Origin: Desulfobacterales bacterium
Lineage (GTDB): Bacteria > Desulfobacterota > UBA8473
Assembly (NCBI GenBank): GCA_016209225.1
Contig: JACQWO010000068.1
Span: 62,001 to 126,000 of the forward strand
Direction: 5' to 3'
Length of the DNA stretch: 64,000 nucleotides
The notes beneath the pieces are model-generated. The model was given only the letters and a program-made list of their open reading frames with translations. It ran no database searches and was not told the origin of the DNA. Each line of letters starts with the position of its first letter. The stretch's first letter is position 1. Of this stretch, positions 1-64,000 are shown in pieces. The position numbers and the translations under genes were made by a program.

Positions 1-1
1 G

Positions 2-814
2 GCTGATTTTACAGGTGATTCTCTGGGCTTAAGTATAGAAGCTGCTAAAACGGATTGTGATGTTATAGTCTTCTGTGGCGTCCATTTTATGGCTGAAAGC
101 GCTTCTATTCTATCTCCTGACAAAACAGTAATCCTCCCCAGACTTGATGCAGGATGTCCCATGGCAGATATGATTTCTGCCGATATTCTTGTAGCTAAAA
201 GGAGAGAAAACCCTGAAGCTGCCGTTGTTACCTATGTCAATTCGTCGGCTGAGGTAAAGGCCGAAAGTGATATCTGCTGCACGTCCGCTAATGCTGTCCG
301 CGTAGTGAACTCTGTAAAAAGTGACACGGTATTGATGACCCCTGACAAGAACCTGGCAAAATACGCATCAAGGTATACCGACAAAAAGGTTCTTTGGTGG
401 GAAGGCTATTGCCCGACTCACGATCGCCTCAAGGTGCAGGAAGTATTGGAAGTTAAAGCAAAACACCCCAGTGCCCTGTTTGTGGCTCATCCAGAATGCA
501 GGCCTGAGGTACTTGAGCTGGCGGATCATATATGCAGTACCTCAGGTATGTATGAATATGCTAAAAAGACAGACAATGAAGATTTCATAATAGGTACTGA
601 GATGGGAATACTATACCGATTAAAAAAAGATAACCCTGAGAAGAAGTTCATTCTTGCCTCAAAAAGCTTGATCTGCCCAAACATGAAATTAACTACCCTG
701 GAGAGTGTTTTAAATGCCATAGTAGAGATGAAGAACGTGGTTAGGGTTCCGGAAAAGATAAGGGTCCCTGCTAAGGAAGCCCTTGATAGGATGCTGGCCG
801 TCCCTCGAGACTAG
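2..814 (+). CDS. nadA: Quinolinate synthase, 5'-truncated by window edge
   Basis: Quinolinate synthase condenses iminoaspartate with dihydroxyacetone phosphate in NAD synthesis, using a cytoplasmic [4Fe-4S] enzyme. The frame is open from base 2, upstream of the first Met at 89; the residues before that Met ([14 protein letters not shown], then [10 protein letters not shown]) are typical NadA, so the gene starts before the window. About 270 of roughly 300 residues are present. The three cluster cysteines fit the family spacing: Cys in DAGC (codon 149-151), Cys in EGYCPTH (409-411) and Cys in LICPNM (674-676), 87 and 88 residues apart. The HPEC cysteine is not a ligand by that spacing. The next gene starts 20 bp downstream on the same strand. 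Confidence 0.96.
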
Positions 815-833
815 GTCTTAATGGAATAGGAGT

Positions 834-1712
834 ATGTTTAAGAGCGATATTATTTATTATTCTAGAAGCTTCCGGGATATAATTATGGAATCCTTTCGAT
901 CCTACAGACTAAACGGGGGGTTAAACCTGTCGGCTGCCATAGCCTTCTATTCAATCCTATCCTTGATCCCTTTCTTTTTTCTGCTCTTATCATTGACGGG
1001 ATATATACTTGGTTCCTCGGAAGAGGTATACAGGGCTGCTGTGTCTTTTATCAGAGAGCTTATTCCACAAATAGATACGATGGTTTTCGAGGAGACAAAA
1101 AGGATAATGAATAAAAGTGAAGTGCTGGGTTGGGTTGGAGTCCTGTCTCTAATTTGGACAGCCAGCCTAATATTCACCTCACTGGAGTTTGCATTGAATA
1201 CTATATTCAAAGTAAAGAAGAAGAGGCACTTTTTTTATTCAAAACTATTGGCATTTACAATGATACCCGTTGGCTGTGTTATCCTGACCACTTCAATACT
1301 AATAACCACCTTAGGAAAGGCTTTAGAGAAGGTAGATACCTTTATTGTATTTGGAACTGACCTGCATATCCTTTTTGCCGGTAGTGCGCTTATCAGGTAC
1401 GTATTCCCATACTTGTTAATAGCTTCTGCCTTTATCTTGGTATTTAAAGTTATTCCCAATACCAGGATTCCCTTTAAGTACTGTGTGGTTGGAGGAACCT
1501 TATATGCCTTCCTATGGGAGGTTGCCAAATACATATTAGCATGGTATCTAGGCAGAAATCCCAATTATGGGATAGTTTATGGATCACTTGAAGCTATGAT
1601 AATTTTAATATTATGGGTATTTTACTCTTCGTGCATTCTACTATTCTGTGCCGAACTGGTTTCAGCATATTATAGAAGGGATGTTACATTACTAAAGAAG
1701 GCATTCGTATAA
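834..1712 (+). CDS. YihY/BrkB family inner-membrane protein
   Basis: A 292-residue polytopic membrane protein of the YihY/virulence factor BrkB family (once misnamed ribonuclease BN). Hydrophobic segments lie near residues 29-54, 93-115, 135-158, 178-200, 212-235 and 248-275, consistent with six helices. The sequence NLSAAIAFYSILSLIPFF near the N-terminus and GSLEAMIILILWVFYSS near the C-terminus are characteristic of the family. The molecular function is not established. The ATG at 834 is preceded by a GGAG-like site. The CNB-domain gene follows after only 6 bp, suggesting cotranscription. Confidence 0.88.
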   Translation: MFKSDIIYYSRSFRDIIMESFRSYRLNGGLNLSAAIAFYSILSLIPFFFLLLSLTGYILGSSEEVYRAAVSFIRELIPQIDTMVFEETKRIMNKSEVLGWVGVLSLIWTASLIFTSLEFALNTIFKVKKKRHFFYSKLLAFTMIPVGCVILTTSILITTLGKALEKVDTFIVFGTDLHILFAGSALIRYVFPYLLIASAFILVFKVIPNTRIPFKYCVVGGTLYAFLWEVAKYILAWYLGRNPNYGIVYGSLEAMIILILWVFYSSCILLFCAELVSAYYRRDVTLLKKAFV

Positions 1713-1718
1713 GGGTTG

Positions 1719-2147
1719 ATGAAAGACAAAAAGACCAATCTACAAAATCAACTATTCCGAAAATTTGGGGGAAGTTTTCCTAAAGGGACTTTCCTTTTTA
1801 GGGAATCAGAATCTGGTAAAGAGATGTACATTATTCAATCTGGGAAAGTGAAGATAACAAAAAAAGCAGGAGGCGCAGACAGGATTCTGACTACACTATC
1901 CAGTGGAGATTTTTTTGGAGAGATGGCCATACTAACCGATGGCCCTCGTTCAGCAACAGCAGAGGTAATTGAAGATAGTGAGATATTGGTTATTAACCCT
2001 GAGACCTTTGAGGCGTTGATTCAGGCAAACTCGGATATTGCCATGAAGATACTGAGAGAATTAGCAGAGAGGCTCAAAGAAGCCAACAGACAAATAGAGG
2101 TTCTGTTATCGGTAACTACTCAGGCACAAAGTGGCAAAGGCACATAG
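1719..2147 (+). CDS. Stand-alone cyclic-nucleotide-binding domain protein with repeat-derived C-terminus
   Basis: A 142-residue CRP-type cyclic-nucleotide-binding domain with no DNA-binding domain. The phosphate-binding cassette (SGDFFGEMAILTDGPRSATA) keeps the Glu and Arg expected for cAMP/cGMP binding. A TTG at 1716 is directly in front; I prefer ATG 1719, behind AAGGG. The last eleven codons (VTTQAQSGKGT) lie inside an inserted element that begins at 2112. Joining the flanking 8-bp duplications restores a frame ending KDEEGGKVSE with TAA at 2273, so the original C-terminus was displaced. Ligand and partner are unknown; a second such domain is fused to the RND transporter at 19708. Confidence 0.88.
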   Translation: MKDKKTNLQNQLFRKFGGSFPKGTFLFRESESGKEMYIIQSGKVKITKKAGGADRILTTLSSGDFFGEMAILTDGPRSATAEVIEDSEILVINPETFEALIQANSDIAMKILRELAERLKEANRQIEVLLSVTTQAQSGKGT

Positions 2148-2234
2148 GCACAAAGCAGAGCAGGGTCGTTTCTTTGTTTTTCCCTACTTTGTGCCTTTGG
2201 TGCTCTGTGCCTTTGTGCCTACCTGAATAGTTAC
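2112..2234. repeat. Family A MITE-like element, complete, with 8-bp target duplication
   Basis: The 123-bp element begins GTAACTACTCAGG and ends CCTGAATAGTTAC, an inverted repeat with one mismatch. Its interior is palindromic, built from degenerate GGCACAAAG-type words. TGTTATCG occurs immediately before (2104-2111) and immediately after (2235-2242), an 8-bp direct repeat expected of transposition. No transposase is encoded. Related ends occur near 9319, 37459, 42094, 42300, 42456, 49256, 49333, 54880, 54955 and 63508. Confidence 0.85.
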
Positions 2235-2298
2235 TGTTATCGAAGGATGAAGAAGGTGGTAAGGTTTCGGAATAAAGGGTTTTAGGGGTTAAGGTTAG

Positions 2299-5200
2299 AT
2301 GCAGGATGTGAATTTATCTACTGAAAGGGTATTTTATGAAGAGCCGGCTATATCCAAATTATTAAGGTCTATAGATGACAGAAAAAGAAAAATATGGGCA
2401 TCTGGGTTAAAAGGATCTTCCAAGGCATTTCTTACGTACCTTCTGAAAGAAAAGTTGAACAGGGTTTTTGTCATAATTACCCCGACTATGATGGATGCCC
2501 AGGTTTTTTGTAATGATTTAAGGTTTTTTTTAGGTGAAGAAGATTCCAATTCTTCACCAGAACAGCTTAAATGCCTTCTATACCCTCCGTGGGATACCTT
2601 TCCATTCGATACCCTCTCCCACTCACCAGACATTATATGTAAGAGACTGGAGGTTTTGTACTCTCTTACGATGGGTTTTGGATCTATTATCATTACTACT
2701 CTTTCTGCATTAATGCAAAGAGTAGTAGCTAAGGGTATTATCGAGAATGCTGCAGAACAGATATATAATGGACAGGAGATTAATCGAGACAGACTGATCG
2801 AAAAAATGGTCGAAGGTGGTTACACTCATGTTAGTGTGGTTGATGCCAAGGGAGAATACAGCGTTCGTGGGGGCATCGTTGATATCTTCCCTCCCCTTTT
2901 TGAAAATCCTATCAGACTGGAGTTTTTTGGAGATGAGATAGAATCCATCAGGCACTTTGATGTGATATCTCAACGCTCATTAAACTCTTTAGAAAAAGCC
3001 ACAATTCTTCCTGTTAGGGAGATCATCTTAAATAGTACGACTGCCGATTATGCCATCAAAAGGATTAGGAATAATGCCGATGACAACGATCTCCCAAGGA
3101 GTATGAGCGATGAACTCGCCGATGAGATAAGGAACACAACAACCTTTCCAGGAATTGACTTTTTTCTTCCTTTTTTCTATCCGAAACTGGATACCTTCTT
3201 CGATTATCTACCCCAAGATGCAATTTTAATAATGAGTGAGATGTGGGACATAGAAAGAGAGGAACAAAAATACAGGGACGAGATAGAGGAAGGACATCAA
3301 AGAACAATCAAGCGAAAAGAATTTTATCCTGAAGTTTGTGAACTATACTTAACTCCGGATGAGATTAACTCGAACTTCGAAAGATTCCAGGTTGTGTTGC
3401 TGGAAAGGTTTGATATTCACCAGCCCTATGAAACTTTCATTGAGTTTTACACGGAAGGAAATGAAGATATAAGAAAAGAGTCCATACACTTAAGGTCGGA
3501 TGAAGGAATACTCGGCGTTTTTGTAGAAAATATTAGAATTTGGCTGGAGGATAGCTGCCAGATCTTTCTGGTATGTCATACCGATTCTCAGGCTAAGAGG
3601 CTCTTTGAAATCTTAAAAGACTATAGTCTTCCCTTTGGGCTCGATCCGGGACCATCCTTTCAGTCCCAGATAAAGGAAATCAATCTGTCTGGATCAGTGC
3701 CAAGGATGAGGATTCAGGTTGGTAGTCTTCTGTCAGGATTCCGTTGGCCTCACACAAAAATTATAATAGTAACAGAGGAAGAGATATTTGGTGAGAGAAA
3801 AAGGCGACATCCTAAAGCCAAGCTTGAGGATGATTATAGAATATCGACCTTTGGTGATCTCAAGGTAGATGACCATGTAGTCCATGTAGACCATGGAGTG
3901 GGATTATACCTTGGATTGAGAAAGCTCGATGTAGATGGAACAGAAAACGACTATCTCCTCTTGGAATATATGGATGGGGATAAACTCTATCTTCCGGTTA
4001 CCAGATTAAATCTCCTCCAAAAGTACCTGGGGGTTAAAGGACACTCCCCCAAATTGGATAAACTGGGAGGACGTTCTTGGGAAAACAAAAAGAAAAAAGT
4101 TAAAGAATCCATTAAAGAGATGGCTGAAGATCTTTTAAAGTTATATGCATTAAGAAATGTGCAAAAGGGTTTTGCCTTCTCAAAAAAGGATCATTATTAC
4201 AGAGAGTTTGAAGCTGCTTTCCAATATGAGGAGACTCCGGATCAGTTGGAGGCTATTGAAAGTGTAATGAGGGACATGGAAGACGAAAGGCCTATGGAAA
4301 GACTCATATGCGGTGATGTGGGTTTTGGCAAGACTGAAGTCGCCCTCAGGGCATCATTCAAAGCGGCAATGGATGGGAAACAGGTGGCAGTATTGGTTCC
4401 GACTACTGTGCTGGCTCAGCAGCATTATCAAACCTTTGCACAGAGACTCAAACCATATCCTGTATTTATAGATATGCTTAGTAGGTTCAGAACCCGTCAG
4501 GAACAAAAGACTATTCTCAATAAACTAAAAGATGGAGAGATCGATATTGTAATTGGAACCCACCGTTTGCTTCAAAAGGACGTGAGCTTCAAGAATTTGG
4601 GGTTGTTGGTTATAGATGAGGAACACCGATTTGGTGTTTCCCATAAAGAAAAGCTAAAGAAACTGAAAAAATTAGTGGATGTGATTACCATGACAGCTAC
4701 CCCTATCCCAAGGACCCTTTATATGTCTATGATGGGAGTCAGGGATTTAAGTGTAATTAACACACCGCCCGAGGATCGTCTGGCCATCAAGACCTATATT
4801 ACTAAATTCGACGACGATATCATCAGAAGGACAATACTTAGAGAAATTGAGAGGGAAGGACAGGTATTCTTTGTTCATAATCGGGTAGAAGGTATACCTG
4901 CGATGGTAAGGTATCTGAGAAAATTGGTTCCCGAAGCCAGGGTTGGTGTTGCCCACGGGCAGATGGTAGAGAGGTACCTGGAAAAAGTAATGCTTTCCTT
5001 TATCAATAAAGAGATCAACCTTTTGGTTTGTACTACCATAATCGAATCAGGACTGGATTTTCCCTCTGCAAATACAATTATCATAAATCGTGCCGACAGA
5101 TTGGGTTTAGCCCAAATGTACCAACTTCGAGGGAGGGTAGGAAGGGCAAAAGAACAGGCATATGCTTATTTGATGGTACCAGGGAAATATCTCATATCGA

Positions 5201-5838
5201 GTAACGCGTTGAAGCGTGTAAAGGCTCTCTCTGAACTCACCGAATTGGGTTCCGGATTCAGACTGGCAACACATGATCTGGAAATAAGAGGTGCAGGAAA
5301 CATTTTGGGAAACTCTCAATCCGGGCATATTGCCACCGTTGGCTATGATATGTACAATGAATTACTGGAAAGAACTATTAAAGAACTTAAGGGGGAAGAG
5401 GTTATCTATGAGATTCAACCGGAGATCAACATTAAGATTCCTGCCTACATCCCTGAAGACTATATTAGAGATACCAATCAACGGTTGATGGTTTATAAGA
5501 GACTTACATCTATCAGCTCGGATGAGGAACTGGGAGAGATGATGAGAGAGGTTACTGACAGATTTGGGAAAATACCCCCCCTGGTCGAAAGTCTACTTGA
5601 AGTGGTAAGGATTAAAATTCTGCTTAAAAGATTTCTTATTACCAGCGCTGATTACAATGGAAGGGAGATCATTTTGTCATTTGATCCCAGGGCTGAAGCA
5701 TCTCTTGAAAAGATCCTCCAACTCATCGTCAGTGACGGGGAAAGATATAGATTTTCTCCTGATTTAAAGCTAAGCATACCCTTCAATAATGATAACTGGA
5801 AAAGTATTTTAGATGAGATTAAAAACGTATTGAAATAA
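2299..5838 (+). CDS. mfd: Transcription-repair coupling factor Mfd
   Basis: Mfd removes RNA polymerase stalled at DNA lesions and recruits UvrA for nucleotide excision repair. The 1179 residues match the usual full length. The order is UvrB-homology region (about 1-350), RNA-polymerase-interacting domain (about 500-580, starting after YRISTFGDLKVDDHVVHVDHG), RecG-like translocase with Walker A GDVGFGKTE at 672-680 and Walker B DEEH at 773-776, and the C-terminal TRCF domain. The TATPIPRTL and QLRGRVGRA helicase motifs are intact. The ATG at 2299 has a weak ribosome site. The start lies 64 bp after the family A element. Confidence 0.97.
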   Translation: MQDVNLSTERVFYEEPAISKLLRSIDDRKRKIWASGLKGSSKAFLTYLLKEKLNRVFVIITPTMMDAQVFCNDLRFFLGEEDSNSSPEQLKCLLYPPWDTFPFDTLSHSPDIICKRLEVLYSLTMGFGSIIITTLSALMQRVVAKGIIENAAEQIYNGQEINRDRLIEKMVEGGYTHVSVVDAKGEYSVRGGIVDIFPPLFENPIRLEFFGDEIESIRHFDVISQRSLNSLEKATILPVREIILNSTTADYAIKRIRNNADDNDLPRSMSDELADEIRNTTTFPGIDFFLPFFYPKLDTFFDYLPQDAILIMSEMWDIEREEQKYRDEIEEGHQRTIKRKEFYPEVCELYLTPDEINSNFERFQVVLLERFDIHQPYETFIEFYTEGNEDIRKESIHLRSDEGILGVFVENIRIWLEDSCQIFLVCHTDSQAKRLFEILKDYSLPFGLDPGPSFQSQIKEINLSGSVPRMRIQVGSLLSGFRWPHTKIIIVTEEEIFGERKRRHPKAKLEDDYRISTFGDLKVDDHVVHVDHGVGLYLGLRKLDVDGTENDYLLLEYMDGDKLYLPVTRLNLLQKYLGVKGHSPKLDKLGGRSWENKKKKVKESIKEMAEDLLKLYALRNVQKGFAFSKKDHYYREFEAAFQYEETPDQLEAIESVMRDMEDERPMERLICGDVGFGKTEVALRASFKAAMDGKQVAVLVPTTVLAQQHYQTFAQRLKPYPVFIDMLSRFRTRQEQKTILNKLKDGEIDIVIGTHRLLQKDVSFKNLGLLVIDEEHRFGVSHKEKLKKLKKLVDVITMTATPIPRTLYMSMMGVRDLSVINTPPEDRLAIKTYITKFDDDIIRRTILREIEREGQVFFVHNRVEGIPAMVRYLRKLVPEARVGVAHGQMVERYLEKVMLSFINKEINLLVCTTIIESGLDFPSANTIIINRADRLGLAQMYQLRGRVGRAKEQAYAYLMVPGKYLISSNALKRVKALSELTELGSGFRLATHDLEIRGAGNILGNSQSGHIATVGYDMYNELLERTIKELKGEEVIYEIQPEINIKIPAYIPEDYIRDTNQRLMVYKRLTSISSDEELGEMMREVTDRFGKIPPLVESLLEVVRIKILLKRFLITSADYNGREIILSFDPRAEASLEKILQLIVSDGERYRFSPDLKLSIPFNNDNWKSILDEIKNVLK

Positions 5839-5920
5839 TCGTTATCACGTGATAGCTTTATTTTGGGGATCATCTCCAAAAAAGTTGCAATTTGAAATAA
5901 AGGATTCAAGAGGTCAAGGG

Positions 5921-5976
5921 GTAGGGGCAATCCCTTGTGGTTGCCCTGTAGGGGCAGGGATAACCCTACCCCTACT
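5921..5976. repeat. Family C GTAGGGGC palindromic repeat
   Basis: GTAGGGGCAA... reads into a second GTAGGGGCAGGG and ends in CCCTACCCCTAC, giving a nested inverted repeat with the GTAGGGGC arm seen also at 46106, 48463 and 60060. It lies between mfd and the SurA-like gene. It could fold as a hairpin in RNA but no T-run follows. The short palindrome TATCACGTGATA lies 65 bp upstream, just after the mfd stop. Confidence 0.6.
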
Positions 5977-6027
5977 GAAATTGAACCAAAACATCAACCC
6001 TTTTATTAAATATGAGGTTTTCTGTCA

Positions 6028-7014
6028 GTGAAAGTATTTCCAAAAAAACAGATTCTAATCCTGTTTTTTATCCTCTCCTTTAGTATTTCTTACTTAAACC
6101 TTAAAGTAGCCGCAGAGACCATTGACAAGGTGGTTGCCATAGTTAATGGCGAGGTTATTACCCTTACAGAGTTGAACGAAGCAGTAAGTTTCGTATTAAA
6201 GGATACTGGAGGCATAATAAATTTTGATGGTGCGGAGACGGACCCTGCCGAAATTAAAAGGAAAGTACTGGATCGGCTTATTGATAACAAGCTGATAGAA
6301 CAGGAAACAAAGAAGATGGGTATAGTTGTGTCTGAAAGGGAGATAGATAATGCCCTGGAGAATATACAGAAAGACAACTCTATCTCAAGGGAAGAATTGG
6401 TTAAAGAGTTGGCAACCAAAGGGCTGAGTCTTGAAAAGTATAAAGAGCAGATCAGACAGGGGATGGAGAAGATGATGCTCATAAATCGCGAAATTAAATC
6501 CAGGGTGGTGGTGAATGAAAATGAACTAAAAAAGTATTACACCGAGAATATGGATTTTTTTAAGATGGTAACAGGGGTAAGAATTCAACATATACTTCTT
6601 CCAATTCCCCCAAACGCGGATGAAGCAAAAATAAAAGACGTCTATGAAAAAGCCAGAGATTTATTAGTAAAGTTAAGCAATAAGGAGGACTTCGGAAAGC
6701 TGGCTAAAATGTATTCTCAGGACCCTTCATCAGATTCAGGTGGTGACATGGGGTGGTTTAAGAGGGGGGAAGTAACACCATTTTTAGAGAAGGTTGTCTT
6801 TAGTCTTAGAGTTGGAGAGGTTAGTGACATAATCAGAAGCGGTTTAGGCCTTCACATAGTTAAGCTTATGGACAGAAAAGAAGAAGGGGTTAGACCTTTT
6901 GAAGAGGTTAGGGATGAGATAAAAGACACCATTTATGTAAAAAAGGTGGAGAAGGAATTTAAAGAATGGTCTGAAGGGTTAAGAAAAAAGGCTTTTATTA
7001 AGGTGAAGCTATAA
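6028..7014 (+). CDS. SurA/PpiC-type periplasmic peptidyl-prolyl isomerase
   Basis: A periplasmic parvulin-type chaperone likely assisting outer-membrane protein folding. Residues 1-29 form a signal peptide (basic start, hydrophobic ILILFFILSFSISYL, AA before ETID). Then comes a SurA N-terminal domain (DKVVAIVNGEVITLTEL) and a single parvulin domain from VRIQHILLPIP at about 186 to LHIVKL near 285, including SSDSGGDMGWFKRGEV. E. coli SurA has two parvulin domains; this 328-residue form has one. The only reasonable start is GTG 6028, with GAGG about 10 bp upstream. pdxA follows after 186 bp, as surA-pdxA do in many proteobacteria. Confidence 0.9.
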   Translation: MKVFPKKQILILFFILSFSISYLNLKVAAETIDKVVAIVNGEVITLTELNEAVSFVLKDTGGIINFDGAETDPAEIKRKVLDRLIDNKLIEQETKKMGIVVSEREIDNALENIQKDNSISREELVKELATKGLSLEKYKEQIRQGMEKMMLINREIKSRVVVNENELKKYYTENMDFFKMVTGVRIQHILLPIPPNADEAKIKDVYEKARDLLVKLSNKEDFGKLAKMYSQDPSSDSGGDMGWFKRGEVTPFLEKVVFSLRVGEVSDIIRSGLGLHIVKLMDRKEEGVRPFEEVRDEIKDTIYVKKVEKEFKEWSEGLRKKAFIKVKL

Positions 7015-7200
7015 GCTTGGATCAATTTGCTCTGAAAATAAATCCATAATGCACTGATATTAAAGCAGAATATGAAAACTGATACCGATTCATGCGGCAA
7101 ATTAAAATATTCCCCCTCCATCTCCTCCAGCACCAGACTTATGGGGCATGCTGATCCCTCCAGGGGATGGGGAGTTTATAGATAGATACAAGGTAAGGAA

Positions 7201-8247
7201 ATGGAGAATATGGAACTTTCTGTAATTGGAATTACCATGGGAGACCCTGCAGGGGTAGGCCCTGAAATAATTGTAAAGGCACTCTCTGATCCACGGATAT
7301 TCCAAATCTGCAGACCTGTTGTCCTTGGGGACCAGGGGCTAATCTCAAGGGTTGTCCAAATGCTCGGACTGGAGGTTAAGGTAAGTACTATTACGAGCAT
7401 AAAGGTTGAGAGATATAAGGCTGGAATAATAAACGTATTCAACCTTTCCCATCTAGACGCCAATGCAGTAGCTTGGGGGAAACCGGACGAAAGATTTGGC
7501 AAAGCCGTTGTGGACTACATAAAGGCAGGAACCAAACTGGCGCTGGATGGAGAGATTGAAGCTATAACTACTGCACCCATAAACAAAGAGGTGATAAACA
7601 GGGCAGGTTATGCCTATGCAGGGCACACCGAACTCTTTGCCGAATTAACCCATACGAAAGACTATGTTATGATGCTTACAGGGGAAAAGTTAAGAGTTGC
7701 CCTGGTAACAACCCATTGCAGATTAAAAGATGTGGCAGACCTCTTAAATACTCAAAGGATATTCACCATTATCAAGGTAACGAACAATTCCCTTAAGGAG
7801 TATTTTGCCATATCAAAGCCCAGGATAGCTGTGGCTTCTTTGAACCCCCATGGAGGGGAAGGCGGAATATTTGGTGATGAGGAAGAAAGGATAATCATAC
7901 CGGCAATTAATAGAGCTAAGGATGCAGGGATCGATGCCGTGGGAACTCTTTCCTCTGATACCCTTTTTTACTATGCTTCCCGAGGAGACTATGATGTGGT
8001 TGTGTGCATGTATCACGATCAGGGGCTTATCCCTTTGAAATTGTTGAGTTTTCAAAACGCTGTCAATGTAACCCTCGGATTGTCCATAATCAGGACATCT
8101 GTAGATCATGGGACTGCATACGATATAGCAGGCACAGGAAAGGCTGATCCGGAGAGTCTGAAGAATGCCATTACTCTTGCTGCATCTATGGCAAACAAAA
8201 GAAGAAAACTCTCCAAAGATATGTCAGGGAACCTTACGTTATGTTAA
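7201..8247 (+). CDS. pdxA: 4-hydroxythreonine-4-phosphate dehydrogenase
   Basis: PdxA oxidises 4-phosphohydroxy-L-threonine in the DXP-dependent pyridoxal 5'-phosphate pathway. The 348 residues are full length. The family start ITMGDPAGVGPEI is present; divalent-metal histidines by spacing are H172 (TTHCRL), H217 (NPHGGEGG) and H272 (MYHDQGLIPLK), and H142 in GHTE is the substrate-binding position. ATG 7210 behind GGAG is an equally good start. The stop overlaps by 4 bp the stop of the convergent GalT-like gene. Confidence 0.96.
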   Translation: MENMELSVIGITMGDPAGVGPEIIVKALSDPRIFQICRPVVLGDQGLISRVVQMLGLEVKVSTITSIKVERYKAGIINVFNLSHLDANAVAWGKPDERFGKAVVDYIKAGTKLALDGEIEAITTAPINKEVINRAGYAYAGHTELFAELTHTKDYVMMLTGEKLRVALVTTHCRLKDVADLLNTQRIFTIIKVTNNSLKEYFAISKPRIAVASLNPHGGEGGIFGDEEERIIIPAINRAKDAGIDAVGTLSSDTLFYYASRGDYDVVVCMYHDQGLIPLKLLSFQNAVNVTLGLSIIRTSVDHGTAYDIAGTGKADPESLKNAITLAASMANKRRKLSKDMSGNLTLC

Positions 8248-9293
8248 AAATAATCCCTTAGCCGACCAGCCAGATACTCCGGCACATTAGCAAACCAATC
8301 TTCCATATAAAAAAGCGGTGCGAGGTGGATATCACTTATATAATTACCATTAAAATTGGGCCTGGTAGCTACCCTCACACTTGACCGGAAGCTATTGCTT
8401 TTTTCTCCTAAAGGGCCTGAGTATAAGATATAGTTGAAAGAACCCATCCGGAGGTCCTTTTTATAGAAGGAGAATACCTTCGAGAGCCCTTCCGTGATCC
8501 CATCCAGATCTTTATCGTTGTATTCAAAGTAATTTGATTTTTCAGGTAATATCCCTATAAATTCATTATTTGCCATAGGCGAAAACGAAGCCATCCACTC
8601 CACATTTCCTGTGCTGCCTACATATCTCTCCCCCAGTTTTTTCTCAGTCTCTATCAGATCCTGCCAAAAGTTTTTGGCATTCCTTTCCAGATAAGCATTA
8701 CTTTCCCGCATCATACAATCGACATAAGTAAATGGATCCCTGCTCATGTAAATCTGGATGTGGGGGTGTACCTGAGATGATGCAGCAGGCGGAAGATAGT
8801 TCATCCCAAATATGGCATATTTATACTCTGGACGTCTGCTATGTACTGCTTGTAGGAAATCAATAATAGTACTAAAGCAGTTTTTTAATATTTCAGGGGA
8901 GAATTCGTCAGTCTTTAGAAAGTGATCCTTCCCAATAATACCTATAGCCGTAACTTCATAAATCTGAAAGAGATTTGGGAATACCCACGAATCCCCTTTT
9001 CTAAATCTTCCTTCAGGCAAGATGTCCGGTGGGAATTTTGGTGTTACCTTTTCCAGGTTTTGGGGACAGAATATGCAGGTCTCTTTTGTCTTATTTACTA
9101 TCATTTCTATCAGGTTTTCATCGGCAGGCTGATAGAACATCTTCGCCTTCTCTGTTAAACCGGCATTGAAGAGCCTCTTTACACCTGTTAATGGATCAAA
9201 ACGGATCTCAGTAGACTGTCTATCCTCTTGAAACGCATTCATCGGGTTCAGAATCGAAGCCGTATTCCTAATTTTTTTAAACTCCACAGTCAT
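8244..9293 (-). CDS. GalT-like HIT-superfamily nucleotidyltransferase, HxHxQ type (paralogue 1)
   Basis: A 349-residue protein resembling galactose-1-phosphate uridylyltransferases. C73-x-x-C76 (ETCIFCP) could bind zinc, and the active-site motif is H176-P-H178-I-Q180, the HPHxQ pattern in which the middle His is the nucleotidylated residue. The repeated phrase YSGPLGEKS occurs near the C-terminus. The substrate cannot be deduced, because the overall sequence is far from classical GalT. A paralogue at 39458-40516 aligns residue for residue around the motif but has His in place of Q180. The stop overlaps that of pdxA. ATG 9293 lies behind AGGAGGG. Confidence 0.75.
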   Translation of the reverse strand: MTVEFKKIRNTASILNPMNAFQEDRQSTEIRFDPLTGVKRLFNAGLTEKAKMFYQPADENLIEMIVNKTKETCIFCPQNLEKVTPKFPPDILPEGRFRKGDSWVFPNLFQIYEVTAIGIIGKDHFLKTDEFSPEILKNCFSTIIDFLQAVHSRRPEYKYAIFGMNYLPPAASSQVHPHIQIYMSRDPFTYVDCMMRESNAYLERNAKNFWQDLIETEKKLGERYVGSTGNVEWMASFSPMANNEFIGILPEKSNYFEYNDKDLDGITEGLSKVFSFYKKDLRMGSFNYILYSGPLGEKSNSFRSSVRVATRPNFNGNYISDIHLAPLFYMEDWFANVPEYLAGRLRDYF

Positions 9294-9318
9294 AGGTACC
9301 CTCCTTTTTTGTTTTTAC

Positions 9319-9331
9319 CCTGAGTAGTTAA
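9319..9331. repeat. Family A element, terminal remnant
   Basis: CCTGAGTAGTTAA matches the family A right end at 12 of 13 positions, upstream of the GalT-like gene. No matching left end or interior is visible, so it may be a decayed copy or a chance match. Confidence 0.4.
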
Positions 9332-9358
9332 TCCTGAAAGAGCGGATAGCTAACACAA

Positions 9359-9979
9359 CTACAGAATCAAATTTATAATAGTTACGATTATCTGCTCAAA
9401 GAATATGATCAACGGATTTAACAAGCCAAAGAATAGTAGACCTAAGATGATAAACATCCCGTATGGTTCTAATTGCATCAGTTGGTATTGAACTCTATTG
9501 GAAACAAAACCCATCAGTATCTTAGAGCCATCTAAAGGAGGGATGGGTATCAGATTAAAGGCTGCCAAAATGATATTTATCCTGGCAAGGACTGATAATA
9601 TGGCTGCCATTGTCCCCCAGGGAGAAAAGATATTCATCTTTATGATCAAAAGTGCCAGGAATGCCAGAGTAATATTTGCAGTGATGCCGGCGGCAGATAC
9701 CAGGATCATGCCTTTACGGTAGTCTCTCAGATTTGAAAAATTAACAGGGACTGGTTTAGCCCACCCAAAACCAAAGAAGAGAAGCATCAGTGTGCCGATG
9801 GGGTCTAAGTGTTTAATCGGGTTAAGGGTTATTCTTCCCATAAATCTGGCGGTTGTGTCCCCCATTTTTTCCGCTACCCAGCCATGGGCAACTTCATGGA
9901 TTATTACAGAATATAAAAGGGGAATCATCAAAAGAAAAAAAGCCCCCGGATTCTTGAAAAGCATAAGGATTGGTCCCAC
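9359..9979 (-). CDS. Site-2 protease family (M50) membrane metalloprotease
   Basis: An intramembrane zinc protease of the short rhomboid-like S2P group. H28-E29-V-A-H32 is the catalytic HExxH, and NLIPIPPLDGSKIL carries the third zinc ligand (Asp in the LDG motif). Several hydrophobic helices make up the 206 residues; there is no PDZ domain. I chose GTG 9979 because GGAGG stands six bases upstream; the longer frame from TTG 10003 has no ribosome site. The substrate is unknown. Confidence 0.88.
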   Translation of the reverse strand: MGPILMLFKNPGAFFLLMIPLLYSVIIHEVAHGWVAEKMGDTTARFMGRITLNPIKHLDPIGTLMLLFFGFGWAKPVPVNFSNLRDYRKGMILVSAAGITANITLAFLALLIIKMNIFSPWGTMAAILSVLARINIILAAFNLIPIPPLDGSKILMGFVSNRVQYQLMQLEPYGMFIILGLLFFGLLNPLIIFFEQIIVTIINLIL

Positions 9980-10169
9980 CTGAAACCTCCACGTTATAAT
10001 CAAAAAATAGTCAGTGAGTTCTGTGAAATTTAACCCTGAAACAGATTGGATATAATGTTAACAGAGAAAGAAGATGATGACAACAAGAAAAGTTAATTAC
10101 GTTTCTTATTTCTATAGTGTATAGCAGATACCACGTTACTTATCAGTTCAAAGTAACTAAATAATTTCC

Positions 10170-10198
10170 TTGACAAAAATAGATTATTGATAGAAAAT
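10170..10198 (+). promoter_or_regulatory. Probable sigma-70 promoter of tRNA-Val
   Basis: TTGACA (10170-10175), a 17-bp spacer and GAAAAT (10193-10198, four of six to TATAAT) end 14 bp before the tRNA. The 233 bp between the M50 gene and this tRNA otherwise shows nothing I can name. Confidence 0.5.
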
Positions 10199-10212
10199 GC
10201 AATGCTTAAATT

Positions 10213-10287
10213 AGGCACGTAGCTCAGGGGGAGAGCGCTACCTTGACACGGTAGAAGTCGGCGGTTCAAAACCGCCCGTGCCTACCA
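10213..10287 (+). tRNA. tRNA-Val(GAC)
   Basis: The cloverleaf closes: acceptor AGGCACG/CGTGCCT, D arm GCTC/GAGC, anticodon arm CTACC/GGTAG with loop TTGACAC (anticodon GAC), T arm GGCGG/CCGCC with loop TTCAAAA, discriminator A and an encoded CCA. Confidence 0.96.
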
Positions 10288-10334
10288 TTTAATGTGAGTT
10301 TGATTAAGTATCCCTATTCTCATAATGGTCATTA

Positions 10335-10378
10335 AAAGGGCATCATAATAGGGTCTTGTTTGTGATGCCCTTTCTTTT
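10335..10378 (+). terminator. Rho-independent terminator after tRNA-Val
   Basis: AAAGGGCATCA (10335-10345) pairs with TGATGCCCTTT (10363-10373), an 11-bp perfect stem with a 17-nt loop, followed by CTTTT. Confidence 0.8.
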
Positions 10379-10489
10379 AACTGGACAGTATAGGAATTTC
10401 CTTTTTAAATAACTTTAGGCACTTTAAACTTTAGCTCACTTTAGGCACTTAACTTGATGTATAGAGTAACATATTGGAAAGTAACCCCG

Positions 10490-10521
10490 GTTAGAGATTC
10501 CAGCGGGACATTATTTCTAAC
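10490..10521 (+). promoter_or_regulatory. Possible leader hairpin abutting the thrS ribosome site
   Basis: GTTAGA (10490-10495) can pair with TCTAAC (10516-10521), directly before the GAGG ribosome site of thrS. Threonyl-tRNA synthetases are often controlled at translation, but no T-box core motif is visible. The role is a guess from position. Confidence 0.3.
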
Positions 10522-10529
10522 GAGGTAAA

Positions 10530-12449
10530 GTGGCTGATATGGAAAAAATAACAGTTAAATTCCCTGATGGATCTTCAAGTACTTTTTCTAAGAACACTAC
10601 CCTTTTCCAAATAGTAAAGAGTGTCGATGACGGTTCAGGAAAAGACTATATAGCCGGGAAGGTTAACGGAAAGCTTGTTGACATGAGTTTCCCTTTACTC
10701 GAAGATGCTGATCTGGAGTTTGTAACCCCTGATTCTGAAATGGGACTGGATATCATAAGGCATAGTACATCCCATGTAATGGCTCAGGCAGTTAAAAAAC
10801 TCTACAAAGGGATAAAGATTACCATTGGCCCTACCATTGACAATGGATTTTATTATGACTTTGACTATGAAGAGAACTTCTCACCACAGGACATCGCAGG
10901 GATTGAGTCTAAGATGCAGGAGATTATAGACCAGAATTTACCTGTCACGAGAAGGGAACTCCCCAGAGAGGAAGCTATAGAAATATTTAAGAACCAGGGG
11001 GAGACCTATAAGGTGGAACTCCTTGAAGAAATCTCAGATGAGTTCGTTTCTGTTTATATTCAGGATGACTTTATGGATTTATGTAGGGGCCCCCACCTAC
11101 CTTCCACCGGTAAGATAAAGGCATTTAAGTTGACGAGCCTTGCTGGAGCATATTGGCGTGGGGACGAAAAGAATAAGATGTTACAGCGTATTTACGGAAC
11201 AGCCTTTTCAGACACCCAAACTCTGGAAGATTACTTACAAAGATTAGAAGATGCGAAGAGAAGAGATCATAGAAAGTTAGGCAAAAGCTTAGATCTATTC
11301 AGCATACATGAAGATGCCGGGGCTGGACTTGTTATCTATCATCCTAAAGGGGCAATGCTCAGATCAATCCTTGAAGATTTTGAAAAGAGGGAACATCTTA
11401 AACGTGGTTACCAGTTAGTGAGAGGCCCTCATCTGTTGAAATTAGACCTTTGGGAAAAATCCGGACATTTTGAAAACTATCGCGAAAATATGTACTTTAC
11501 AGAAATAGAAGGGCAGAGATACGGTATAAAGCCTATGAACTGTCTGGCTCATATGCTTGTCTACAAGTCTAGGATTAGAAGTTACAGGGAATTGCCTCAA
11601 AGGTATTTCGAATTAGGTACCGTGCATCGCCACGAAAAATCGGGTGTTCTCCATGGTCTCCTCAGAGTTAGAGAATTTACCCAGGATGATGCCCACATAT
11701 TATGCACGCCTGACCAATTGGAAGAAGAGATAAAAGGCGTTATTGATTTCATAGAAGATGTAATGAAAATATTCAAATTTGAATATGAAATGGAACTCAG
11801 TACCCGTCCCGAGAAATCCATTGGCGATGATTCGACTTGGGAGAAGGCAACATCAATTCTAAAGCAGGTCATGGACAAAAACAGAATACCTTATAGTGTC
11901 AAGGAAGGTGAGGGGGCTTTTTATGGCCCAAAGATTGATGTTAAATTAAAAGATGCCCTTGACAGAAAATGGCAATGTGCTACTATTCAGTGTGATTTTG
12001 TCTTGCCGGAAAGGTTTGATTTGACTTTTATCAACAGTAATGGTATTAAGGAAAGACCTGTTATGTTGCATCGTGTTATTTTAGGTGCTATGGAAAGGTT
12101 TATAGGGGTATTGATTGAACATTATGGGGGAGCATTTCCAACCTGGTTGGCCCCAGTACAGGCGATTGTATTAACGGTCACTGATAGAAACATGGGCTTT
12201 GCCGAAGAGGTTTATAATCAGTTGACAGGGAGCCTGCTTAGAACTGAAAAGGACTTTCGAAACGAAAAACTGGGGCTTAAAATACGTGAGGCTCAGTTAC
12301 AAAAAATACCTTATATGTTAATCATTGGTGACAGGGAAGTAAACGATGGGGTTATTTCTGCTCGAGTGCGTAGTGGTGAAAAATTAAAGTCTATGAAAAT
12401 AAATGAATTTATTTCATTGGTACAAGAGGAAAGTCAGAATAGGGGGTGA
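10530..12449 (+). CDS. thrS: Threonine--tRNA ligase
   Basis: A class II aminoacyl-tRNA synthetase charging tRNA-Thr; 639 residues, full length. It has an N-terminal TGS domain (1-65), an editing domain around [15 protein letters not shown] (zinc-like His pair) and [10 protein letters not shown], a catalytic domain with motif 2 around [15 protein letters not shown], active-site zinc Cys in PMNCLAHM, motif 3 at [11 protein letters not shown] and a C-terminal anticodon-binding domain. GTG 10530 is only 4 bp after GAGG; ATG 10539 nine bases on is the alternative. The stop codon overlaps the SD-like sequence of infC, so the two are translationally linked. Confidence 0.97.
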
Positions 12450-12457
12450 ATAGCCAG

Positions 12458-12964
12458 ATTAAAAAAGCATTAATTAATGAAAAGATTAGGGCACCTGAAG
12501 TCAGGGTTATAGATTCAGAAGGGACCCAACTGGGCATAATACCTTTGAAGGAAGCTTTAAGTGTTGCCGCAGAAGAGGGTCTAGACTTGGTTGAAGTGGA
12601 TCCGAATTCAAACCCACCTGTTTGTAGGATAATGGATTATGGAAAGTTTAGATATAAACAGAGCAAGAAGATTCATGAAGCCAAGAAAAGTCAAACTACT
12701 TTTCAAGTAAAAGAAGTAAAAATAAGACCAAACACGGAAGAACACGACATCGAATATAAAGTTGGTCATATAAAAAGATTTTTGGAAAGTGGCAATAAGG
12801 CTAAGGTATGTATAGTCTTTAAGGGCAGAGAGATTGTATACAGAGAAATGGGTGTAAATATTCTTAATAGAATTGCAGAAGAGGTTAAAGATATGGGGAT
12901 AGTTGAACAACAGCCAAAACTTGAGGGTAGAAATATGGCTATAGTTATTGCCCCAAAACAGTAG
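12458..12964 (+). CDS. infC: Translation initiation factor IF-3, probable ATT start
   Basis: IF-3 binds the 30S subunit and discriminates against non-canonical start codons. Both IF-3 domains are present (INEKIRAPEVRVID at the start, IEYKVGHIKRFL in the C-domain). No ATG exists near the N-terminus. GTG 12446 overlaps the SD itself and would leave it no room, whereas ATT 12458 lies 8 bases after AGGGGGTGA (12441-12449), a near-perfect ribosome site. The protein is then 168 residues beginning (M)KKALINEKIRAPEV. An AUU-type start is the basis of infC autoregulation in E. coli. Product certain, start inferred. Confidence 0.9.
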   Translation: MKKALINEKIRAPEVRVIDSEGTQLGIIPLKEALSVAAEEGLDLVEVDPNSNPPVCRIMDYGKFRYKQSKKIHEAKKSQTTFQVKEVKIRPNTEEHDIEYKVGHIKRFLESGNKAKVCIVFKGREIVYREMGVNILNRIAEEVKDMGIVEQQPKLEGRNMAIVIAPKQ

Positions 12965-12977
12965 AGATTGAAAGTTA

Positions 12978-13130
12978 ACGAACTCGTAAAAAGTCAAAAT
13001 TAGGATGGCAAAGTAAAAAGCTTCAGATGCAAGGCGCACAAATCCTGAGGAGTGAGGCGTACTTAGGGGTACGCCGCAACGACGAAGGATGCAGCGCAAC
13101 GCCGCAGATGGACTTTTTATTAAGCCATCA
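12978..13130. repeat. Family B MITE-like element, copy 1, inside the infC-rpmI gap
   Basis: About 150 bp with ends that form a 20-bp inverted repeat in the best copies (consensus left TGATGGACTCGTAAAAAGTC, right end its complement with two changes). This copy reads AACTCGTAAAAAGTC at the left and GACTTTTTATTAAGCCATCA at the right. A GGCGTAC/GTACGCC hairpin lies in the middle. It separates infC from rpmI within the translation operon. Copies at 18582 and 33659; end fragment at 43360. Confidence 0.8.
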
Positions 13131-13153
13131 AAGTTCTTGAGGGAGTTGTATTT

Positions 13154-13351
13154 ATGCCTAAATTAAAAACCAAAAAAGGGGCTGCAAAAAGGTTTAAGTT
13201 AACAAAAAATGGTAAAATAAAGAGAGCTAAAGCCTTTGGCAACCATATATTAACGAAAAAGTCTACTAAGCTGAAAAGGAGCCTGCGACAAGCAGGATAT
13301 TTGGATAAGGTTGACGCAAAGGTTATTAAAAAGCTTATGCCATATGCATAG
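13154..13351 (+). CDS. rpmI: 50S ribosomal protein L35
   Basis: L35, 65 residues, highly basic, with the family sequence [17 protein letters not shown] and the [19 protein letters not shown] core. GAGGGAG stands about 8 bases before the ATG. It is the second ribosomal-subunit gene of the thrS operon, with rplT 29 bp downstream. Confidence 0.97.
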
Positions 13352-13380
13352 GCTAATTACCGAAAAAAAAGAGGATTTAA

Positions 13381-13734
13381 ATGCCAAGGGTAAAAAGAGG
13401 ATTTAAAAGAAAGAATAGGCGAAAGAAGATATTAAAATTAGCAAAGGGGTATAGGGGCGCAAGGAGTAAACTGTTTAGAACTGCATCTGAAGCCGTTGAT
13501 AGGGCTCTGAATTATGCCTATAGGGATAGACGAGCCAGAAAGAGAGAATTCAGAGGACTGTGGGTTACCAGGATTAATGCTGCCGCAAGGTTAAATGGCA
13601 CTACATATAGTAGGCTAATTCAAGGGTTAAAAAATGCGAAGGTCAGTATCGATAGGAAAATCCTTGCCGAATTAGCTGTATCTGATCCAATAGGGTTTTC
13701 AAAAATCGTCCACCTTACCAAAGGGAACCCCTAA
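13381..13734 (+). CDS. rplT: 50S ribosomal protein L20
   Basis: L20 is an early assembly protein of the 50S subunit and in several bacteria represses its own operon. It has the usual 117 residues: [20 protein letters not shown] start and [20 protein letters not shown] centre. A weak ACCTTT/AAAGGT hairpin follows at about 13740 but has no T-run, so readthrough to pheS is possible. Confidence 0.97.
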
Positions 13735-13776
13735 AGCCGACCTTTAAGATTTCCATCATTTAAAAGGTGTCCGTAT

Positions 13777-13847
13777 ATAGTTCATAGTTCACGGTTCACA
13801 GTTCACAGTTCAGGGTTCAACAGTGAACGGTGAACCGTGAACCGTTT
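13777..13847. repeat. Degenerate GTTCACG heptamer repeat, palindromic
   Basis: Tandem seven-base words of the type GTTCACG/GTTCACA on the left arm and their complements (GTGAACC, GTGAACG) on the right arm form a long imperfect hairpin in the rplT-pheS gap. The same words occur in the interiors of family A copies at 49256 and 54880 and near 31019 and 53640. Confidence 0.7.
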
Positions 13848-13898
13848 GAAAATGTCGGGTCAGACCCCAAATCCCTACCATGGGTGGTAATTTTATAA

Positions 13899-13951
13899 CC
13901 TGTCTGCCTTGCAGGCAACGGCAGACAGGTAGGACAGGGGTCTCGCCTGTC
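13899..13951. repeat. Two adjacent perfect hairpins upstream of pheS
   Basis: CCTGTCTGCC (13899-13908) pairs perfectly with GGCAGACAGG (13920-13929). Directly after it GACAGG (13933-13938) pairs with CCTGTC (13946-13951) around a loop containing TCTC. A related hairpin with a GAGAC loop is at 19631-19653. There is no T-run, so these look like dispersed palindromes rather than terminators. Confidence 0.5.
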
Positions 13952-13967
13952 AAAGGGGTATTTTCAG

Positions 13968-14984
13968 GTGAAAGAAGAGTTAGAGAGGCTGTTTGCCGAG
14001 GCTTTAGAAAAGCTGAAGGGTGCAGTAGAAGAAAGGCAAGTAGCCGAAATAAAGACAGAGTTTTTAGGGAAAAAGGGTAAAATTACAGCCCTCTTGAGAG
14101 GACTGGTTAATATATCGCAAGAACAAAGACCTGTTATGGGACGTCTTGCCAATGAGATAAAGGTCTCTCTGGAAGAAAAGATAAAAGAGTCTTTAGCGGT
14201 CATTCGAGAAAGGAAAAGGAAGGAAGATCTGCTCCATGAAAGCTTGGATATAACCCTGCCGGGCAGAAGGGTGCCCATAGGTAGAAAGCATCCTATTACT
14301 GAGGTCTGCAATGAAATTATAGGTATCTTTTTGGGGTTGGGTTTTCAAATCTCTGAAGGACCTGAAGTCGAGTTAGACTATTATAATTTCGAGGCGCTTA
14401 ATATACCAAAAGATCATCCTGCAAGGGATATGCATGACACATTCTACGTATCTGATGAGGTTCTTCTCAGGACCCATACGTCGCCTGTCCAGATTCGAGT
14501 GATGGAAAAACAAAGTCCACCTATTCAGATTATTGCACCAGGAAAGGCATTTAGATGTGATTCCGATGTCTCTCATACCCCGATGTTCCATCAGGTTGAA
14601 GGACTAATGGTGGGGGACAATATCACATTCGGTGACTTGAAGGGTATTTTAACCATCTTTGTTCATCAGATGTTTGGTGATAAAACCAGGTTGAGGTTTC
14701 GACCGAGTTTTTTCCCTTTTACAGAACCCAGTGCGGAAGTGGATATGCAGTGTGTTATATGCCGGGGGAAAGGATGCAGGGTCTGTTCCTTTTCCGGATG
14801 GCTGGAGATTCTGGGGTCTGGCATGGTTGACCCCGAGGTCTTCAAAATTGTAGGATATAACCCAAACGAAATAACGGGGTTTGCCTTCGGTATGGGGATA
14901 GAGAGGGTTGCCATGTTAAAGTATGGGATCAATGATATCAGAATGTTTTTTGAAAATGACATGCGATTTTTAGGGCAATTTTAA
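13968..14984 (+). CDS. pheS: Phenylalanine--tRNA ligase alpha subunit
   Basis: The catalytic subunit of the heterotetrameric PheRS; 338 residues, typical length. An N-terminal coiled coil (about 1-85) is followed by the class II core, with motif 2 near PGKAFRCDSDVSHTPMFHQ and motif 3 near GFAFGMGIERVAML. The start is GTG 13968 (no ATG available); AGGGG lies about 10 bases upstream. pheT follows after 26 bp. Confidence 0.97.
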   Translation: MKEELERLFAEALEKLKGAVEERQVAEIKTEFLGKKGKITALLRGLVNISQEQRPVMGRLANEIKVSLEEKIKESLAVIRERKRKEDLLHESLDITLPGRRVPIGRKHPITEVCNEIIGIFLGLGFQISEGPEVELDYYNFEALNIPKDHPARDMHDTFYVSDEVLLRTHTSPVQIRVMEKQSPPIQIIAPGKAFRCDSDVSHTPMFHQVEGLMVGDNITFGDLKGILTIFVHQMFGDKTRLRFRPSFFPFTEPSAEVDMQCVICRGKGCRVCSFSGWLEILGSGMVDPEVFKIVGYNPNEITGFAFGMGIERVAMLKYGINDIRMFFENDMRFLGQF

Positions 14985-15010
14985 ATCGCTCTGTATAGTT
15001 GGAGCATTTA

Positions 15011-17419
15011 ATGAAAGTAAGCTTTAATTGGCTGAGAGAATATATCGATATTGATCTTGCTCCCGACGAGTTAGGGGAATCCATTACTATGGCTGGTTTC
15101 GAAGTGGAGAGTATATCCAAGGTAGATGCTAACTTAAACAATGTGGTCGTAGGCAAAATAGTTTCTTTAAAACCCCATCCAAATGCAGATAAACTCTCTT
15201 TGTGCCAGGTAAGCACTGGTGGACATTTATATCCTGTTGTATGCGGTGCTGCAAATATGATCTCTGGAGATTGCGTTGCTTTGGCTTTGGAGGGAGCTTT
15301 GCTGCCCAATGGGATGAAGATTAAAAATACCAGGATCAGGGGAGAGCTGTCCCAAGGGATGATGTGTTCTGAAGAAGAGTTAAAAATTGGGGGGGACTCC
15401 CGGGGAATATTGATCTTACCGGATGGTCTTAAATTGGGGAAGGATATTGCCTCTGCCCTAAACTTAGAGGATTATATCTTTGAAATCAATATTACTCCAA
15501 ACCGTCCAGATTGCCTGAGTATAATAGGCATAGCAAGAGAGATAGCCGCAATTACAGGTAAAATTTTAAAAATACCAAGAATAGAGTTCAGGCAGGGAAA
15601 TGAGAAGATTGATAAGCTGACCTCAGTAGATATACATGACCCTGAATTATGCCCCAGGTATTCTGCCAGTTTGATTGCTGATGTTACTATAGGTTTATCC
15701 CCTTTTTGGATGAGGAGAAGGTTAGAATCCGCTGGGATACGTCCTGTCAGTAATGTGGTAGATGTTACCAACTATGTTCTTATGGAGTTTGGTCAACCCC
15801 TTCACGCCTTCGACTTCGATCTCTTAACTGAAAGAAGAATAGTAGTTCAACGGGCAGATGATGGTGATATTTTCACTTCACTGGATGGCATGGAGAGGCA
15901 CCTATTTAGTGACACTCTGATGATTTGTGATGGAGAAAAGCCGGTGGCTATCGGTGGCATAATGGGTGGTTTGAACTCGGAGGTTTCGGAAGATACCTCT
16001 AATGTCCTCATTGAAAGTGCATATTTTAATCCGACTAATATTAGAAAAACCTCTAAAAAGCTAGGTTTACAGACAGAGGCTTCCTATAGATTTGAAAGGG
16101 GAGTAGATTACGGAGGGGTAATCAGAGCTTTGAATAGAGCTACCCAATTGGTCTTGGATTTCTGCGGTGGGAAGGCTGCCAAGGGGGTAGTAGACCAATA
16201 TCCATCCCCTATTTTCCCTAAAGAGATTTCTTTGAGTATCAATAAAACCAATAAGATACTGGGGACATCTCTAAAGAAAGGGAAAGTAAAGAGGCACCTT
16301 AAAGGTATTGAACTTGATGTCAAAGACTTGGATAGGGATAAAGTGAGTGTTAAAATCCCATCTTTCAGGATGGATTTGCATAGAGAGATTGATTTGATTG
16401 AAGAAGTGGCCAGATTGGATGGTTATAATAATATCCCCACCACTACACCTGTGGTAAGGGTTAACACTGCCGGTAAAAATCCAGCCCAGGTGTTACAGGA
16501 CAATGCCAAGGACATTCTTGCCTCAATGGGATACTATGAGGTTGTAAACTACAGCTTTATATCCCCCCTTTCAGTAGCCCTATTGAATTTAGATGATGAG
16601 CATCCCTATAAGAGATTCATCAGCATAAAGAATCCCCTTAGAGAAGATCAGTCAATCATGAGAACTACTTTGATTCCAGGACTTCTCAATACTATGAAGA
16701 CCAATGTTTACAACAAGAATTTAAACTTAAAGTTATTCGAATTGGGAACGGTGTTTTATTCCGTCAAAGAGGAAGAACTTCCCAGAGAAAAAAAGATGCT
16801 GTCTGCCCTTGCAACGGGGCTAAGATATGGTGAATCCTGGAGTTTTCCAGGAGAAGGGATTGATTTCTATGATATTACAGGTAGCTTGGAAAACCTTTTT
16901 GAAGGGTTAAATATCATGAACTTCAATTTTTTATCCACTCCAGACACACTGTACTTACACCCTGGAAAGTCTTCCCTAATCATGGTTGATAATACTCAAA
17001 TTGGCACTGTAGGCGAGGTTCATTCTGCAGTTCTGGAGGGCTATGAACTCTCCAATACTGTCTATATCTTTGAACTCGATTTTGATCTGATGGTCAAACA
17101 CACCTCTAGTGATAAAAAGATTAAACCATTATCAAAATATCCGCCAATCTACAGGGATATTGCATTAATAGTAGACGAGAGTGTTCAATTCAAGGATATC
17201 TATAATGCCATCAATAAGCTTAGCAATAAACTCGTTGATAATATACAGGTTTTTGATGTATATAGAGGAAAATCTGTTGCCCATGGAAAAAAGAGCTTAG
17301 CTTATCGAATTAAATATCAGTCATACGAGCGAACACTAACGGACAAAGAGGTTAATAATATCCATGAAAAGCTAGTATCTAACCTAGTAGAGAAAGTAGG
17401 GGCTAGGATAAGGGAATAA
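15011..17419 (+). CDS. pheT: Phenylalanine--tRNA ligase beta subunit
   Basis: The beta subunit of PheRS, with editing and tRNA-binding functions; 802 residues. It begins MKVSFNWLREYIDID, then a tRNA-binding OB domain (about 40-150), B3/B4 editing region (NVVDVTNYVLMEFGQPLHAFD), B5 domain and a C-terminal ferredoxin-fold anticodon-binding domain (SKYPPIYRDIALIV). ATG 15011 sits six bases after GGAG; the TTG at 14999 is not needed. Confidence 0.97.
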   Translation: MKVSFNWLREYIDIDLAPDELGESITMAGFEVESISKVDANLNNVVVGKIVSLKPHPNADKLSLCQVSTGGHLYPVVCGAANMISGDCVALALEGALLPNGMKIKNTRIRGELSQGMMCSEEELKIGGDSRGILILPDGLKLGKDIASALNLEDYIFEINITPNRPDCLSIIGIAREIAAITGKILKIPRIEFRQGNEKIDKLTSVDIHDPELCPRYSASLIADVTIGLSPFWMRRRLESAGIRPVSNVVDVTNYVLMEFGQPLHAFDFDLLTERRIVVQRADDGDIFTSLDGMERHLFSDTLMICDGEKPVAIGGIMGGLNSEVSEDTSNVLIESAYFNPTNIRKTSKKLGLQTEASYRFERGVDYGGVIRALNRATQLVLDFCGGKAAKGVVDQYPSPIFPKEISLSINKTNKILGTSLKKGKVKRHLKGIELDVKDLDRDKVSVKIPSFRMDLHREIDLIEEVARLDGYNNIPTTTPVVRVNTAGKNPAQVLQDNAKDILASMGYYEVVNYSFISPLSVALLNLDDEHPYKRFISIKNPLREDQSIMRTTLIPGLLNTMKTNVYNKNLNLKLFELGTVFYSVKEEELPREKKMLSALATGLRYGESWSFPGEGIDFYDITGSLENLFEGLNIMNFNFLSTPDTLYLHPGKSSLIMVDNTQIGTVGEVHSAVLEGYELSNTVYIFELDFDLMVKHTSSDKKIKPLSKYPPIYRDIALIVDESVQFKDIYNAINKLSNKLVDNIQVFDVYRGKSVAHGKKSLAYRIKYQSYERTLTDKEVNNIHEKLVSNLVEKVGARIRE

Positions 17420-17440
17420 TAATTGGGGGAGGAAGAAAAA

Positions 17441-17716
17441 ATGACAAAAGCAGATATCGTTGAAAGGGTCTATGAAAAGGTTGGAACCTCTAAAAAGGAG
17501 TCGGCAGAGATTGTAGAAACGGTTCTCGATATCATCAAAGAGAATTTAAAGAACGGTGAAAAGGTAAAGATCTCCGGTTTTGGGAACTTCTCTGTTAGGA
17601 AAAAAAGACCCAGAAGGGGTAGAAATCCACAAACTGGTGGTGAAATCGAAATCACAGCCAGAAAAGTCCTTACTTTTAAACCCAGTCAGGTATTAAAGAA
17701 GGTCTTAAATTCTTAA
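17441..17716 (+). CDS. ihfA: Integration host factor subunit alpha / HU-family protein
   Basis: A DNA-bending protein of the HU/IHF family, 91 residues. KISGFGNFSVRKKRPRRGRN and PQTGGEIEITARKVLTFKPS are the beta-arm and proline region. Position between pheT and merR is the standard ihfA location, which favours IHF-alpha over HU. ATG 17441 lies behind GGGGGAGGA; the TTG at 17423 would include the ribosome site. Confidence 0.94.
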   Translation: MTKADIVERVYEKVGTSKKESAEIVETVLDIIKENLKNGEKVKISGFGNFSVRKKRPRRGRNPQTGGEIEITARKVLTFKPSQVLKKVLNS

Positions 17717-17820
17717 ATAGTTAGAGCAATATTTCCCTATCCTTTGCGTTGTCCATTATACCAGGCATTTTAACATCCATTGCTCTATTGTCATTGACCT
17801 TTTCAATTTTGAGAAATACA

Positions 17821-18213
17821 ATGAAAAACGAAGGGCGTGGGGCAAATCGAACAGACACTCCCATACCTGAAAAATTATACTTTAAAATCAAGGAAGTAAG
17901 TGAGATTACAGGAGTAGAACCTTATATATTGAGATATTGGGAGTCTGAGTTTAATATAATTAAACCTTCCCGCACCAAATCCAAACAGAGGCTGTATAGA
18001 AGAAAAGACCTTGAATTAATCTTAGAAATAAAAAAACTCCTCTATGAAGAGCAATTTACCATTGCCGGAGCTAAGAAAAAACTCAAAGAATCCAACTCGC
18101 ACGAGGACAGAAATTACCAACCGACACTTTTAAATGGAGAATACAAAAACCTTTTAAAGTATGTTAAAAAGGAATTAAATATAATAAAAGAATTCTTGAG
18201 TAAATCTCGATAA
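17821..18213 (+). CDS. MerR-family transcriptional regulator downstream of ihfA
   Basis: A 130-residue winged-helix regulator. The sequence [19 protein letters not shown] starts the HTH, then RYWESEF and [12 protein letters not shown] complete the MerR domain; the short C-terminal part is a helix with no metal-binding cysteines. This ihfA-merR pair is a common arrangement in Desulfobacterota; the effector is unknown. I use ATG 17821, since the 24 residues encoded upstream from 17749 are hydrophobic and unlike the family. Confidence 0.88.
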
Positions 18214-18221
18214 TTTTTAGG

Positions 18222-18298
18222 CGGGACGTGGCGCAGCCTGGTAGCGCACCTGAATGGGGTTCAGGGGGTCGGAGGTTCAAATCCTCTCGTCCCGACCA
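18222..18298 (+). tRNA. tRNA-Pro(GGG)
   Basis: Acceptor CGGGACG/CGTCCCG, D arm GCGC/GCGC, anticodon arm CCTGA/TCAGG with loop ATGGGGT (anticodon GGG), T arm GGAGG/CCTCT with one G-T pair, discriminator A and encoded CCA. Confidence 0.96.
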
Positions 18299-18446
18299 AT
18301 CAAACACATTTCAAACTCTTCGAAGCATCCCTTTTAAATATCCTTTCATATTCATATCTTCCCCTTTTTTTTCTTTATTTTTCCTTCAGAGAAGTAGATA
18401 AGGATTATTTCAGTACGAGGTTTCCGAAAAGAGGAGGTTGATCTAT

Positions 18447-18548
18447 ATGAAAGCTCGTGAGTTTGACAAGAAATTTGACAAAGACGAGGATGTTACCAAA
18501 TACCTTGATATATCAAAATATTGTTTGCAATATCCGTCAGAATTTTAG
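18447..18548 (+). pseudogene. Remnant of a BrnA/CopG-type antitoxin
   Basis: Behind a strong GAGGAGG ribosome site, ATG 18447 opens a 33-residue frame starting MKAREFDKKFDKDEDVTKYL. This is the N-terminal signature of small BrnA/CopG-like antitoxins, which normally continue through a ribbon-helix-helix domain to about 70-90 residues. Here the match ends after about residue 24 and a stop follows at 18546. No toxin gene is recognisable upstream. A family B element begins 34 bp downstream. Identification is from memory of the family. Confidence 0.55.
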
Positions 18549-18581
18549 TATAATTTTCGGTAAGATTCTGATACCTAGTTT

Positions 18582-18756
18582 TGATGGACTCGTAAAAGTC
18601 AAAATTGGGATGGCAAAGTAAAAAGCTCCAGATGTAAGGCGCGCAAATCCCGAGGAGTAAGGCTAACTTAGAGGTACGCAGCAACAAACCTGCCCTTGCG
18701 AAAGTGGGGGGATGATGCAGTCCAATGTCACAGATGGACTTTTTATGAAGCCATCA
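18582..18756. repeat. Family B MITE-like element, copy 2, with internal rearrangement
   Basis: Left end TGATGGACTCGTAAAAGTC, right end GACTTTTTATGAAGCCATCA. The first half matches the other copies; the second half contains about 30 extra or replaced bases (around CTTGCGAAAGTGGGG). It lies just upstream of the LolA-like gene, and an upstream ATG at 18712 lies inside it. Confidence 0.75.
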
Positions 18757-18783
18757 ATTTTAGTTATGAAGAGGAGGGGTAAT

Positions 18784-19572
18784 ATGAAACTTTTAATGGT
18801 TTTAATCTCATGCATTGCATATTTCGCTGTGCCTGTTTTTGCTCAGGAGCCTTCAGGGATGGACATTATGAAAGAACAAAAGAAAAGGCACGAAGCAGCT
18901 CAGGAGTATGAGAGCATAAAAATGGTGTTGATTGACAGCGCTAAAAACAAGGAGGCTCGTGATTTGAAGCGGTATGTCAAAAAAGACAAGACAGGGCTTT
19001 TTAAATATCTTGCGCGTTTTGACGGTCCTGCAGACATAAGAGGAACAGCATTATTGACATGGGAGCAAAAAGGCAGGGAAGATGACCAGTGGCTTTACCT
19101 TCCGGCATACGGACAGAAACTCAAAAGGATTGCAGGCGGAAATAAAAAAGGATACTTTATGGGAACTGACTTCGCCTATGAAGACCTTCGTCCTGAGAAA
19201 CTTGAAGACCATACATATAATGTTATTAAAAAAGAGAAATTTGAAAATCAGGACTGTTCTGTTATTGAAGCATTGCCTGCAACAGACGAAGAGAAAAAGA
19301 CCAGCAGTTATTCAAAACGAACCCTCTGGGTTACAGCTGATACCCTTGTTACATTGAAGGTGGATTTCTATGACCGCAGCATGAAACTGCTGAAAACTCA
19401 GACTGCATATGACATGAAGACTATAAAGGGAAAGATGATGCGTGCAAATAAAACATTGATGACGCATCACCAGAACAATCATAATACCTTAATGGGACTG
19501 TTAGAGCGGAAAATAGACGAGAATATAGACGATTCCGTATTCACTGAACGGGCGGTTGTAAGTTTTAAATAG
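18784..19572 (+). CDS. LolA-like outer-membrane lipoprotein-sorting protein
   Basis: A 262-residue secreted protein with signal peptide MKLLMVLISCIAYFAVPVFA before QEP. The body (DLKRYVKKDKTGLFKYLARF, LTWEQKGREDDQWLYLPAYG, DFAYEDLRPEKLEDH) matches the LolA-like half-barrel family encoded next to RND/MMPL transporters. It probably carries a lipid-type substrate across the periplasm; the substrate is unknown. ATG 18784 sits behind GAGGAGGGG. Operon with the RND transporter and barrel that follow. Confidence 0.85.
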   Translation: MKLLMVLISCIAYFAVPVFAQEPSGMDIMKEQKKRHEAAQEYESIKMVLIDSAKNKEARDLKRYVKKDKTGLFKYLARFDGPADIRGTALLTWEQKGREDDQWLYLPAYGQKLKRIAGGNKKGYFMGTDFAYEDLRPEKLEDHTYNVIKKEKFENQDCSVIEALPATDEEKKTSSYSKRTLWVTADTLVTLKVDFYDRSMKLLKTQTAYDMKTIKGKMMRANKTLMTHHQNNHNTLMGLLERKIDENIDDSVFTERAVVSFK

Positions 19573-19600
19573 AACATTCATGAGTCATTGTGATGAAGAC

Positions 19601-19653
19601 CTGTTCCTGACAGGTTCAGGTTTTGCAGTAAGGACAGCCGAGACGGCTGTCCT
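19601..19653. repeat. Two intergenic hairpins
   Basis: CCTGT/ACAGG at 19601-19615, then AGGACAGCCG (19631-19640) with CGGCTGTCCT (19644-19653), a perfect 10-bp stem with an AGA loop. No T-run follows and the flanking genes are codirectional, so this looks like a dispersed palindrome. Confidence 0.45.
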
Positions 19654-19707
19654 ACCATAAATAACAGTTATTTGCAGTTCTTTATTAGGAAGAAACGGTT
19701 ATAAGTC

Positions 19708-22449
19708 ATGAACATGGAAAAAATAGTAAGGCTGTCTTATGACAGGCCATGGATTGTAGTTATTATAACTGCCATTATAACTGCTGTGCTTGCTATTCCT
19801 GCGATTAGCCTCCACATAGATGTTTCAAGCGACAGGTTTATGGCAAAAGGCACTCCTGAAAAGACCAAGTATGAGGATACGATAAAGGTCTTTGGTTCCG
19901 ATGTCCTCTCTTTTATTTATATCAGGGATCCAGAGTTATTTACTGAAAAGAAATTAACCCGTCTCAGAGCCATGTTTGACCAGCTTGCCAATCTGAAAGG
20001 CGTTGAGAAGGCGGAAAGCCTGTTCACAATCAATAATATTAAAGGCGAGCAGGGGGGTATTGATACAGCGCCTCTCCTTGATATTATACCTGCTGATCCC
20101 AATGAACTTCAGAAAAAGCAGAAAGACGCTATTGACAATCCGATCATCAGGAAGAGTTTTATTTCTCTTGATGGCAAATCTACGGTTATATCGCTTTACC
20201 TCAGCAGGGATAAAAAAGACTATAAGTTCGACAGCAGAATAAAGACGGATATAGAAAGGGTTACTGATACATATAAAGGCGATTTTCAGGAGATTTTCCA
20301 GACAGGAGCGCCGTATGTAAATACCTCTATGTCAGAGTATATCGTGGACGACCAGCTCATATTGGTGCCGGTCGCTGTGTTCGCTTTGCTTTTTGTTATC
20401 CTGTTGACGCTGCGTAATATACACGGGGCAATAGTCCCTATAGTCAACGCTGGTATAAGCATTATCTGGACATTCGGCTTTATGAGACTGTTCGGCGTAC
20501 CGATAAACCCCTTAACTGCAATTGTGCCTGCCATTATGATTGTCATAGGGGCTACAGAAGACACCCACATGGTTGCCGAGTTTTTGGAAGCCACAAAAAA
20601 AGGCGAATCTCCGAGAGAGGCAGTTCTCGTCGGCATAGGAAAAAAGCTCGGCATAGCGTTCTTCTTAACAGCGTTTACCACAGTTATCGGATTTGGCTCT
20701 ATTGCCTTCAATGATGTGACCATTCTGCAGGATTTTGGAATTGCATCCGGCTTGGGTTTCTTCCTGAATTTCTTTGTAACAATAACCATGACGCCTGTAT
20801 ATCTGAGATTTTTTGGAAAGCAGGTAATGGCAAAGGGTTTTCATGGAGAATCGAAAGACAGCAAAATCCTTGAGAGAATCGTGAGGACAGTGACTTATTG
20901 GGGCACTCAGTACAGAAAAAGGATAATAGTCATCAGTTCTTTACTCCTTATTATATCGATAATCTTTACATTTAATATCTATGTGAATAACGATGTTATT
21001 TCGTATTTCAGGGCAAGTTCGCCGATTGTCCGTGCTGCCCAGAAAATGCATGATAACTTGTCAGGTCAAAACCTGTTCTATATCACTATTGATAAGGATA
21101 CAGGGGATTTTAAAAAGGCAGATAACCTGAAAAAGATAGAGAAGGTCAAATCCTATTTAAAAAATCTCAACGCATTTGATTCTGTTCTGAGTCTCCCGGA
21201 CTATATAGCTCTTGTCAACAAGGGGATGCAGAACGGAGATCCGGCTTTTCATAAAGTGCCTGATTCTGACAGCCTCATAGCCCAGTATCTTTTGTTTTTC
21301 CAGCGCAGTGATATAGAAAGGTTTGTCTCAGGCGATTACTCAAAAATAAATATAATGGTTCGTCACAATATAAACTCTTCCACACAGCTTAATGCACTTG
21401 TGGATAAAATAAGAAAAGACCTGAACAGCGGACGCTTCGGCAATTTCGATAAGGTATTGGTCACAGGCGAAGGGATTTTAATTGCAGAAGCTGCTGAAAG
21501 CTTTATATCAGGACAGGTGTCTTCTCTTCTTTCAACAGCATTCATTATAGCGGCGATAATGGGATTTCTCTTCCTGTCCGTGAAAGCCGGGCTGATAGTT
21601 CTGATTCCGAACCTTCTGCCGGTCTTTATATTCTTTGGTTTTATGGGTTTACTAGGCATCCCCTTAAACGCCGGAACTGTTATGGTAGCTGCAGTTACCA
21701 TAGGAATTGCTGTCGATGACACAACTGTATTTATGGTTCTCTACAATCAGAATCTTAAAAAGTATGGCGATGAAAAACGGGCACTTGAGGATACACTTTT
21801 ATCTGAGATTAAGCCTATATTCATTTCAAGCGTTTCATTAGCCGCAGGGTTCGGTACATTAGTTTTCTCAAAATTTGTTCCGATAGCCCAGTTTGGGGCA
21901 TTGAGTGCATTTGTTATGGTTATCGCATTTGTTACAGAACTTTTTATAACCCCGCTTACACTCTCGTCTGTCCGTCTTATCACATTATGGGATGCTATAG
22001 GGCTTGAACTTAGAGAGCGTCTTATTAATAAATCCGTGCTCTTAGAGGGATTCAGCAAGTTTCAGATCAGAAGGCTTATCCTGATGTCTCATATAATAGA
22101 AGCTGAGGCAGGAGAACATATAATTCATGAAGGCGATACGGGCGATAAGATGTATCTTGTTGTAGACGGCCAAATGTCTGTATCAAAACAGGTCAACGAA
22201 CAGCGGACAGTTATTGCCAGCTTAGAACCGGGAGATGCGTTTGGCGAGATCGCACTGGTGAGCAGCCAGCCAAGGACAGCGGATGTCTTTGCTGTAACCA
22301 ATGCAAAACTCTTATCGTTAGACTGGAAAACGCTTGAGAGGCTGCGCCACCTGAGCCCGTTCATTACCTCAAGACTTTTCTTGAACCTCTCAAAGATTTT
22401 AGGAACCCGTCTTACAGAAACTACGGAGAAAATGGTATGCCGTTTATAG
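19708..22449 (+). CDS. RND/MMPL-family transporter fused to a C-terminal cyclic-nucleotide-binding domain
   Basis: 913 residues. Two RND repeats, each with a periplasmic loop followed by clustered helices, cover about 1-755 (GATEDTHMVAEF in the first helix bundle and GIAVDDTTVFMVLYNQNLKK in the second are the conserved acidic helix motifs). Residues about 775-890 are a CRP/PKA-type domain (AGEHIIHEGDTGDKMYLVVD; cassette PGDAFGEIALVSSQPRTADV with the ligand-binding Glu and Arg intact). The fusion suggests transport gated by a cyclic nucleotide. It sits between a LolA-like protein and a barrel, so a lipid or hydrophobic substrate is likely. The end overlaps the barrel gene by 13 bp. Confidence 0.9.
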   Translation: MNMEKIVRLSYDRPWIVVIITAIITAVLAIPAISLHIDVSSDRFMAKGTPEKTKYEDTIKVFGSDVLSFIYIRDPELFTEKKLTRLRAMFDQLANLKGVEKAESLFTINNIKGEQGGIDTAPLLDIIPADPNELQKKQKDAIDNPIIRKSFISLDGKSTVISLYLSRDKKDYKFDSRIKTDIERVTDTYKGDFQEIFQTGAPYVNTSMSEYIVDDQLILVPVAVFALLFVILLTLRNIHGAIVPIVNAGISIIWTFGFMRLFGVPINPLTAIVPAIMIVIGATEDTHMVAEFLEATKKGESPREAVLVGIGKKLGIAFFLTAFTTVIGFGSIAFNDVTILQDFGIASGLGFFLNFFVTITMTPVYLRFFGKQVMAKGFHGESKDSKILERIVRTVTYWGTQYRKRIIVISSLLLIISIIFTFNIYVNNDVISYFRASSPIVRAAQKMHDNLSGQNLFYITIDKDTGDFKKADNLKKIEKVKSYLKNLNAFDSVLSLPDYIALVNKGMQNGDPAFHKVPDSDSLIAQYLLFFQRSDIERFVSGDYSKINIMVRHNINSSTQLNALVDKIRKDLNSGRFGNFDKVLVTGEGILIAEAAESFISGQVSSLLSTAFIIAAIMGFLFLSVKAGLIVLIPNLLPVFIFFGFMGLLGIPLNAGTVMVAAVTIGIAVDDTTVFMVLYNQNLKKYGDEKRALEDTLLSEIKPIFISSVSLAAGFGTLVFSKFVPIAQFGALSAFVMVIAFVTELFITPLTLSSVRLITLWDAIGLELRERLINKSVLLEGFSKFQIRRLILMSHIIEAEAGEHIIHEGDTGDKMYLVVDGQMSVSKQVNEQRTVIASLEPGDAFGEIALVSSQPRTADVFAVTNAKLLSLDWKTLERLRHLSPFITSRLFLNLSKILGTRLTETTEKMVCRL

Positions 22450-23819
22450 CTTTCTGCCTTGCAATTATTATATGCGTTATGTTTCCGCCGAGTCTTTTTG
22501 CTCAGGATAAAGATACGAAGAAGATTGATGACCTTGATGCTCTGCTCTCTTCAGAAAAACCTGCAAAACAGGAAGACAAAAATCCTTTCTCCCGTGCTTT
22601 TAAACAGGCAAAATGGACGTGGAGTGTGACAGGATATAACTTTACCCAGGACAATGAACATCAGGATGAGAGTAAAGGAGATGACACAAAGTTATGGCAA
22701 TCTTACACGCAGTTGTTAATGGATACATGGTTAGAATTGGGAGGATATGAGACCAAGATTGACCTGCTTTTTCAGTATGGCTCCGAGAAAGATCAATACA
22801 CTTCTAACCGGATTGCATATTTTTCACAGCTATACGTGAAGAAAAAAATTGATAAGTCGGACTTTGTTGCAGGCTATAAATATATAGAGGACGGGATCAG
22901 CACGCTTTTTTCGCCTTCAAAGCGGATTGCAAAGTATGATGCTGACCATCCCACTGACCCTGATAAGCTGGGTGTCTGGCAGTTGTCATGGACATATTAC
23001 TATACGGGCAACAACAGCACTGAAGTAAGAATACTCCCTTATTTTGAAAAGTCGAGATACCCTCCTGAACCGTCCCGCTGGATGGCAGGTAAAGGCGATT
23101 ATGATCTGGTTGATTCAGATCTGCCCGGAAAAGCTGGTGAGGATTACCAGATTACAGAGGAAAAAATACGTCATAGGCTAACAGACTCGGGCTTTATGAT
23201 TAAGCAGAAGATGACTGTTGAAAGCATTGATTTCTTTTTAAGCGGATATGCAGGATATTTGCCTGAGCCGGTGCTGAAACGCGTTAGTGAAAACGAATAT
23301 GAAAAAGTTTACATAAAGGGCGGTATCATAGCAGGGGGCTTTTCAACGACATACGGCAAGTGGGAGTGGCATGGAGAAGGCGTCTGCCAAATTCCTGAGA
23401 ACCACAAAGAAGATACATATATCAGCTATGTATTTGGGACAGAATATGACCTTAATACATTCCTGGAGATTGATGCAATAGACTCTGCAAAGCTTACTGT
23501 TGAATATTCAAACGAATTGGTTATTGAAGATCAGTACCATCCTGAGTATCCTGCAAATACGCGGTCTTCACGTTTCGGACGCAATGCAATATACCTATTG
23601 CAAAAAGTTGATATTGATGACAAGAATAAGGTTTCTTATTACAGCGTTTATAACATCTCCAAGAAAGACAATACACACCGCTTAAGTTATGAACATAAAT
23701 TCAAGGGAAGCAATTCCATAGAAATGGCATTTGAATGGTTTAATGGTGAAGAGAAGACACATTTCGGCCGCTGGGATGAGAACGACAGGTTTATAATCCG
23801 ATACACCAAGAAATTCTGA
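22437..23819 (+). CDS. Outer-membrane beta-barrel protein of the RND operon
   Basis: 460 residues with signal peptide (MPFIAFCLAIIICVMFPPSLFA before QDK), a short acidic linker, then alternating amphipathic strands rich in aromatic residues and ending in an aromatic (RFIIRYTKKF), the hallmark of outer-membrane barrels. I do not recognise a named family; by context it plays the part of the DUF1302-type barrels found beside LolA-like/MMPL pairs. Translation is coupled to the RND gene through the 13-bp overlap. Confidence 0.75.
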   Translation: MPFIAFCLAIIICVMFPPSLFAQDKDTKKIDDLDALLSSEKPAKQEDKNPFSRAFKQAKWTWSVTGYNFTQDNEHQDESKGDDTKLWQSYTQLLMDTWLELGGYETKIDLLFQYGSEKDQYTSNRIAYFSQLYVKKKIDKSDFVAGYKYIEDGISTLFSPSKRIAKYDADHPTDPDKLGVWQLSWTYYYTGNNSTEVRILPYFEKSRYPPEPSRWMAGKGDYDLVDSDLPGKAGEDYQITEEKIRHRLTDSGFMIKQKMTVESIDFFLSGYAGYLPEPVLKRVSENEYEKVYIKGGIIAGGFSTTYGKWEWHGEGVCQIPENHKEDTYISYVFGTEYDLNTFLEIDAIDSAKLTVEYSNELVIEDQYHPEYPANTRSSRFGRNAIYLLQKVDIDDKNKVSYYSVYNISKKDNTHRLSYEHKFKGSNSIEMAFEWFNGEEKTHFGRWDENDRFIIRYTKKF

Positions 23820-23844
23820 TTAATGCCTGTCCCCACTGACCTCA

Positions 23845-25080
23845 TCACACTATGTATCTTTCTATTATATCAATACACTCTTTATTATTTTCTAAGGTGG
23901 CAATTGACAGTGGTGTTGCACCCCTTTTATTCTCAATTTTAAGGGTATCAGGTGACTTTTCAATAATAAACTCGAGGCATTCCTTTCTGCCCTTTTCAGC
24001 CGCTATAAAAGCAGGGGTTGCTCCAGTGTTATCCTGAATCCTGATGGTATCAGGCTCTTTTTCGAATATGAACTCCAGACATTCCTTTTGGCCCTTTTCA
24101 GCCGCTACAAAAGCAGGAGTTTTCCCGTTGTTATCTGGGATTTTAAGGGTTTCGGGTGACCTTTCAATAATAAACTCGAGACACTCTTTTCTGCCCTTTT
24201 CAGCAGCTATAAAAGCAGGAGTTGCTCCAGTGCTATCCTGAATCCTGATGGTATCAGGCTCTTTTTCGAATATGAACTCCAGACATTCCTTTTGGCCCTT
24301 TTCAGCCGCTACAAAAGCAGGGGTTTTGCTGTCCTGAATACTGATGGTATCAGGCTCTTTTTCGAATATGAACTCCAGACATTCCTTTTGGCCCTTTTCA
24401 GCCGCTACAAAAGCAGGGGTTTTCCCATCATTATCTGGGATTTTGAGGGTATCAGGCACCTTTTTGAATATGAACTCGAGACATTCCCTCTCACCCTTCT
24501 CAGTCGCTACATATGCAGGAGTTGCTCCACTGCTGTCCTGAATCCTGATGGTATCAGGCTCTTTTTCGAATATGAACTCCAGACATTCCTTTTGGCCCTT
24601 TTCAGCCGCTACAAAAGCAGGAGTTTTCCCGTTGTTATCTGGGATTTTGAGGGTATCAGGCACCTTTTTGAATATAAACTCGAGACATTCCCTCTCACCC
24701 TTCTCAGTCGCTACATATGCAGGGGTTGCCCCTGGTATTACGCCCCTTTCGGTTTGAATTTTGAGGGTATCAGGTGCCTTTTCAGCAATAATCTCAAGGA
24801 AGTCTCTGAGACCCTTTTCGGCAGCTATAAAAGCAGGGGTTGCCCCATCCCTATTCTGGGTTCTAAGAGTCTCGGGCGCCCTCTCGGCAATAATTTGGAG
24901 ACACTCCTTGTAGCCCTTTTCTGCAGCAAAATAAGCAGGGGTATCCCCGGATCTGTGACGTGTAGAAAAAGATTGAATTGAAATCTTTTTTAGCTTTTGT
25001 ATATCCTTGTTTAAAATTAATTCTCTAACCTCATCATAGGATAATGTCTTCTTTTTTCCTAAAAGATCAAAAAACCCCAT
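23845..25080 (-). CDS. Ankyrin-repeat protein with nearly identical repeats
   Basis: 411 residues: an N-terminal segment (1-45) followed by eleven repeats of about 33 residues with consensus GATPAFVAAEKGQKECLE. Repeat 3 has four extra residues and repeat 7 lacks two to three (SIQDSKTPAF). Repeats fall into two alternating types (FIFEKEPDTIRIQD and FIFKKVPDTLKIPD). The DNA of several repeats is almost identical, pointing to recent duplication. No signal peptide, so it is presumably cytoplasmic. Ankyrin arrays bind proteins; the partner is unknown. Confidence 0.9.
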   Translation of the reverse strand: MGFFDLLGKKKTLSYDEVRELILNKDIQKLKKISIQSFSTRHRSGDTPAYFAAEKGYKECLQIIAERAPETLRTQNRDGATPAFIAAEKGLRDFLEIIAEKAPDTLKIQTERGVIPGATPAYVATEKGERECLEFIFKKVPDTLKIPDNNGKTPAFVAAEKGQKECLEFIFEKEPDTIRIQDSSGATPAYVATEKGERECLEFIFKKVPDTLKIPDNDGKTPAFVAAEKGQKECLEFIFEKEPDTISIQDSKTPAFVAAEKGQKECLEFIFEKEPDTIRIQDSTGATPAFIAAEKGRKECLEFIIERSPETLKIPDNNGKTPAFVAAEKGQKECLEFIFEKEPDTIRIQDNTGATPAFIAAEKGRKECLEFIIEKSPDTLKIENKRGATPLSIATLENNKECIDIIERYIV

Positions 25081-25206
25081 TTCAACACTCCTTATATATA
25101 TATTGGAAACCTAAGTTGAATGTATATCATAAACAACGGTTTGTTACAATAGGTTTTAGCAATGTAGGCTTAAATAATCCTCATAAAAATGATTAATGGG
25201 GTGGGT

Positions 25207-26649
25207 CTACTTCCAAAACAGGTTTTTTTGAACAGCCTCCAAATATTCTTTATAATTAAAACCAGGGCTGCGTTCCTTTGTGTGGCATCTAAGGCAGACA
25301 TCTTCACTCATACTTTTGACTATATCTCCCCCTCTTTGGTGTTTATCTCCTGCCCCATGACACTCCTCACATTGTACACCCTTGAATTTTCCTAAACTGC
25401 TCAGGCTTGAAAAACCACCTCCCCTATCATATCCAGTAGTATGGCATCCTATACACTCCAAATCGAACTGCTGGTTTTTGTTGATCAAACTCTGATATGC
25501 CCTGGCATGTTTGGTCTCCTTCCACAATTCATATTCCTTTGGATGGCATGTCCGACAAACCTTATCCCCTACAAAAATATTGGTTATTGTCACCTTTCCC
25601 TTTTCTGGGCTATAGGCTTGAAGTTTCTTTCTGTGAAAGTTGTCCTCTGTGGCTATTTGGGAGATGCCTTTTTTATAGTTCTTGATTAAATCACTGATCT
25701 CTGCATCATCTTTTATGTTATCCCCTAAGGGGAGAATCACATTTTTATATGTAGCCTTTTTAATAAAATCTTCTGCCTTTACATTATTATGAAGGGTCAA
25801 ATCCAATATCCCAAGATACTGTCCCTCTTTGTATGCCTGTAAAATAAGGGTGTTATTAATTATAATCGGGGAATCAAGTTTTACCTTGTCATGCCCGCCG
25901 ATAATTATATCTATTTCTGGGATTCTCTTGGCTAATTCTTTATCAGATAGAAGCCCAAGATGAGTCAGGGCTATAATTAGATGGGTTTTACCCTTTAACT
26001 CAGAAACCAGTGTTTTTGCCGTTTCAAAAGGGTCTTTAACGGCTAAATTGCTTGATGTGTCTTTGCTAAATCTGCTCTGGATATCCGGGGTAACTAAACC
26101 AAGTATACCAACCTTTAAACCGTTAATGTCCTTGATAATATAAGGTTGAAACAGGGGCTTCCCAGTGTTTTTGTCTATTAAGTTGGCCGAAAGGAATGGA
26201 AATTTAGCCGATTCTGCCTTTTTCATAAGGTATTTTACTCCCATGGCTAGATCATAATCCCCGACATTGAAGGCACTGCATCCGATCCTGTTGAAGGATT
26301 CTATGATCAGGTCTGCCTTTAATCTCAGCTGTTTTTTCAGGGGTTCAGACAGGTAGTAGTCCTTGAAGAGAAGATCACCGGAATCCAGAATGAGGAGGTT
26401 CTCCCTTTCCTGTTTCAATTTCTTAATATAGGTTGCCTTCCTGGCAAGACCGCCATGTCTGTTATTGCCTCACCCACAGGGGTCAGTTTCGCCGCGGACA
26501 TCATTGGTATAAACAATGGTAATCTGATAAGACTTAGCGGCAAAAGCATTTGTTGAGAGCGCTAAAAGAGACAGGATAACTGAGTTTATTATTAAAGCAT
26601 GTATAATCACAGTGCAACAGCGGACAGGTCTTGTTTTTCGATATTTCAT
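25207..26649 (-). CDS. Periplasmic metallophosphatase/5'-nucleotidase-like tetraheme cytochrome, candidate selenoprotein (in-frame TGA)
   Basis: Read from ATG 26649, a signal peptide (residues 1-37, ending NAFA) leads to the calcineurin-like opening ITIVYTNDVRGETDPCG, then TGA at 26472-26470 (codon 60), then GNNRHGGLARKATYIKKL and an open frame to 25207. Total 480 residues counting the TGA. Metallophosphatase motifs follow (ILDSGDLLF, NVGDYD, ALTHLG, GGHDK), then four heme sites: CRTCH, CIGCH, CEECH, CLRCH. As I recall, relatives have PCGC at the TGA, so selenocysteine replaces cysteine. The alternative is a point-mutated pseudogene; gene finders would call only the piece from TTG 26418, which lacks the signal peptide that heme attachment requires. 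Confidence 0.75.
26443..26472 (-). promoter_or_regulatory. Candidate bacterial SECIS hairpin after the in-frame TGA
   Basis: On the minus strand, directly after TGA: GGCAA pairs with TTGCC as a lower stem, then a five-base 5' bulge (TAACA), then GAC/GTC (or AGAC/GTCT) as an upper stem closing the six-base loop ATGGCG. Bacterial SECIS elements sit immediately downstream of the UGA with a bulge and a G-containing apical loop. The loop Gs are at positions 3-4 here rather than 1-2, a weak point. Confidence 0.45.
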
Positions 26650-26939
26650 TTCTTGTCAACCTACTTATTGTGAAGTAATTTATTAATTAGAAACAACGTC
26701 CCAAAGTTCTAAGTTTCCCTCATATTTTAATAAAACCAATCAGGGTAAAATCTGTAAAAATTTAGCAGCGGGCATGACCCGTACCCGGCCATCGATAAAA
26801 TCTTCATTTCCTTGTAATGTGAGTTGTTATAGAAAAGGAATGTTTAGCCGCTCCCCAGGATAGTTATCGTTTAATAAGCATGAGATTTTTTATCATAAAG
26901 CAAAAAAACATAACTAAATTTGCCTATAAGCAAAAAAAG

Positions 26940-28928
26940 TTATAATTCTAGCATCCATTTCTCTACATACTTCTGTAAAATATCACCTTCACTCAAAAAC
27001 CTTGAAACCCTGGAAAATCCTGAATACGATTGGCTAAAATAATTTCGTGGAGTGTATTCAATCTCTGGTTTTATCAGGTACAGGTTTTCTTTAGCCCTGG
27101 TTGTTGCTACATAAAGAAGCCTTCTTTCTTCTTCGATACTTTCCTCATCATCCAAAGAATATGAGGATGGCAAGTAACCGTCAACGAGAAAGATTATGAA
27201 GACGGTATGCCATTCGAGTCCTTTAGCCGAATGGATTGTGGATAAGGTTAAATATTCTTTATCCGTAACGCCTGCATCGATTTGACTCATTTCTAATGGT
27301 TCCAGAGTTACGTCGACTAAAAATTGCTCTAAATTATTGTATCTTTCACAGATTTTTACCAATGAATACAGGTCATTGAATCTTTTGTTGAAATCATCAT
27401 ATTTATTCTCTAAAAGAGGTTTATAGTACTCAAGAAGTATCCTTATCTTTTCTGCGGGAACAGTTTCGTTGTCTGAAATCCACTCAATGGTTGAAGATAA
27501 CCTGCTTAAATCTTTGTGATATTTTTTCTCCATGAATCTATTTTCTCTCAGGAAGTGTAACCCCCTCATATTGTCAACGATCTCAGAAGTAATATCATTT
27601 GCTGTCTTGGGACCTATCCCTTCAATCAACAGTAATGCCCTATGCCAGCAGATAGAATCCAGGGGATTAAAGGCAATCCTCAAATGAGCGATTACATCTT
27701 TAACATGTGCTGTTTCAATGAATTTAAAACCACCGTATTTTACGTAAGGGATATTATGAGTTGCCAATTCAATCTCCAAATCATTTGAATGCCATGCAGC
27801 TCGAAACAGAACAGAAATATTGTTTAGAGATATACCTTCTTCTCTTAATTCCAAGACTCTTTGGACTATAAATTTTGACTGGTAATTTTCATTTTGTGTC
27901 TCAATGAAAACAGGTTTTCGTCGGCCTTCTTTCCTGGTAAATAAGGTTTTAGAATATTTTTCCTTTGCACGTTCAATAATTTCGTTAGTCAGGTCAAGGA
28001 CTGACTGGGTGCTTCTATAGTTTTGCTCTATGGTTATGATCTTTGTGCCTGGAAATATTTTGGGGAAGTCCATAATGTTTCTAAAATTAGCTCCCCGGAA
28101 GGAATAAATACTTTGAGAATCGTCCCCGACGGCCATAATATTTTGATGCTCTGAGGCAAGTAGGCGTATTATATTTGCCTGTAGTCTATTCGTGTCCTGG
28201 TATTCATCTACCATTATAAACCTGTAAAAATTGGATAGCTTGACTCTGATCTCATCGTTTTCCTGTAGGAGGATTTTCAGATAAATAAGCAGATCATCGT
28301 AATCCATGATAGATTTGGCTTTCTTATATCTTTTATATTCCTCGTGTATTTTTTGCAGATCATTTGAATTTTCTGCGAATTGAGGGTAATCTTCTGCCAG
28401 AACGTCTTCAATGGAGCAGCCTTTGTTAATGGATTTGCTAATAACATTTGTAACAGCTTGTTTCCTGGGAAATCTTAATTCCTTCTTGTGAAATCCGAAT
28501 TGTGCCCTTATCAAGTTGATAACATCTTCGGAGTCGCCGCGATCAAGGATAGTAAAATTATTATTGAATCCGATAAGGTTGGCATATCTTCTTAGAATAG
28601 TATTTGCAAAAGAATGAAAGGTCCCCCCTGATACCTTTCCGCATCTTTCGTCCAGAATTGCAGAGGCTCTTTTAAGCATCTCCTGGGAAGCTTTTCTGGT
28701 AAAGGTAAGCAGTAATATATGCTCCGGTTTTACACCCTCTTCCACCAATCTGGCTACTCTGTACACTAAAGTTCTGGTTTTTCCACTGCCTGCACCTGCA
28801 ATGACCAGAATCGGCCCCTCAACCACCTCTACAGCCTTAAGCTGCGATTCGTTAAGCTCGTCTTCATATTTAATCTTAAAGGGCTTCTTTGCCCCTGATT
28901 CTAGGGTCTTTAGACTGTATTTTTTCAT
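26940..28928 (-). CDS. UvrD/Rep-family ATP-dependent DNA helicase
   Basis: A superfamily 1A 3'-5' helicase of 662 residues, shorter than E. coli UvrD (720). Walker A GAGSGKT is at 45-51; TFTRKASQEM, DEYQDTN, GDDSQSIYSFRGA, EQNYRST and LSTIHSAKGLEWHTVFI give motifs Ia to V, and YVATTRAKENLYL motif VI. The last 60 residues after motif VI are short, so the C-terminal polymerase-interaction tail is absent. It could act in repair or replication restart. 290 bp separate it from the cytochrome gene downstream, and I see nothing definite in that gap. Confidence 0.92.
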   Translation of the reverse strand: MKKYSLKTLESGAKKPFKIKYEDELNESQLKAVEVVEGPILVIAGAGSGKTRTLVYRVARLVEEGVKPEHILLLTFTRKASQEMLKRASAILDERCGKVSGGTFHSFANTILRRYANLIGFNNNFTILDRGDSEDVINLIRAQFGFHKKELRFPRKQAVTNVISKSINKGCSIEDVLAEDYPQFAENSNDLQKIHEEYKRYKKAKSIMDYDDLLIYLKILLQENDEIRVKLSNFYRFIMVDEYQDTNRLQANIIRLLASEHQNIMAVGDDSQSIYSFRGANFRNIMDFPKIFPGTKIITIEQNYRSTQSVLDLTNEIIERAKEKYSKTLFTRKEGRRKPVFIETQNENYQSKFIVQRVLELREEGISLNNISVLFRAAWHSNDLEIELATHNIPYVKYGGFKFIETAHVKDVIAHLRIAFNPLDSICWHRALLLIEGIGPKTANDITSEIVDNMRGLHFLRENRFMEKKYHKDLSRLSSTIEWISDNETVPAEKIRILLEYYKPLLENKYDDFNKRFNDLYSLVKICERYNNLEQFLVDVTLEPLEMSQIDAGVTDKEYLTLSTIHSAKGLEWHTVFIIFLVDGYLPSSYSLDDEESIEEERRLLYVATTRAKENLYLIKPEIEYTPRNYFSQSYSGFSRVSRFLSEGDILQKYVEKWMLEL

Positions 28929-28952
28929 CTGGAAATAGTTCCTATTTCAGAA

Positions 28953-29058
28953 ATCCAAATGTCAAAACCCAAATGCTAATTCAAATCCAAATGCTAAAAT
29001 GCCAAAATTTTTGTTTCTATCATTTGGACTTTGGGCTTGATTTGACATTTGAGCTTTG
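28953..29058. repeat. CCAAATG-type heptamer repeat, palindromic
   Basis: Tandem words CCAAATG, CAAAACC, CAAATGC on the left, and ATTTGGA, TTTGGGC, ATTTGAC on the right form an imperfect inverted repeat filling the gap between the helicase and bioD. Same architecture as the GTTCACG heptamer elements but different word. Confidence 0.55.
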
Positions 29059-29078
29059 TCATTTATATCAAAGTTTTT

Positions 29079-29792
<714 letters not shown>

Positions 29793-29805
29793 CTAACAAC
29801 CTTTT

Positions 29806-31005
29806 TCAAATAATACGCAACCTTCGCCCCTCGCTCTCAAATACTGCCAATACCTTGTCTATCTGTTCATCTGTGTGGGAAGCCATTAAACTGGTTCTTA
29901 TCCTGCTCTTTCCTTCGGGAACGGTAGGTGGCCGTATTCCAGGGGCATAGACTCCTTTTTGGAATATTGCCCTTGCGAATTCCATAGTCAAGGATGTGTC
30001 CCCAATGAGTATTGGTATGATCTGAGTTTGACTCTCCATGGTATTGTAACCCAGGTTTGTTAATCCTTTCCTGAATCGGGCAATGTTACTCCATAAACGG
30101 GTTCGAATCGAAGGTTCCTTTTCCAGTAGGTCAATAGCTGCAATAGAAGAAGCACAAACACTTGGGGGTAGGGCTGTAGAATAGATAAAAGACCTGGCAT
30201 TGTTCCTTAGATATTCAATTATAACCTTTGATCCTGCTATATATCCACCCATACTTCCCAATGCCTTGCTAAAAGTCCCCATATGAATTAAATTTTCATC
30301 TGTTAAACCAAAGTGTTCTGCCGTACCTTTTCCGTTTTCACCAAGCACCCCTGTAGCATGGGCATCATCGACCATTACCAGGGCATCTTTTTTCCTGGCA
30401 ATACCTAATATCTCAGGTAAGGGGGTTATATCGCCATCCATGCTGAACACCCCATCGGTAACCATAAGCGTTCTCTTATGGCTACCCTTTGAGGAAGATG
30501 CGTTGCCTTGTGAGAAAATATCTTTGAGTTTTTCAATGTTCTTATGAGGATAAACCCTTATTACAGCCCCACTTAACTTGGAACCATCTACTATGCTGGC
30601 ATGGTTCAGTTCGTCACTTAGAATGAGATCACCCTTGCCTGCTAAGGAGGTTATTACTCCAATATTGGCCATATACCCTGTAGAAAATACAATAGCCGAT
30701 TGACACCCTTTGAATTTTGCTGTCTTTTTCTCTAGCTCTTCATGAATTTCCATGTTCCCGGAAATCAGTCGGGATGCACATGCCCCTGTGCCATACTCCC
30801 TCAGGGCGGAAGCTGAGGCCTCTTTCAATTTGGGATGGGAGGCCAGGCCCAAGTAGTTATTGGATGACAGGAGGATAACCTCTTTGCCATCTATTGAAAC
30901 AGTCGTATCTATAGGCCCTACAATCCTTTTCATATCTCTATAGAGGCCTGATGTTTTCAATCTCTCTATCTCTTGTCTCAAGAATTGATCTATAGTCAGG
31001 CTCAT
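29806..31005 (-). CDS. bioF: 8-amino-7-oxononanoate synthase
   Basis: A PLP enzyme condensing pimeloyl-ACP/CoA with alanine. 399 residues from ATG 31005. Motifs: SSNNYLGLASHP, SGNMEIHEELE, VDDAHATGVLGENGKG, and GTFSKALGSMGGY containing the PLP lysine. The longer frame from GTG 31026 starts inside a heptamer repeat and is unlikely. No clear ribosome site lies before 31005, perhaps because the repeat displaced it. Confidence 0.95.
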   Translation of the reverse strand: MSLTIDQFLRQEIERLKTSGLYRDMKRIVGPIDTTVSIDGKEVILLSSNNYLGLASHPKLKEASASALREYGTGACASRLISGNMEIHEELEKKTAKFKGCQSAIVFSTGYMANIGVITSLAGKGDLILSDELNHASIVDGSKLSGAVIRVYPHKNIEKLKDIFSQGNASSSKGSHKRTLMVTDGVFSMDGDITPLPEILGIARKKDALVMVDDAHATGVLGENGKGTAEHFGLTDENLIHMGTFSKALGSMGGYIAGSKVIIEYLRNNARSFIYSTALPPSVCASSIAAIDLLEKEPSIRTRLWSNIARFRKGLTNLGYNTMESQTQIIPILIGDTSLTMEFARAIFQKGVYAPGIRPPTVPEGKSRIRTSLMASHTDEQIDKVLAVFESEGRRLRII

Positions 31006-31018
31006 GGTAATTGGGTAA

Positions 31019-31062
31019 CCGTTCACGGTTCTCAGTTTACAGTTTACAGTTTACGGTTGTGA
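31019..31062. repeat. Heptamer repeat between bioA and bioF
   Basis: Tandem GTTCACG, GTTCTCA, GTTTACA, GTTTACA, GTTTACG words. Reading in the bioA direction it encodes the last residues of BioA (VTTVNCKL and stop), so the element overlaps the coding end. Confidence 0.65.
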
Positions 31063-32416
31063 CACTTCTAATAGAATCGAAAGTGACCTTAAGCAACTCA
31101 TCCAACTCTTGCAGCGTAATACTCAAAGAGGGCATAAGGACTATCACATCGCCAAGGGGTCTCAGAATCACGCCCCTTTTTCTAGCCTCCATGATGACCT
31201 TTATACCTGTTTTATTGTGCAGGGGAAAGGTCTCTTTTGAATCCCTGTTTGAAACCAGTTCTATACCAACCATAAATCCCTTTTGCCTGACATCTCCCAC
31301 GTGCTTCAAATCCCAAAACCTCTTAAGACCCTTCTCCAGGAACTCAATCTTTTTCTGGAGCTCTATAATTGTTCTATCCTTCTCAAAGACGTCCAGGCTG
31401 GCCAATGCAGCAGCACATGCCACGGGATTTCCTGTGTAGGTATGACCATGGAAGAAGGTCTTAAACTCATCGTATTCTCCTAAAAATGCATTATAAATCT
31501 CATCGGTAGTAATAGTGGCTGCCAGGGGAAGGTAACCGCCGGTAATCCCTTTGCCCAATGTTAGAATGTCTGGTGCTACGTCCTCGTGCTCACATGCGAA
31601 CATCTTGCCGGTCCTGCCAAATCCCACGGCAACTTCATCGGCAATCATCAGGATGTTGTATCTGGTGCAGAGTTCTCTTATCCCTTTGAGATAGCCCGGT
31701 GGAGAAACCAACATCCCGGAAGCGCCCTGAACCAGAGGTTCGATGATCAGGGCCGATGTCTCATGGTGATGTTTTTTTATAACCTCTTCTATCTGAGTCA
31801 GACAGCCAAAGTCACAGGAGGGATAGGTCTTTCCAAGATTACAACGATAGCAATACGGAGATTCACCCTTTAGGGAATCAAAGAGCATGGGTTGATAGGT
31901 TTTGTGGAACAAGTCTATTCCTCCTACACTTACAGCCCCTACGGTATCTCCGTGGTAAGCATTCTTCAACGAGACGAACTTTTTTTTATCAGAGCAGCCG
32001 TTGGGCTCTTGCAGCCAATATTGAAATGCCATCTTTAAGGCTATCTCTACTGCAGTAGCACCACTGTCAGAGTAAAATACCCTGTTGAGGCCCTTTGGGG
32101 TTATCTGTGCCAGCCTTTTTGCAAGCTCTATTGCAGGGGGATGGGATAAGCCGAGAAGGGTAGTATGGGAGACCTTTTTTACCTGCTCTGTTATTGCCTG
32201 AGTTATCTCTTCCCGACAATGTCCGTGTACAGTGACCCATAGAGATGATATGCCGTCCAGGTATTTATTCCCATATATGTCCCATAGGAACGAACCCTTT
32301 CCTCTTTCTATAATGAGCGGTTTTTCTTTGACGTAATCCTTCATCTGGGTAAATGGATGCCATATATACCTTTTATCATCCAGCTCAAGTTCCAGGTGCT
32401 TACTCTCGGTGACCAT
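31037..32416 (-). CDS. bioA: Adenosylmethionine-8-amino-7-oxononanoate aminotransferase
   Basis: Forms 7,8-diaminopelargonate from KAPA using SAM as amino donor. 459 residues. YIWHPFTQMKDY, DGISSLWVTVHGH, ADEVAVGFGRTG and LGKGITGGYLPLA (PLP lysine) are diagnostic; the C-terminal tail is repeat-derived. GGGAGG lies six bases before ATG 32416. Confidence 0.95.
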   Translation of the reverse strand: MVTESKHLELELDDKRYIWHPFTQMKDYVKEKPLIIERGKGSFLWDIYGNKYLDGISSLWVTVHGHCREEITQAITEQVKKVSHTTLLGLSHPPAIELAKRLAQITPKGLNRVFYSDSGATAVEIALKMAFQYWLQEPNGCSDKKKFVSLKNAYHGDTVGAVSVGGIDLFHKTYQPMLFDSLKGESPYCYRCNLGKTYPSCDFGCLTQIEEVIKKHHHETSALIIEPLVQGASGMLVSPPGYLKGIRELCTRYNILMIADEVAVGFGRTGKMFACEHEDVAPDILTLGKGITGGYLPLAATITTDEIYNAFLGEYDEFKTFFHGHTYTGNPVACAAALASLDVFEKDRTIIELQKKIEFLEKGLKRFWDLKHVGDVRQKGFMVGIELVSNRDSKETFPLHNKTGIKVIMEARKRGVILRPLGDVIVLMPSLSITLQELDELLKVTFDSIRSVTTVNCKL

Positions 32417-32452
32417 TTATTGCCTCCCATATATATCTGTCTGAGGGCTTTA

Positions 32453-32492
32453 AAAAAGTACCCCTTTTCGCTTCAGCATACATTTTTTGACC
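32453..32492. repeat. 40-bp repeat upstream of bioA, pair of 61079-61118
   Basis: AAAAAGTACCCC, then CGCTTCAGCATA, then ATTTTTTGACC. The 40 bp differ at four positions from the copy upstream of the SDR gene at 61044. Both lie within 80 bp upstream of a minus-strand start, in the same orientation. Confidence 0.6.
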
Positions 32493-32508
32493 TACCTGTG
32501 TTCGTAAA

Positions 32509-32576
32509 TCGTAAACCGTAAATCGTGAATGGGTTTTGTTCTTATTTACGACTAGCGACTTACGATTCACGATTGG
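32509..32576. repeat. Heptamer repeat spanning the bioB stop
   Basis: CGTAAAT, CGTAAAC, CGTAAAT, CGTGAAT on one arm and TTTACGA, CTTACGA, TTCACGA on the other form an imperfect palindrome. On the minus strand the end of BioB (PNRES and the TAA stop) lies inside it. Confidence 0.65.
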
Positions 32577-33549
32577 GCACCAGCATCAAATCCTCTATCA
32601 ACTGTAAATCCTCTTTAGGGTCATTGCCGGGGGTAGTCAGATAATTGCCTATCATGGTTGCATTTGCACCGGCCAGATACATCAGGGGCTGAATCCCTCT
32701 CAGATTCCTTTGCCTTCCACCACATACCCTTATATCCTTTGTGGGATGAATAAATCGGAATACTGCTATAATCTTTAATATCTCCATTGGAGGAATAGGA
32801 GGGGCATTTTCTAAAGGGGTTCCAGGTATGGGGTTTAAGAAATTGAGCGGGATTGAATCCACCTCCAATTCCTTTAGGGTAAAGGCGAATTCCAGTCTTT
32901 GCTCCGGGGTCTCCCCAAGACCGAATATTCCACCACAGCAAACCCTGAATCCCTCTTCCTTTGCTATCTTGACTGTGTTTACTCTTTCCTGATAAGAATG
33001 GGTTGTGCATATCTTTGGGAAGAAGCTCTCTGATGTTTCCAGATTGTGGTGATAGCGCTCCAAACCTGCTTTCTTTAAGTCACGGGCAGTTTCTCTCGTC
33101 AGCGTTCCCAATGATGCACATCTTCCTATGGCCACACTGGAGGGCATATCTTCAATTGCGGTGCATATAGATTTCAATTCTCCAGGGTCTTTGATGTTTT
33201 CCCCGCTTACAACTATACCAAACCTGTTCGCCCCAATATTAGATGCTTCTTTTGCACTTTCTGCAATTTTTTCCTCACTTACCAGAGGGTATCTTTCAAT
33301 ATCAGTTGTGTAATGAGCCGATTGGGAACAGAAAGAGCAGTCTTCGCTGCACCTGCCAGATTTTGCATTTATAATAGCGCAAAGGTCAATAACGGGACCT
33401 TTAAGTTCTTCTCGTATTATATTGGCGAAACTGATCAAAGAAACAATATCTCTCTGTTTTGCAATCTCCATAAGGCTAGATGCCTCCTCAAAGGTAGCCT
33501 CTCCGCCTCCCAATACCCTGTCGGTTAATCCACAAATAAATTTTAACAC
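32560..33549 (-). CDS. bioB: Biotin synthase
   Basis: A radical SAM enzyme inserting sulfur into dethiobiotin. 329 residues. The [4Fe-4S] motif is CSEDCSFC; the auxiliary-cluster cysteine region RYHHNLETSESFF, NFLNPIPGTPLE and AGANATMIGNYLTT are typical. GTG 33549 is the start, seven to eight bases after GAGGAGG. First gene of the bio operon, under a BirA operator 46 bp upstream. Confidence 0.96.
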   Translation of the reverse strand: MLKFICGLTDRVLGGGEATFEEASSLMEIAKQRDIVSLISFANIIREELKGPVIDLCAIINAKSGRCSEDCSFCSQSAHYTTDIERYPLVSEEKIAESAKEASNIGANRFGIVVSGENIKDPGELKSICTAIEDMPSSVAIGRCASLGTLTRETARDLKKAGLERYHHNLETSESFFPKICTTHSYQERVNTVKIAKEEGFRVCCGGIFGLGETPEQRLEFAFTLKELEVDSIPLNFLNPIPGTPLENAPPIPPMEILKIIAVFRFIHPTKDIRVCGGRQRNLRGIQPLMYLAGANATMIGNYLTTPGNDPKEDLQLIEDLMLVPNRES

Positions 33550-33594
33550 TTTGAAGCCTCCTCATGCATATTCATATTCCTACCTAAGATGTTA

Positions 33595-33627
33595 ATGTCA
33601 ACCATTACTTAGTTATATGGTTTACAA
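33595..33627 (-). promoter_or_regulatory. BirA (biotin repressor) operator and overlapping -35 box
   Basis: ATGTCAACC (33595-33603), 15-bp spacer, GGTTTACAA (33619-33627). This matches the known BirA site TTGTAAACC-N14/15-GGTTTACAA in spacing, one half perfect and the other seven of nine. A TTGACA -35 box read on the minus strand (33601-33596) lies inside the weaker half. The nearby birA product has the N-terminal HTH needed to bind it. Confidence 0.85.
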
Positions 33628-33658
33628 ATATGCCAAAAAAAATTATCGGTCAATCTTT

Positions 33659-33813
33659 CATGGACTCGTAAAAAGTCAAAATTGAGATGGCAAAGTAAAA
33701 AGCTCCAGATGCAAGGCGCGCAAATCACGAGGAGTGAAGCGTACTTTATAGTTACGCTGCAACGACGAAGGGTGCAGTGCAACGCCGCAGATGGACTTTT
33801 TACGAAGCCATCA
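33659..33813. repeat. Family B MITE-like element, copy 3
   Basis: Left end TGGACTCGTAAAAAGTC, right end GACTTTTTACGAAGCCATCA, interior nearly the same as copy 1. It lies between birA and bioB, and its right end provides the last codons and stop of birA (ATG ATG GCT TCG TAA on the minus strand). Confidence 0.8.
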
Positions 33814-34789
33814 TCTTTAAGGATACATCGCCACTAAAAATCCTCTTTCTTTTGCCTTTATAATCCAGAAGAATAAGACAACCATCTTCATCCACGGACT
33901 CAGCAACCCCCTCTTCTGTAATACCAAAAGAGGTTATCCTTACAATTTTTCCGGCTATTAAAGAGTGGGTGTCCCATTCATTGCGGATTTGAGTGACCCT
34001 GCCTTCCTTAAATAAATTGTAGCCTTTCTCTATCTCTTCCAGTATAGATCGGAGCAGTTCTACCCTGGATATTTCTTTACCTAATGCCTTTGAAAGGCTT
34101 GTAGCAGTATCCTTAATCTCCGTATAAATGGAAGGATCAAAATTCACGTTTAACCCCACTCCCACAATTACAAAGTTTACCCGATCCTGCTCAGCGCTAA
34201 ACTCCGTCAGAATCCCACCTATTTTCTTACTGCCTATATATATATCATTGGGCCATTTTATGAGGGCGTTTAGGGTGGTAATGGTTTTAATTGCCTTGAC
34301 TACAGCCAGAGAGGTAAGCATTGTTAGTGAGAATACCTGCGAAGGCTGAACCTCTGGACGGAAGATTATAGACATCAGAATATTTTTATAGGCAGGGGAT
34401 AACCAGTTTCTATCAAGTCTGCCCCTTCCCTTAGTCTGCTCCTCGGCTGTGACAACTGTTCCCTCTTTCGATCCATCCATTGCCATGTTTTTGGCGATCA
34501 GGTTTGTTGATTCGGTCTTTGGATAATAGAATATCTCCTGTCCGACGAAGGATGTCTTAAGCCCATCTTTTATCTCCATGGGGATCAGCTTATCAGGGGG
34601 AATAACCATGCGATAACCTAATCTGGGTTGGGCATCAATACAAAACCCCTCTTTTCTGAGCTTACATACCTGTTTCCAGACTGCTGCCCTTGAGATGTTT
34701 AATCCCCGGGCAACCCTCTCGCCGGATATGTATCCTTCGGCATCTTTGAGTAATCGTAGTACCTCTTTAGTGTTGTTTGTAAAAGACAT
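33800..34789 (-). CDS. birA: Bifunctional biotin--protein ligase / biotin operon repressor
   Basis: BirA activates biotin to biotinyl-AMP and attaches it to carboxylase carrier proteins; with an HTH it also represses biotin genes. 329 residues: winged HTH at about 5-60 (YISGERVARGLNISRAAVW), catalytic domain with STNLIAK, KGRGRLDRNW (adenylate-binding loop) and KWPNDIYIGSKKIGGIL, then a small C-terminal beta domain (GVAESVDEDGCLIL). The terminal residues MAS and the stop come from the family B element. Upstream neighbour of the bio operon. Confidence 0.95.
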   Translation of the reverse strand: MSFTNNTKEVLRLLKDAEGYISGERVARGLNISRAAVWKQVCKLRKEGFCIDAQPRLGYRMVIPPDKLIPMEIKDGLKTSFVGQEIFYYPKTESTNLIAKNMAMDGSKEGTVVTAEEQTKGRGRLDRNWLSPAYKNILMSIIFRPEVQPSQVFSLTMLTSLAVVKAIKTITTLNALIKWPNDIYIGSKKIGGILTEFSAEQDRVNFVIVGVGLNVNFDPSIYTEIKDTATSLSKALGKEISRVELLRSILEEIEKGYNLFKEGRVTQIRNEWDTHSLIAGKIVRITSFGITEEGVAESVDEDGCLILLDYKGKRKRIFSGDVSLKMMAS

Positions 34790-34818
34790 CGAGACCTTTA
34801 AAAAACTGTCAAATCATT

Positions 34819-35796
34819 TCAAGGGATCCGATTCTTAGCAATATCCTTATAAGCCGGTACAATCCCGAAACCATCTGCGGCCATGACCGCTCTTTTGACT
34901 GCTTCGATTATTGCCTCTTCAGCAAGAAGACCGACGACATTAATATCTGCCTTTAATTTACGTGTTGAAAGGGCGATGACCAAATCTCCATCAGAGGATA
35001 GGTGTATAGGAGATATTGTTTTGGCAAACCCTGTTTGTGCCATCTGGGCAACCTTTATTGCTTGCATTTTAGTTAAAACGGCGTTGGTAGCCACAACTCC
35101 AAGGGTTGTATTTTGGAAGAATTCCTCTTTACCTGTTATCCCCTTTTTCATATGTTCAAAAGAGTTTATAAGCGCATGTCCATCCTCGGAATCCCTGGCG
35201 CCAGCGATTATTTCTCTGTTCTCATTATTTACTACATCACCAAAGGCGTTTACTGCAACAGCAGCCCCTACAATCAGGCCATTTGAGAGTTTTTTGGAGG
35301 CTGTGCCAAACCCTCCCTTCATTGCCCTCTCGACACCGAAGAGCTTGCCAACAGTAGCCCCTGTGCCTACCCCAATACTCCCCTCCTCGACTTTTCCAGA
35401 TATCGCAGCCTTACAGGCATTGTACCCCATCTCCTTATTGGGGCGTGCCTTGTGGCTTCCGAAGGAAAGGTCATAGATTATTGCGGTTGGTACGATAGGG
35501 ACCTTTGTAACAGAGGTAGGAAAGCCTTTTCCCTTCTCTTCCAAATATTCCATCACCCCTCCGGCAGCATCGAGACCAAAGGCGCTCCCTCCTGATAACA
35601 GAACAGCGTAGACCTCTTCAAGGAGATGCTGTGATTGCAGAGAATCCGTCTGACGTGTTCCTGCCGCTGATCCTCTGATGTCGATCCCACCGGTTACCCC
35701 ATCTTCACAAAGGATCACAGTACAGCCGGTAAACCCCTCAAAGTCGCTGGCATGACCTACCTTAATCCCTTGTACATCCGTTATCGCATTAAACAT
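34819..35796 (-). CDS. P1/S58 family (DmpA-like) aminopeptidase
   Basis: 325 residues of the self-processing N-terminal-nucleophile family. DVQGIKVGHASDFEGFTGCTV opens the protein, in the two-part form; GSAFGLDAAGGVMEYLEE and the NTTLGVVATNAVLTK segment carry the predicted cleavage site before Thr. Known members release N-terminal residues from beta-peptides or D-amino acids; the substrate here is unknown. It precedes birA by 30 bp. ATG 35796 is behind AAGGA. Confidence 0.87.
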   Translation of the reverse strand: MFNAITDVQGIKVGHASDFEGFTGCTVILCEDGVTGGIDIRGSAAGTRQTDSLQSQHLLEEVYAVLLSGGSAFGLDAAGGVMEYLEEKGKGFPTSVTKVPIVPTAIIYDLSFGSHKARPNKEMGYNACKAAISGKVEEGSIGVGTGATVGKLFGVERAMKGGFGTASKKLSNGLIVGAAVAVNAFGDVVNNENREIIAGARDSEDGHALINSFEHMKKGITGKEEFFQNTTLGVVATNAVLTKMQAIKVAQMAQTGFAKTISPIHLSSDGDLVIALSTRKLKADINVVGLLAEEAIIEAVKRAVMAADGFGIVPAYKDIAKNRIP

Positions 35797-35886
35797 GGAA
35801 TGATCCTTTATTGTCCTCGAATCCTTAAACCGTTGGTTTTAGCCGATGGTGGTTGACCTAGCTAATTTACTTGAGATGTGTGAGTT

Positions 35887-35919
35887 AGTCAAGGATAAAA
35901 ACGTCCAAATTCCTTGACT
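35887..35919. promoter_or_regulatory. Inverted repeat overlapping the ruvX -35 region
   Basis: AGTCAAGGA (35887-35895), 15-nt spacer, TCCTTGACT (35911-35919), perfect over 9 bp, in the divergent S58/ruvX intergenic space. The right arm coincides with the putative -35 box. A repressor site or a structural repeat are both possible. Confidence 0.4.
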
Positions 35920-35941
35920 TCCAGGTTGCGTATATTATATC
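35914..35941 (+). promoter_or_regulatory. Probable promoter of ruvX-mltG
   Basis: TTGACT (35914-35919), 16-bp spacer, TATATC (35936-35941), 61 bp before the ruvX start. Confidence 0.4.
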
Positions 35942-36002
35942 ATAACTCCCTAATTGCCCAGTTTTTACCTGTCTGATTCTAAAGTCTAGGAGAAGGATAC
36001 CT

Positions 36003-36416
36003 ATGAGGATAATTGGTCTGGATGTGGGGAGCAAAACCATTGGTGTGGCGGTGAGCGATGAAATGGGATGGACCGCTCAAGGGGTTACCACTATAATCCG
36101 TAAGAGTCTGGATAGCGACCTTGAAGAACTCAGGAAACTGATGGACCAATATAATCCTTTAGAGATCGCAGTTGGGCTGCCTAAGAACATGGATGGTACC
36201 ATAGGTAAACAGGCAGAAGGGGTGCTGGCCCTGGTAGAGACCATGAAAAAGAGTCTAAATATCCCTGTAATCACATGGGATGAGCGACTCTCTACAGTGG
36301 CTGCCAACAGGACTTTGTTAGAGGCTGATCTCAGTCGTAAGAAGAGGAAGAAGGTTATCAATAAAATGGCAGCGGTATTCATTTTGCAGGGATACTTAGA
36401 CAGCAGGGCGGGGTAA
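36003..36416 (+). CDS. ruvX: Putative pre-16S rRNA nuclease (YqgF/RuvX)
   Basis: An RNase-H-fold protein needed for 16S rRNA 5'-end maturation. 137 residues with [19 protein letters not shown] at the start, [10 protein letters not shown] and [14 protein letters not shown] carrying the acidic catalytic residues. GGAGAAGGA precedes ATG 36003. mltG follows at 6 bp. Confidence 0.94.
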
Positions 36417-36422
36417 GCTAAA

Positions 36423-37448
36423 ATGAATAGAGCTATTTCTTATATCCTGATGTTGTTGATTGTCCTGGGATTATTAACAGCCCTGAGTATTTTTCTGTAT
36501 CTTACCACTCCCACCAGCTCTACAAAAATCTACAAAATAGTCTATATTCATCCGGGAGCCACTTTCACTGAAGCGGCTGAGCTTCTGAAACAGGAAGGGA
36601 TTATTAAAGATATAAGGGGGTTTTCCTTATTGGTTAGATGCCGTCAGGCAACCAAGAAGATTAAACCGGGAGAGTATTCCCTGAATACAGCCATGGTGCC
36701 TTTAGAGATATTGGATATACTGGTTAAAGGAAAGGTAGTTGAGCACTTTGTTACAATACCGGAAGGGTATAATATATATCAGGTAGCTGATTTACTGGAC
36801 AGCCTCGAACTTGCCGATACTGAAAGTTTTCTCGAAAAGTGTTCTGATCTCTCTTTCATATCCTCTTTGGGAGTCGAGGGGGGTAGCCTGGAGGGTTATT
36901 TATTCCCGGATACCTACAGTATGCCTCGACATATAGGCGAAAGCAACATATTGAAAATGATGGTGACTCGGTTTAAAAGGATTTATACCAGTAAATACGC
37001 CGGAAGAGTAAAAGATTTGGGTTTTACAATGGGAAAAGTTGTCACCCTGGCCTCTATTATTGAGAAGGAGACTGGAAAATCGTGGGAGCGTCCTTTAATA
37101 TCGGCTGTGTTTCAGAACAGACTTAAAAAGGGTATGAAACTTCAAAGTGATCCGACTGCTGTCTATGGTATTGCTAATTTCGATGGCAATATAACCAGAA
37201 GGCATCTTAAGAGAAAGACTCCTTACAACACCTATCTCCATTCCAATCTACCCCCTGGTCCAATTGCCAATCCTGGGGAAGCCTCTATCAAAGCTGTCCT
37301 TTATCCGGCTAAAGTAAATTACCTCTATTTCGTTTCAAAGAATGATGGTACTCACTGCTTTTCTACTAACCTAAGAGAACACAATCTGGCGGTTTTGAAG
37401 TATCAAAGCGGGAAAGATAATATGGAGGAGAGTAATTCTGGTCAATAA
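36423..37448 (+). CDS. mltG: Endolytic transglycosylase MltG
   Basis: An inner-membrane lytic transglycosylase that terminates glycan strands. 341 residues: a TM helix at about 5-27, then the YceG-like domain with EGGSLEGYLFPDTY, catalytic Glu in ASIIEKETGK, FQNRLKKGMKLQSDPT and NTYLHSNLPPGPIANPG. ruvX and mltG are commonly linked. The stop lies 10 bp before a family A left end. Confidence 0.95.
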   Translation: MNRAISYILMLLIVLGLLTALSIFLYLTTPTSSTKIYKIVYIHPGATFTEAAELLKQEGIIKDIRGFSLLVRCRQATKKIKPGEYSLNTAMVPLEILDILVKGKVVEHFVTIPEGYNIYQVADLLDSLELADTESFLEKCSDLSFISSLGVEGGSLEGYLFPDTYSMPRHIGESNILKMMVTRFKRIYTSKYAGRVKDLGFTMGKVVTLASIIEKETGKSWERPLISAVFQNRLKKGMKLQSDPTAVYGIANFDGNITRRHLKRKTPYNTYLHSNLPPGPIANPGEASIKAVLYPAKVNYLYFVSKNDGTHCFSTNLREHNLAVLKYQSGKDNMEESNSGQ

Positions 37449-37458
37449 TCATATAAGC

Positions 37459-37493
37459 GTAACTACTCAGGCACAAAGTGGCAAAGGCACATA
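37459..37493. repeat. Family A element, left-end fragment
   Basis: GTAACTACTCAGG followed by the same 22 bases as the interior of the 2112 copy. The right end is absent, so the copy is truncated at about 37493. Confidence 0.7.
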
Positions 37494-37526
37494 ATCTATA
37501 TGTAGATACACAAGGAGGTTAGTATT

Positions 37527-38048
37527 ATGAGGGAAATGGATCTAACTAGGCTGTCTAAGGAGGAACTGATAAACTTGATAAAGGTATATGCAAGATTATT
37601 TCTTGCCCTTGACGGGTTCTGGTTTCTGGAATCGGAAAAGAAGTTTGGTTATGAGGCGGCCCTCGATATTGATACGAAGGCATGGGAGGGGTACTTTCCT
37701 TATGAAGCAAGGTTATTGAGAAAGACCCTGGGAATAAAAGAGGAAGGTATCCCCGGCATCATTGAAACCTTAAAACAGTCTGCCTTTGTCCCCTGTATGG
37801 AACATAAGATAGAGGAAATATCGGAGAAAAGAGGGGTCTTTGCCCTTTACAAGTGTCCCTCCCTTGAGGCAATGGAAAAGGCAGGGAGAACGGAATTCAC
37901 ATGTGAACCGGTGGGAACTACAGTTTTCCAGAAATACGCTGAGAGTTTTGACCCCAGGGTAAAGGTAAAATTCCTGGACGGCCCTCCCAGAAAATCTCCT
38001 GAGGATGTGAGTTGTAAGTGGGAGTTTACTTTACAAGAAGACAAGTAG
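37527..38048 (+). CDS. DUF6125-like cysteine-containing protein of unknown function
   Basis: 173 residues, soluble, no signal peptide. It resembles the DUF6125 family as I remember it (LFLALDGFWFLESEKKFG, then DIDTKAWEGYFPYEA). Four cysteines (FVPCMEHK, LYKCPSLE, EFTCEPVG, VSCKWEF) could bind a metal or cluster, giving a pattern like small Fe-S or zinc proteins. AAGGAGG lies eight bases before the ATG. It sits between mltG and a LivK-type protein. Function unknown. Confidence 0.7.
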   Translation: MREMDLTRLSKEELINLIKVYARLFLALDGFWFLESEKKFGYEAALDIDTKAWEGYFPYEARLLRKTLGIKEEGIPGIIETLKQSAFVPCMEHKIEEISEKRGVFALYKCPSLEAMEKAGRTEFTCEPVGTTVFQKYAESFDPRVKVKFLDGPPRKSPEDVSCKWEFTLQEDK

Positions 38049-38078
38049 GTGGGATAAAAGTACGATTCTTAATGTGTA

Positions 38079-38147
38079 TCCCGATTGTATCGGGACAGGG
38101 AAGGAGGGATGCCTTTGAAGAATTAAGAATTAAGAGTGAAGAGTGAA
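38079..38147. repeat. Hairpin plus GAATTAA/GAGTGAA heptamer run
   Basis: TCCCGAT/ATCGGGA with a TGT loop (38079-38095), then GAATTAA, GAATTAA, GAGTGAA, GAGTGAA words at about 38116-38147, immediately upstream of the LivK-type gene. The heptamer architecture matches the other elements in the window. Confidence 0.45.
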
Positions 38148-38184
38148 AAGTATTTAATACAAAAGTTGCAGGAGGATAAGAATA

Positions 38185-39390
38185 ATGAAGAAAAGTATTA
38201 CCTTATTGTTAACTATCTCTTTGGTTTCAGCTCTGTTCTTATTTGGGGTTACCGCTCCCTACGCTGATGAGACTACCGGACTGACCGGTGACACCATAAA
38301 GGTTGGGGTTACATCTGATGTGACAGGCCCTACCTCACAGATTCAAACACCGTTACATACGGGTATAAAGACCTACCTCCAGCACATCAACGACCAGGGA
38401 GGGATTTACGGCAGAAAATTCAAGGTGATCGTTGAGGATGGTGGTTATTCCGTTGCCAGAGATGTGGCAAACTTCAAGAAACTCGTATACAAGGATCAGA
38501 TATTTATGCTGTTCGAGATAGGATCAACGGGTTCTGGGGTGGCACTGGTCTCTCAAATCACAAAAGAAAAGCTGCCAACCCTAATGACATCCACTACAGA
38601 CTTTTTTATCCGGCCAACCCGCCCATACCACTTTACTGAAGGGGCAACCTATGAGGATGAGGTCAAAATACTCTTCAACTACATTGTCAACGTTCTGAAG
38701 GTGAAAGAACCGAGGATAGCCCTGGTTAGGGCTGATACCGAGCATGGTAAGGTGGGTTCCAGGACATTCAGGGAACAACTCGAGGCTTATGGGTTAAAAC
38801 CGGCAGGAGAAGAGGTTATTGCGCCAGGTGCAATAGAGGCCAGCTCCCAGGTTCTCACTCTAATGAGGGCAAAGGCTACACATGTAATCTTGCATACGAC
38901 AGAGGGAAATGCCGCTACCTTTTTTAGGGAAGCAAAAAGATTCAAGTACTCTCCTATGTCTCTTGGGACAAAGTATGCCTGTGCTGAAGATGCTATAAGG
39001 ATAGTTGGGGATGCAGCAGAGAACTTTGTAGCTACCAATTCATTTTCTTCATGGTACGATGATTCTCCAGGGATGTTGAAGATGAGAGAGATCAGCCTGA
39101 AATACCATGGCAAGAAAGGCAAATATATGCTTTACAGGCACTATACTCAAGGGTGGTGTCAGGCAATACTAGTGGTTGAAGGGTTTAAAAACGCTGGGAA
39201 AGACCTGACCAGATCGGGTCTAATAAAGGGATTGGAATCCATCAAGAACCTGGATATGGGCGGTCTTATGGCTAACGCGACTTTCAGTCCCACTAAACAT
39301 CAGGGTACGGAATACTGCAGAATTTATAAGGCAGATGTGAAGAATATAAGGTTTATTCCCTTTACTGATTATATAAAGGCTGCGAAGTAG
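38185..39390 (+). CDS. ABC transporter substrate-binding protein, LivK type
   Basis: A periplasmic type I binding protein of the branched-chain amino acid/amide class. 401 residues, signal peptide about 1-27 (FLFGVTAPYADE), then IKVGVTSDVTGPTSQIQTP and HINDQGGIYGRKFKVIVEDG. No permease or ATPase genes are adjacent, so it is an orphan. Members of this class in such bacteria bind diverse aromatic or aliphatic acids; the ligand is unknown. AGGAGG precedes the ATG by about 9 bases. Confidence 0.88.
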   Translation: MKKSITLLLTISLVSALFLFGVTAPYADETTGLTGDTIKVGVTSDVTGPTSQIQTPLHTGIKTYLQHINDQGGIYGRKFKVIVEDGGYSVARDVANFKKLVYKDQIFMLFEIGSTGSGVALVSQITKEKLPTLMTSTTDFFIRPTRPYHFTEGATYEDEVKILFNYIVNVLKVKEPRIALVRADTEHGKVGSRTFREQLEAYGLKPAGEEVIAPGAIEASSQVLTLMRAKATHVILHTTEGNAATFFREAKRFKYSPMSLGTKYACAEDAIRIVGDAAENFVATNSFSSWYDDSPGMLKMREISLKYHGKKGKYMLYRHYTQGWCQAILVVEGFKNAGKDLTRSGLIKGLESIKNLDMGGLMANATFSPTKHQGTEYCRIYKADVKNIRFIPFTDYIKAAK

Positions 39391-39415
39391 AAGATCATTT
39401 TAACTATTTTTACAA

Positions 39416-39437
39416 GGGGCGTGAATTCTCACGCCCC
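39416..39437. terminator. Hairpin between convergent genes
   Basis: GGGGCGTGA (39416-39424) pairs with TCACGCCCC (39429-39437) around ATTC, a perfect 9-bp GC-rich stem between the ends of the LivK-type gene and the convergent GalT-like gene. No clear T-run on the plus side, so bidirectional termination is inferred from location. Confidence 0.5.
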
Positions 39438-39457
39438 CCCTAGAATCTCAGGCTTTT

Positions 39458-40516
39458 TTAAGTACTAATAAAAAATTTCCTTGCTTGAGATGCGACTGTC
39501 TCAGGCAAGTCGAACCACTCCTCTTTCCGAAAGAGCAGTTTCTGTCTCCAGGTGATATCACTTGTGTAATATGGCGGCAGATAACCTCTCGTAACGATTT
39601 TCAGGCCCGGCCAGAAATATTCCTGTTTCTCTCCCAGAGACCCTGAGTAGGTAATAAGGTTGAAGGAGGTTACACCCTGGCTGCGATAGTATTTTAAGAC
39701 CCTTGACAGCCCTTCGGACAGGTTTCTTATATCTTCTTCCTCAAACTCGATGAAGTTTGTTTTCCCTTCAACAAGACCCTGTACCTCCCTGACACCACTG
39801 GGGGCATAGGGCACCAACCAGTGGGTATTCCCTACAGCGCCCAAATATCGCTTGCCTTCTTTCTTTTCTGTCTCAAGGAGATGGGACCAGTAACTGTTGG
39901 AATTATCATGGAAATATTGTTCACTTTTAGAAGCCAAACCCTTTATATGATCAAAGGGAAATCCCGTTATAAAGACGTGGAAATGGGAGTGAACGGTGGA
40001 CGATCCTGCGGGAAAGAGGTAATTGCAGCCAAAAGCAGCATATTTAGCCTCCTTATCTTCCTTGTATACCCTTTTTATGAATTCTAATGCACATGTAAAA
40101 GTATCAATCAGGACTTCTGGTGTATATTCGTCCAGACTGAAGAAGTGGTTGTTCGGATAAGTCAGTACTGCAGAATACCGTGCCAGTCCGAAGATATTGG
40201 GAAAAAGGATGGCCTGGCCCACAGTAAGTCTTCCTTCAGGCAGAATATTCTCCAGATACCTGGGAGTCATACTTCTCACCGCGTCTCCGCACATGAAACA
40301 GCCTTCACGAGATTTCTCCACTGTCTGCAGAAGTTCTTCCTCATCCATTTTGATGGACCACTTCAACCCTGATTCCAAAGCCGTAATGTTGAAGTAGGTG
40401 CTCTCCTTGGTCAGAGGGTCGAGTCTGTATTCGATAATGTTGGTGTCGAGTTCAAAGTTCTTCATGGGATTGTAAAACTTGCACTCTTCCTGGAACTTTT
40501 CAAAGGTTATGGCCAT
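39458..40516 (-). CDS. GalT-like HIT-superfamily protein, HxHxH type (paralogue 2)
   Basis: 352 residues, paralogous to the protein at 8244-9293, with NPMKNFELDTNIIEYRLDPL, C73-x-x-C76 (GCFMCG), GRLTVGQAILFPN and YSGSLGEKQ in the same places. The active-site motif is H176-S-H178-F-H180, so the GalT glutamine is replaced by histidine as in Fhit-type hydrolases. It may therefore hydrolyse or phosphorolyse a nucleotide rather than transfer it; this is inference. ATG 40516 lies eight bases after GGAGG; the ATG at 40534 would include that site. It follows the CoA-ligase gene by 32 bp, so they probably share a transcript. Confidence 0.75.
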   Translation of the reverse strand: MAITFEKFQEECKFYNPMKNFELDTNIIEYRLDPLTKESTYFNITALESGLKWSIKMDEEELLQTVEKSREGCFMCGDAVRSMTPRYLENILPEGRLTVGQAILFPNIFGLARYSAVLTYPNNHFFSLDEYTPEVLIDTFTCALEFIKRVYKEDKEAKYAAFGCNYLFPAGSSTVHSHFHVFITGFPFDHIKGLASKSEQYFHDNSNSYWSHLLETEKKEGKRYLGAVGNTHWLVPYAPSGVREVQGLVEGKTNFIEFEEEDIRNLSEGLSRVLKYYRSQGVTSFNLITYSGSLGEKQEYFWPGLKIVTRGYLPPYYTSDITWRQKLLFRKEEWFDLPETVASQARKFFIST

Positions 40517-40548
40517 ATTCAATACCTCCTCCATTGTATAGTTTTGGG

Positions 40549-42027
40549 TTAATTTCCTAGAGCCCCTAAATACTCTTTATACTCTACGAGTTTTGATAAC
40601 ACAAAAGCTGCCTGACGGGTGGTTTCATAGACGGGAACGCCGTTTTCTTCGAGGAAGCGAATGTGTTCTGTTCCATTCTGCCCATACAGTCCAATCAAGA
40701 TTGCAACAAGGGGTTTATTGTATTTTTCTTTGAGTCCGATGATACCCTTTGCCATTTCCATTTCCTGGGGCGCCATGGAACCCAATGCCGTTTTGGAGAA
40801 GTATTTTGAAATGTGGGGGTCCATTCGGGGAGCAACCCTATCGAATAAAGAGCCGAGAGCAGGAACCATCCAGATTACGGCATCGATGTTTCTATCACGA
40901 AGGAGAATCTCGATGGGTTTGGTTAACATATCAAAATCTCCACCAAGCCCGGCGCCAGTGACGTCTACAGGATTTCCATGACTCCAAAAGGGGGGTAATA
41001 CTTTGTCGAGTTCTTCCATGCTTTTCCTTGATAATTCCGGCAGTACCAACCCTGTTTTCGCGCAAGCATCTGAAACCAGGACAGCGATTCCTCCCCATGC
41101 CCCTGTCACCCCAATATTCCTTCCCCTGGGGAGAGGAAGCAAAGAGAATGCCTTTACTAAATCGACCATCTCCCTTTCGTTTTCGGCCTGAATGATCCCT
41201 GTTTGCTTTACCATGGCATCATAAACAGCTTTAGAACCGGCTATCGAACCGGTATGAGAGACGGCTGCTTGAGCCCCTGCTGCTGTGACCCCTCCCTTCA
41301 ATACGATCAACGGTTTTTTCTTGGCAGCCTCTTTGGCCACTTCGATAAACCTCTTTCCGTCCTTTATCCCTTCCACAAAAGCGGAAATGACGTTCGTCTG
41401 GGGATCGGAGGCAAGGTACTCTATGAAGTCCTCTGTGCGTAAATCCACCTCGTTACCGCTGCTGATGAACTTACTGAAGCCGATACCCTGTTCTGAACCA
41501 TAAATCGAACACAGCGAACCGATAGTCCCGCTCTGGGAGACAACGGATGCACTACCGGCCATGGGTATCAGCATATTCATCAGCGCATAAAAGCTTGCCC
41601 CGGAACTCACCAAACCCATACAATTTGGGCCTATAATCCTCATTCCACCAATCCTGGCTGCTTTCAAAACCTCTTTCTCCTGGCTTTTACCTTCCTTGCC
41701 AACCTCACCGAAACCGGATGATATTACAATACCAAAGCCTATCCCAGCTTCTCCGCATTCTGTAATAACCTGGGGGACCAGCTCGGCCTGAACACAGATT
41801 ATTGCAACATCTGGCGTGGTGGGGGTTGTGTTTAAGCTTGGATAAGCCCTCAACCCGAGTATCTCGGTCTCTTTTGGATTAATGGGGTAGACTTCTCCCT
41901 TGTACCCACCAGCAAGTATACTAAAAAGGATAGCTGTCCCGGTCTTGGCAAATGATTTTGAAGCGCCAATTACAGCAACGCTCTTAGGATTGAACAATCT
42001 ATCTAATCCTGCAGACGGTTCTGACAT
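40549..42027 (-). CDS. ADP-forming acyl-CoA synthetase, alpha-type subunit (CoA-binding)
   Basis: 492 residues: a CoA-binding domain (FNPKSVAVIGASKSFAKTG) and two succinyl-CoA-synthetase-like domains (IIGPNCMGLVSSG, VVSQSGTIGSLCSIY), with phosphohistidine in VSHTGSIAGS. This corresponds to the alpha part of ADP-forming acetate--CoA ligases. The ATP-grasp beta part is absent here and not encoded next door, so a partner must be elsewhere. It likely makes ATP from an acyl-CoA; the substrate is unknown. Confidence 0.85.
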   Translation of the reverse strand: MSEPSAGLDRLFNPKSVAVIGASKSFAKTGTAILFSILAGGYKGEVYPINPKETEILGLRAYPSLNTTPTTPDVAIICVQAELVPQVITECGEAGIGFGIVISSGFGEVGKEGKSQEKEVLKAARIGGMRIIGPNCMGLVSSGASFYALMNMLIPMAGSASVVSQSGTIGSLCSIYGSEQGIGFSKFISSGNEVDLRTEDFIEYLASDPQTNVISAFVEGIKDGKRFIEVAKEAAKKKPLIVLKGGVTAAGAQAAVSHTGSIAGSKAVYDAMVKQTGIIQAENEREMVDLVKAFSLLPLPRGRNIGVTGAWGGIAVLVSDACAKTGLVLPELSRKSMEELDKVLPPFWSHGNPVDVTGAGLGGDFDMLTKPIEILLRDRNIDAVIWMVPALGSLFDRVAPRMDPHISKYFSKTALGSMAPQEMEMAKGIIGLKEKYNKPLVAILIGLYGQNGTEHIRFLEENGVPVYETTRQAAFVLSKLVEYKEYLGALGN

Positions 42028-42059
42028 GATTACCCCCTATATTTGAAAGCTCTATAGTC

Positions 42060-42106
42060 TTCTCGTCCATTTTACTTTGCCCCTCTGTGCCTACCTGAAT
42101 AGTTAC
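42060..42106. repeat. Family A element, right-end fragment
   Basis: TTTGCCCCTCTGTGCCTA then CCTGAATAGTTAC (42094-42106). No left end lies nearby on the upstream side. The 470 bp between the CoA-ligase and amidohydrolase genes hold this fragment, a stretch with nothing recognisable (42107-42299), and the complete copy at 42300. Confidence 0.6.
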
Positions 42107-42299
42107 GATACCAAATAATATATATCAGTCTTTATGAAGTCAAGATATATATCATAGAAGATGTATCTCTAAGCTGTTATCCTCAGGACAACGGGGACTG
42201 TTATGGTCTCTGTGCTTATTTTACTAAGATTTGCCATTGACTCTTAAACCTCTTTATTATAGAGTTCCAGACATTAGGGGAATCGGTATCTCATTTATT

Positions 42300-42468
42300 G
42301 TAACTATTCAGGCACAAAGTTATAGGAATACGATCGGAATGCAGGACACAACCTGTCCAAATGCCGCTTTGTAAACATCTTATAGGAGCTTAAGTAACTC
42401 ATTCTCTTCATATCTCTCGACTTTGTGCCTTTGGTGCTCTGTGCCTTTGTGCCTACCTGAGTAGTTAC
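42300..42468. repeat. Family A element, complete but with foreign interior
   Basis: GTAACTATTCAGG (42300-42312) and CCTGAGTAGTTAC (42456-42468) bound 169 bp. The outermost interior words (GGCACAAAG, CTTTGTGCC) are as in the 2112 copy, but the centre (about 42322-42420) is unrelated. No clear flanking duplication. Confidence 0.7.
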
Positions 42469-42497
42469 TATTATCCATTGAAAGGAGAGGTGAATCT

Positions 42498-43358
42498 ATG
42501 AAAGTGATCGATGTTCAAACACAAATGACCACTGAGAAAGGCGCAATGTTTTCAAAGGATTTAAAGGATTTTTTTGAGGTTACGTTCAAGACAACCATCC
42601 CGTATTATCAAACAGAAGATGAGATGATTAATGTTTTTCGCGAGGCCGGTGTAAAAGTGGTATTCTGCGTGCCGGAACCACAGAATTTCGATCAAATGGC
42701 TCAAACGGGCGACTACATGGCTAAGCTGAAGAGCGATTACCCTGATGTCGTCTATGGGAGCTGGGCGCCGTATAACTTTGCAAAGTTTACCGACATTGAC
42801 AAATATGTGGTTGAGTTGGAAAAGTATATAGACAAGGCAAAGTCATTCGGGGTTTTCTACTATGGGGCTGCAACAGGCGTTCCTGCGAACGACAAAAGAT
42901 TTCTCCCCATTTACCAACTATGCAATGACAAAAAGGTGCCTATCAAGATCAGTGTCGGGCATACGGCCATGGGTGCGGGCACTCCCGGTGGATCGGGCAT
43001 ACGGCTGGGTACGGAAAGGCCTATTCCAAACGTTGATGACGTAGCTGCTCAATTTCCGGAACTTAATATAATTGCGGCTCACTGTCCATGGCCTTTCCAT
43101 AGCGAGATGATATCCGTCTTGGTTCATAAAGCAAATGTATATAACGAAGTTCATGGTTGGATGCCAAAGTACTTCCCTGAAGAACTAAAAAAGGAGATAA
43201 ACAGCCGCTGCAAGACAAAGATCATGTTCGGCTCGGATTATCCCTTCTTCAGTTTTGATCGAATAATAAAGGGATGGGAAGATGAAGGGTATAAACCAGA
43301 GGTATTAGAGAATGTATTCTACAAAAATGCTGAAAGAGTATTCGGTATTGAATATTGA
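42498..43358 (+). CDS. Amidohydrolase-family TIM-barrel protein lacking the HxH motif
   Basis: 286 residues of the Amidohydrolase_2 type. It begins VIDVQTQMT, where typical members have DxHxH, so both strand-1 metal histidines are glutamine. Later histidines (SVGHTAM, AAHCPWPFH) and the Asp in FGSDYPFF are present. Decarboxylases and hydrolases of this group usually need the first pair, so activity may be altered or use a different metal site. AGGAGAGG precedes the ATG. Divergent from the CoA-ligase. Confidence 0.82.
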   Translation: MKVIDVQTQMTTEKGAMFSKDLKDFFEVTFKTTIPYYQTEDEMINVFREAGVKVVFCVPEPQNFDQMAQTGDYMAKLKSDYPDVVYGSWAPYNFAKFTDIDKYVVELEKYIDKAKSFGVFYYGAATGVPANDKRFLPIYQLCNDKKVPIKISVGHTAMGAGTPGGSGIRLGTERPIPNVDDVAAQFPELNIIAAHCPWPFHSEMISVLVHKANVYNEVHGWMPKYFPEELKKEINSRCKTKIMFGSDYPFFSFDRIIKGWEDEGYKPEVLENVFYKNAERVFGIEY

Positions 43359-43359
43359 G

Positions 43360-43381
43360 GGACTTTTTACGAAGCCGTCAA
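43360..43381. repeat. Family B right-end fragment
   Basis: GACTTTTTACGAAGCCGTCA matches the family B right end at 19 of 20 bases, starting 3 bp after the amidohydrolase stop. The rest of the element is missing. Confidence 0.6.
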
Positions 43382-43406
43382 TTAGAAATAACAGAAAGGC
43401 AAGAAA

Positions 43407-44225
43407 ATGTTTGCTGACAAAAAAATCGGGTTCATAGGATCAGGCAATATGGCAGAGGCCATTATTAAAGGGGTTATCAGGGCAGGGGTAGTTTCTCCGA
43501 AAAACATACTGTCCTCGGATGTATCGGAGGACAGAAGGAGATTGTTCAGTGATTCCTTTAATATTATAACTACCTCCAGTAACCTTGAGCTTGTATTTCA
43601 GGCGGAAATTATTGTTTTAGCAATAAAACCTCAGGGTATCGGGTTTGTGCTAAAAGAGATTGTCCAGGCTGTTGATATTTCTAAGCTTGTAATATCCATT
43701 GCCGCCGGTGTCACATTGAAGCATATCGAGGACAGCCTCAAAGCCAACAGCCGGGTGGTCAGAGTCATGCCAAATACGCCGGCATTGGTCGGAGAGGGAG
43801 TTACAGCCATCTCCCCCGGGGCAAAAGCTGCCAAAGAGGATTTGGATATTGCAAGAAATATATTTGACGCGGTTGGTAAGACAGTGGTAGTTGAAGAGAG
43901 ATACATGGATGCGGTGACAGGGCTTAGCGGGAGCGGTCCAGCCTATGTTTTCTTGATAATTGATGCCCTGATAGATGCCGGAGTGAAGGTTGGCCTGGAT
44001 CGGGATACTGCCAAAACTCTGGCTGTGCAGACGGTCTTTGGGTCGGCAAAGATGGTCATTGAAACAGGGGAAACCCCAGCTAAACTGAGAGACAGGGTCA
44101 CATCGCCTGGAGGTACAACTATCGCGGGTCTTCATGTCATGGAGGCAGGCAGACTGAGGGCAGTTATAATAGATGCCGTCGAGGCTGCCACCAATCGGTC
44201 AAAAGAACTGGGGGAGATACTCTGA
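43407..44225 (+). CDS. proC: Pyrroline-5-carboxylate reductase
   Basis: The last step of proline synthesis, NAD(P)H-dependent. 272 residues; GFIGSGNMAEAIIKG nucleotide-binding loop, VRVMPNTPALVGEG, TGLSGSGPAYVFLIIDAL and RDRVTSPGGTTIAGL are diagnostic. maf follows by 5 bp. Confidence 0.96.
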   Translation: MFADKKIGFIGSGNMAEAIIKGVIRAGVVSPKNILSSDVSEDRRRLFSDSFNIITTSSNLELVFQAEIIVLAIKPQGIGFVLKEIVQAVDISKLVISIAAGVTLKHIEDSLKANSRVVRVMPNTPALVGEGVTAISPGAKAAKEDLDIARNIFDAVGKTVVVEERYMDAVTGLSGSGPAYVFLIIDALIDAGVKVGLDRDTAKTLAVQTVFGSAKMVIETGETPAKLRDRVTSPGGTTIAGLHVMEAGRLRAVIIDAVEAATNRSKELGEIL

Positions 44226-44230
44226 AAATT

Positions 44231-44818
44231 ATGAAACTGATCCTTGCTTCATCTTCACCAAGACGGAAGGAGTTATTAAAGCAGATTGGGCTGCGGTTTG
44301 CGGTTGTTCCCAGCGGAGTGGAGGAGAAAATCAAAGACGGTGAGTGCCCTGTAGATCATGTATTGCGGTTGGCTGAAGAAAAGGCGCTTGATGTTGCTAA
44401 GGACTTGAAGGACTCATGGGTAATAGCAGCCGATACCATTGTCTTGGTTAATGGCGAGATTTTAGGGAAACCTGCAGGAAAACAGGATGCCTATCAAATG
44501 CTCTTAAAACTTAGCGGTAAAGAGCACCGTGTAATAACCGGTTTCTGTATCCTCAACACAGGTAATGGAGAAACAATCAAAGAGTCTGTGGAAACAACCG
44601 TAACGTTTAAGGAACTTACTGAAGAGGAAATCCGTGGATATATTAAGACTGAGGAGCCATTTGATAAGGCTGGGGGTTATGCGATCCAGGGGAAGGGTTC
44701 TTTTATGATCAGGGAGATAAAAGGTTCGTATACCAATGTGATTGGTCTCCCAATATGCGAAGTGGTGGAGGCTTTGGAACGGGTAGGGAGAGTGAGGCTG
44801 TTTGATGGTGCCCGTTGA
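44231..44818 (+). CDS. maf: Maf-family nucleoside triphosphate pyrophosphatase
   Basis: Hydrolyses non-canonical or pyrimidine NTPs to NMPs (YhdE/Maf). 195 residues; LILASSSPRRKELL, AADTIVLVNGEILGKP, and GYAIQGKGSFMIREIKGSYT are family motifs. The stop codon TGA is in a GTTGACTGTTGACTG repeat, so the repeat sets the C-terminus. Confidence 0.94.
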   Translation: MKLILASSSPRRKELLKQIGLRFAVVPSGVEEKIKDGECPVDHVLRLAEEKALDVAKDLKDSWVIAADTIVLVNGEILGKPAGKQDAYQMLLKLSGKEHRVITGFCILNTGNGETIKESVETTVTFKELTEEEIRGYIKTEEPFDKAGGYAIQGKGSFMIREIKGSYTNVIGLPICEVVEALERVGRVRLFDGAR

Positions 44819-44840
44819 CTGTTGACTGTTTCTTTTTGTG

Positions 44841-44883
44841 ATGTATAATAATTTTACAATTATATTGACAAATTATTATACAT
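44841..44883 (+). promoter_or_regulatory. Palindromic operator of the toxin-antitoxin operon
   Basis: ATGTATAATAATTT (44841-44854) and AAATTATTATACAT (44870-44883) are perfect 14-bp inverted repeats separated by 15 bp. The right arm overlaps the -35/-10 spacer of the promoter below. Binding by the HTH antitoxin for autoregulation is inferred. Confidence 0.7.
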
Positions 44884-44893
44884 TTGCTATCTT
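44865..44893 (+). promoter_or_regulatory. Promoter of the toxin-antitoxin operon
   Basis: TTGACA (44865-44870), 17-bp spacer, TATCTT (44888-44893), 51 bp before the antitoxin start. Confidence 0.65.
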
Positions 44894-44944
44894 ATGCTCA
44901 AAGACAAAGAGGTGAGAGTTTTAAAGGTATTGAGGTATTGAGCA

Positions 44945-45733
44945 ATGAGGGGACTATTTATAAGCGAGCTAAGGAAAAAACACCGTTTATCCCAGGAAAG
45001 TGTTGCAAAACGATTAGGCATTACCAGGCCTACCTATATTCAGATTGAACGCGGCGAAAGGGATCTGACCATCACTGAAGCTGAAAAACTTTCAGAACTT
45101 TTCGGTGTTACTCTTGAGGATATACGAGCCGGCAAAGTATCGATACCGTTGATTAAAATTGAGAAAAGCATAAAGGGGAATAAAATCCGCAAAAAGGAAG
45201 ATGCACGCATCAGCATTCCGCAAAAGAACATTGAAAAATTCCGCCAGATTCTTATGCATATACTTAGAAAGTGCGGAGGAAAGCCGAATGTCGGCATGAC
45301 GGTTATTTACAAGATTCTCTATTTCATTGATTTTGATTATTACGAAAAGCACGAAGAACAGATTATGGGACTTGTGTATCTGAAAAATACACATGGCCCG
45401 ACGCCGTATTATTTCGATGAGCTTATCAAAGAGATGAAGAACAGAGGCATTATCGAAGAGCTGAAAAGCAAATTTTACATTTACCCGCAGACCAAATATC
45501 TCATTGATCCCAGAATAGAGCCTGACCTGAGCATCCTCAACGGCAGGGAAATCGAGCATATCGACTGGGAAATTGCAAGATTGTCCGACCTGACGGCCTC
45601 CATGCTATCGGAGTTATCCCACAGGGATGTCCCCTGGATCAGCGCCGAGGAGGGCAAACCTCTGGATTACGAAGCTGTCTTTTACCGGACGAAAGATACT
45701 TCCGTAAGAGAATACGACGCTGATGAAGATTGA
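44945..45733 (+). CDS. HTH-Panacea (DUF4065-type) antitoxin
   Basis: 262 residues. An XRE-type helix-turn-helix (3-58: LRKKHRLSQESVAKRLGIT, PTYIQIERGERDLTI) is joined to a Panacea domain (about 92-225: KILYFIDFDYYEKHEEQI, HGPTPYYFDELIKEM). Panacea domains neutralise diverse toxins in type II systems. The gene overlaps the next by 11 bp (toxin start at 45723). The HTH and the upstream palindrome suggest autorepression. Confidence 0.85.
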   Translation: MRGLFISELRKKHRLSQESVAKRLGITRPTYIQIERGERDLTITEAEKLSELFGVTLEDIRAGKVSIPLIKIEKSIKGNKIRKKEDARISIPQKNIEKFRQILMHILRKCGGKPNVGMTVIYKILYFIDFDYYEKHEEQIMGLVYLKNTHGPTPYYFDELIKEMKNRGIIEELKSKFYIYPQTKYLIDPRIEPDLSILNGREIEHIDWEIARLSDLTASMLSELSHRDVPWISAEEGKPLDYEAVFYRTKDTSVREYDADED

Positions 45734-46109
45734 CTATGACGAAACAGATGAGTTTGCCAAAGATTTCAAAAAACTCGCCAAAAGGTTCAAAACCCTTGCC
45801 GATGATATAGAGACCGCTAAAAAGAATGCAATTGAGCTGTATCACCTTCATAAGATAGATAATCAGAGTATTTTTCAAATTCAGTCTGCCTCTGGTGGAT
45901 TAATAAACGACGAGATTGAAATTTACAAACTGAAAAAGTTTGCCTGCAAATCGCTCAAGGGAAAGGGTGTACAGAGCGGCATTCGGGTGATATACGCGTA
46001 TCACAAAAACCGGTTACGGATTGAGTTTATTGAAATTTATTATAAAGGCGACAAAAAAGACGAAAACAGGGAGAGGATAAAAGCGTATCTGACGGAGAAG
46101 GTAAAGTAG
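45723..46109 (+). CDS. RelE-superfamily-like toxin of the Panacea pair
   Basis: 128 residues. DEFAKDFKKLAKRFKTLADDIE, then a beta sheet region with GIRVIYAYHKNRLRIEFIEIY, resembles the ParE/RelE fold. Overlap with a Panacea antitoxin supports a toxin role; RelE-like toxins cleave mRNA on the ribosome, ParE-like ones hit gyrase, and I cannot choose between them. The stop TAG is inside the AGTAGGGG repeat at 46106. Confidence 0.75.
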   Translation: MKIDYDETDEFAKDFKKLAKRFKTLADDIETAKKNAIELYHLHKIDNQSIFQIQSASGGLINDEIEIYKLKKFACKSLKGKGVQSGIRVIYAYHKNRLRIEFIEIYYKGDKKDENRERIKAYLTEKVK

Positions 46110-46129
46110 GGGCACGGCGCGCCGTGCTG
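46106..46129. repeat. Family C palindrome, half copy
   Basis: AGTAGGGGCACGGCG then CGCCGTGC; the outer right arm (CCCCTACT) is missing. The toxin stop codon TAG lies in the left arm. Confidence 0.55.
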
Positions 46130-46177
46130 ACAACAACCAAAGGACATTACCAACATTTTTGATGTCGGGGTTACCAG

Positions 46178-46867
46178 ATGTCTCAAATCGCTGACAACAT
46201 ATTATCGGTAAAAGAAAGGATTGAAAAGGCTGCGCTTAAAGCCGGCAGAGACCCTGGTGAGGTTAAGCTTGTGGCTGTTTCGAAAACGGTAGGGGTTAAA
46301 GAGATCAAGGATGCCATATCAGCAGGAGTAACCATTTTAGGTGAGAGTTATATACAGGAGGCGAAGGAAAAGATAGAAGAGATAGGCCATCAGGTTCAAT
46401 GGCACATGATTGGTCATCTCCAGACCAATAAGGTAAAACAGGCAATTAACCTATTCGACATGATCCATTCAGTGGATAGGATAGGTTTGGCGGAAGAGAT
46501 TGATAAAAGGACAAAACAATCCGGTAAGAGAGTCAGCGTCTTGATTCAGGTAAATATCTCCCAGGAGACAACAAAATCGGGCATAGAGAGAGATAGGGCA
46601 ATTTCCCTTGTTTCAAAAGTCGCCAAATTGACAAATATAAAGGTAGAAGGGCTAATGACCATGCCTCCCTACTTCGATGATCCGGAAGACGCCCGTCCTT
46701 ACTTTAAATCATTGAGGGAATTAAAAGGGGAGATTGAGCGAGAAAGATTTGGAAATATCTCCATGAAAGAGCTTTCCATGGGGATGTCCAATGATTTTGA
46801 AATAGCCATTGAAGAAGGGGCAACCATAGTTAGAATAGGAACGGCAATATTTGGAGAAAGGGAGTGA
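46178..46867 (+). CDS. yggS: YggS-family pyridoxal phosphate homeostasis protein
   Basis: A PLP-binding TIM-barrel protein controlling PLP and amino-acid pools. 229 residues. PLP lysine in VKLVAVSKTV, WHMIGHLQTNKVK, and the SMGMSNDFEIAIEEGATIVRIG phosphate-binding end are diagnostic. yggS usually lies next to proC; here maf and the toxin-antitoxin pair intervene. Confidence 0.95.
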   Translation: MSQIADNILSVKERIEKAALKAGRDPGEVKLVAVSKTVGVKEIKDAISAGVTILGESYIQEAKEKIEEIGHQVQWHMIGHLQTNKVKQAINLFDMIHSVDRIGLAEEIDKRTKQSGKRVSVLIQVNISQETTKSGIERDRAISLVSKVAKLTNIKVEGLMTMPPYFDDPEDARPYFKSLRELKGEIERERFGNISMKELSMGMSNDFEIAIEEGATIVRIGTAIFGERE

Positions 46868-46874
46868 GGCAGCA

Positions 46875-48440
46875 CTACGCCCACCTTATCTCTGTTTTCC
46901 CTTCTGTGCCTTCAATCTTAAGACAATTACGGGAGAATAATTTTGTCAGCCTGTGCCGAACTTCCTCTCTGGTAAAATTGATATTCTTTTCAACAAATAG
47001 AATGAAATCATCCATTATTTCATCCGTATCTGCACCATTATTTAACCCAGGGTATCTTTCAACCACTTCCATTAAGATTAAATCCTTTGAAAAACGAAAG
47101 CTTTCACGGCCCTCAATAAAATCCATATCTTCCTTAGATAACGAGTTGTTTTGATCCTTTTTCTTTTCTATATTTGATATGTGCTGCTCTATATCTGAGT
47201 TGAATTCATTTACTATTCGGTCAATCTCTTCATGAGACATGTATGGCGTTTCAGAGACAGCCTGATTTGCATCGTACTTATCCCAGTCATCTGTTAATAT
47301 TCTAATCTCATACTCTTTATTTCTATCTCTTATCTCAGTGCCTGGGAATGGAGCCAGAATATGAAAACCATAAACCGGATTTAACCCTGCGGCAAACTCA
47401 AGGGTCTTTTTAACAGTTTCATGACTTTCTCCGGGAAGACCTAAAATATATGAGCCCATTGCCCCCATTCCGACCTCAATACAGAGATTCATTGCCTTTT
47501 GGATCTCCTCAATAGTTGTCTTCTTCTTAATGGTATTTAATATCTCCTGATTTCCGCTTTCAATTCCAAAACAGAGCATGAGACATCCTGCTTCCTTCAT
47601 CTTCTCCAGAAGCCTCTTTGAAACCGTGTTCACTCGTGCGAAGGCAGTCCAGGGATGAGAGATTCCCCTTTTGATGATTTCATCACAAATAGCTATGCAC
47701 CTGTTTTTGTTTGAAGTAAAGAGATCGTCTACAATGTTTATCTGTTTAAAACCCATGGTAGAGAGCATTTCAAATTCATCCACCACCCTGTCCACATCAA
47801 AATATCTGACCTTTCTTCCCATCATCTTCCTTCCAACACAAAAGATACATTCATACGGGCATCCTCTTGAGGTAACCATGTTGATCGGAAATTCTAATGC
47901 TCTATACTTGCTAAGGGGAGCAAGATCGCGTGCCGGATAAGGGAGAATGTTAATATCTTCAATAAGGGGTCTATCTTCATTATGAAGAACTTTCCCATTC
48001 TTCCTGTAGGATATGCCTGCAATGCTGTTAAAAGATGAGTTTGAGCTTAAACTTTCAAGGAGCTCAACAGAGGTTAGCTCTCCTTCTCTCCTGACAATGA
48101 AATCCACATAGCCATTTTTCTTGAGTATGTTGTCAGCGTCAAAGGTAACATGGGGGCCTCCCATAACTGTTATAATATCAGGGTTCTCTTTTTTATAGTT
48201 GTTCAATACCCTCAGTGACGTATTAATGTTCATGGTAACCCCGGTAGCTCCTACCATATCAGGGGCATATTCATTTAGGACTCTTTGGATGCGTTCTCTG
48301 TTGTAAGGGGTTACGATATAGTCTTCAATCCTGACCTCTATCCCCTTTCCCTTTAGGTATCCGGCAAGCGACATCAAACCAAACGGAGGGGTTGGCCATT
48401 CTTCAAAAGGATATGCTGGGTTTATCAGAAGTACTTTCAT
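46875..48440 (-). CDS. B12-binding-domain radical SAM protein
   Basis: 521 residues. An N-terminal cobalamin-binding-like domain (KVLLINPAYPFEEW to about 140, with VMGGPHVTF) is followed by a radical SAM core with CPYECIFC. The C-terminal region (about 380-521) is a helical extension. Members methylate or rearrange unactivated carbons in many pathways, including lipid and antibiotic tailoring; the substrate is unknown. ATG 48440 lies eight bases after GAGGAG; the longer frame from 48473 includes that site. Confidence 0.88.
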   Translation of the reverse strand: MKVLLINPAYPFEEWPTPPFGLMSLAGYLKGKGIEVRIEDYIVTPYNRERIQRVLNEYAPDMVGATGVTMNINTSLRVLNNYKKENPDIITVMGGPHVTFDADNILKKNGYVDFIVRREGELTSVELLESLSSNSSFNSIAGISYRKNGKVLHNEDRPLIEDINILPYPARDLAPLSKYRALEFPINMVTSRGCPYECIFCVGRKMMGRKVRYFDVDRVVDEFEMLSTMGFKQINIVDDLFTSNKNRCIAICDEIIKRGISHPWTAFARVNTVSKRLLEKMKEAGCLMLCFGIESGNQEILNTIKKKTTIEEIQKAMNLCIEVGMGAMGSYILGLPGESHETVKKTLEFAAGLNPVYGFHILAPFPGTEIRDRNKEYEIRILTDDWDKYDANQAVSETPYMSHEEIDRIVNEFNSDIEQHISNIEKKKDQNNSLSKEDMDFIEGRESFRFSKDLILMEVVERYPGLNNGADTDEIMDDFILFVEKNINFTREEVRHRLTKLFSRNCLKIEGTEGKTEIRWA

Positions 48441-48462
48441 CTGAGGGTTCTCCTCTTTAGGC

Positions 48463-48492
48463 AGTAGGGGCACGGCGCACCGTACCCCTACT
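48463..48492. repeat. Family C palindrome, complete
   Basis: AGTAGGGGCACGG and its near-complement CCGTACCCCTACT (one mismatch), 30 bp, between the divergent B12-radical SAM and HAD genes. Confidence 0.6.
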
Positions 48493-48632
48493 TAGAATGT
48501 TATCTATTATCATATACCGAATATGAATGCAAGTACATTTAAAGTGAGACAGCGCCCCATTTTAAAAACTTGAAAAAAGATAGATTGTCGAGTATAAACA
48601 GATTAAAAGACAATAATAAGTGAGGTGAGCCG

Positions 48633-49259
48633 ATGAAAGAGCAGATAGAGGTAGTATCCTTCGATGTGGATGGTACGCTGGTTCCTATGGAGTTCAACAA
48701 CCTGATCTGGCTGGAAGAGCTTCCTTCCCTCATAGCGAAAAAGGAGGGTATGAGTTTTGAAGATGCTAAGGCTTATACCATATCAGAGTATGAGAAGGTT
48801 GGAGAAGGGGACCTCCGCTGGTACGAAATGAATCACTGGATCAAGCACTTCGATCTGGAAACCAGCTTTGAAGAGATACTTTCCAAGTATGAGTCCAGGA
48901 TAGAGACATTCCCTGATGTTATTCCTGCCCTGGAGAGGTTGGAGGATAGGTTTACTCTGATACTTACTACCGCCATGCCAAGGGAATTCTTAGATATAAA
49001 GATAAAGACAATCAAGCAGTTCTTTAAGTTTGATTTCTCTGTGATATCCGATTTCAAACAGTTGAAAACCCCGGACAGCTATCTGACTATCTGTGATAGA
49101 TTGAATGTATTGCCCTCAGAACTCCTCCATATCGGTGATCATTGGGAGTATGATTACATTGCCCCCAGGGAGGCAGGGGCCAATGCCATCTTTCTTGACA
49201 GGGAGAAGAAGAGGTTAGGGGGCTTTATTATACATGATTTAGAGGAGCTGGAATTGTAA
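48633..49259 (+). CDS. HAD-superfamily hydrolase
   Basis: 208 residues. Motif I SFDVDGTLVP (nucleophile Asp), motif II LILTTAMP, motif III around DFKQLKTPDSYL and motif IV HIGDHWEYDYI are visible. Probable small-molecule phosphatase; substrate unknown. GAGGTGAG precedes the ATG. The stop TAA is supplied by the GTAAC end of the family A element at 49256. Confidence 0.85.
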   Translation: MKEQIEVVSFDVDGTLVPMEFNNLIWLEELPSLIAKKEGMSFEDAKAYTISEYEKVGEGDLRWYEMNHWIKHFDLETSFEEILSKYESRIETFPDVIPALERLEDRFTLILTTAMPREFLDIKIKTIKQFFKFDFSVISDFKQLKTPDSYLTICDRLNVLPSELLHIGDHWEYDYIAPREAGANAIFLDREKKRLGGFIIHDLEELEL

Positions 49260-49345
49260 CTATTCAGGTTGTCAGGTTCACAGTTCACGGTTGGTTGCTC
49301 TAACCTTGAACCGTGAACCTTGGAACTTTGAACCTGAGTAGTTAC
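49256..49345. repeat. Family A element, complete, GTTCACG interior
   Basis: GTAACTATTCAGG (49256-49268) and CCTGAGTAGTTAC (49333-49345) enclose GTTCACAGTTCACGG and its complement GTGAACC, so the interior is the heptamer repeat type while the ends are family A. Closest relative is at 54880, almost identical through the whole interior. Confidence 0.8.
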
Positions 49346-49371
49346 ATTATAAATTCCAAACTGGTTTCCAA

Positions 49372-50703
49372 ATGGACCTATTTGACCATTATGCCAAAGA
49401 CAGGTTAAAGACGGAAGCACCCCTTGCTGACCGGATGCGTCCCCGGACTCTGGATGAGTTTGTGGGGCAGGACCACATCCTGAAAGAAGGAAAGGTTCTT
49501 CGAAGAGCCATAGAGGCGGATGAGGTTCAGTCGTCAATTTTCTGGGGACCTCCAGGCACAGGTAAGACAACCCTGTCCCATATTGTAGCTGCAAAAACAG
49601 GGGCACATTTTATCTCATTCAGTGCGGTATTGGCCGGAGTTAAAGACATAAGAGGGGTTATAGAGCAGGCAAAGAACCAGCAAAGATTTAACAACAAACA
49701 AACCATCCTGTTTGTAGATGAAATCCACCGCTTCAATAAGGCGCAACAGGATGCCTTCCTTCCCCATGTGGAGGATGGAACAATAATACTTATAGGGGCT
49801 ACCACTGAAAATCCTTCCTTTGAGGTTATATCTCCTCTGCTTTCCCGCACCAAGGTCTTTGTCTTAAACCCCTTAAGAGAAGAGGAACTGGAGATTATAC
49901 TTAAGCGGGCCCTTTCAGATAAAGATAGGGGACTGGGGAACTACAGGGCCAATATAGACCCGATTGCACTTAAGTATATTGCAGGTATGGCTGATGGTGA
50001 TGCCCGTCGGGCATTGAACACCCTGGAACTGGCTGTTATGACCACGGCGCCTGATAAAGAGGATACGAGACACATAACCAGGGAGATAGTAGAGGAGGTA
50101 GTACAGCGTAAGTTTTTAATCTATGACAAAGAAGGCGAGGAGCACTATAACCTGATTTCAGCCTTACATAAGAGCATGCGTGGTAGCGATCCTGATGCTG
50201 CTCTGTACTGGCTGGGAAGGATGCTGGAGGCAGGGGAAGACCCTCTCTATATAGCCAGGCGCTTAGTCCGTTTTGCATCTGAGGATGTGGGAAATGCTGA
50301 TCCCCGGGCACTCCAGGTTGCGGTATCCGCTATGCAGGCATATCAGTTTGTTGGTTCACCAGAGGGGGATTTAGCCCTGGCTCAATCTGCAGCATACCTG
50401 GCCTGTGCCCCTAAGAGCAATGCCCTCTATACCGCATATTCAAAGGTGAAAAACGATATTCAGAAAACGCAGGCACTCCCTGTTCCCCTCCATATACGCA
50501 ATGCCCCCACTTCCCTGATGAAGGATCTGGGTTATGGAAAGGGCTATAAGTATCCCCATAACTTCCCCGATAGTTATGTGGAGGAAGACTATCTGCCTGA
50601 AAACCTCAAAGGCAGAATCTACTACGAGCCCACTGATCATGGCTTTGAGGCAGAGATAAAGAAGAGGCTTGAGAAGTGGCGGGAAAAGAAGAAGAAATCT
50701 TGA
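49372..50703 (+). CDS. rarA: Replication-associated recombination protein A (RarA/MgsA)
   Basis: An AAA+ ATPase acting at stalled forks. 443 residues; Walker A GPPGTGKT at 59-66, Walker B DEIHRFNKAQQDAFLP, sensor GATTENPSFEV, and the C-terminal GLGNYR to YKYPHNFPDSYVEEDYLPE tetramerisation part are typical. No ribosome site is obvious 26 bp after the family A element, but the start agrees with relatives. The end overlaps the next gene by 28 bp. Confidence 0.94.
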   Translation: MDLFDHYAKDRLKTEAPLADRMRPRTLDEFVGQDHILKEGKVLRRAIEADEVQSSIFWGPPGTGKTTLSHIVAAKTGAHFISFSAVLAGVKDIRGVIEQAKNQQRFNNKQTILFVDEIHRFNKAQQDAFLPHVEDGTIILIGATTENPSFEVISPLLSRTKVFVLNPLREEELEIILKRALSDKDRGLGNYRANIDPIALKYIAGMADGDARRALNTLELAVMTTAPDKEDTRHITREIVEEVVQRKFLIYDKEGEEHYNLISALHKSMRGSDPDAALYWLGRMLEAGEDPLYIARRLVRFASEDVGNADPRALQVAVSAMQAYQFVGSPEGDLALAQSAAYLACAPKSNALYTAYSKVKNDIQKTQALPVPLHIRNAPTSLMKDLGYGKGYKYPHNFPDSYVEEDYLPENLKGRIYYEPTDHGFEAEIKKRLEKWREKKKKS

Positions 50704-51185
50704 GGGAGAGGATGAAGCAGTATATTTCGAGAGCCCGCATATTCGTTGACAGGTATATTAAAGATGGCTATGAGGGCTCGGATGATTTAGACAAATACGT
50801 GAGCAAATATGAAGAGAGGGCAAGACCGATTGTGGCTGGGGCCATCTGTTCGAGGCTTGTAGAAAAGACCGACCTGAAGAATTACAAAAGGCTTCTCAAA
50901 GGGCTAAGAAGCCTTAATGGATACATGAGTGGCAGCAGTATGAAGGAGGTAGAAGAAAGGATTATGGATGTCTGTGGAGAATATGAATACAAGAAAGAAG
51001 AGAGTTATAAGGATTTAAAGAAAGAATTAGAAGCGCCTTTAAAGAATAGTTGGAAGCAGCAAGGCATTTCAGGGTCTGCTGTTGAGGTTAATGTGGAGGG
51101 GTCTTCTCAGTGGAACGATATGGTGGATAAACTAGAAGCAAAGTACAACAGATTGCTGGATGGGATCAAAAGGGGAGAGCTTTGA
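50676..51185 (+). CDS. Small charged helical protein, unknown
   Basis: 169 residues, rich in Lys/Glu, predicted mainly helical, without signal peptide or recognised motif. Start GTG 50676 lies inside rarA; ATG 50712 behind GAGGGAGAGG is a good alternative and would leave a 157-residue product. Overlap with rarA implies cotranslation. I do not recognise the family. Confidence 0.6.
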   Translation: MAGKEEEILRERMKQYISRARIFVDRYIKDGYEGSDDLDKYVSKYEERARPIVAGAICSRLVEKTDLKNYKRLLKGLRSLNGYMSGSSMKEVEERIMDVCGEYEYKKEESYKDLKKELEAPLKNSWKQQGISGSAVEVNVEGSSQWNDMVDKLEAKYNRLLDGIKRGEL

Positions 51186-51287
51186 TGGGTTCCCCAAAAA
51201 ATCTATGCAATTCGCTCTCAGGGATACTTTTTCAAAACATAAATAGTTTTGCAAAGGTCTCAAGGGAATTTGGAGGTAAGAATCATT

Positions 51288-52364
51288 GTGAAGACAGGGA
51301 TAGTGAAAGATGCTAGATACCTGGAACATATTACACCGGATTATCATCCGGAAAACCCCCATCGGTTAGAGGTTATTTATGGGATGTTAAACGAAGGAGA
51401 CATGGAAGGAAGGTTTGTGGAGGTTGTACCGCGGTTTGCCACAAATGAAGAGATTGAATTGATTCATACCTCTGGTTATGTATCACAAGTGGCTGCAACT
51501 GCCGATAAACCCCATACCATGCTCGACCCTGATACCCATACGTCGCCAAAATCCTATGAGGCAGCGAAACTGGCAGTCGGAGGAATACTTGAGTCTGTTG
51601 ATAGAATTATCGCTTCCGAAATAGATAACACCTTTGCCCTTGTGCGTCCTCCCGGTCATCATGCAGAGTCCGGCAAAGGTATGGGTTTTTGCCTGTTTAA
51701 CAATGTTGCCATCGGGGCAAGATATGCAATTGAGAGGCATTCCCTGGATCGTATCCTGATTGTGGACTGGGACCTTCACCACGGCAACGGCACCCAGAAT
51801 GCCTTCTATGATGATCCCAGAGCGCTCTATTTTTCCACCCATCAGTTCCCATACTATCCTGGGACTGGAAGCTTTAACGAGACAGGAACGGGAGAAGGCA
51901 AAGGTTTTACAGTCAATGTTCCTCTATCTGGAGGGCAGGGAGATAGTGATTATATTCAGATTTTTGAAAGGATTTTGAAGCCTGTTTCCCTCCAATTTAA
52001 ACCCCAGTTAATCCTGGTTTCCGCTGGATTTGATACCTATTTCGGAGACCCTTTGGGTAGCATGAATGTAACCCCAAAGGGGTTTGCAAGGCTTACAAGA
52101 CTTCTCTTGGAGATTGCTGACCGGAATTGTCAGGGCAGGATCGTATTTGCCCTGGAAGGTGGGTATGACCTGGAAGGTTTAAAGGAATCGGTTAAGGCTG
52201 TTCTTAAGGAATTGAGAGGGGAGTCAATTCTTACAGAAGAGGAAATGAATTTTGAGGATGTAAGTTCTCCGTCTATTGATTCAGTAATAGATAGGGTGGC
52301 TGGTGTTCATAAGGGGTTTTGGGAGTTTATACTTAGACCTTACGACCTACACCATAATAGGTAA
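51288..52364 (+). CDS. Histone deacetylase family protein
   Basis: A class II-like zinc deacetylase homologous to bacterial acetoin utilisation and acetylpolyamine amidohydrolase proteins. 358 residues; RPPGHHAESGKGMGFCLFNN, IVDWDLHHGNGTQ (zinc Asp and His) and SAGFDTYFGDPLG and LEGGYDLEGL are active-site motifs. GTG 51288 follows GGAGG by about 11 bases. The end overlaps that of the convergent ugd by 32 bp. Confidence 0.92.
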   Translation: MKTGIVKDARYLEHITPDYHPENPHRLEVIYGMLNEGDMEGRFVEVVPRFATNEEIELIHTSGYVSQVAATADKPHTMLDPDTHTSPKSYEAAKLAVGGILESVDRIIASEIDNTFALVRPPGHHAESGKGMGFCLFNNVAIGARYAIERHSLDRILIVDWDLHHGNGTQNAFYDDPRALYFSTHQFPYYPGTGSFNETGTGEGKGFTVNVPLSGGQGDSDYIQIFERILKPVSLQFKPQLILVSAGFDTYFGDPLGSMNVTPKGFARLTRLLLEIADRNCQGRIVFALEGGYDLEGLKESVKAVLKELRGESILTEEEMNFEDVSSPSIDSVIDRVAGVHKGFWEFILRPYDLHHNR

Positions 52365-53637
52365 AGCCCATATCCTGTAATTTCCGGGGATTGAATATGT
52401 TCCGTCCGTCAAATACTATGGGGGTATTCATCAGTTTCAGGATTCTTTCAAAGTCGGGCTCTCGAAATTCGTTCCATTCAGTTATTAAAACCAGGGCATC
52501 AGCCCCCTCTAATGCATCATAACTCTTTTTGCTGTATTCTATCCTGTCACCTAATTCCTTTTTTGCCTCAAACATAGCAGCAGGGTCGTAAGCCTTTATC
52601 CGTGCCCCCACTTCTAGCAATCTGTTAATAATCGCGATAGATGGGGCATCCCTGACATCATCGGTATTGGGTTTAAAGGAAAGCCCCCAGACACCGATTA
52701 CCCTGCCTTTCAGGTTTCCACCAAAGTGATTCAGTATCTTCTGTGCAAGCATCTCTCTTTGATGGATATTTACCGAGTCAACAGCCTTCAGTATGCTTAA
52801 ATCATAATTGTTCTCCTCAGCAGTTCTGATTATTGCCCTGACATCCTTTGGAAAACAAGAACCACCGTATCCAACACCGGGGAATAGGAATGAGTACCCA
52901 ATCCTGGGATCTGCCCCCATACCCTTTCTGACATCGCTAACATCTGCTCCCACCTTCTCACAGAGGTTTGCCAGTTCATTCATAAATGATATCCGTGTTG
53001 TTAACATGGCATTGGCAGCATATTTCGTCATCTCTGCGCTCTCGATATCCATTATTAGCATGGGATTGCCTGTCCTGACGAAGGGAGAATATAGCTCTTT
53101 CATTATATCAGCCACTTCCTGGTTATCTGTGCCAATTATTATTCTGTCAGGCTTCATAAAGTCATTGACAGCTGCCCCCTCTTTTAGAAACTCAGGGTTT
53201 GATGCGACATTGAAGGGGTGTTCTGTTTCTTTTGCAATAGTCTCCCTAACCCTGTTTGTTGTTCCAACAGGGACAGTGCTTTTGGTAGCAATGATTTTAT
53301 ATCCGTTGATGGCTTTGCCAATCAATGCCGCTACCTCAAGCACGTGTTTAAGATCGGCAGATCCATCATCGCCTTGGGGTGTACCCACCGCAATGAAGAT
53401 TATGAAAGATTCTTTTACAGCCTTCTTAAGATTGGTTGTAAACTGGAGTCTTTCTTTTTTTGTGTTTCGTTTCAAGAATTCCTCTAAACCAGGTTCATAG
53501 ATTGGCACCTTACCTCTCTTCAGCCCCTTAATCTTTTTACTATCTTTATCCACGCAGATTACATCGTTTCCGTTTTCCGCAAAACATGCCCCTGCTACCA
53601 GCCCAACGTAACCCGTTCCTATGATACAGATTTTCAT
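52333..53637 (-). CDS. ugd: UDP-glucose 6-dehydrogenase
   Basis: Oxidises UDP-glucose to UDP-glucuronate. 434 residues, full length. Rossmann motif GTGYVGLVAG at 7-16, catalytic Cys in GGSCFPKDVRA, and NTDDVRDAPSI are typical. It ends the surface polysaccharide block read on the minus strand; the product could feed the SDR decarboxylase-like enzyme at 60085. Confidence 0.95.
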   Translation of the reverse strand: MKICIIGTGYVGLVAGACFAENGNDVICVDKDSKKIKGLKRGKVPIYEPGLEEFLKRNTKKERLQFTTNLKKAVKESFIIFIAVGTPQGDDGSADLKHVLEVAALIGKAINGYKIIATKSTVPVGTTNRVRETIAKETEHPFNVASNPEFLKEGAAVNDFMKPDRIIIGTDNQEVADIMKELYSPFVRTGNPMLIMDIESAEMTKYAANAMLTTRISFMNELANLCEKVGADVSDVRKGMGADPRIGYSFLFPGVGYGGSCFPKDVRAIIRTAEENNYDLSILKAVDSVNIHQREMLAQKILNHFGGNLKGRVIGVWGLSFKPNTDDVRDAPSIAIINRLLEVGARIKAYDPAAMFEAKKELGDRIEYSKKSYDALEGADALVLITEWNEFREPDFERILKLMNTPIVFDGRNIFNPRKLQDMGFTYYGVGRKV

Positions 53638-53639
53638 AT

Positions 53640-53810
53640 TGTACTCCTAAAGATATTCGTATCCGTTCACAGTTCACGGTTCACAGTTAACAGCAAATGC
53701 TTCAAGCTTTATATAATAACAGCAAGCTTAAGCTTGCTGTTGTAATGCCTGCTGTTGTAATTACCGTAAACTGTAAACTGAGAACCGTAAACGGTTACAG
53801 ATATTCATCC
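53640..53810. repeat. Large imperfect palindrome with heptamer words between manC and ugd
   Basis: GTTCACAGTTCACGG on the left and GTAAACTGTAAACTG on the right are heptamer arms around AGCTTAAGCT-type and CTGTTGTAA direct repeats. The outer parts (AACGGTTACAGATATT) give manC its last codon and stop (CTG TAA). Nothing else is seen in the 157-bp gap. Confidence 0.55.
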
Positions 53811-54862
53811 ATCCCTTCTTTTTCGAGCCTTTCCACTATCTTCTTAACGTCCTGACATTTATCCTTCCTGGATATGAGTATAGCATCCCCTGTGTCCACA
53901 ACAACTATCCCATCCAAACCAAGGGTTGCTATGAGTTTATCTTTACCATACACTACCGTATCCTTGGTCCCCAGGCTAATGCATTTTCCTATTAAGATAT
54001 TCCCGTCCTTATCTTTTGGTAACACTTCATCAAGTGATGCCCAACTGCCAACATCATTCCACCCAAAATCAGAGGGGATCACTGCTGTAATATCGGATTT
54101 TTCCATGATACCGTAGTCTATGGAGATGCTTTCGATATTTGAATACACCTCTGAGATTGCTTCTCTTTCCCGATCTGTTCCTATAGCCCCTCTTATCTTC
54201 ATTAAACCTTTGTATAGAGACGGAAGATGTGTCTTTATCTGTTCCAGAATAGCTGAGACCTTCCATACAAATATCCCGCTGTTCCAGAGGAAGTTGCCAT
54301 CAGCTACGAATTCTATAGCAGTGCTGAGATCAGGCTTTTCTGTGAACCTTCTAACCTTGAAGAATTCCTTAGAACCTGATTCCCCCAATAATTCCCCTTT
54401 CTCTATATATCCGAAGCCTGTGGCCGGGTACTTTGGTTCTGTTCCCAGTGTAACCAGATACCCAATACTTTGGGCTACCTCTTCTGCCGCCAGGAGGGTT
54501 TTTAGGAAGGCTTGCTGGTCTTCTATATGATGATCAGCCGGCAGGGCAATCATTACCCCTTCAGGGTCTTTGCGTTGGATATATAGTGCCGCCAGCCCAA
54601 TACAGGGGGCTGTATTTCGACCGATGGGTTCCACAATAATACTATCTTCTGAAAGACCTGTTTGACTAATGGTATCCTGAAGATGAGATGCATTTACCAC
54701 CGCATAGATCTTTTCTTTGGGAATTACAGGGGTCAATCTGTCAATGGTTCTTCTGATCATGGTCTCATCTCCGATAATATCCAGAAACTGTTTGGGTTTT
54801 GGTTTTCTACTTTTAGGCCAGAACCTTGTTCCTTGCCCCCCTGCCATTATTACAGCAAACAT
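53795..54862 (-). CDS. manC: Mannose-1-phosphate guanylyltransferase
   Basis: Makes GDP-mannose from GTP and mannose 1-phosphate. 355 residues, without the C-terminal isomerase domain of the longer ManC forms. MAGGQGTRFWPKSRKPKPKQ is the nucleotidyl-transferase signature; PADHHIEDQQAF and FVEKPD-like FTEKPD follow. ATG 54862 follows GGGAGGG by about ten bases; the frame extends to 55006 only through the family A element. The stop codon comes from the adjacent repeat. Confidence 0.92.
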   Translation of the reverse strand: MFAVIMAGGQGTRFWPKSRKPKPKQFLDIIGDETMIRRTIDRLTPVIPKEKIYAVVNASHLQDTISQTGLSEDSIIVEPIGRNTAPCIGLAALYIQRKDPEGVMIALPADHHIEDQQAFLKTLLAAEEVAQSIGYLVTLGTEPKYPATGFGYIEKGELLGESGSKEFFKVRRFTEKPDLSTAIEFVADGNFLWNSGIFVWKVSAILEQIKTHLPSLYKGLMKIRGAIGTDREREAISEVYSNIESISIDYGIMEKSDITAVIPSDFGWNDVGSWASLDEVLPKDKDGNILIGKCISLGTKDTVVYGKDKLIATLGLDGIVVVDTGDAILISRKDKCQDVKKIVERLEKEGMDEYL

Positions 54863-54879
54863 TAAACTGAACCCTCCCT

Positions 54880-54967
54880 GACTACTCAGGTTATCAGGTT
54901 CACAGTTCACGGTTGGTTGCTCTAACCTTGAACCGTGAACCCTGGAACTTTGAACCTGAGTAATTAC
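54880..54967. repeat. Family A element, nearly complete, GTTCACG interior
   Basis: GACTACTCAGG (left end with two bases lost) and CCTGAGTAATTAC (54955-54967). The interior closely matches the 49256 copy. AACCCTCCC before and AATCCTCCC after (one mismatch) may be a target duplication. The end gives rfbD its TAA stop. It lies between rfbD and the manC ribosome site. Confidence 0.75.
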
Positions 54968-55905
54968 AATCCTCCCAAAAGATATTCTGCTAAAGCATCT
55001 TCCCATGGTCTCAAAGTAAGCCCGGTTTCTTTTTCAAATTTAGAGCAGTTTAGGGCCGAATAAGCAGGCCTTTCGGCAGGGCGATTATATATTTTCGAAC
55101 TAATCGGGTTTACTTTCACATCTTTTATACAGGCTGATTCCAGTATCTTAAGGGCAAATTGATACCATGAGCAGCTTCCCCTGTTGGTTACATGGTAAAC
55201 CCCGTTAAGATTATGTAGACTATTAGTCTGTAGGCTACAGTCTATTAGCCTTTCTATGGCATAGGCCAGGTCTTTGGTATAGGTAGGAGATCCTATCTGA
55301 TCATCTACAACCTTCAACTCCTTTTCGACCCCTGCCAGCTTCAGGATTGTACTCACGAAGTTATTGCCCTTTTTTCCATATAACCACTCGGTTCTAACGA
55401 TAAGAAAATCCTCCATTGTCTCTTTAATGTATTGTTCACCTTTGAGTTTGGATTTACCGTAGATGTTTAATGGGTTTGGGGGGTCATCCTCCAGGTAAGG
55501 TTCTCCCTTCTTCCCGTCAAAGACATAATCGGTGCTGATATGAACCAGCTTGATCTTGCCCTCCTCACATGCCAGAGCCACGTTTTTTGTGCCCTCTGCA
55601 TTGACCAGAAAGACCTTCTCGACCTCTGCCTCACACCCATCTACATTGGTAAATCCCGCCGAGTTAACAACGATCTGGGGCAATATATCCAGTATCTCTT
55701 CCCTTGTTATCCCCTTATTGGTAATATCAAAGTCATTGAAATCTTTCCCGACTACCTCATGTCTTAAGCCCAGTGTCTTTACCAGATCATTGCCCAGCAT
55801 CCCGTTGGCGCCTAGAACCAGTATCGTGAATCGTGAATCGTGAATCGTGAATCGATTCCCGACTCCCGACTTACGACTCACGACTTTCCCCGTACATCTT
55901 ATCAT
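54964..55905 (-). CDS. rfbD: dTDP-4-dehydrorhamnose reductase, repeat-derived N-terminal extension
   Basis: Reduces dTDP-4-keto-L-rhamnose, the last dTDP-rhamnose step. 313 residues from ATG 55905. The normal start ILVLGANGMLG is preceded by about 32 residues (MIRCTGKVVSRKSG, then RFTIHDSRFT) encoded by a heptamer repeat at 55822. No ATG occurs near the expected start; GTG 55881 is the other possibility. NAD-binding GANGMLG, HISTDYVFDG and YGKSKLKGE are intact. The start overlaps rfbB by 35 bp; the stop is supplied by the family A element. Confidence 0.85.
   Translation of the reverse strand: MIRCTGKVVSRKSGVGNRFTIHDSRFTILVLGANGMLGNDLVKTLGLRHEVVGKDFNDFDITNKGITREEILDILPQIVVNSAGFTNVDGCEAEVEKVFLVNAEGTKNVALACEEGKIKLVHISTDYVFDGKKGEPYLEDDPPNPLNIYGKSKLKGEQYIKETMEDFLIVRTEWLYGKKGNNFVSTILKLAGVEKELKVVDDQIGSPTYTKDLAYAIERLIDCSLQTNSLHNLNGVYHVTNRGSCSWYQFALKILESACIKDVKVNPISSKIYNRPAERPAYSALNCSKFEKETGLTLRPWEDALAEYLLGGL
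55822..55883. repeat. Heptamer repeat at the rfbB/rfbD junction
   Basis: ATCGTGA repeated four times, then CGATTCC, CGACTCC, CGACTTA, CGACTCA, CGACTTT words. It encodes the end of RfbB (ESRES and stop) and the N-terminal extension of RfbD in another frame. Confidence 0.7.
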
Positions 55906-56938
55906 AGTATTCCTGATACTCTCCGCTTTTGATCTTTTTCCACCAGGACTCATTCTCTATGTACCACTCAATGGTCTTATCTATCCTATCTTCGAACGTG
56001 TATCTGGGAGACCACCCAAGCTCCCTCTGAATCTTGGTAGAGTCTATGGCATACCGTCTGTCATGACCAGGACGGTCTCTTACGTATTTTATAAGCCCTT
56101 CAGGTTTCCCCAATCTCTTGAGGATTGTTTTCGTTATCTCCAGATTTGTTTTTTCACAGTTTCCGCCAATATTATAGACTTCTCCCTCTTTTCCTTTCTC
56201 AATAACAAGATCAATTGCGCGGCAATGGTCCTCCACATATAACCAGTCTCTAATATTTAATCCATTGCCATACAGGGGAAGAGGTACATCTGCTAAGGCA
56301 TTGGTAATGAACAGAGGGATAACCTTCTCAGGGAACTGGTAAGGGCCATAGTTATTGGATGATCTGGTGATGATTACCGGCAGATTATAGGTGTGATGAT
56401 ATGCTCTAACCAGTAGATCTGCACTGGCTTTACTTGCGGAATAGGGGCTGTTAGGCGCAATGAGGGTATTTTCTGTGAAGTATCCATCAGACCCCAGGGA
56501 TCCATATACCTCATCAGTAGATATCTGAATGAACTTTTTAACCGGGTGTTTTTTTGCGGCTTCTAATAGGACATGTGCGCCCAACACGTTTGTATTGATA
56601 AATACGCCGGCATCCATGATACTTCTGTCTACGTGAGACTCTGCCGCAAAATTAACGATGACATCAATTCCATCTTTTACCAGCCCATTAACCAGCTTGG
56701 TATCGCATATATCACCCTTTATGAATCTATAACTTAAACTCGTGAGTTGTGAGTTGTGAGTCGGTTTACGATTTACGACTTCCGACTTACGAGTATGTAT
56801 ATCACTCAGATTTTCCAGATTGCCGGAATATGTCAGTTTATCCAGGTTAATGATCTGATAGTCAGGGTGTCTGGCCAGCATGTACCTGATAAAGTTTGAT
56901 CCGATAAACCCGGCGCCCCCGGTCACAAGGATCCTCAT
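55871..56938 (-). CDS. rfbB: dTDP-glucose 4,6-dehydratase with in-frame repeat insertion
   Basis: Forms dTDP-4-keto-6-deoxyglucose. 355 residues. GGAGFIGSNFIRY NAD motif, STDEVYG, active YSASKASAD (Tyr-x3-Lys), RSSNNYGPYQFPEKVIPLF and RPGHDRRYAID are typical. Residues about 49-69 (HTRKSEVVNRKPTHNSQ and following) replace the usual short loop between NLENL and YRFIKGDI and are encoded by heptamer repeats. The loop lies on the surface near the nucleotide site in related structures, so function may be retained. Confidence 0.92.
   Translation of the reverse strand: MRILVTGGAGFIGSNFIRYMLARHPDYQIINLDKLTYSGNLENLSDIHTRKSEVVNRKPTHNSQLTSLSYRFIKGDICDTKLVNGLVKDGIDVIVNFAAESHVDRSIMDAGVFINTNVLGAHVLLEAAKKHPVKKFIQISTDEVYGSLGSDGYFTENTLIAPNSPYSASKASADLLVRAYHHTYNLPVIITRSSNNYGPYQFPEKVIPLFITNALADVPLPLYGNGLNIRDWLYVEDHCRAIDLVIEKGKEGEVYNIGGNCEKTNLEITKTILKRLGKPEGLIKYVRDRPGHDRRYAIDSTKIQRELGWSPRYTFEDRIDKTIEWYIENESWWKKIKSGEYQEYYDKMYGESRES
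56733..56795. repeat. Heptamer repeat inserted in frame in rfbB
   Basis: CTCGTGA, GTTGTGA, GTTGTGA, GTCGGTT, TACGATT, TACGACT words, matching the noncoding elements, fill 63 bp of the coding sequence and preserve the frame. Confidence 0.7.
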
Positions 56939-56947
56939 TGTCTATCC

Positions 56948-57403
56948 CTAACCGTCCTTTCTTTTCCAATCATAAGGGATATCATTTTTATGGGGGTCTA
57001 CCCTGAACTCGTCGGGTTTATCATAATTGTAGACTTCAGTGGGGCAGTTTATAGCTATCGATTCCTCTTCACTGATACACTTAAAACCATGGTAGACAAA
57101 GGGAGGAATCTGGACCAGGGCGGGATTGTGTTCCCCAATAAAGAACTCATTCACCTCACCGCAGGTCTTCGAATCCTTCCGGCTATCATAAAGGACAACC
57201 TTCATCATACCCCTTATAACCACCATATTATCAATCTGTTTTTTGTGATAATGCCAGCCCTTGACCACCCCAGGATAAGCTGTTGTCATGTAAACCTGGC
57301 CGAACTTGACAAAAAGGTCGTCATCTGCCCGCAGCATCTCCATCAGCCTGCCCCTTTCATCAGGGATGACCTTTAGCTTTTTAACTCTTACGCCTTCAAT
57401 CAT
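56948..57403 (-). CDS. rfbC: dTDP-4-dehydrorhamnose 3,5-epimerase family protein
   Basis: Epimerises dTDP-4-keto-6-deoxyglucose, or is a close relative. 151 residues, a cupin shorter than classical RmlC (about 180). PDERGRLMEMLRADD, GVVKGWHYHKKQIDN (catalytic His) and PPFVYHGFKCI are family features. Position between rfbA and rfbB supports RmlC function. Confidence 0.85.
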   Translation of the reverse strand: MIEGVRVKKLKVIPDERGRLMEMLRADDDLFVKFGQVYMTTAYPGVVKGWHYHKKQIDNMVVIRGMMKVVLYDSRKDSKTCGEVNEFFIGEHNPALVQIPPFVYHGFKCISEEESIAINCPTEVYNYDKPDEFRVDPHKNDIPYDWKRKDG

Positions 57404-57453
57404 TGGTTACTCCTGCTACCATGGGTAGTTGATCAACCGACAATCGACAACTG

Positions 57454-58185
57454 TCAACCGATTTTATTCGCCCCGGTCTTAGACACCAGGTTGCTGGCGC
57501 TGAGAAGGGATTCAAAGGTACCCGCGTCTGTCCACCACCCATCCAGTATCTCATAGGTCATCTTATCCCTTTCGATATAGGTATTGTTCACGTCAGTTAT
57601 TTCCAGCTCTCCTCTATCTGAGGGCTTAAGGGTCTTTATAATATCGAAGACAGCGCTGTCATACATATAGATACCCGTTACGGCATATCCGGACTTGGGC
57701 TTCTTAGGTTTCTCTTCTATCCCTATGATCTTGTCATTATGAATCTCCGGGACGCCAAAACGCTCTGGATCAGGGACATCCTTTAACAGTATCTTTGCTC
57801 CATCCTTCTGTTTTTTGAATGCGGAAACGGCATTGATGATATTCTTTTCAATTATATTATCTCCGAGGATTATACAGATTTTATCGTCATCGGCAAAGAA
57901 CTCTGCAAGTGCTAAAGCAGCGGCTATTCCTCCTTCTCCTTCCTGATACGTATAATTTATATGTCTGAGTCCAAACTCTTTTCCATTTCCCAGGAGTTTC
58001 AGGAAATCACCCGCGTTGTTGCCCCCGGTAACTATTAGAATGTCGTCTATCCCTGCATTAACGAGGGCCTGAATAGGATAGTAGATCATGGGCTTATTAT
58101 GGACTGGCAGAAGATGTTTATTGGTAACCTTTGTCAGTGGGTGCAATCGGGTTCCCAGTCCACCGGCTAATACTATACCTTTCAT
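57454..58185 (-). CDS. rfbA: Glucose-1-phosphate thymidylyltransferase, short form
   Basis: Makes dTDP-glucose. 243 residues, about 45 shorter than RmlA of enterobacteria. KGIVLAGGLGTRLHPLTKVT, ILGDNIIEKN, EEKPKKPKSGYAVTGIY and LEITDVNNTY are typical. The short form lacks the C-terminal tail involved in allosteric regulation. The end is followed by a GACAACTGTCAACCG repeat. First gene of rfbACBD. Confidence 0.92.
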   Translation of the reverse strand: MKGIVLAGGLGTRLHPLTKVTNKHLLPVHNKPMIYYPIQALVNAGIDDILIVTGGNNAGDFLKLLGNGKEFGLRHINYTYQEGEGGIAAALALAEFFADDDKICIILGDNIIEKNIINAVSAFKKQKDGAKILLKDVPDPERFGVPEIHNDKIIGIEEKPKKPKSGYAVTGIYMYDSAVFDIIKTLKPSDRGELEITDVNNTYIERDKMTYEILDGWWTDAGTFESLLSASNLVSKTGANKIG

Positions 58186-58213
58186 ATCTACTTTTTTGTC
58201 TCCTTCTTTTCAT

Positions 58214-60034
58214 TTACCCTGCTTGATCGGATTTAATGCTAAATGTTAACCATTTCAATTCTATTCCCATTTCCCCACAGGTTGCTTTCAACTTTTCTAA
58301 ACGGGATTCTTCAAGATTTCTGCAAGCCACCAGGACTTCAGACACTTTGTGATTGGAAAGGATCTTTTTTAAACGATGGATACCGCCTAGGATTGGATAG
58401 CCATGAATCTTGCGTTTGTATTTTTTGGGATCATCATCTAAGAATCCAGTGGGGACCAGCCCAAGTTTTTTGTTATTAAGAATTTCTCTCAAAGCAAATT
58501 CTCCTCCATCCCCTGCTCCATAGATTAAAACCTTTCTGCCACTATTTTGTTCTCTGCTGGCTAATTCACCAACCATCCTGAAGGAAAGTCTAGAACCTGA
58601 CAGAAACAGGAACAGGATTATCCAATCGATGATAAAGACTGAGCGAGAGAAGCCTATAAAGCGATAAATGAATAGAATCATTAGTACTGACAATATTGTA
58701 CCAGATGTTACTGCCTTCAGGTAGGTGATTATATCATTGATTCCAGTGTACCTCCAGACACCCTTGTATACCCCGAATATGAAAAAGCATAGAATCTGGG
58801 AGGCAATAATTATGGGGAGGGATTCTAGAAATAATCTAAAATTGTGACCTATTAAGATGCCTTCAAATCGCAGGAGATATGAGCCATAATAAGCTAAAGG
58901 AATAAGCATGAGGTCTAGAAGCACCTCAAATATCCGCCGCTTGTAAGTAAACTCGATTAAAAGAGGGGTAAAGGAGCTGTTTTTCAATAAGGTCATCTCC
59001 TGGTCTTTAGGGTATACTCTGACTTTTGCAAGGTACAGCCAGATAAATATAAGAACCAAGGCAAAGAGGAAGATAATCATCAGACTGGTATGTATGCTTA
59101 TATGTTGAATACCCAATGCAATGCTTCCAGCCAGAGCAGCTATAGTATAGAGCAGCAGTACAGCCTTTTTTTCCGAAAAACCAATGGCTACTAAACGGTG
59201 TGAGGTATGATCGCGGCCACCTTGGGAAATCGGTCTTCCAAAGATTTTTCTCATTACTGTAACTAAACTGACATCGAATATTGGGATGAATAATATCAAT
59301 ACAGGGACTGAGATTATAGATAGGAGATTAGTAGAATGTCTAAAATCACCAGATATAGTGAGCCCGGCCATATAAAAGCCGACAAAAAGACTTCCGGCAT
59401 CACCCATGAATATGGATGCCGGGTTAAAATTGTAGACAAGAAACCCCAGCAGAGAACCCATAAGAATCAATGTTAAAAAGAGTAAACTTTGGAAAGATGG
59501 GGATTGGGGATTGGGGTTTAACCAGGAGATTAGAAAGATAAAAAGGCAGGCAATAAAGGCAATCCCTGTTGCCAGTCCATCCATATTGTCCAGCAGATTG
59601 AACGCGTTGGTTATCCCGACAATCCATATAATAGTAATAAAGGTATTCAGAATTAAGGAATCAAACCAGTTAAGGGTATAACCGAATTTAACCATAATTG
59701 TTGCCGCAATAATCTGACCTATTAGCTTACCCTGGGGCGTTATATTTTTTATATCATCTAGTAGTCCCATGGCAAAAAGTATGAAACCGCAAAGGAGAAA
59801 AACCCAGATGGAGTTGGAGAGGGAAAAGTTAAAGGAAAGCTTGTAGAATACTATTAAAGGAATGAAGAAAGAAAGAAGGATGGCAACCCCGCCCATTATG
59901 GGAGTGGCTCTTTTATGCCATCTGTCCTCTTTGGGATTGGCTACAAGATTATATTTTATGGCTAGTTTTTTGACCGAGGGTGTTATTACTAAGGATAATA
60001 CAAATGCTGTAGAGAACAGAATTATATATTGCAA
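58214..60034 (-). CDS. Fusion of polyprenyl-phosphate sugar-1-P transferase (WecA/MraY) and CapD/FlaA1-like N-terminal half
   Basis: 606 residues. The N-terminal half (1-345) has about ten TM helices with the PNPT motifs AMGLLDDIKNITP, NAFNLLDNMDGLATG, NFNPASIFMGDAGSLFVGF and GRDHTSHRLV. The C-terminal half (about 360-606) has four more TM helices and a Rossmann-like domain (VLIYGAGDGGEFALREIL) as in the first half of CapD-type sugar dehydratases, but the catalytic SDR half is missing. The PNPT half likely starts a lipid-linked polysaccharide. Residues about 170-178 (LNPNPQSPSF) are encoded by GGGGATT repeats. Confidence 0.85.
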   Translation of the reverse strand: MQYIILFSTAFVLSLVITPSVKKLAIKYNLVANPKEDRWHKRATPIMGGVAILLSFFIPLIVFYKLSFNFSLSNSIWVFLLCGFILFAMGLLDDIKNITPQGKLIGQIIAATIMVKFGYTLNWFDSLILNTFITIIWIVGITNAFNLLDNMDGLATGIAFIACLFIFLISWLNPNPQSPSFQSLLFLTLILMGSLLGFLVYNFNPASIFMGDAGSLFVGFYMAGLTISGDFRHSTNLLSIISVPVLILFIPIFDVSLVTVMRKIFGRPISQGGRDHTSHRLVAIGFSEKKAVLLLYTIAALAGSIALGIQHISIHTSLMIIFLFALVLIFIWLYLAKVRVYPKDQEMTLLKNSSFTPLLIEFTYKRRIFEVLLDLMLIPLAYYGSYLLRFEGILIGHNFRLFLESLPIIIASQILCFFIFGVYKGVWRYTGINDIITYLKAVTSGTILSVLMILFIYRFIGFSRSVFIIDWIILFLFLSGSRLSFRMVGELASREQNSGRKVLIYGAGDGGEFALREILNNKKLGLVPTGFLDDDPKKYKRKIHGYPILGGIHRLKKILSNHKVSEVLVACRNLEESRLEKLKATCGEMGIELKWLTFSIKSDQAG

Positions 60035-60059
60035 AAAGCCCTCTGATTATTTCCCGCTT

Positions 60060-60089
60060 AGTAGGGGCATGATGCATCATGCCCCTACT
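60060..60089. repeat. Family C palindrome, perfect 30 bp
   Basis: AGTAGGGGCATGATG and its exact complement CATCATGCCCCTACT form a perfect 15-bp inverted repeat with no loop. On the minus strand, the stop TAG of the SDR gene lies in it. Confidence 0.65.
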
Positions 60090-61044
60090 TTTTATAATAT
60101 TCAATGACACTTTCTATTATTCCATCTATATCTACTGTAGGTTCAAAGCCTATAAGGTTTTTAACCTTGCTTGTGTTTGGGCAGCGGCGCTGCATATCCT
60201 CAAACCCAGGACCATATACCTCTTCATAAGGTAGACATATAATTTCCGATTTGCTTTTAGTCATCCTTTTCACCATTAATGCCAGATCTTCGATGGCAAT
60301 CTCTTTCCCGTTGCCGATATTAAAGATATCCCCGATTGCATCTGGATGTGTCATAATATCTATAAGCCCCCTAACCGCATCCTTCACATGAATAAAACTC
60401 CTTGATTGTTTCCCGTCACCGTGGATGGCTATCGGTTTATTTAACAGGGCCTTTTGGACAAAGTTTGGGATTACCATACCGTACTGCCCACTCTGTCTTG
60501 GGCCTACAGTATTAAAGAGCCTGACAATGATGGTAGGTAGTTTTTTTTCTTCATAGTAAGCAAGGGCCAAAAACTCATCAATGGTCTTAGAACAGGCATA
60601 AGCCCAGCGTCGCTTCTTTACTGACCCCATTACCCGATTATCATCTTCTTGTAATGTATGCTCTACATGTTTACCATAGACTTCAGAGGTAGAAACGATA
60701 AGCACCATCTTCCTATATTTATTGGCCAGTCGTAAGACGATTTCTGTCCCTTTAACGTTGGTTTCAATAGTCTCCACCGGGTTATTCATTATCAACTTTA
60801 CCCCAACGGCTGCAGCTAAGTGATATATCTCATCACATTCCTGTATCAATTCCTCCATTACTGTTTCATTTAGGATAGTATCGATTGTCAAATGAAATCG
60901 CTTGTTTTCTCGAAGGTGCTTTGTATTTTCAAGCCGTCCTGTAGATAGATTATCTATAGCAAATACTTCGTGGTTCCTGAAGAGCAATTCGTCTGCCAAA
61001 TGAGAACCGATAAAACCTGCTCCCCCTGTAATCAGTGTTTTCAT
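60085..61044 (-). CDS. NAD-dependent epimerase/dehydratase (UDP-glucuronate decarboxylase-like SDR)
   Basis: 319 residues. GGAGFIGSHLADELL NAD motif, VSTSEVYG, catalytic YACSK (Tyr-x3-Lys) and NTVGPRQSGQYGMVIPNF are present. QRRCPNTSKVKNLIGFEP near the end resembles UDP-xylose synthase and ArnA-type enzymes, but the substrate is not certain. With ugd supplying UDP-glucuronate, UDP-xylose formation is possible. Stop codon supplied by the family C palindrome. Confidence 0.85.
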   Translation of the reverse strand: MKTLITGGAGFIGSHLADELLFRNHEVFAIDNLSTGRLENTKHLRENKRFHLTIDTILNETVMEELIQECDEIYHLAAAVGVKLIMNNPVETIETNVKGTEIVLRLANKYRKMVLIVSTSEVYGKHVEHTLQEDDNRVMGSVKKRRWAYACSKTIDEFLALAYYEEKKLPTIIVRLFNTVGPRQSGQYGMVIPNFVQKALLNKPIAIHGDGKQSRSFIHVKDAVRGLIDIMTHPDAIGDIFNIGNGKEIAIEDLALMVKRMTKSKSEIICLPYEEVYGPGFEDMQRRCPNTSKVKNLIGFEPTVDIDGIIESVIEYYKK

Positions 61045-61078
61045 TAATTTGTCCTAATGGTTACTTTATATTTTTTTG

Positions 61079-61118
61079 AAAAAGTATCCCTTTCCGCTTC
61101 AGCATAAATTTTTTAACC
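61079..61118. repeat. 40-bp repeat upstream of the SDR gene, pair of 32453-32492
   Basis: AAAAAGTATCCC, CGCTTCAGCATA, ATTTTTTAACC; four differences in 40 bp from the copy upstream of bioA. Same orientation relative to the downstream gene. Confidence 0.6.
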
Positions 61119-61216
61119 AATCTAAGGGATGCTTCTTCAAAGCTCTCTTTTTGATTTAGGTTACTATAGGATATTTTTTTTTACCTGTCAACAAGAGATT
61201 AAAAACGGAAATTGTT

Positions 61217-62566
61217 TTATTGATTTGACTCTCCCTTGACCATTTTAAAGTACAGATCTTCAATATCCCTAAATAACCTTTCTTTTCTATATTTCTCTTT
61301 CACAAACCTTCTCCCTTCATCCCCCATATTCTTTCTCAGTTCCTTATTGCTGAGTAATAGTTTTAGTGCTTCTGCAAATCCATAGCCATCTCCAGGTTCA
61401 ACCAGGATACCTCCTTCATAGATTCTATACCTTGGGCTACTAATTCCTGCCCCTATTTTTTTATCTTCATTTTTTCTGCTGACTGCTGACCGCTGACCTC
61501 TGGCTACTAAGTCTAATATCCCACCTGTGTCTGTCCCTACTATAGGCTTTCTCGATGCCATAGCCTCTATCAGGGAAACAGGTGTTCCCTCATTTAAAGA
61601 GGTCAAGGCTACTATGTCAAGATCGGCATAGATGACATCCAGGTCTTCCCGCCAGCCGGTGAAGATTATGTCGTCTTCAATCCCCAGTTTTTCGGTATAG
61701 ACTTCCAGTTCCCTTCGCAACTCACCGTCACCTACAATTATAAATCTTACAGAAGGGGTTTTTGAAATACCTCTGGTTTTTGGTTTGATGACTTCTGCAA
61801 CAGCATCAAGAAACATCCTGTGATTCTTAATAGGGACTAATCTTCCCACTATTCCCACTAAAAGGGTTTGTTCATCAACCCCCAACTCTTTTCTTAGTTG
61901 TCCTTTTTTTGTGTCACAGCGGAGGAACTTATCTATATCAAGGCCTAAGGGGATTATAACGAATTTATCAGGGGGAGCGATTTTATACCTATAGCACAGT
62001 TCTTTAAATTGTTGATTGCTCAAGACTATTATTTTGTCTGTAAACATGGCCAGCAGTCTTTCTATAAATAAAAAGAACTTTGTCTTAAATGGGTTAAAAT
62101 AACCATGGAAAATATGTCCATGGAAGGTATGGAAGATTTTCATCTGGGGGGTGTGGGCTGTAAGTTGCGAGTTTTTCCAGAAGAATAGTTTCCTCAAGCG
62201 CCTGACAATTGATTCCTGCACCTTAATTAATATAGCCGCTCCTCGACCTATGGTTCCTGCTTTAGCAGTGTGGGTATGGACTAAATCGGGTTTTTCTTTT
62301 CTGATAGTTTTGAAGATCCTCCAGAAGGTTTTCAGGTCATTCTTCCAGGATATTTCCCTGCTCATCTCAGGTATGAATATCGGTTTGACACTTCTTTCCT
62401 CAGCAAAATAGCGCATATCCCCTTCGCGATCGTCTACTGAACCGGTAAGAAGAATAGAATCAAATCTGTTCTTATCCAGTCCTTCGGTCAGTAATACCGT
62501 ATGAATTGAAGGGCCACCTATGTTTAATCTGGCTATTATCCTAAAGACCTTTATTTTTCTTCCCAT
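61217..62566 (-). CDS. Glycosyltransferase family 4 protein with two repeat-like insertions
   Basis: 449 residues. GT-B fold: acceptor domain (RIIARLNIGGPSIHTVLL, HTFHGHIFHGYF), donor domain (LVGIVGRLVPIKNHRMFLDA, FTGWREDLDVIYADLDIVAL, SLNEGTPVSLIEAMASRKPI). Residues about 120-141 (KNSQLTAHTPQ) and 354-372 (GQRSAVSRKNED) interrupt the usual pattern and are encoded by TGTAAGTTGCGAG- and GGTCAGCGGTCAGCAG-type words. The sugar and acceptor are unknown. I chose ATG 62566; the TTG at 62605 would overlap the preceding gene by 65 bp. Confidence 0.87.
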   Translation of the reverse strand: MGRKIKVFRIIARLNIGGPSIHTVLLTEGLDKNRFDSILLTGSVDDREGDMRYFAEERSVKPIFIPEMSREISWKNDLKTFWRIFKTIRKEKPDLVHTHTAKAGTIGRGAAILIKVQESIVRRLRKLFFWKNSQLTAHTPQMKIFHTFHGHIFHGYFNPFKTKFFLFIERLLAMFTDKIIVLSNQQFKELCYRYKIAPPDKFVIIPLGLDIDKFLRCDTKKGQLRKELGVDEQTLLVGIVGRLVPIKNHRMFLDAVAEVIKPKTRGISKTPSVRFIIVGDGELRRELEVYTEKLGIEDDIIFTGWREDLDVIYADLDIVALTSLNEGTPVSLIEAMASRKPIVGTDTGGILDLVARGQRSAVSRKNEDKKIGAGISSPRYRIYEGGILVEPGDGYGFAEALKLLLSNKELRKNMGDEGRRFVKEKYRKERLFRDIEDLYFKMVKGESNQ

Positions 62567-63491
62567 TTTGATAGAAACTGATTGTCCTTTTAATCCCTTC
62601 TTCAAAGTCTACAATGGGATTATATCCCAGAAGCCTTTTGGCCTTTGATATATCTGCCAAAGAGTGTTTAACATCCCCCTTTTTTGGTTCTTGATGAATG
62701 GGATTTATATTTGTCCCTGTTATTGAATTAATAAGTTCTATTAGTCTAAGTAGGTTATATCTTTCCCCACACGCTATATTAAAGACCTCTCCACCCACTC
62801 CCTCTGCCTCACATGCTTGCAGGTTTGCTTTTACTGCATTATCAACATAGGTGAAATCTCTGGATTGTAACCCATCACCATAAACGATGGGGGAGATTCT
62901 GTTTAAAATTGCGGAGATAAATTTAGGCATAACAGCTGAATAATGGGAGTTAGGGTCTTGGTGAGGGCCAAAGATATTAAAGTATCTCAGACATACTGTC
63001 TCTAAACCATATATCTGGTAAAAGACCCGACAGTAATGTTCTCCCGCTAACTTAGAAACAGCGTAAGGCGATTTAGGGGAGGGAGCCATGTCCTCTATTT
63101 TAGGAAGGGTAGGAGTATCGCCATAGATAGAAGAAGAGGATGCATATACTACTCTTTTAACTCCAGCCTCCTTAGATGCCACTAATAAATTTAATGTCCC
63201 CATTACGTTGGTTTCAGTGCTCTTGAGCGGGTCTTCAATAGACCGGGGAACAGATGGGATTGCCCCCTGATGGAGGACGTACTTAACACCATCAACAGCC
63301 TTTTCCACCGTGGCCGGATCGGTCAGATCCCCTTCGATAAATTCGATTTGAGACAAGACACCAAGTAAATTTTCTTTTCTTCCCGTTGAAAGATTGTCAA
63401 GAACCCTTACCTGTTTTTTTTCTTCAAGTAATCTCCTGACAATGTTAGAACCTATAAAACCGGCTCCGCCAGTTATTAGATACGCAGTCAT
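62541..63491 (-). CDS. NAD-dependent epimerase (GalE/WbpP-like SDR)
   Basis: 316 residues. GGAGFIGSNIVRRLLEE, VYASSSSIYGD, catalytic YAVSK, RYFNIFGPHQDPNSHYSAV and NIACGERYNL match UDP-hexose 4-epimerases. Likely supplies UDP-galactose-type or N-acetyl sugar. Overlaps the next gene start by 26 bp. Confidence 0.87.
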   Translation of the reverse strand: MTAYLITGGAGFIGSNIVRRLLEEKKQVRVLDNLSTGRKENLLGVLSQIEFIEGDLTDPATVEKAVDGVKYVLHQGAIPSVPRSIEDPLKSTETNVMGTLNLLVASKEAGVKRVVYASSSSIYGDTPTLPKIEDMAPSPKSPYAVSKLAGEHYCRVFYQIYGLETVCLRYFNIFGPHQDPNSHYSAVMPKFISAILNRISPIVYGDGLQSRDFTYVDNAVKANLQACEAEGVGGEVFNIACGERYNLLRLIELINSITGTNINPIHQEPKKGDVKHSLADISKAKRLLGYNPIVDFEEGIKRTISFYQNGKKNKGL

Positions 63492-63507
63492 ATATCATTA
63501 CCCCATG

Positions 63508-63595
63508 GTAACTACTTAGGTGTTTAGGCTGAAGGCTGAAGCCTATAAAACATCTCGCAATGCCTTACTCCTTCAGTCTTCAGTCTATGGTTTAA
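63508..63595. repeat. Family A-like left end with GCTGAAG heptamers
   Basis: GTAACTACTTAGG (one change) at 63508-63520, then GGCTGAAGGCTGAAGCC and, further on, CTTCAGTCTTCAGTC complement words. No right end visible. Confidence 0.5.
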
Positions 63596-63603
63596 TGTCT
63601 GAA

Positions 63604-64000
63604 TCACAGGTAGCCCTTCCACCAATAGTAAAGAATCCCTATATATTCATGCATAATGCCACGAATTTGTTCAGTGGTAATCTGTTTGTGCATAGAAAAC
63701 CACCTTAATTTTCTAGGCCAGCCATAGTAATAGCTATAGGTTATCGGCGTATAGATGACCTCTTTATCAGGAGCGATCTTATCGAAAACAAGGGAAACCC
63801 TCCTCATGTGAAAAGGAGAAGTTATCAGGATAAGCCTCTTCCAATCTTTTTGATTCAATATCTCATTAACATATACAACATTCTGGTGGGTATTGCCTGC
63901 CTTTTTCTCCAGGATGATATGGTTCTCAGGTACTCCCAATGAAACAGCCAAAGCCTTCATCACATCAGGTTCTTTAAAAACAAAGACATACCCGGAGGAG
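63604..64000 (-). CDS. YdcF/DUF218-like protein, 5'-truncated by window edge
   Basis: The frame is open to the edge (SSGYVFVFKEPDVMKALAV), so the gene starts outside. About 132 residues are visible. RLILITSPFHMRRVSLVFDK and the KAGNTHQNV segment are typical of the DUF218 family, linked to cell-envelope polysaccharide and vancomycin-type resistance (SanA/YdcF) but of unsettled function. It heads the polysaccharide block. Confidence 0.8.
   Translation of the reverse strand, partial: SSGYVFVFKEPDVMKALAVSLGVPENHIILEKKAGNTHQNVVYVNEILNQKDWKRLILITSPFHMRRVSLVFDKIAPDKEVIYTPITYSYYYGWPRKLRWFSMHKQITTEQIRGIMHEYIGILYYWWKGYL

Follow-up and report, generated by a model that had tools for sequence, protein, structure and literature searches.

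A predicted UshA-like PCGU selenoprotein with a tetraheme cytochrome domain and a probable periplasmic redox role in a Desulfobacterales genome

The DNA analyzed here (the window) comprises 64,000 nucleotides of contig JACQWO010000068.1 from a Desulfobacterales bacterium. Direct reading of its minus strand between positions 25207 and 26649 revealed a single frame that extends from ATG 26649 to TAG 25207 and encodes 480 residues (MKYRKTRP...AFAAKSYQ...YTNDVRGETDPCG-U60-GNNRHGGLARKATYIKK...LFWK*), with one in-frame TGA at codon 60 (26472–26470) and 420 residues after it. PCG-TGA and GGLARKATY are both present in this frame, as are four CxxCH sites (CRTCH at residue 365, CIGCH at 399, CEECH at 427, and CLRCH at 452). 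With these sites and an N-terminal signal peptide (residues 1–38, judged by eye), the protein has the features of an exported c-type cytochrome. The frame, its TGA, the secretion signal and the tetraheme domain all agree with the original prediction, as does the expected loss of the N-terminus in standard gene calling: without recoding, the open reading frame listed under the normal code has 403 codons and starts at TTG 26418. The following features were assigned:

25207–26649, minus strand: UshA-like PCGU selenoprotein gene, 480 codons plus TAG stop
26536–26649, minus strand: signal peptide (residues 1–38), with a hydrophobic stretch and an AFA-A type cleavage site
25780–26535, minus strand: UshA-fold (calcineurin-like metallophosphoesterase) domain with a degenerate metal site, approximately residues 39–290
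26470–26478, minus strand: Cys58-Gly59-Sec60 motif (TGT GGG TGA)
26470–26472, minus strand: TGA, predicted to be read as selenocysteine (Sec) 60
26442–26455, minus strand: putative bSECIS apical hairpin UGGC-GGUCUU-GCCA, with its loop 18 nt downstream of the UGA
25270–25578, minus strand: tetraheme cytochrome c554-like domain, CxxCH at residues 365–369, 399–403, 427–431 and 452–456

The gene stands alone between an ankyrin-repeat gene and a gene for a uvrD-type helicase. The adjoining ankyrin protein (23845–25080) has 411 residues with near-identical repeats, and farther along, at 19708–22449, the window encodes an MMPL/RND-type transporter with a cyclic-nucleotide-binding domain fused to its C-terminus. 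A second read-through frame at 35885–36382 was dropped, as it lies antisense to an open reading frame that is presumably a RuvX/YqgF-like gene.

The protein matched the curated NCBIfam equivalog NF041198 (“UshA_like_PCGU, UshA-like (seleno)protein”) with 450.3 bits (E = 8e-135; cut-off 275). The match covers both parts of the protein, the UshA-like part at profile positions 6–266 and the heme part at 345–519. UshA-like CxU selenoproteins (COG0737) were described by Zhang & Gladyshev in 2008 with 76 Sec sequences (PMC2398784) and appear in two later reviews (PMC9312934 from 2022 and PMC13188914 from 2026), the latter of which names NF041198. Hence, contrary to the original proposal, the gene does not represent a new selenoprotein type. 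Judged from its sequence, it is a genuine selenoprotein gene and a new member of the known UshA-like PCGU family, with which it shares the PCGU motif, the UshA-like N-terminal part and the heme-bearing C-terminal part; nothing was found to exclude membership. Relatives from outside the genus align with it at no more than 38% identity. A second model, NF049981 (UshA_like_Sel_2), resembles the protein in fold and in the position of a related motif, but it describes a CxxU instead of a CxU motif, spans 262 positions without a heme part, and is matched with 75 bits against a cut-off of 140. Several heme-free relatives were also noted. Two of them (L018:1408-2409 and L020:1486-2466) fall just under the NF041198 cut-off and carry S-G-U for C-G-U, an unusual lone-Sec variant without the partner Cys. 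Four others (L017, L023, L026, and L027) are CxxU proteins (PCPxU), and L017, the only one of these that was tested, did not reach the cut-off of either UshA-like selenoprotein model.

Evidence for the decoding of the TGA came from the comparison of related sequences. Two members of the same genus (G003 and G004) have a TGA at the identical position within proteins of 88% identity and with conserved flanks, and in both the codons from the signal peptide to the TGA are as conserved as those after it. Among the 107 relatives collected, the codon-60 column contained TGA in 70 and Cys in 33 sequences and never Trp; the remaining rows are three fragments lacking the column and one mis-framed sequence (L113) that reads Thr. 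Cys58 is present in 100 of the 107. Cys/Sec exchange within a P-C-G-U/C motif is thus found among NF041198-type relatives, consistent with the predicted occurrence of PCGC homologues and of TGA beyond a single assembly. In a quick tree, the Sec and Cys copies were interleaved, with a minimum of five changes. One of the TGA-containing sequences (L062) stems from a metagenome-assembled genome titled Thermoplasmata archaeon, but it clusters among bacterial sequences, and its TGA is followed by GGUCU codons of the bacterial type; the archaeal label is likely a binning error or reflects a transfer.

The putative hairpin downstream of the TGA was compared with bSECIS criteria (G at the start of the loop, 16–37 nt after the UGA, a stem of at least 4 bp, and a minimum free energy of at most −7.5 kcal/mol). 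It has a stem of 4 bp, a loop starting with G (GGUCUU) and a spacing of 18 nt, whereas its energy of −5.4 to −6.1 kcal/mol falls short of the −7.5 kcal/mol guideline (PMC13188914). Codons of the type GGT-CT[GT] at positions +7/+8 (Gly-Leu) were observed in 38 of 69 Sec copies, where the codon usage of the individual genes would predict 6.1 ± 2.3 (sd), and in 0 of 25 Cys copies. GGT CTG also occupies codons +7/+8 in E. coli fdhF. Stem pairs 1–3 are kept in all 43 GGUCU copies, although the protein sequence partly forces these pairs; pairs 4 and 6 are kept in 34 and 36 of the 43, respectively. Overall RNA folding of the region after the TGA was no better than that of shuffled sequences (z ~ −0.5 in Sec and Cys copies alike), and this general measure, unlike the codon-specific test, did not discriminate between the two. 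Sec loci of the Krumholzibacteriota/Eisenbacteria type (e.g., L083, L086, and L091) lack the GGUCU loop and have a longer hairpin farther downstream (GGCC-CGGA-GGGCC type), which suggests that the family contains a second SECIS style.

The genome-encoded Sec machinery, on which the original prediction depended, was recovered in part. It includes selA (on contig C58), a strong tRNA-Sec (75.9 bits), and selD (391 bits), which has its own in-frame TGA (GAG-U-AS). The selD gene (G000:C19; L056:172-1224), itself encoding a selenoprotein, is located near an open reading frame for a YedE-like transporter. A search of the genome contigs with a selB model did not find selB in the assembly: the best match, on C14 (121 bits), immediately follows a PAPS-reductase-like open reading frame and was rejected as a CysN-type GTPase. 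Members of the same genus do have selB, which in G004 adjoins a lytic transglycosylase gene. The flank homologous to this neighborhood is found at C58:58677-60117, and the contig ends at position 60266, an estimated ~90 bases short of the expected selB start. Because the homologous flank reaches the end of the contig and selB is present in the genus, the gap is most likely an assembly break. Taken together, the Sec/Cys exchange among relatives, the conservation of SECIS-type codons and the sel genes lead us to regard decoding of TGA codon 60 as Sec as very highly probable.

These data also bear on readings of the TGA other than Sec. If the gene were a pseudogene or the TGA an assembly error (a nonsense mutation or a miscall), a truncated standard translation such as the one listed would be expected, and one genus member (G001:C101:328-1813) does carry a copy split over two frames farther down, a break that probably represents an assembly frameshift. 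However, three genomes within the genus have the same TGA, as do about 70 relatives, Cys is the sole alternative in correctly framed copies, and both the SECIS-type codons and the sel genes speak against decay, so that we consider this explanation extremely improbable. Hardly any credence is due to the idea that the TGA encodes another amino acid (e.g., Trp under a changed code) or that the shortened protein starting at TTG 26418 is the functional one; the open frame itself is the one argument for this idea. TGA ends 13 of the 47 long open reading frames in the window and is thus an ordinary stop elsewhere, the relatives have Cys and never Trp, and the truncated product would be without the export signal required for heme attachment.

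A different question is whether the selenoprotein is still a phosphoesterase (a 5'-nucleotidase or SoxB-like enzyme) in which Sec would replace a metal ligand and the hemes would form an accessory electron or anchoring module. The fold is in keeping with such a function: the AlphaFold2 model (pLDDT 88.6, pTM 0.88) retrieved nearly exclusively 5'-nucleotidases among the 50 PDB matches listed, Pfam Metallophos scored above its cut-off, and the UshA and SoxB models scored similarly. In E. coli UshA, the published metal ligands are D41, H43, D84, N116, H217, H252, and H254, and the catalytic dyad is H117/D120. According to the PDB sequence alignment, the ligands correspond to D50, R52, D92, D131, H230, H253, and K255 in the window protein, and the dyad to Y132/A135. 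Four of the seven ligands (D50, D92, H230, and H253) are therefore kept, which makes some metal binding conceivable, but the dyad is gone and the earlier statement that all phosphatase motifs are present does not hold. The full canonical set was found in 0 of 90 relatives compared, and the equivalents of D41, D84, H217, and H252 are jointly kept in just 14 of these, whereas Cys58 and residue 60 (Cys or Sec) are invariant in all 90 rows. Compared with the 5'-nucleotidases UshA, CD73, and CpdB, the N-terminal domain is alike in fold (~22–26% identity in structural alignments) but has a degenerate metal site and dyad and an added CGU motif, and where UshA has its C-terminal substrate-binding domain, the window protein carries the heme domain. 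Overall, a phosphatase function appears doubtful, and a Sec-containing phosphoesterase with accessory hemes is an unlikely account of the protein.

The tetraheme domain matched the cytochrome c554 model (Pfam PF13435, 63 bits) and, over residues 359–443, the PDB structure 1bvb (Nitrosomonas CycA). The CxxCH arrangement resembles that of cytochrome c554; here, in contrast, the domain is fused to a UshA-like domain, and only two additional invariant His residues lie outside the CxxCH sites. These two, His381 and His437, are invariant together with the heme Cys and His residues in alignments of 20 and 70 sequences. Since the CxU/CxC pair and the four hemes are conserved while the phosphatase residues are lost, the protein would be expected to perform redox work and not hydrolysis.

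Gene neighborhoods among the relatives provided further clues. A DsbA-like thioredoxin gene lies directly downstream on the same strand in 10 of 23 Cys-type (PCGC) loci with enough downstream sequence (L095, L105, L107, L112, L118, L124, L128, L129, L131, and L136) but in 0 of 40 Sec-type loci (Fisher's exact test, p = 9e-6, with related loci that are not independent). The ten loci come mostly from one phylum, with seven from Nitrospinota and one each from Nitrospirota, Myxococcota and an unclassified organism. Two of the DsbA-like neighbors were checked against Pfam and identified as DSBA; their motif is CGHC or CGSC, and the spacing is operon-like where the start codon is clear. The adjacency is possibly a functional clue for the whole family. 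Nine Sec-type loci (L061, L062, L067, L068, L069, L072, L074, L077, and L101) are situated beside a gene for a NapC/NrfH-anchored 16-heme cytochrome, of which the L062 copy is a two-heme fragment, and a gene for a 9-heme cytochrome b561-like protein lies beside seven loci, including several of those next to the 16-heme gene. Neither a DsbA-like nor a multiheme cytochrome gene adjoins the window gene, so that the redox model draws on the anatomy of the protein and on its relatives. A search of this genome revealed no convincing homologue of the 16-heme cytochrome, and this partner thus does not carry over to it.

The proposed sequence of events is as follows. UGA codon 60 would be decoded as Sec with the aid of the hairpin directly downstream, and the product would be exported and loaded with four c-type hemes. 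The UshA-type domain has lost its dinuclear metal and catalytic residues, and Cys-Gly-Sec sits in the loop that formerly provided the first metal ligands. Sec60 and Cys58 may then exchange electrons with a substrate or thiol partner, forming a selenenylsulfide, while the tetraheme domain fused to them may carry electrons to or from periplasmic cytochromes; the redox role, the direction of electron flow and the partners are what we infer. As a joint explanation, a family selenoprotein with Sec decoding that acts as a periplasmic thiol/selenol redox enzyme with a tetraheme cytochrome is best suited to the data and quite probable. Taken alone, the thiol/selenol-heme redox role, deduced from anatomy and relatives, is moderately likely. 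A more speculative extension, to which we assign a rather low probability, is that PCGU/PCGC proteins are heme-linked thiol/selenol oxidoreductases that trade electrons with DsbA-type periplasmic proteins, a cytochrome-coupled counterpart of DsbB/VKOR built from a phosphatase fold no longer used as such, and that the Sec forms act beside 16-heme quinol cytochromes.

As the family and its use of Sec are already catalogued, the gene itself is ordinary news, and it is the function that would matter; a literature search found none described for the UshA-like PCGU family. The gene also exemplifies how automatic annotation loses the signal peptide and the active site of such proteins in uncultivated genomes. 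The family owes its name to a nucleotidase, and in 2008 Zhang & Gladyshev separated it from the thiol redox selenoproteins by leaving it out of the families with conserved Cys-based redox motifs (PMC2398784). The loss of phosphatase residues, the tetraheme fusion and the gene neighbors point instead to an unexplored connection, in the periplasm, of thiol/selenol chemistry with cytochromes.
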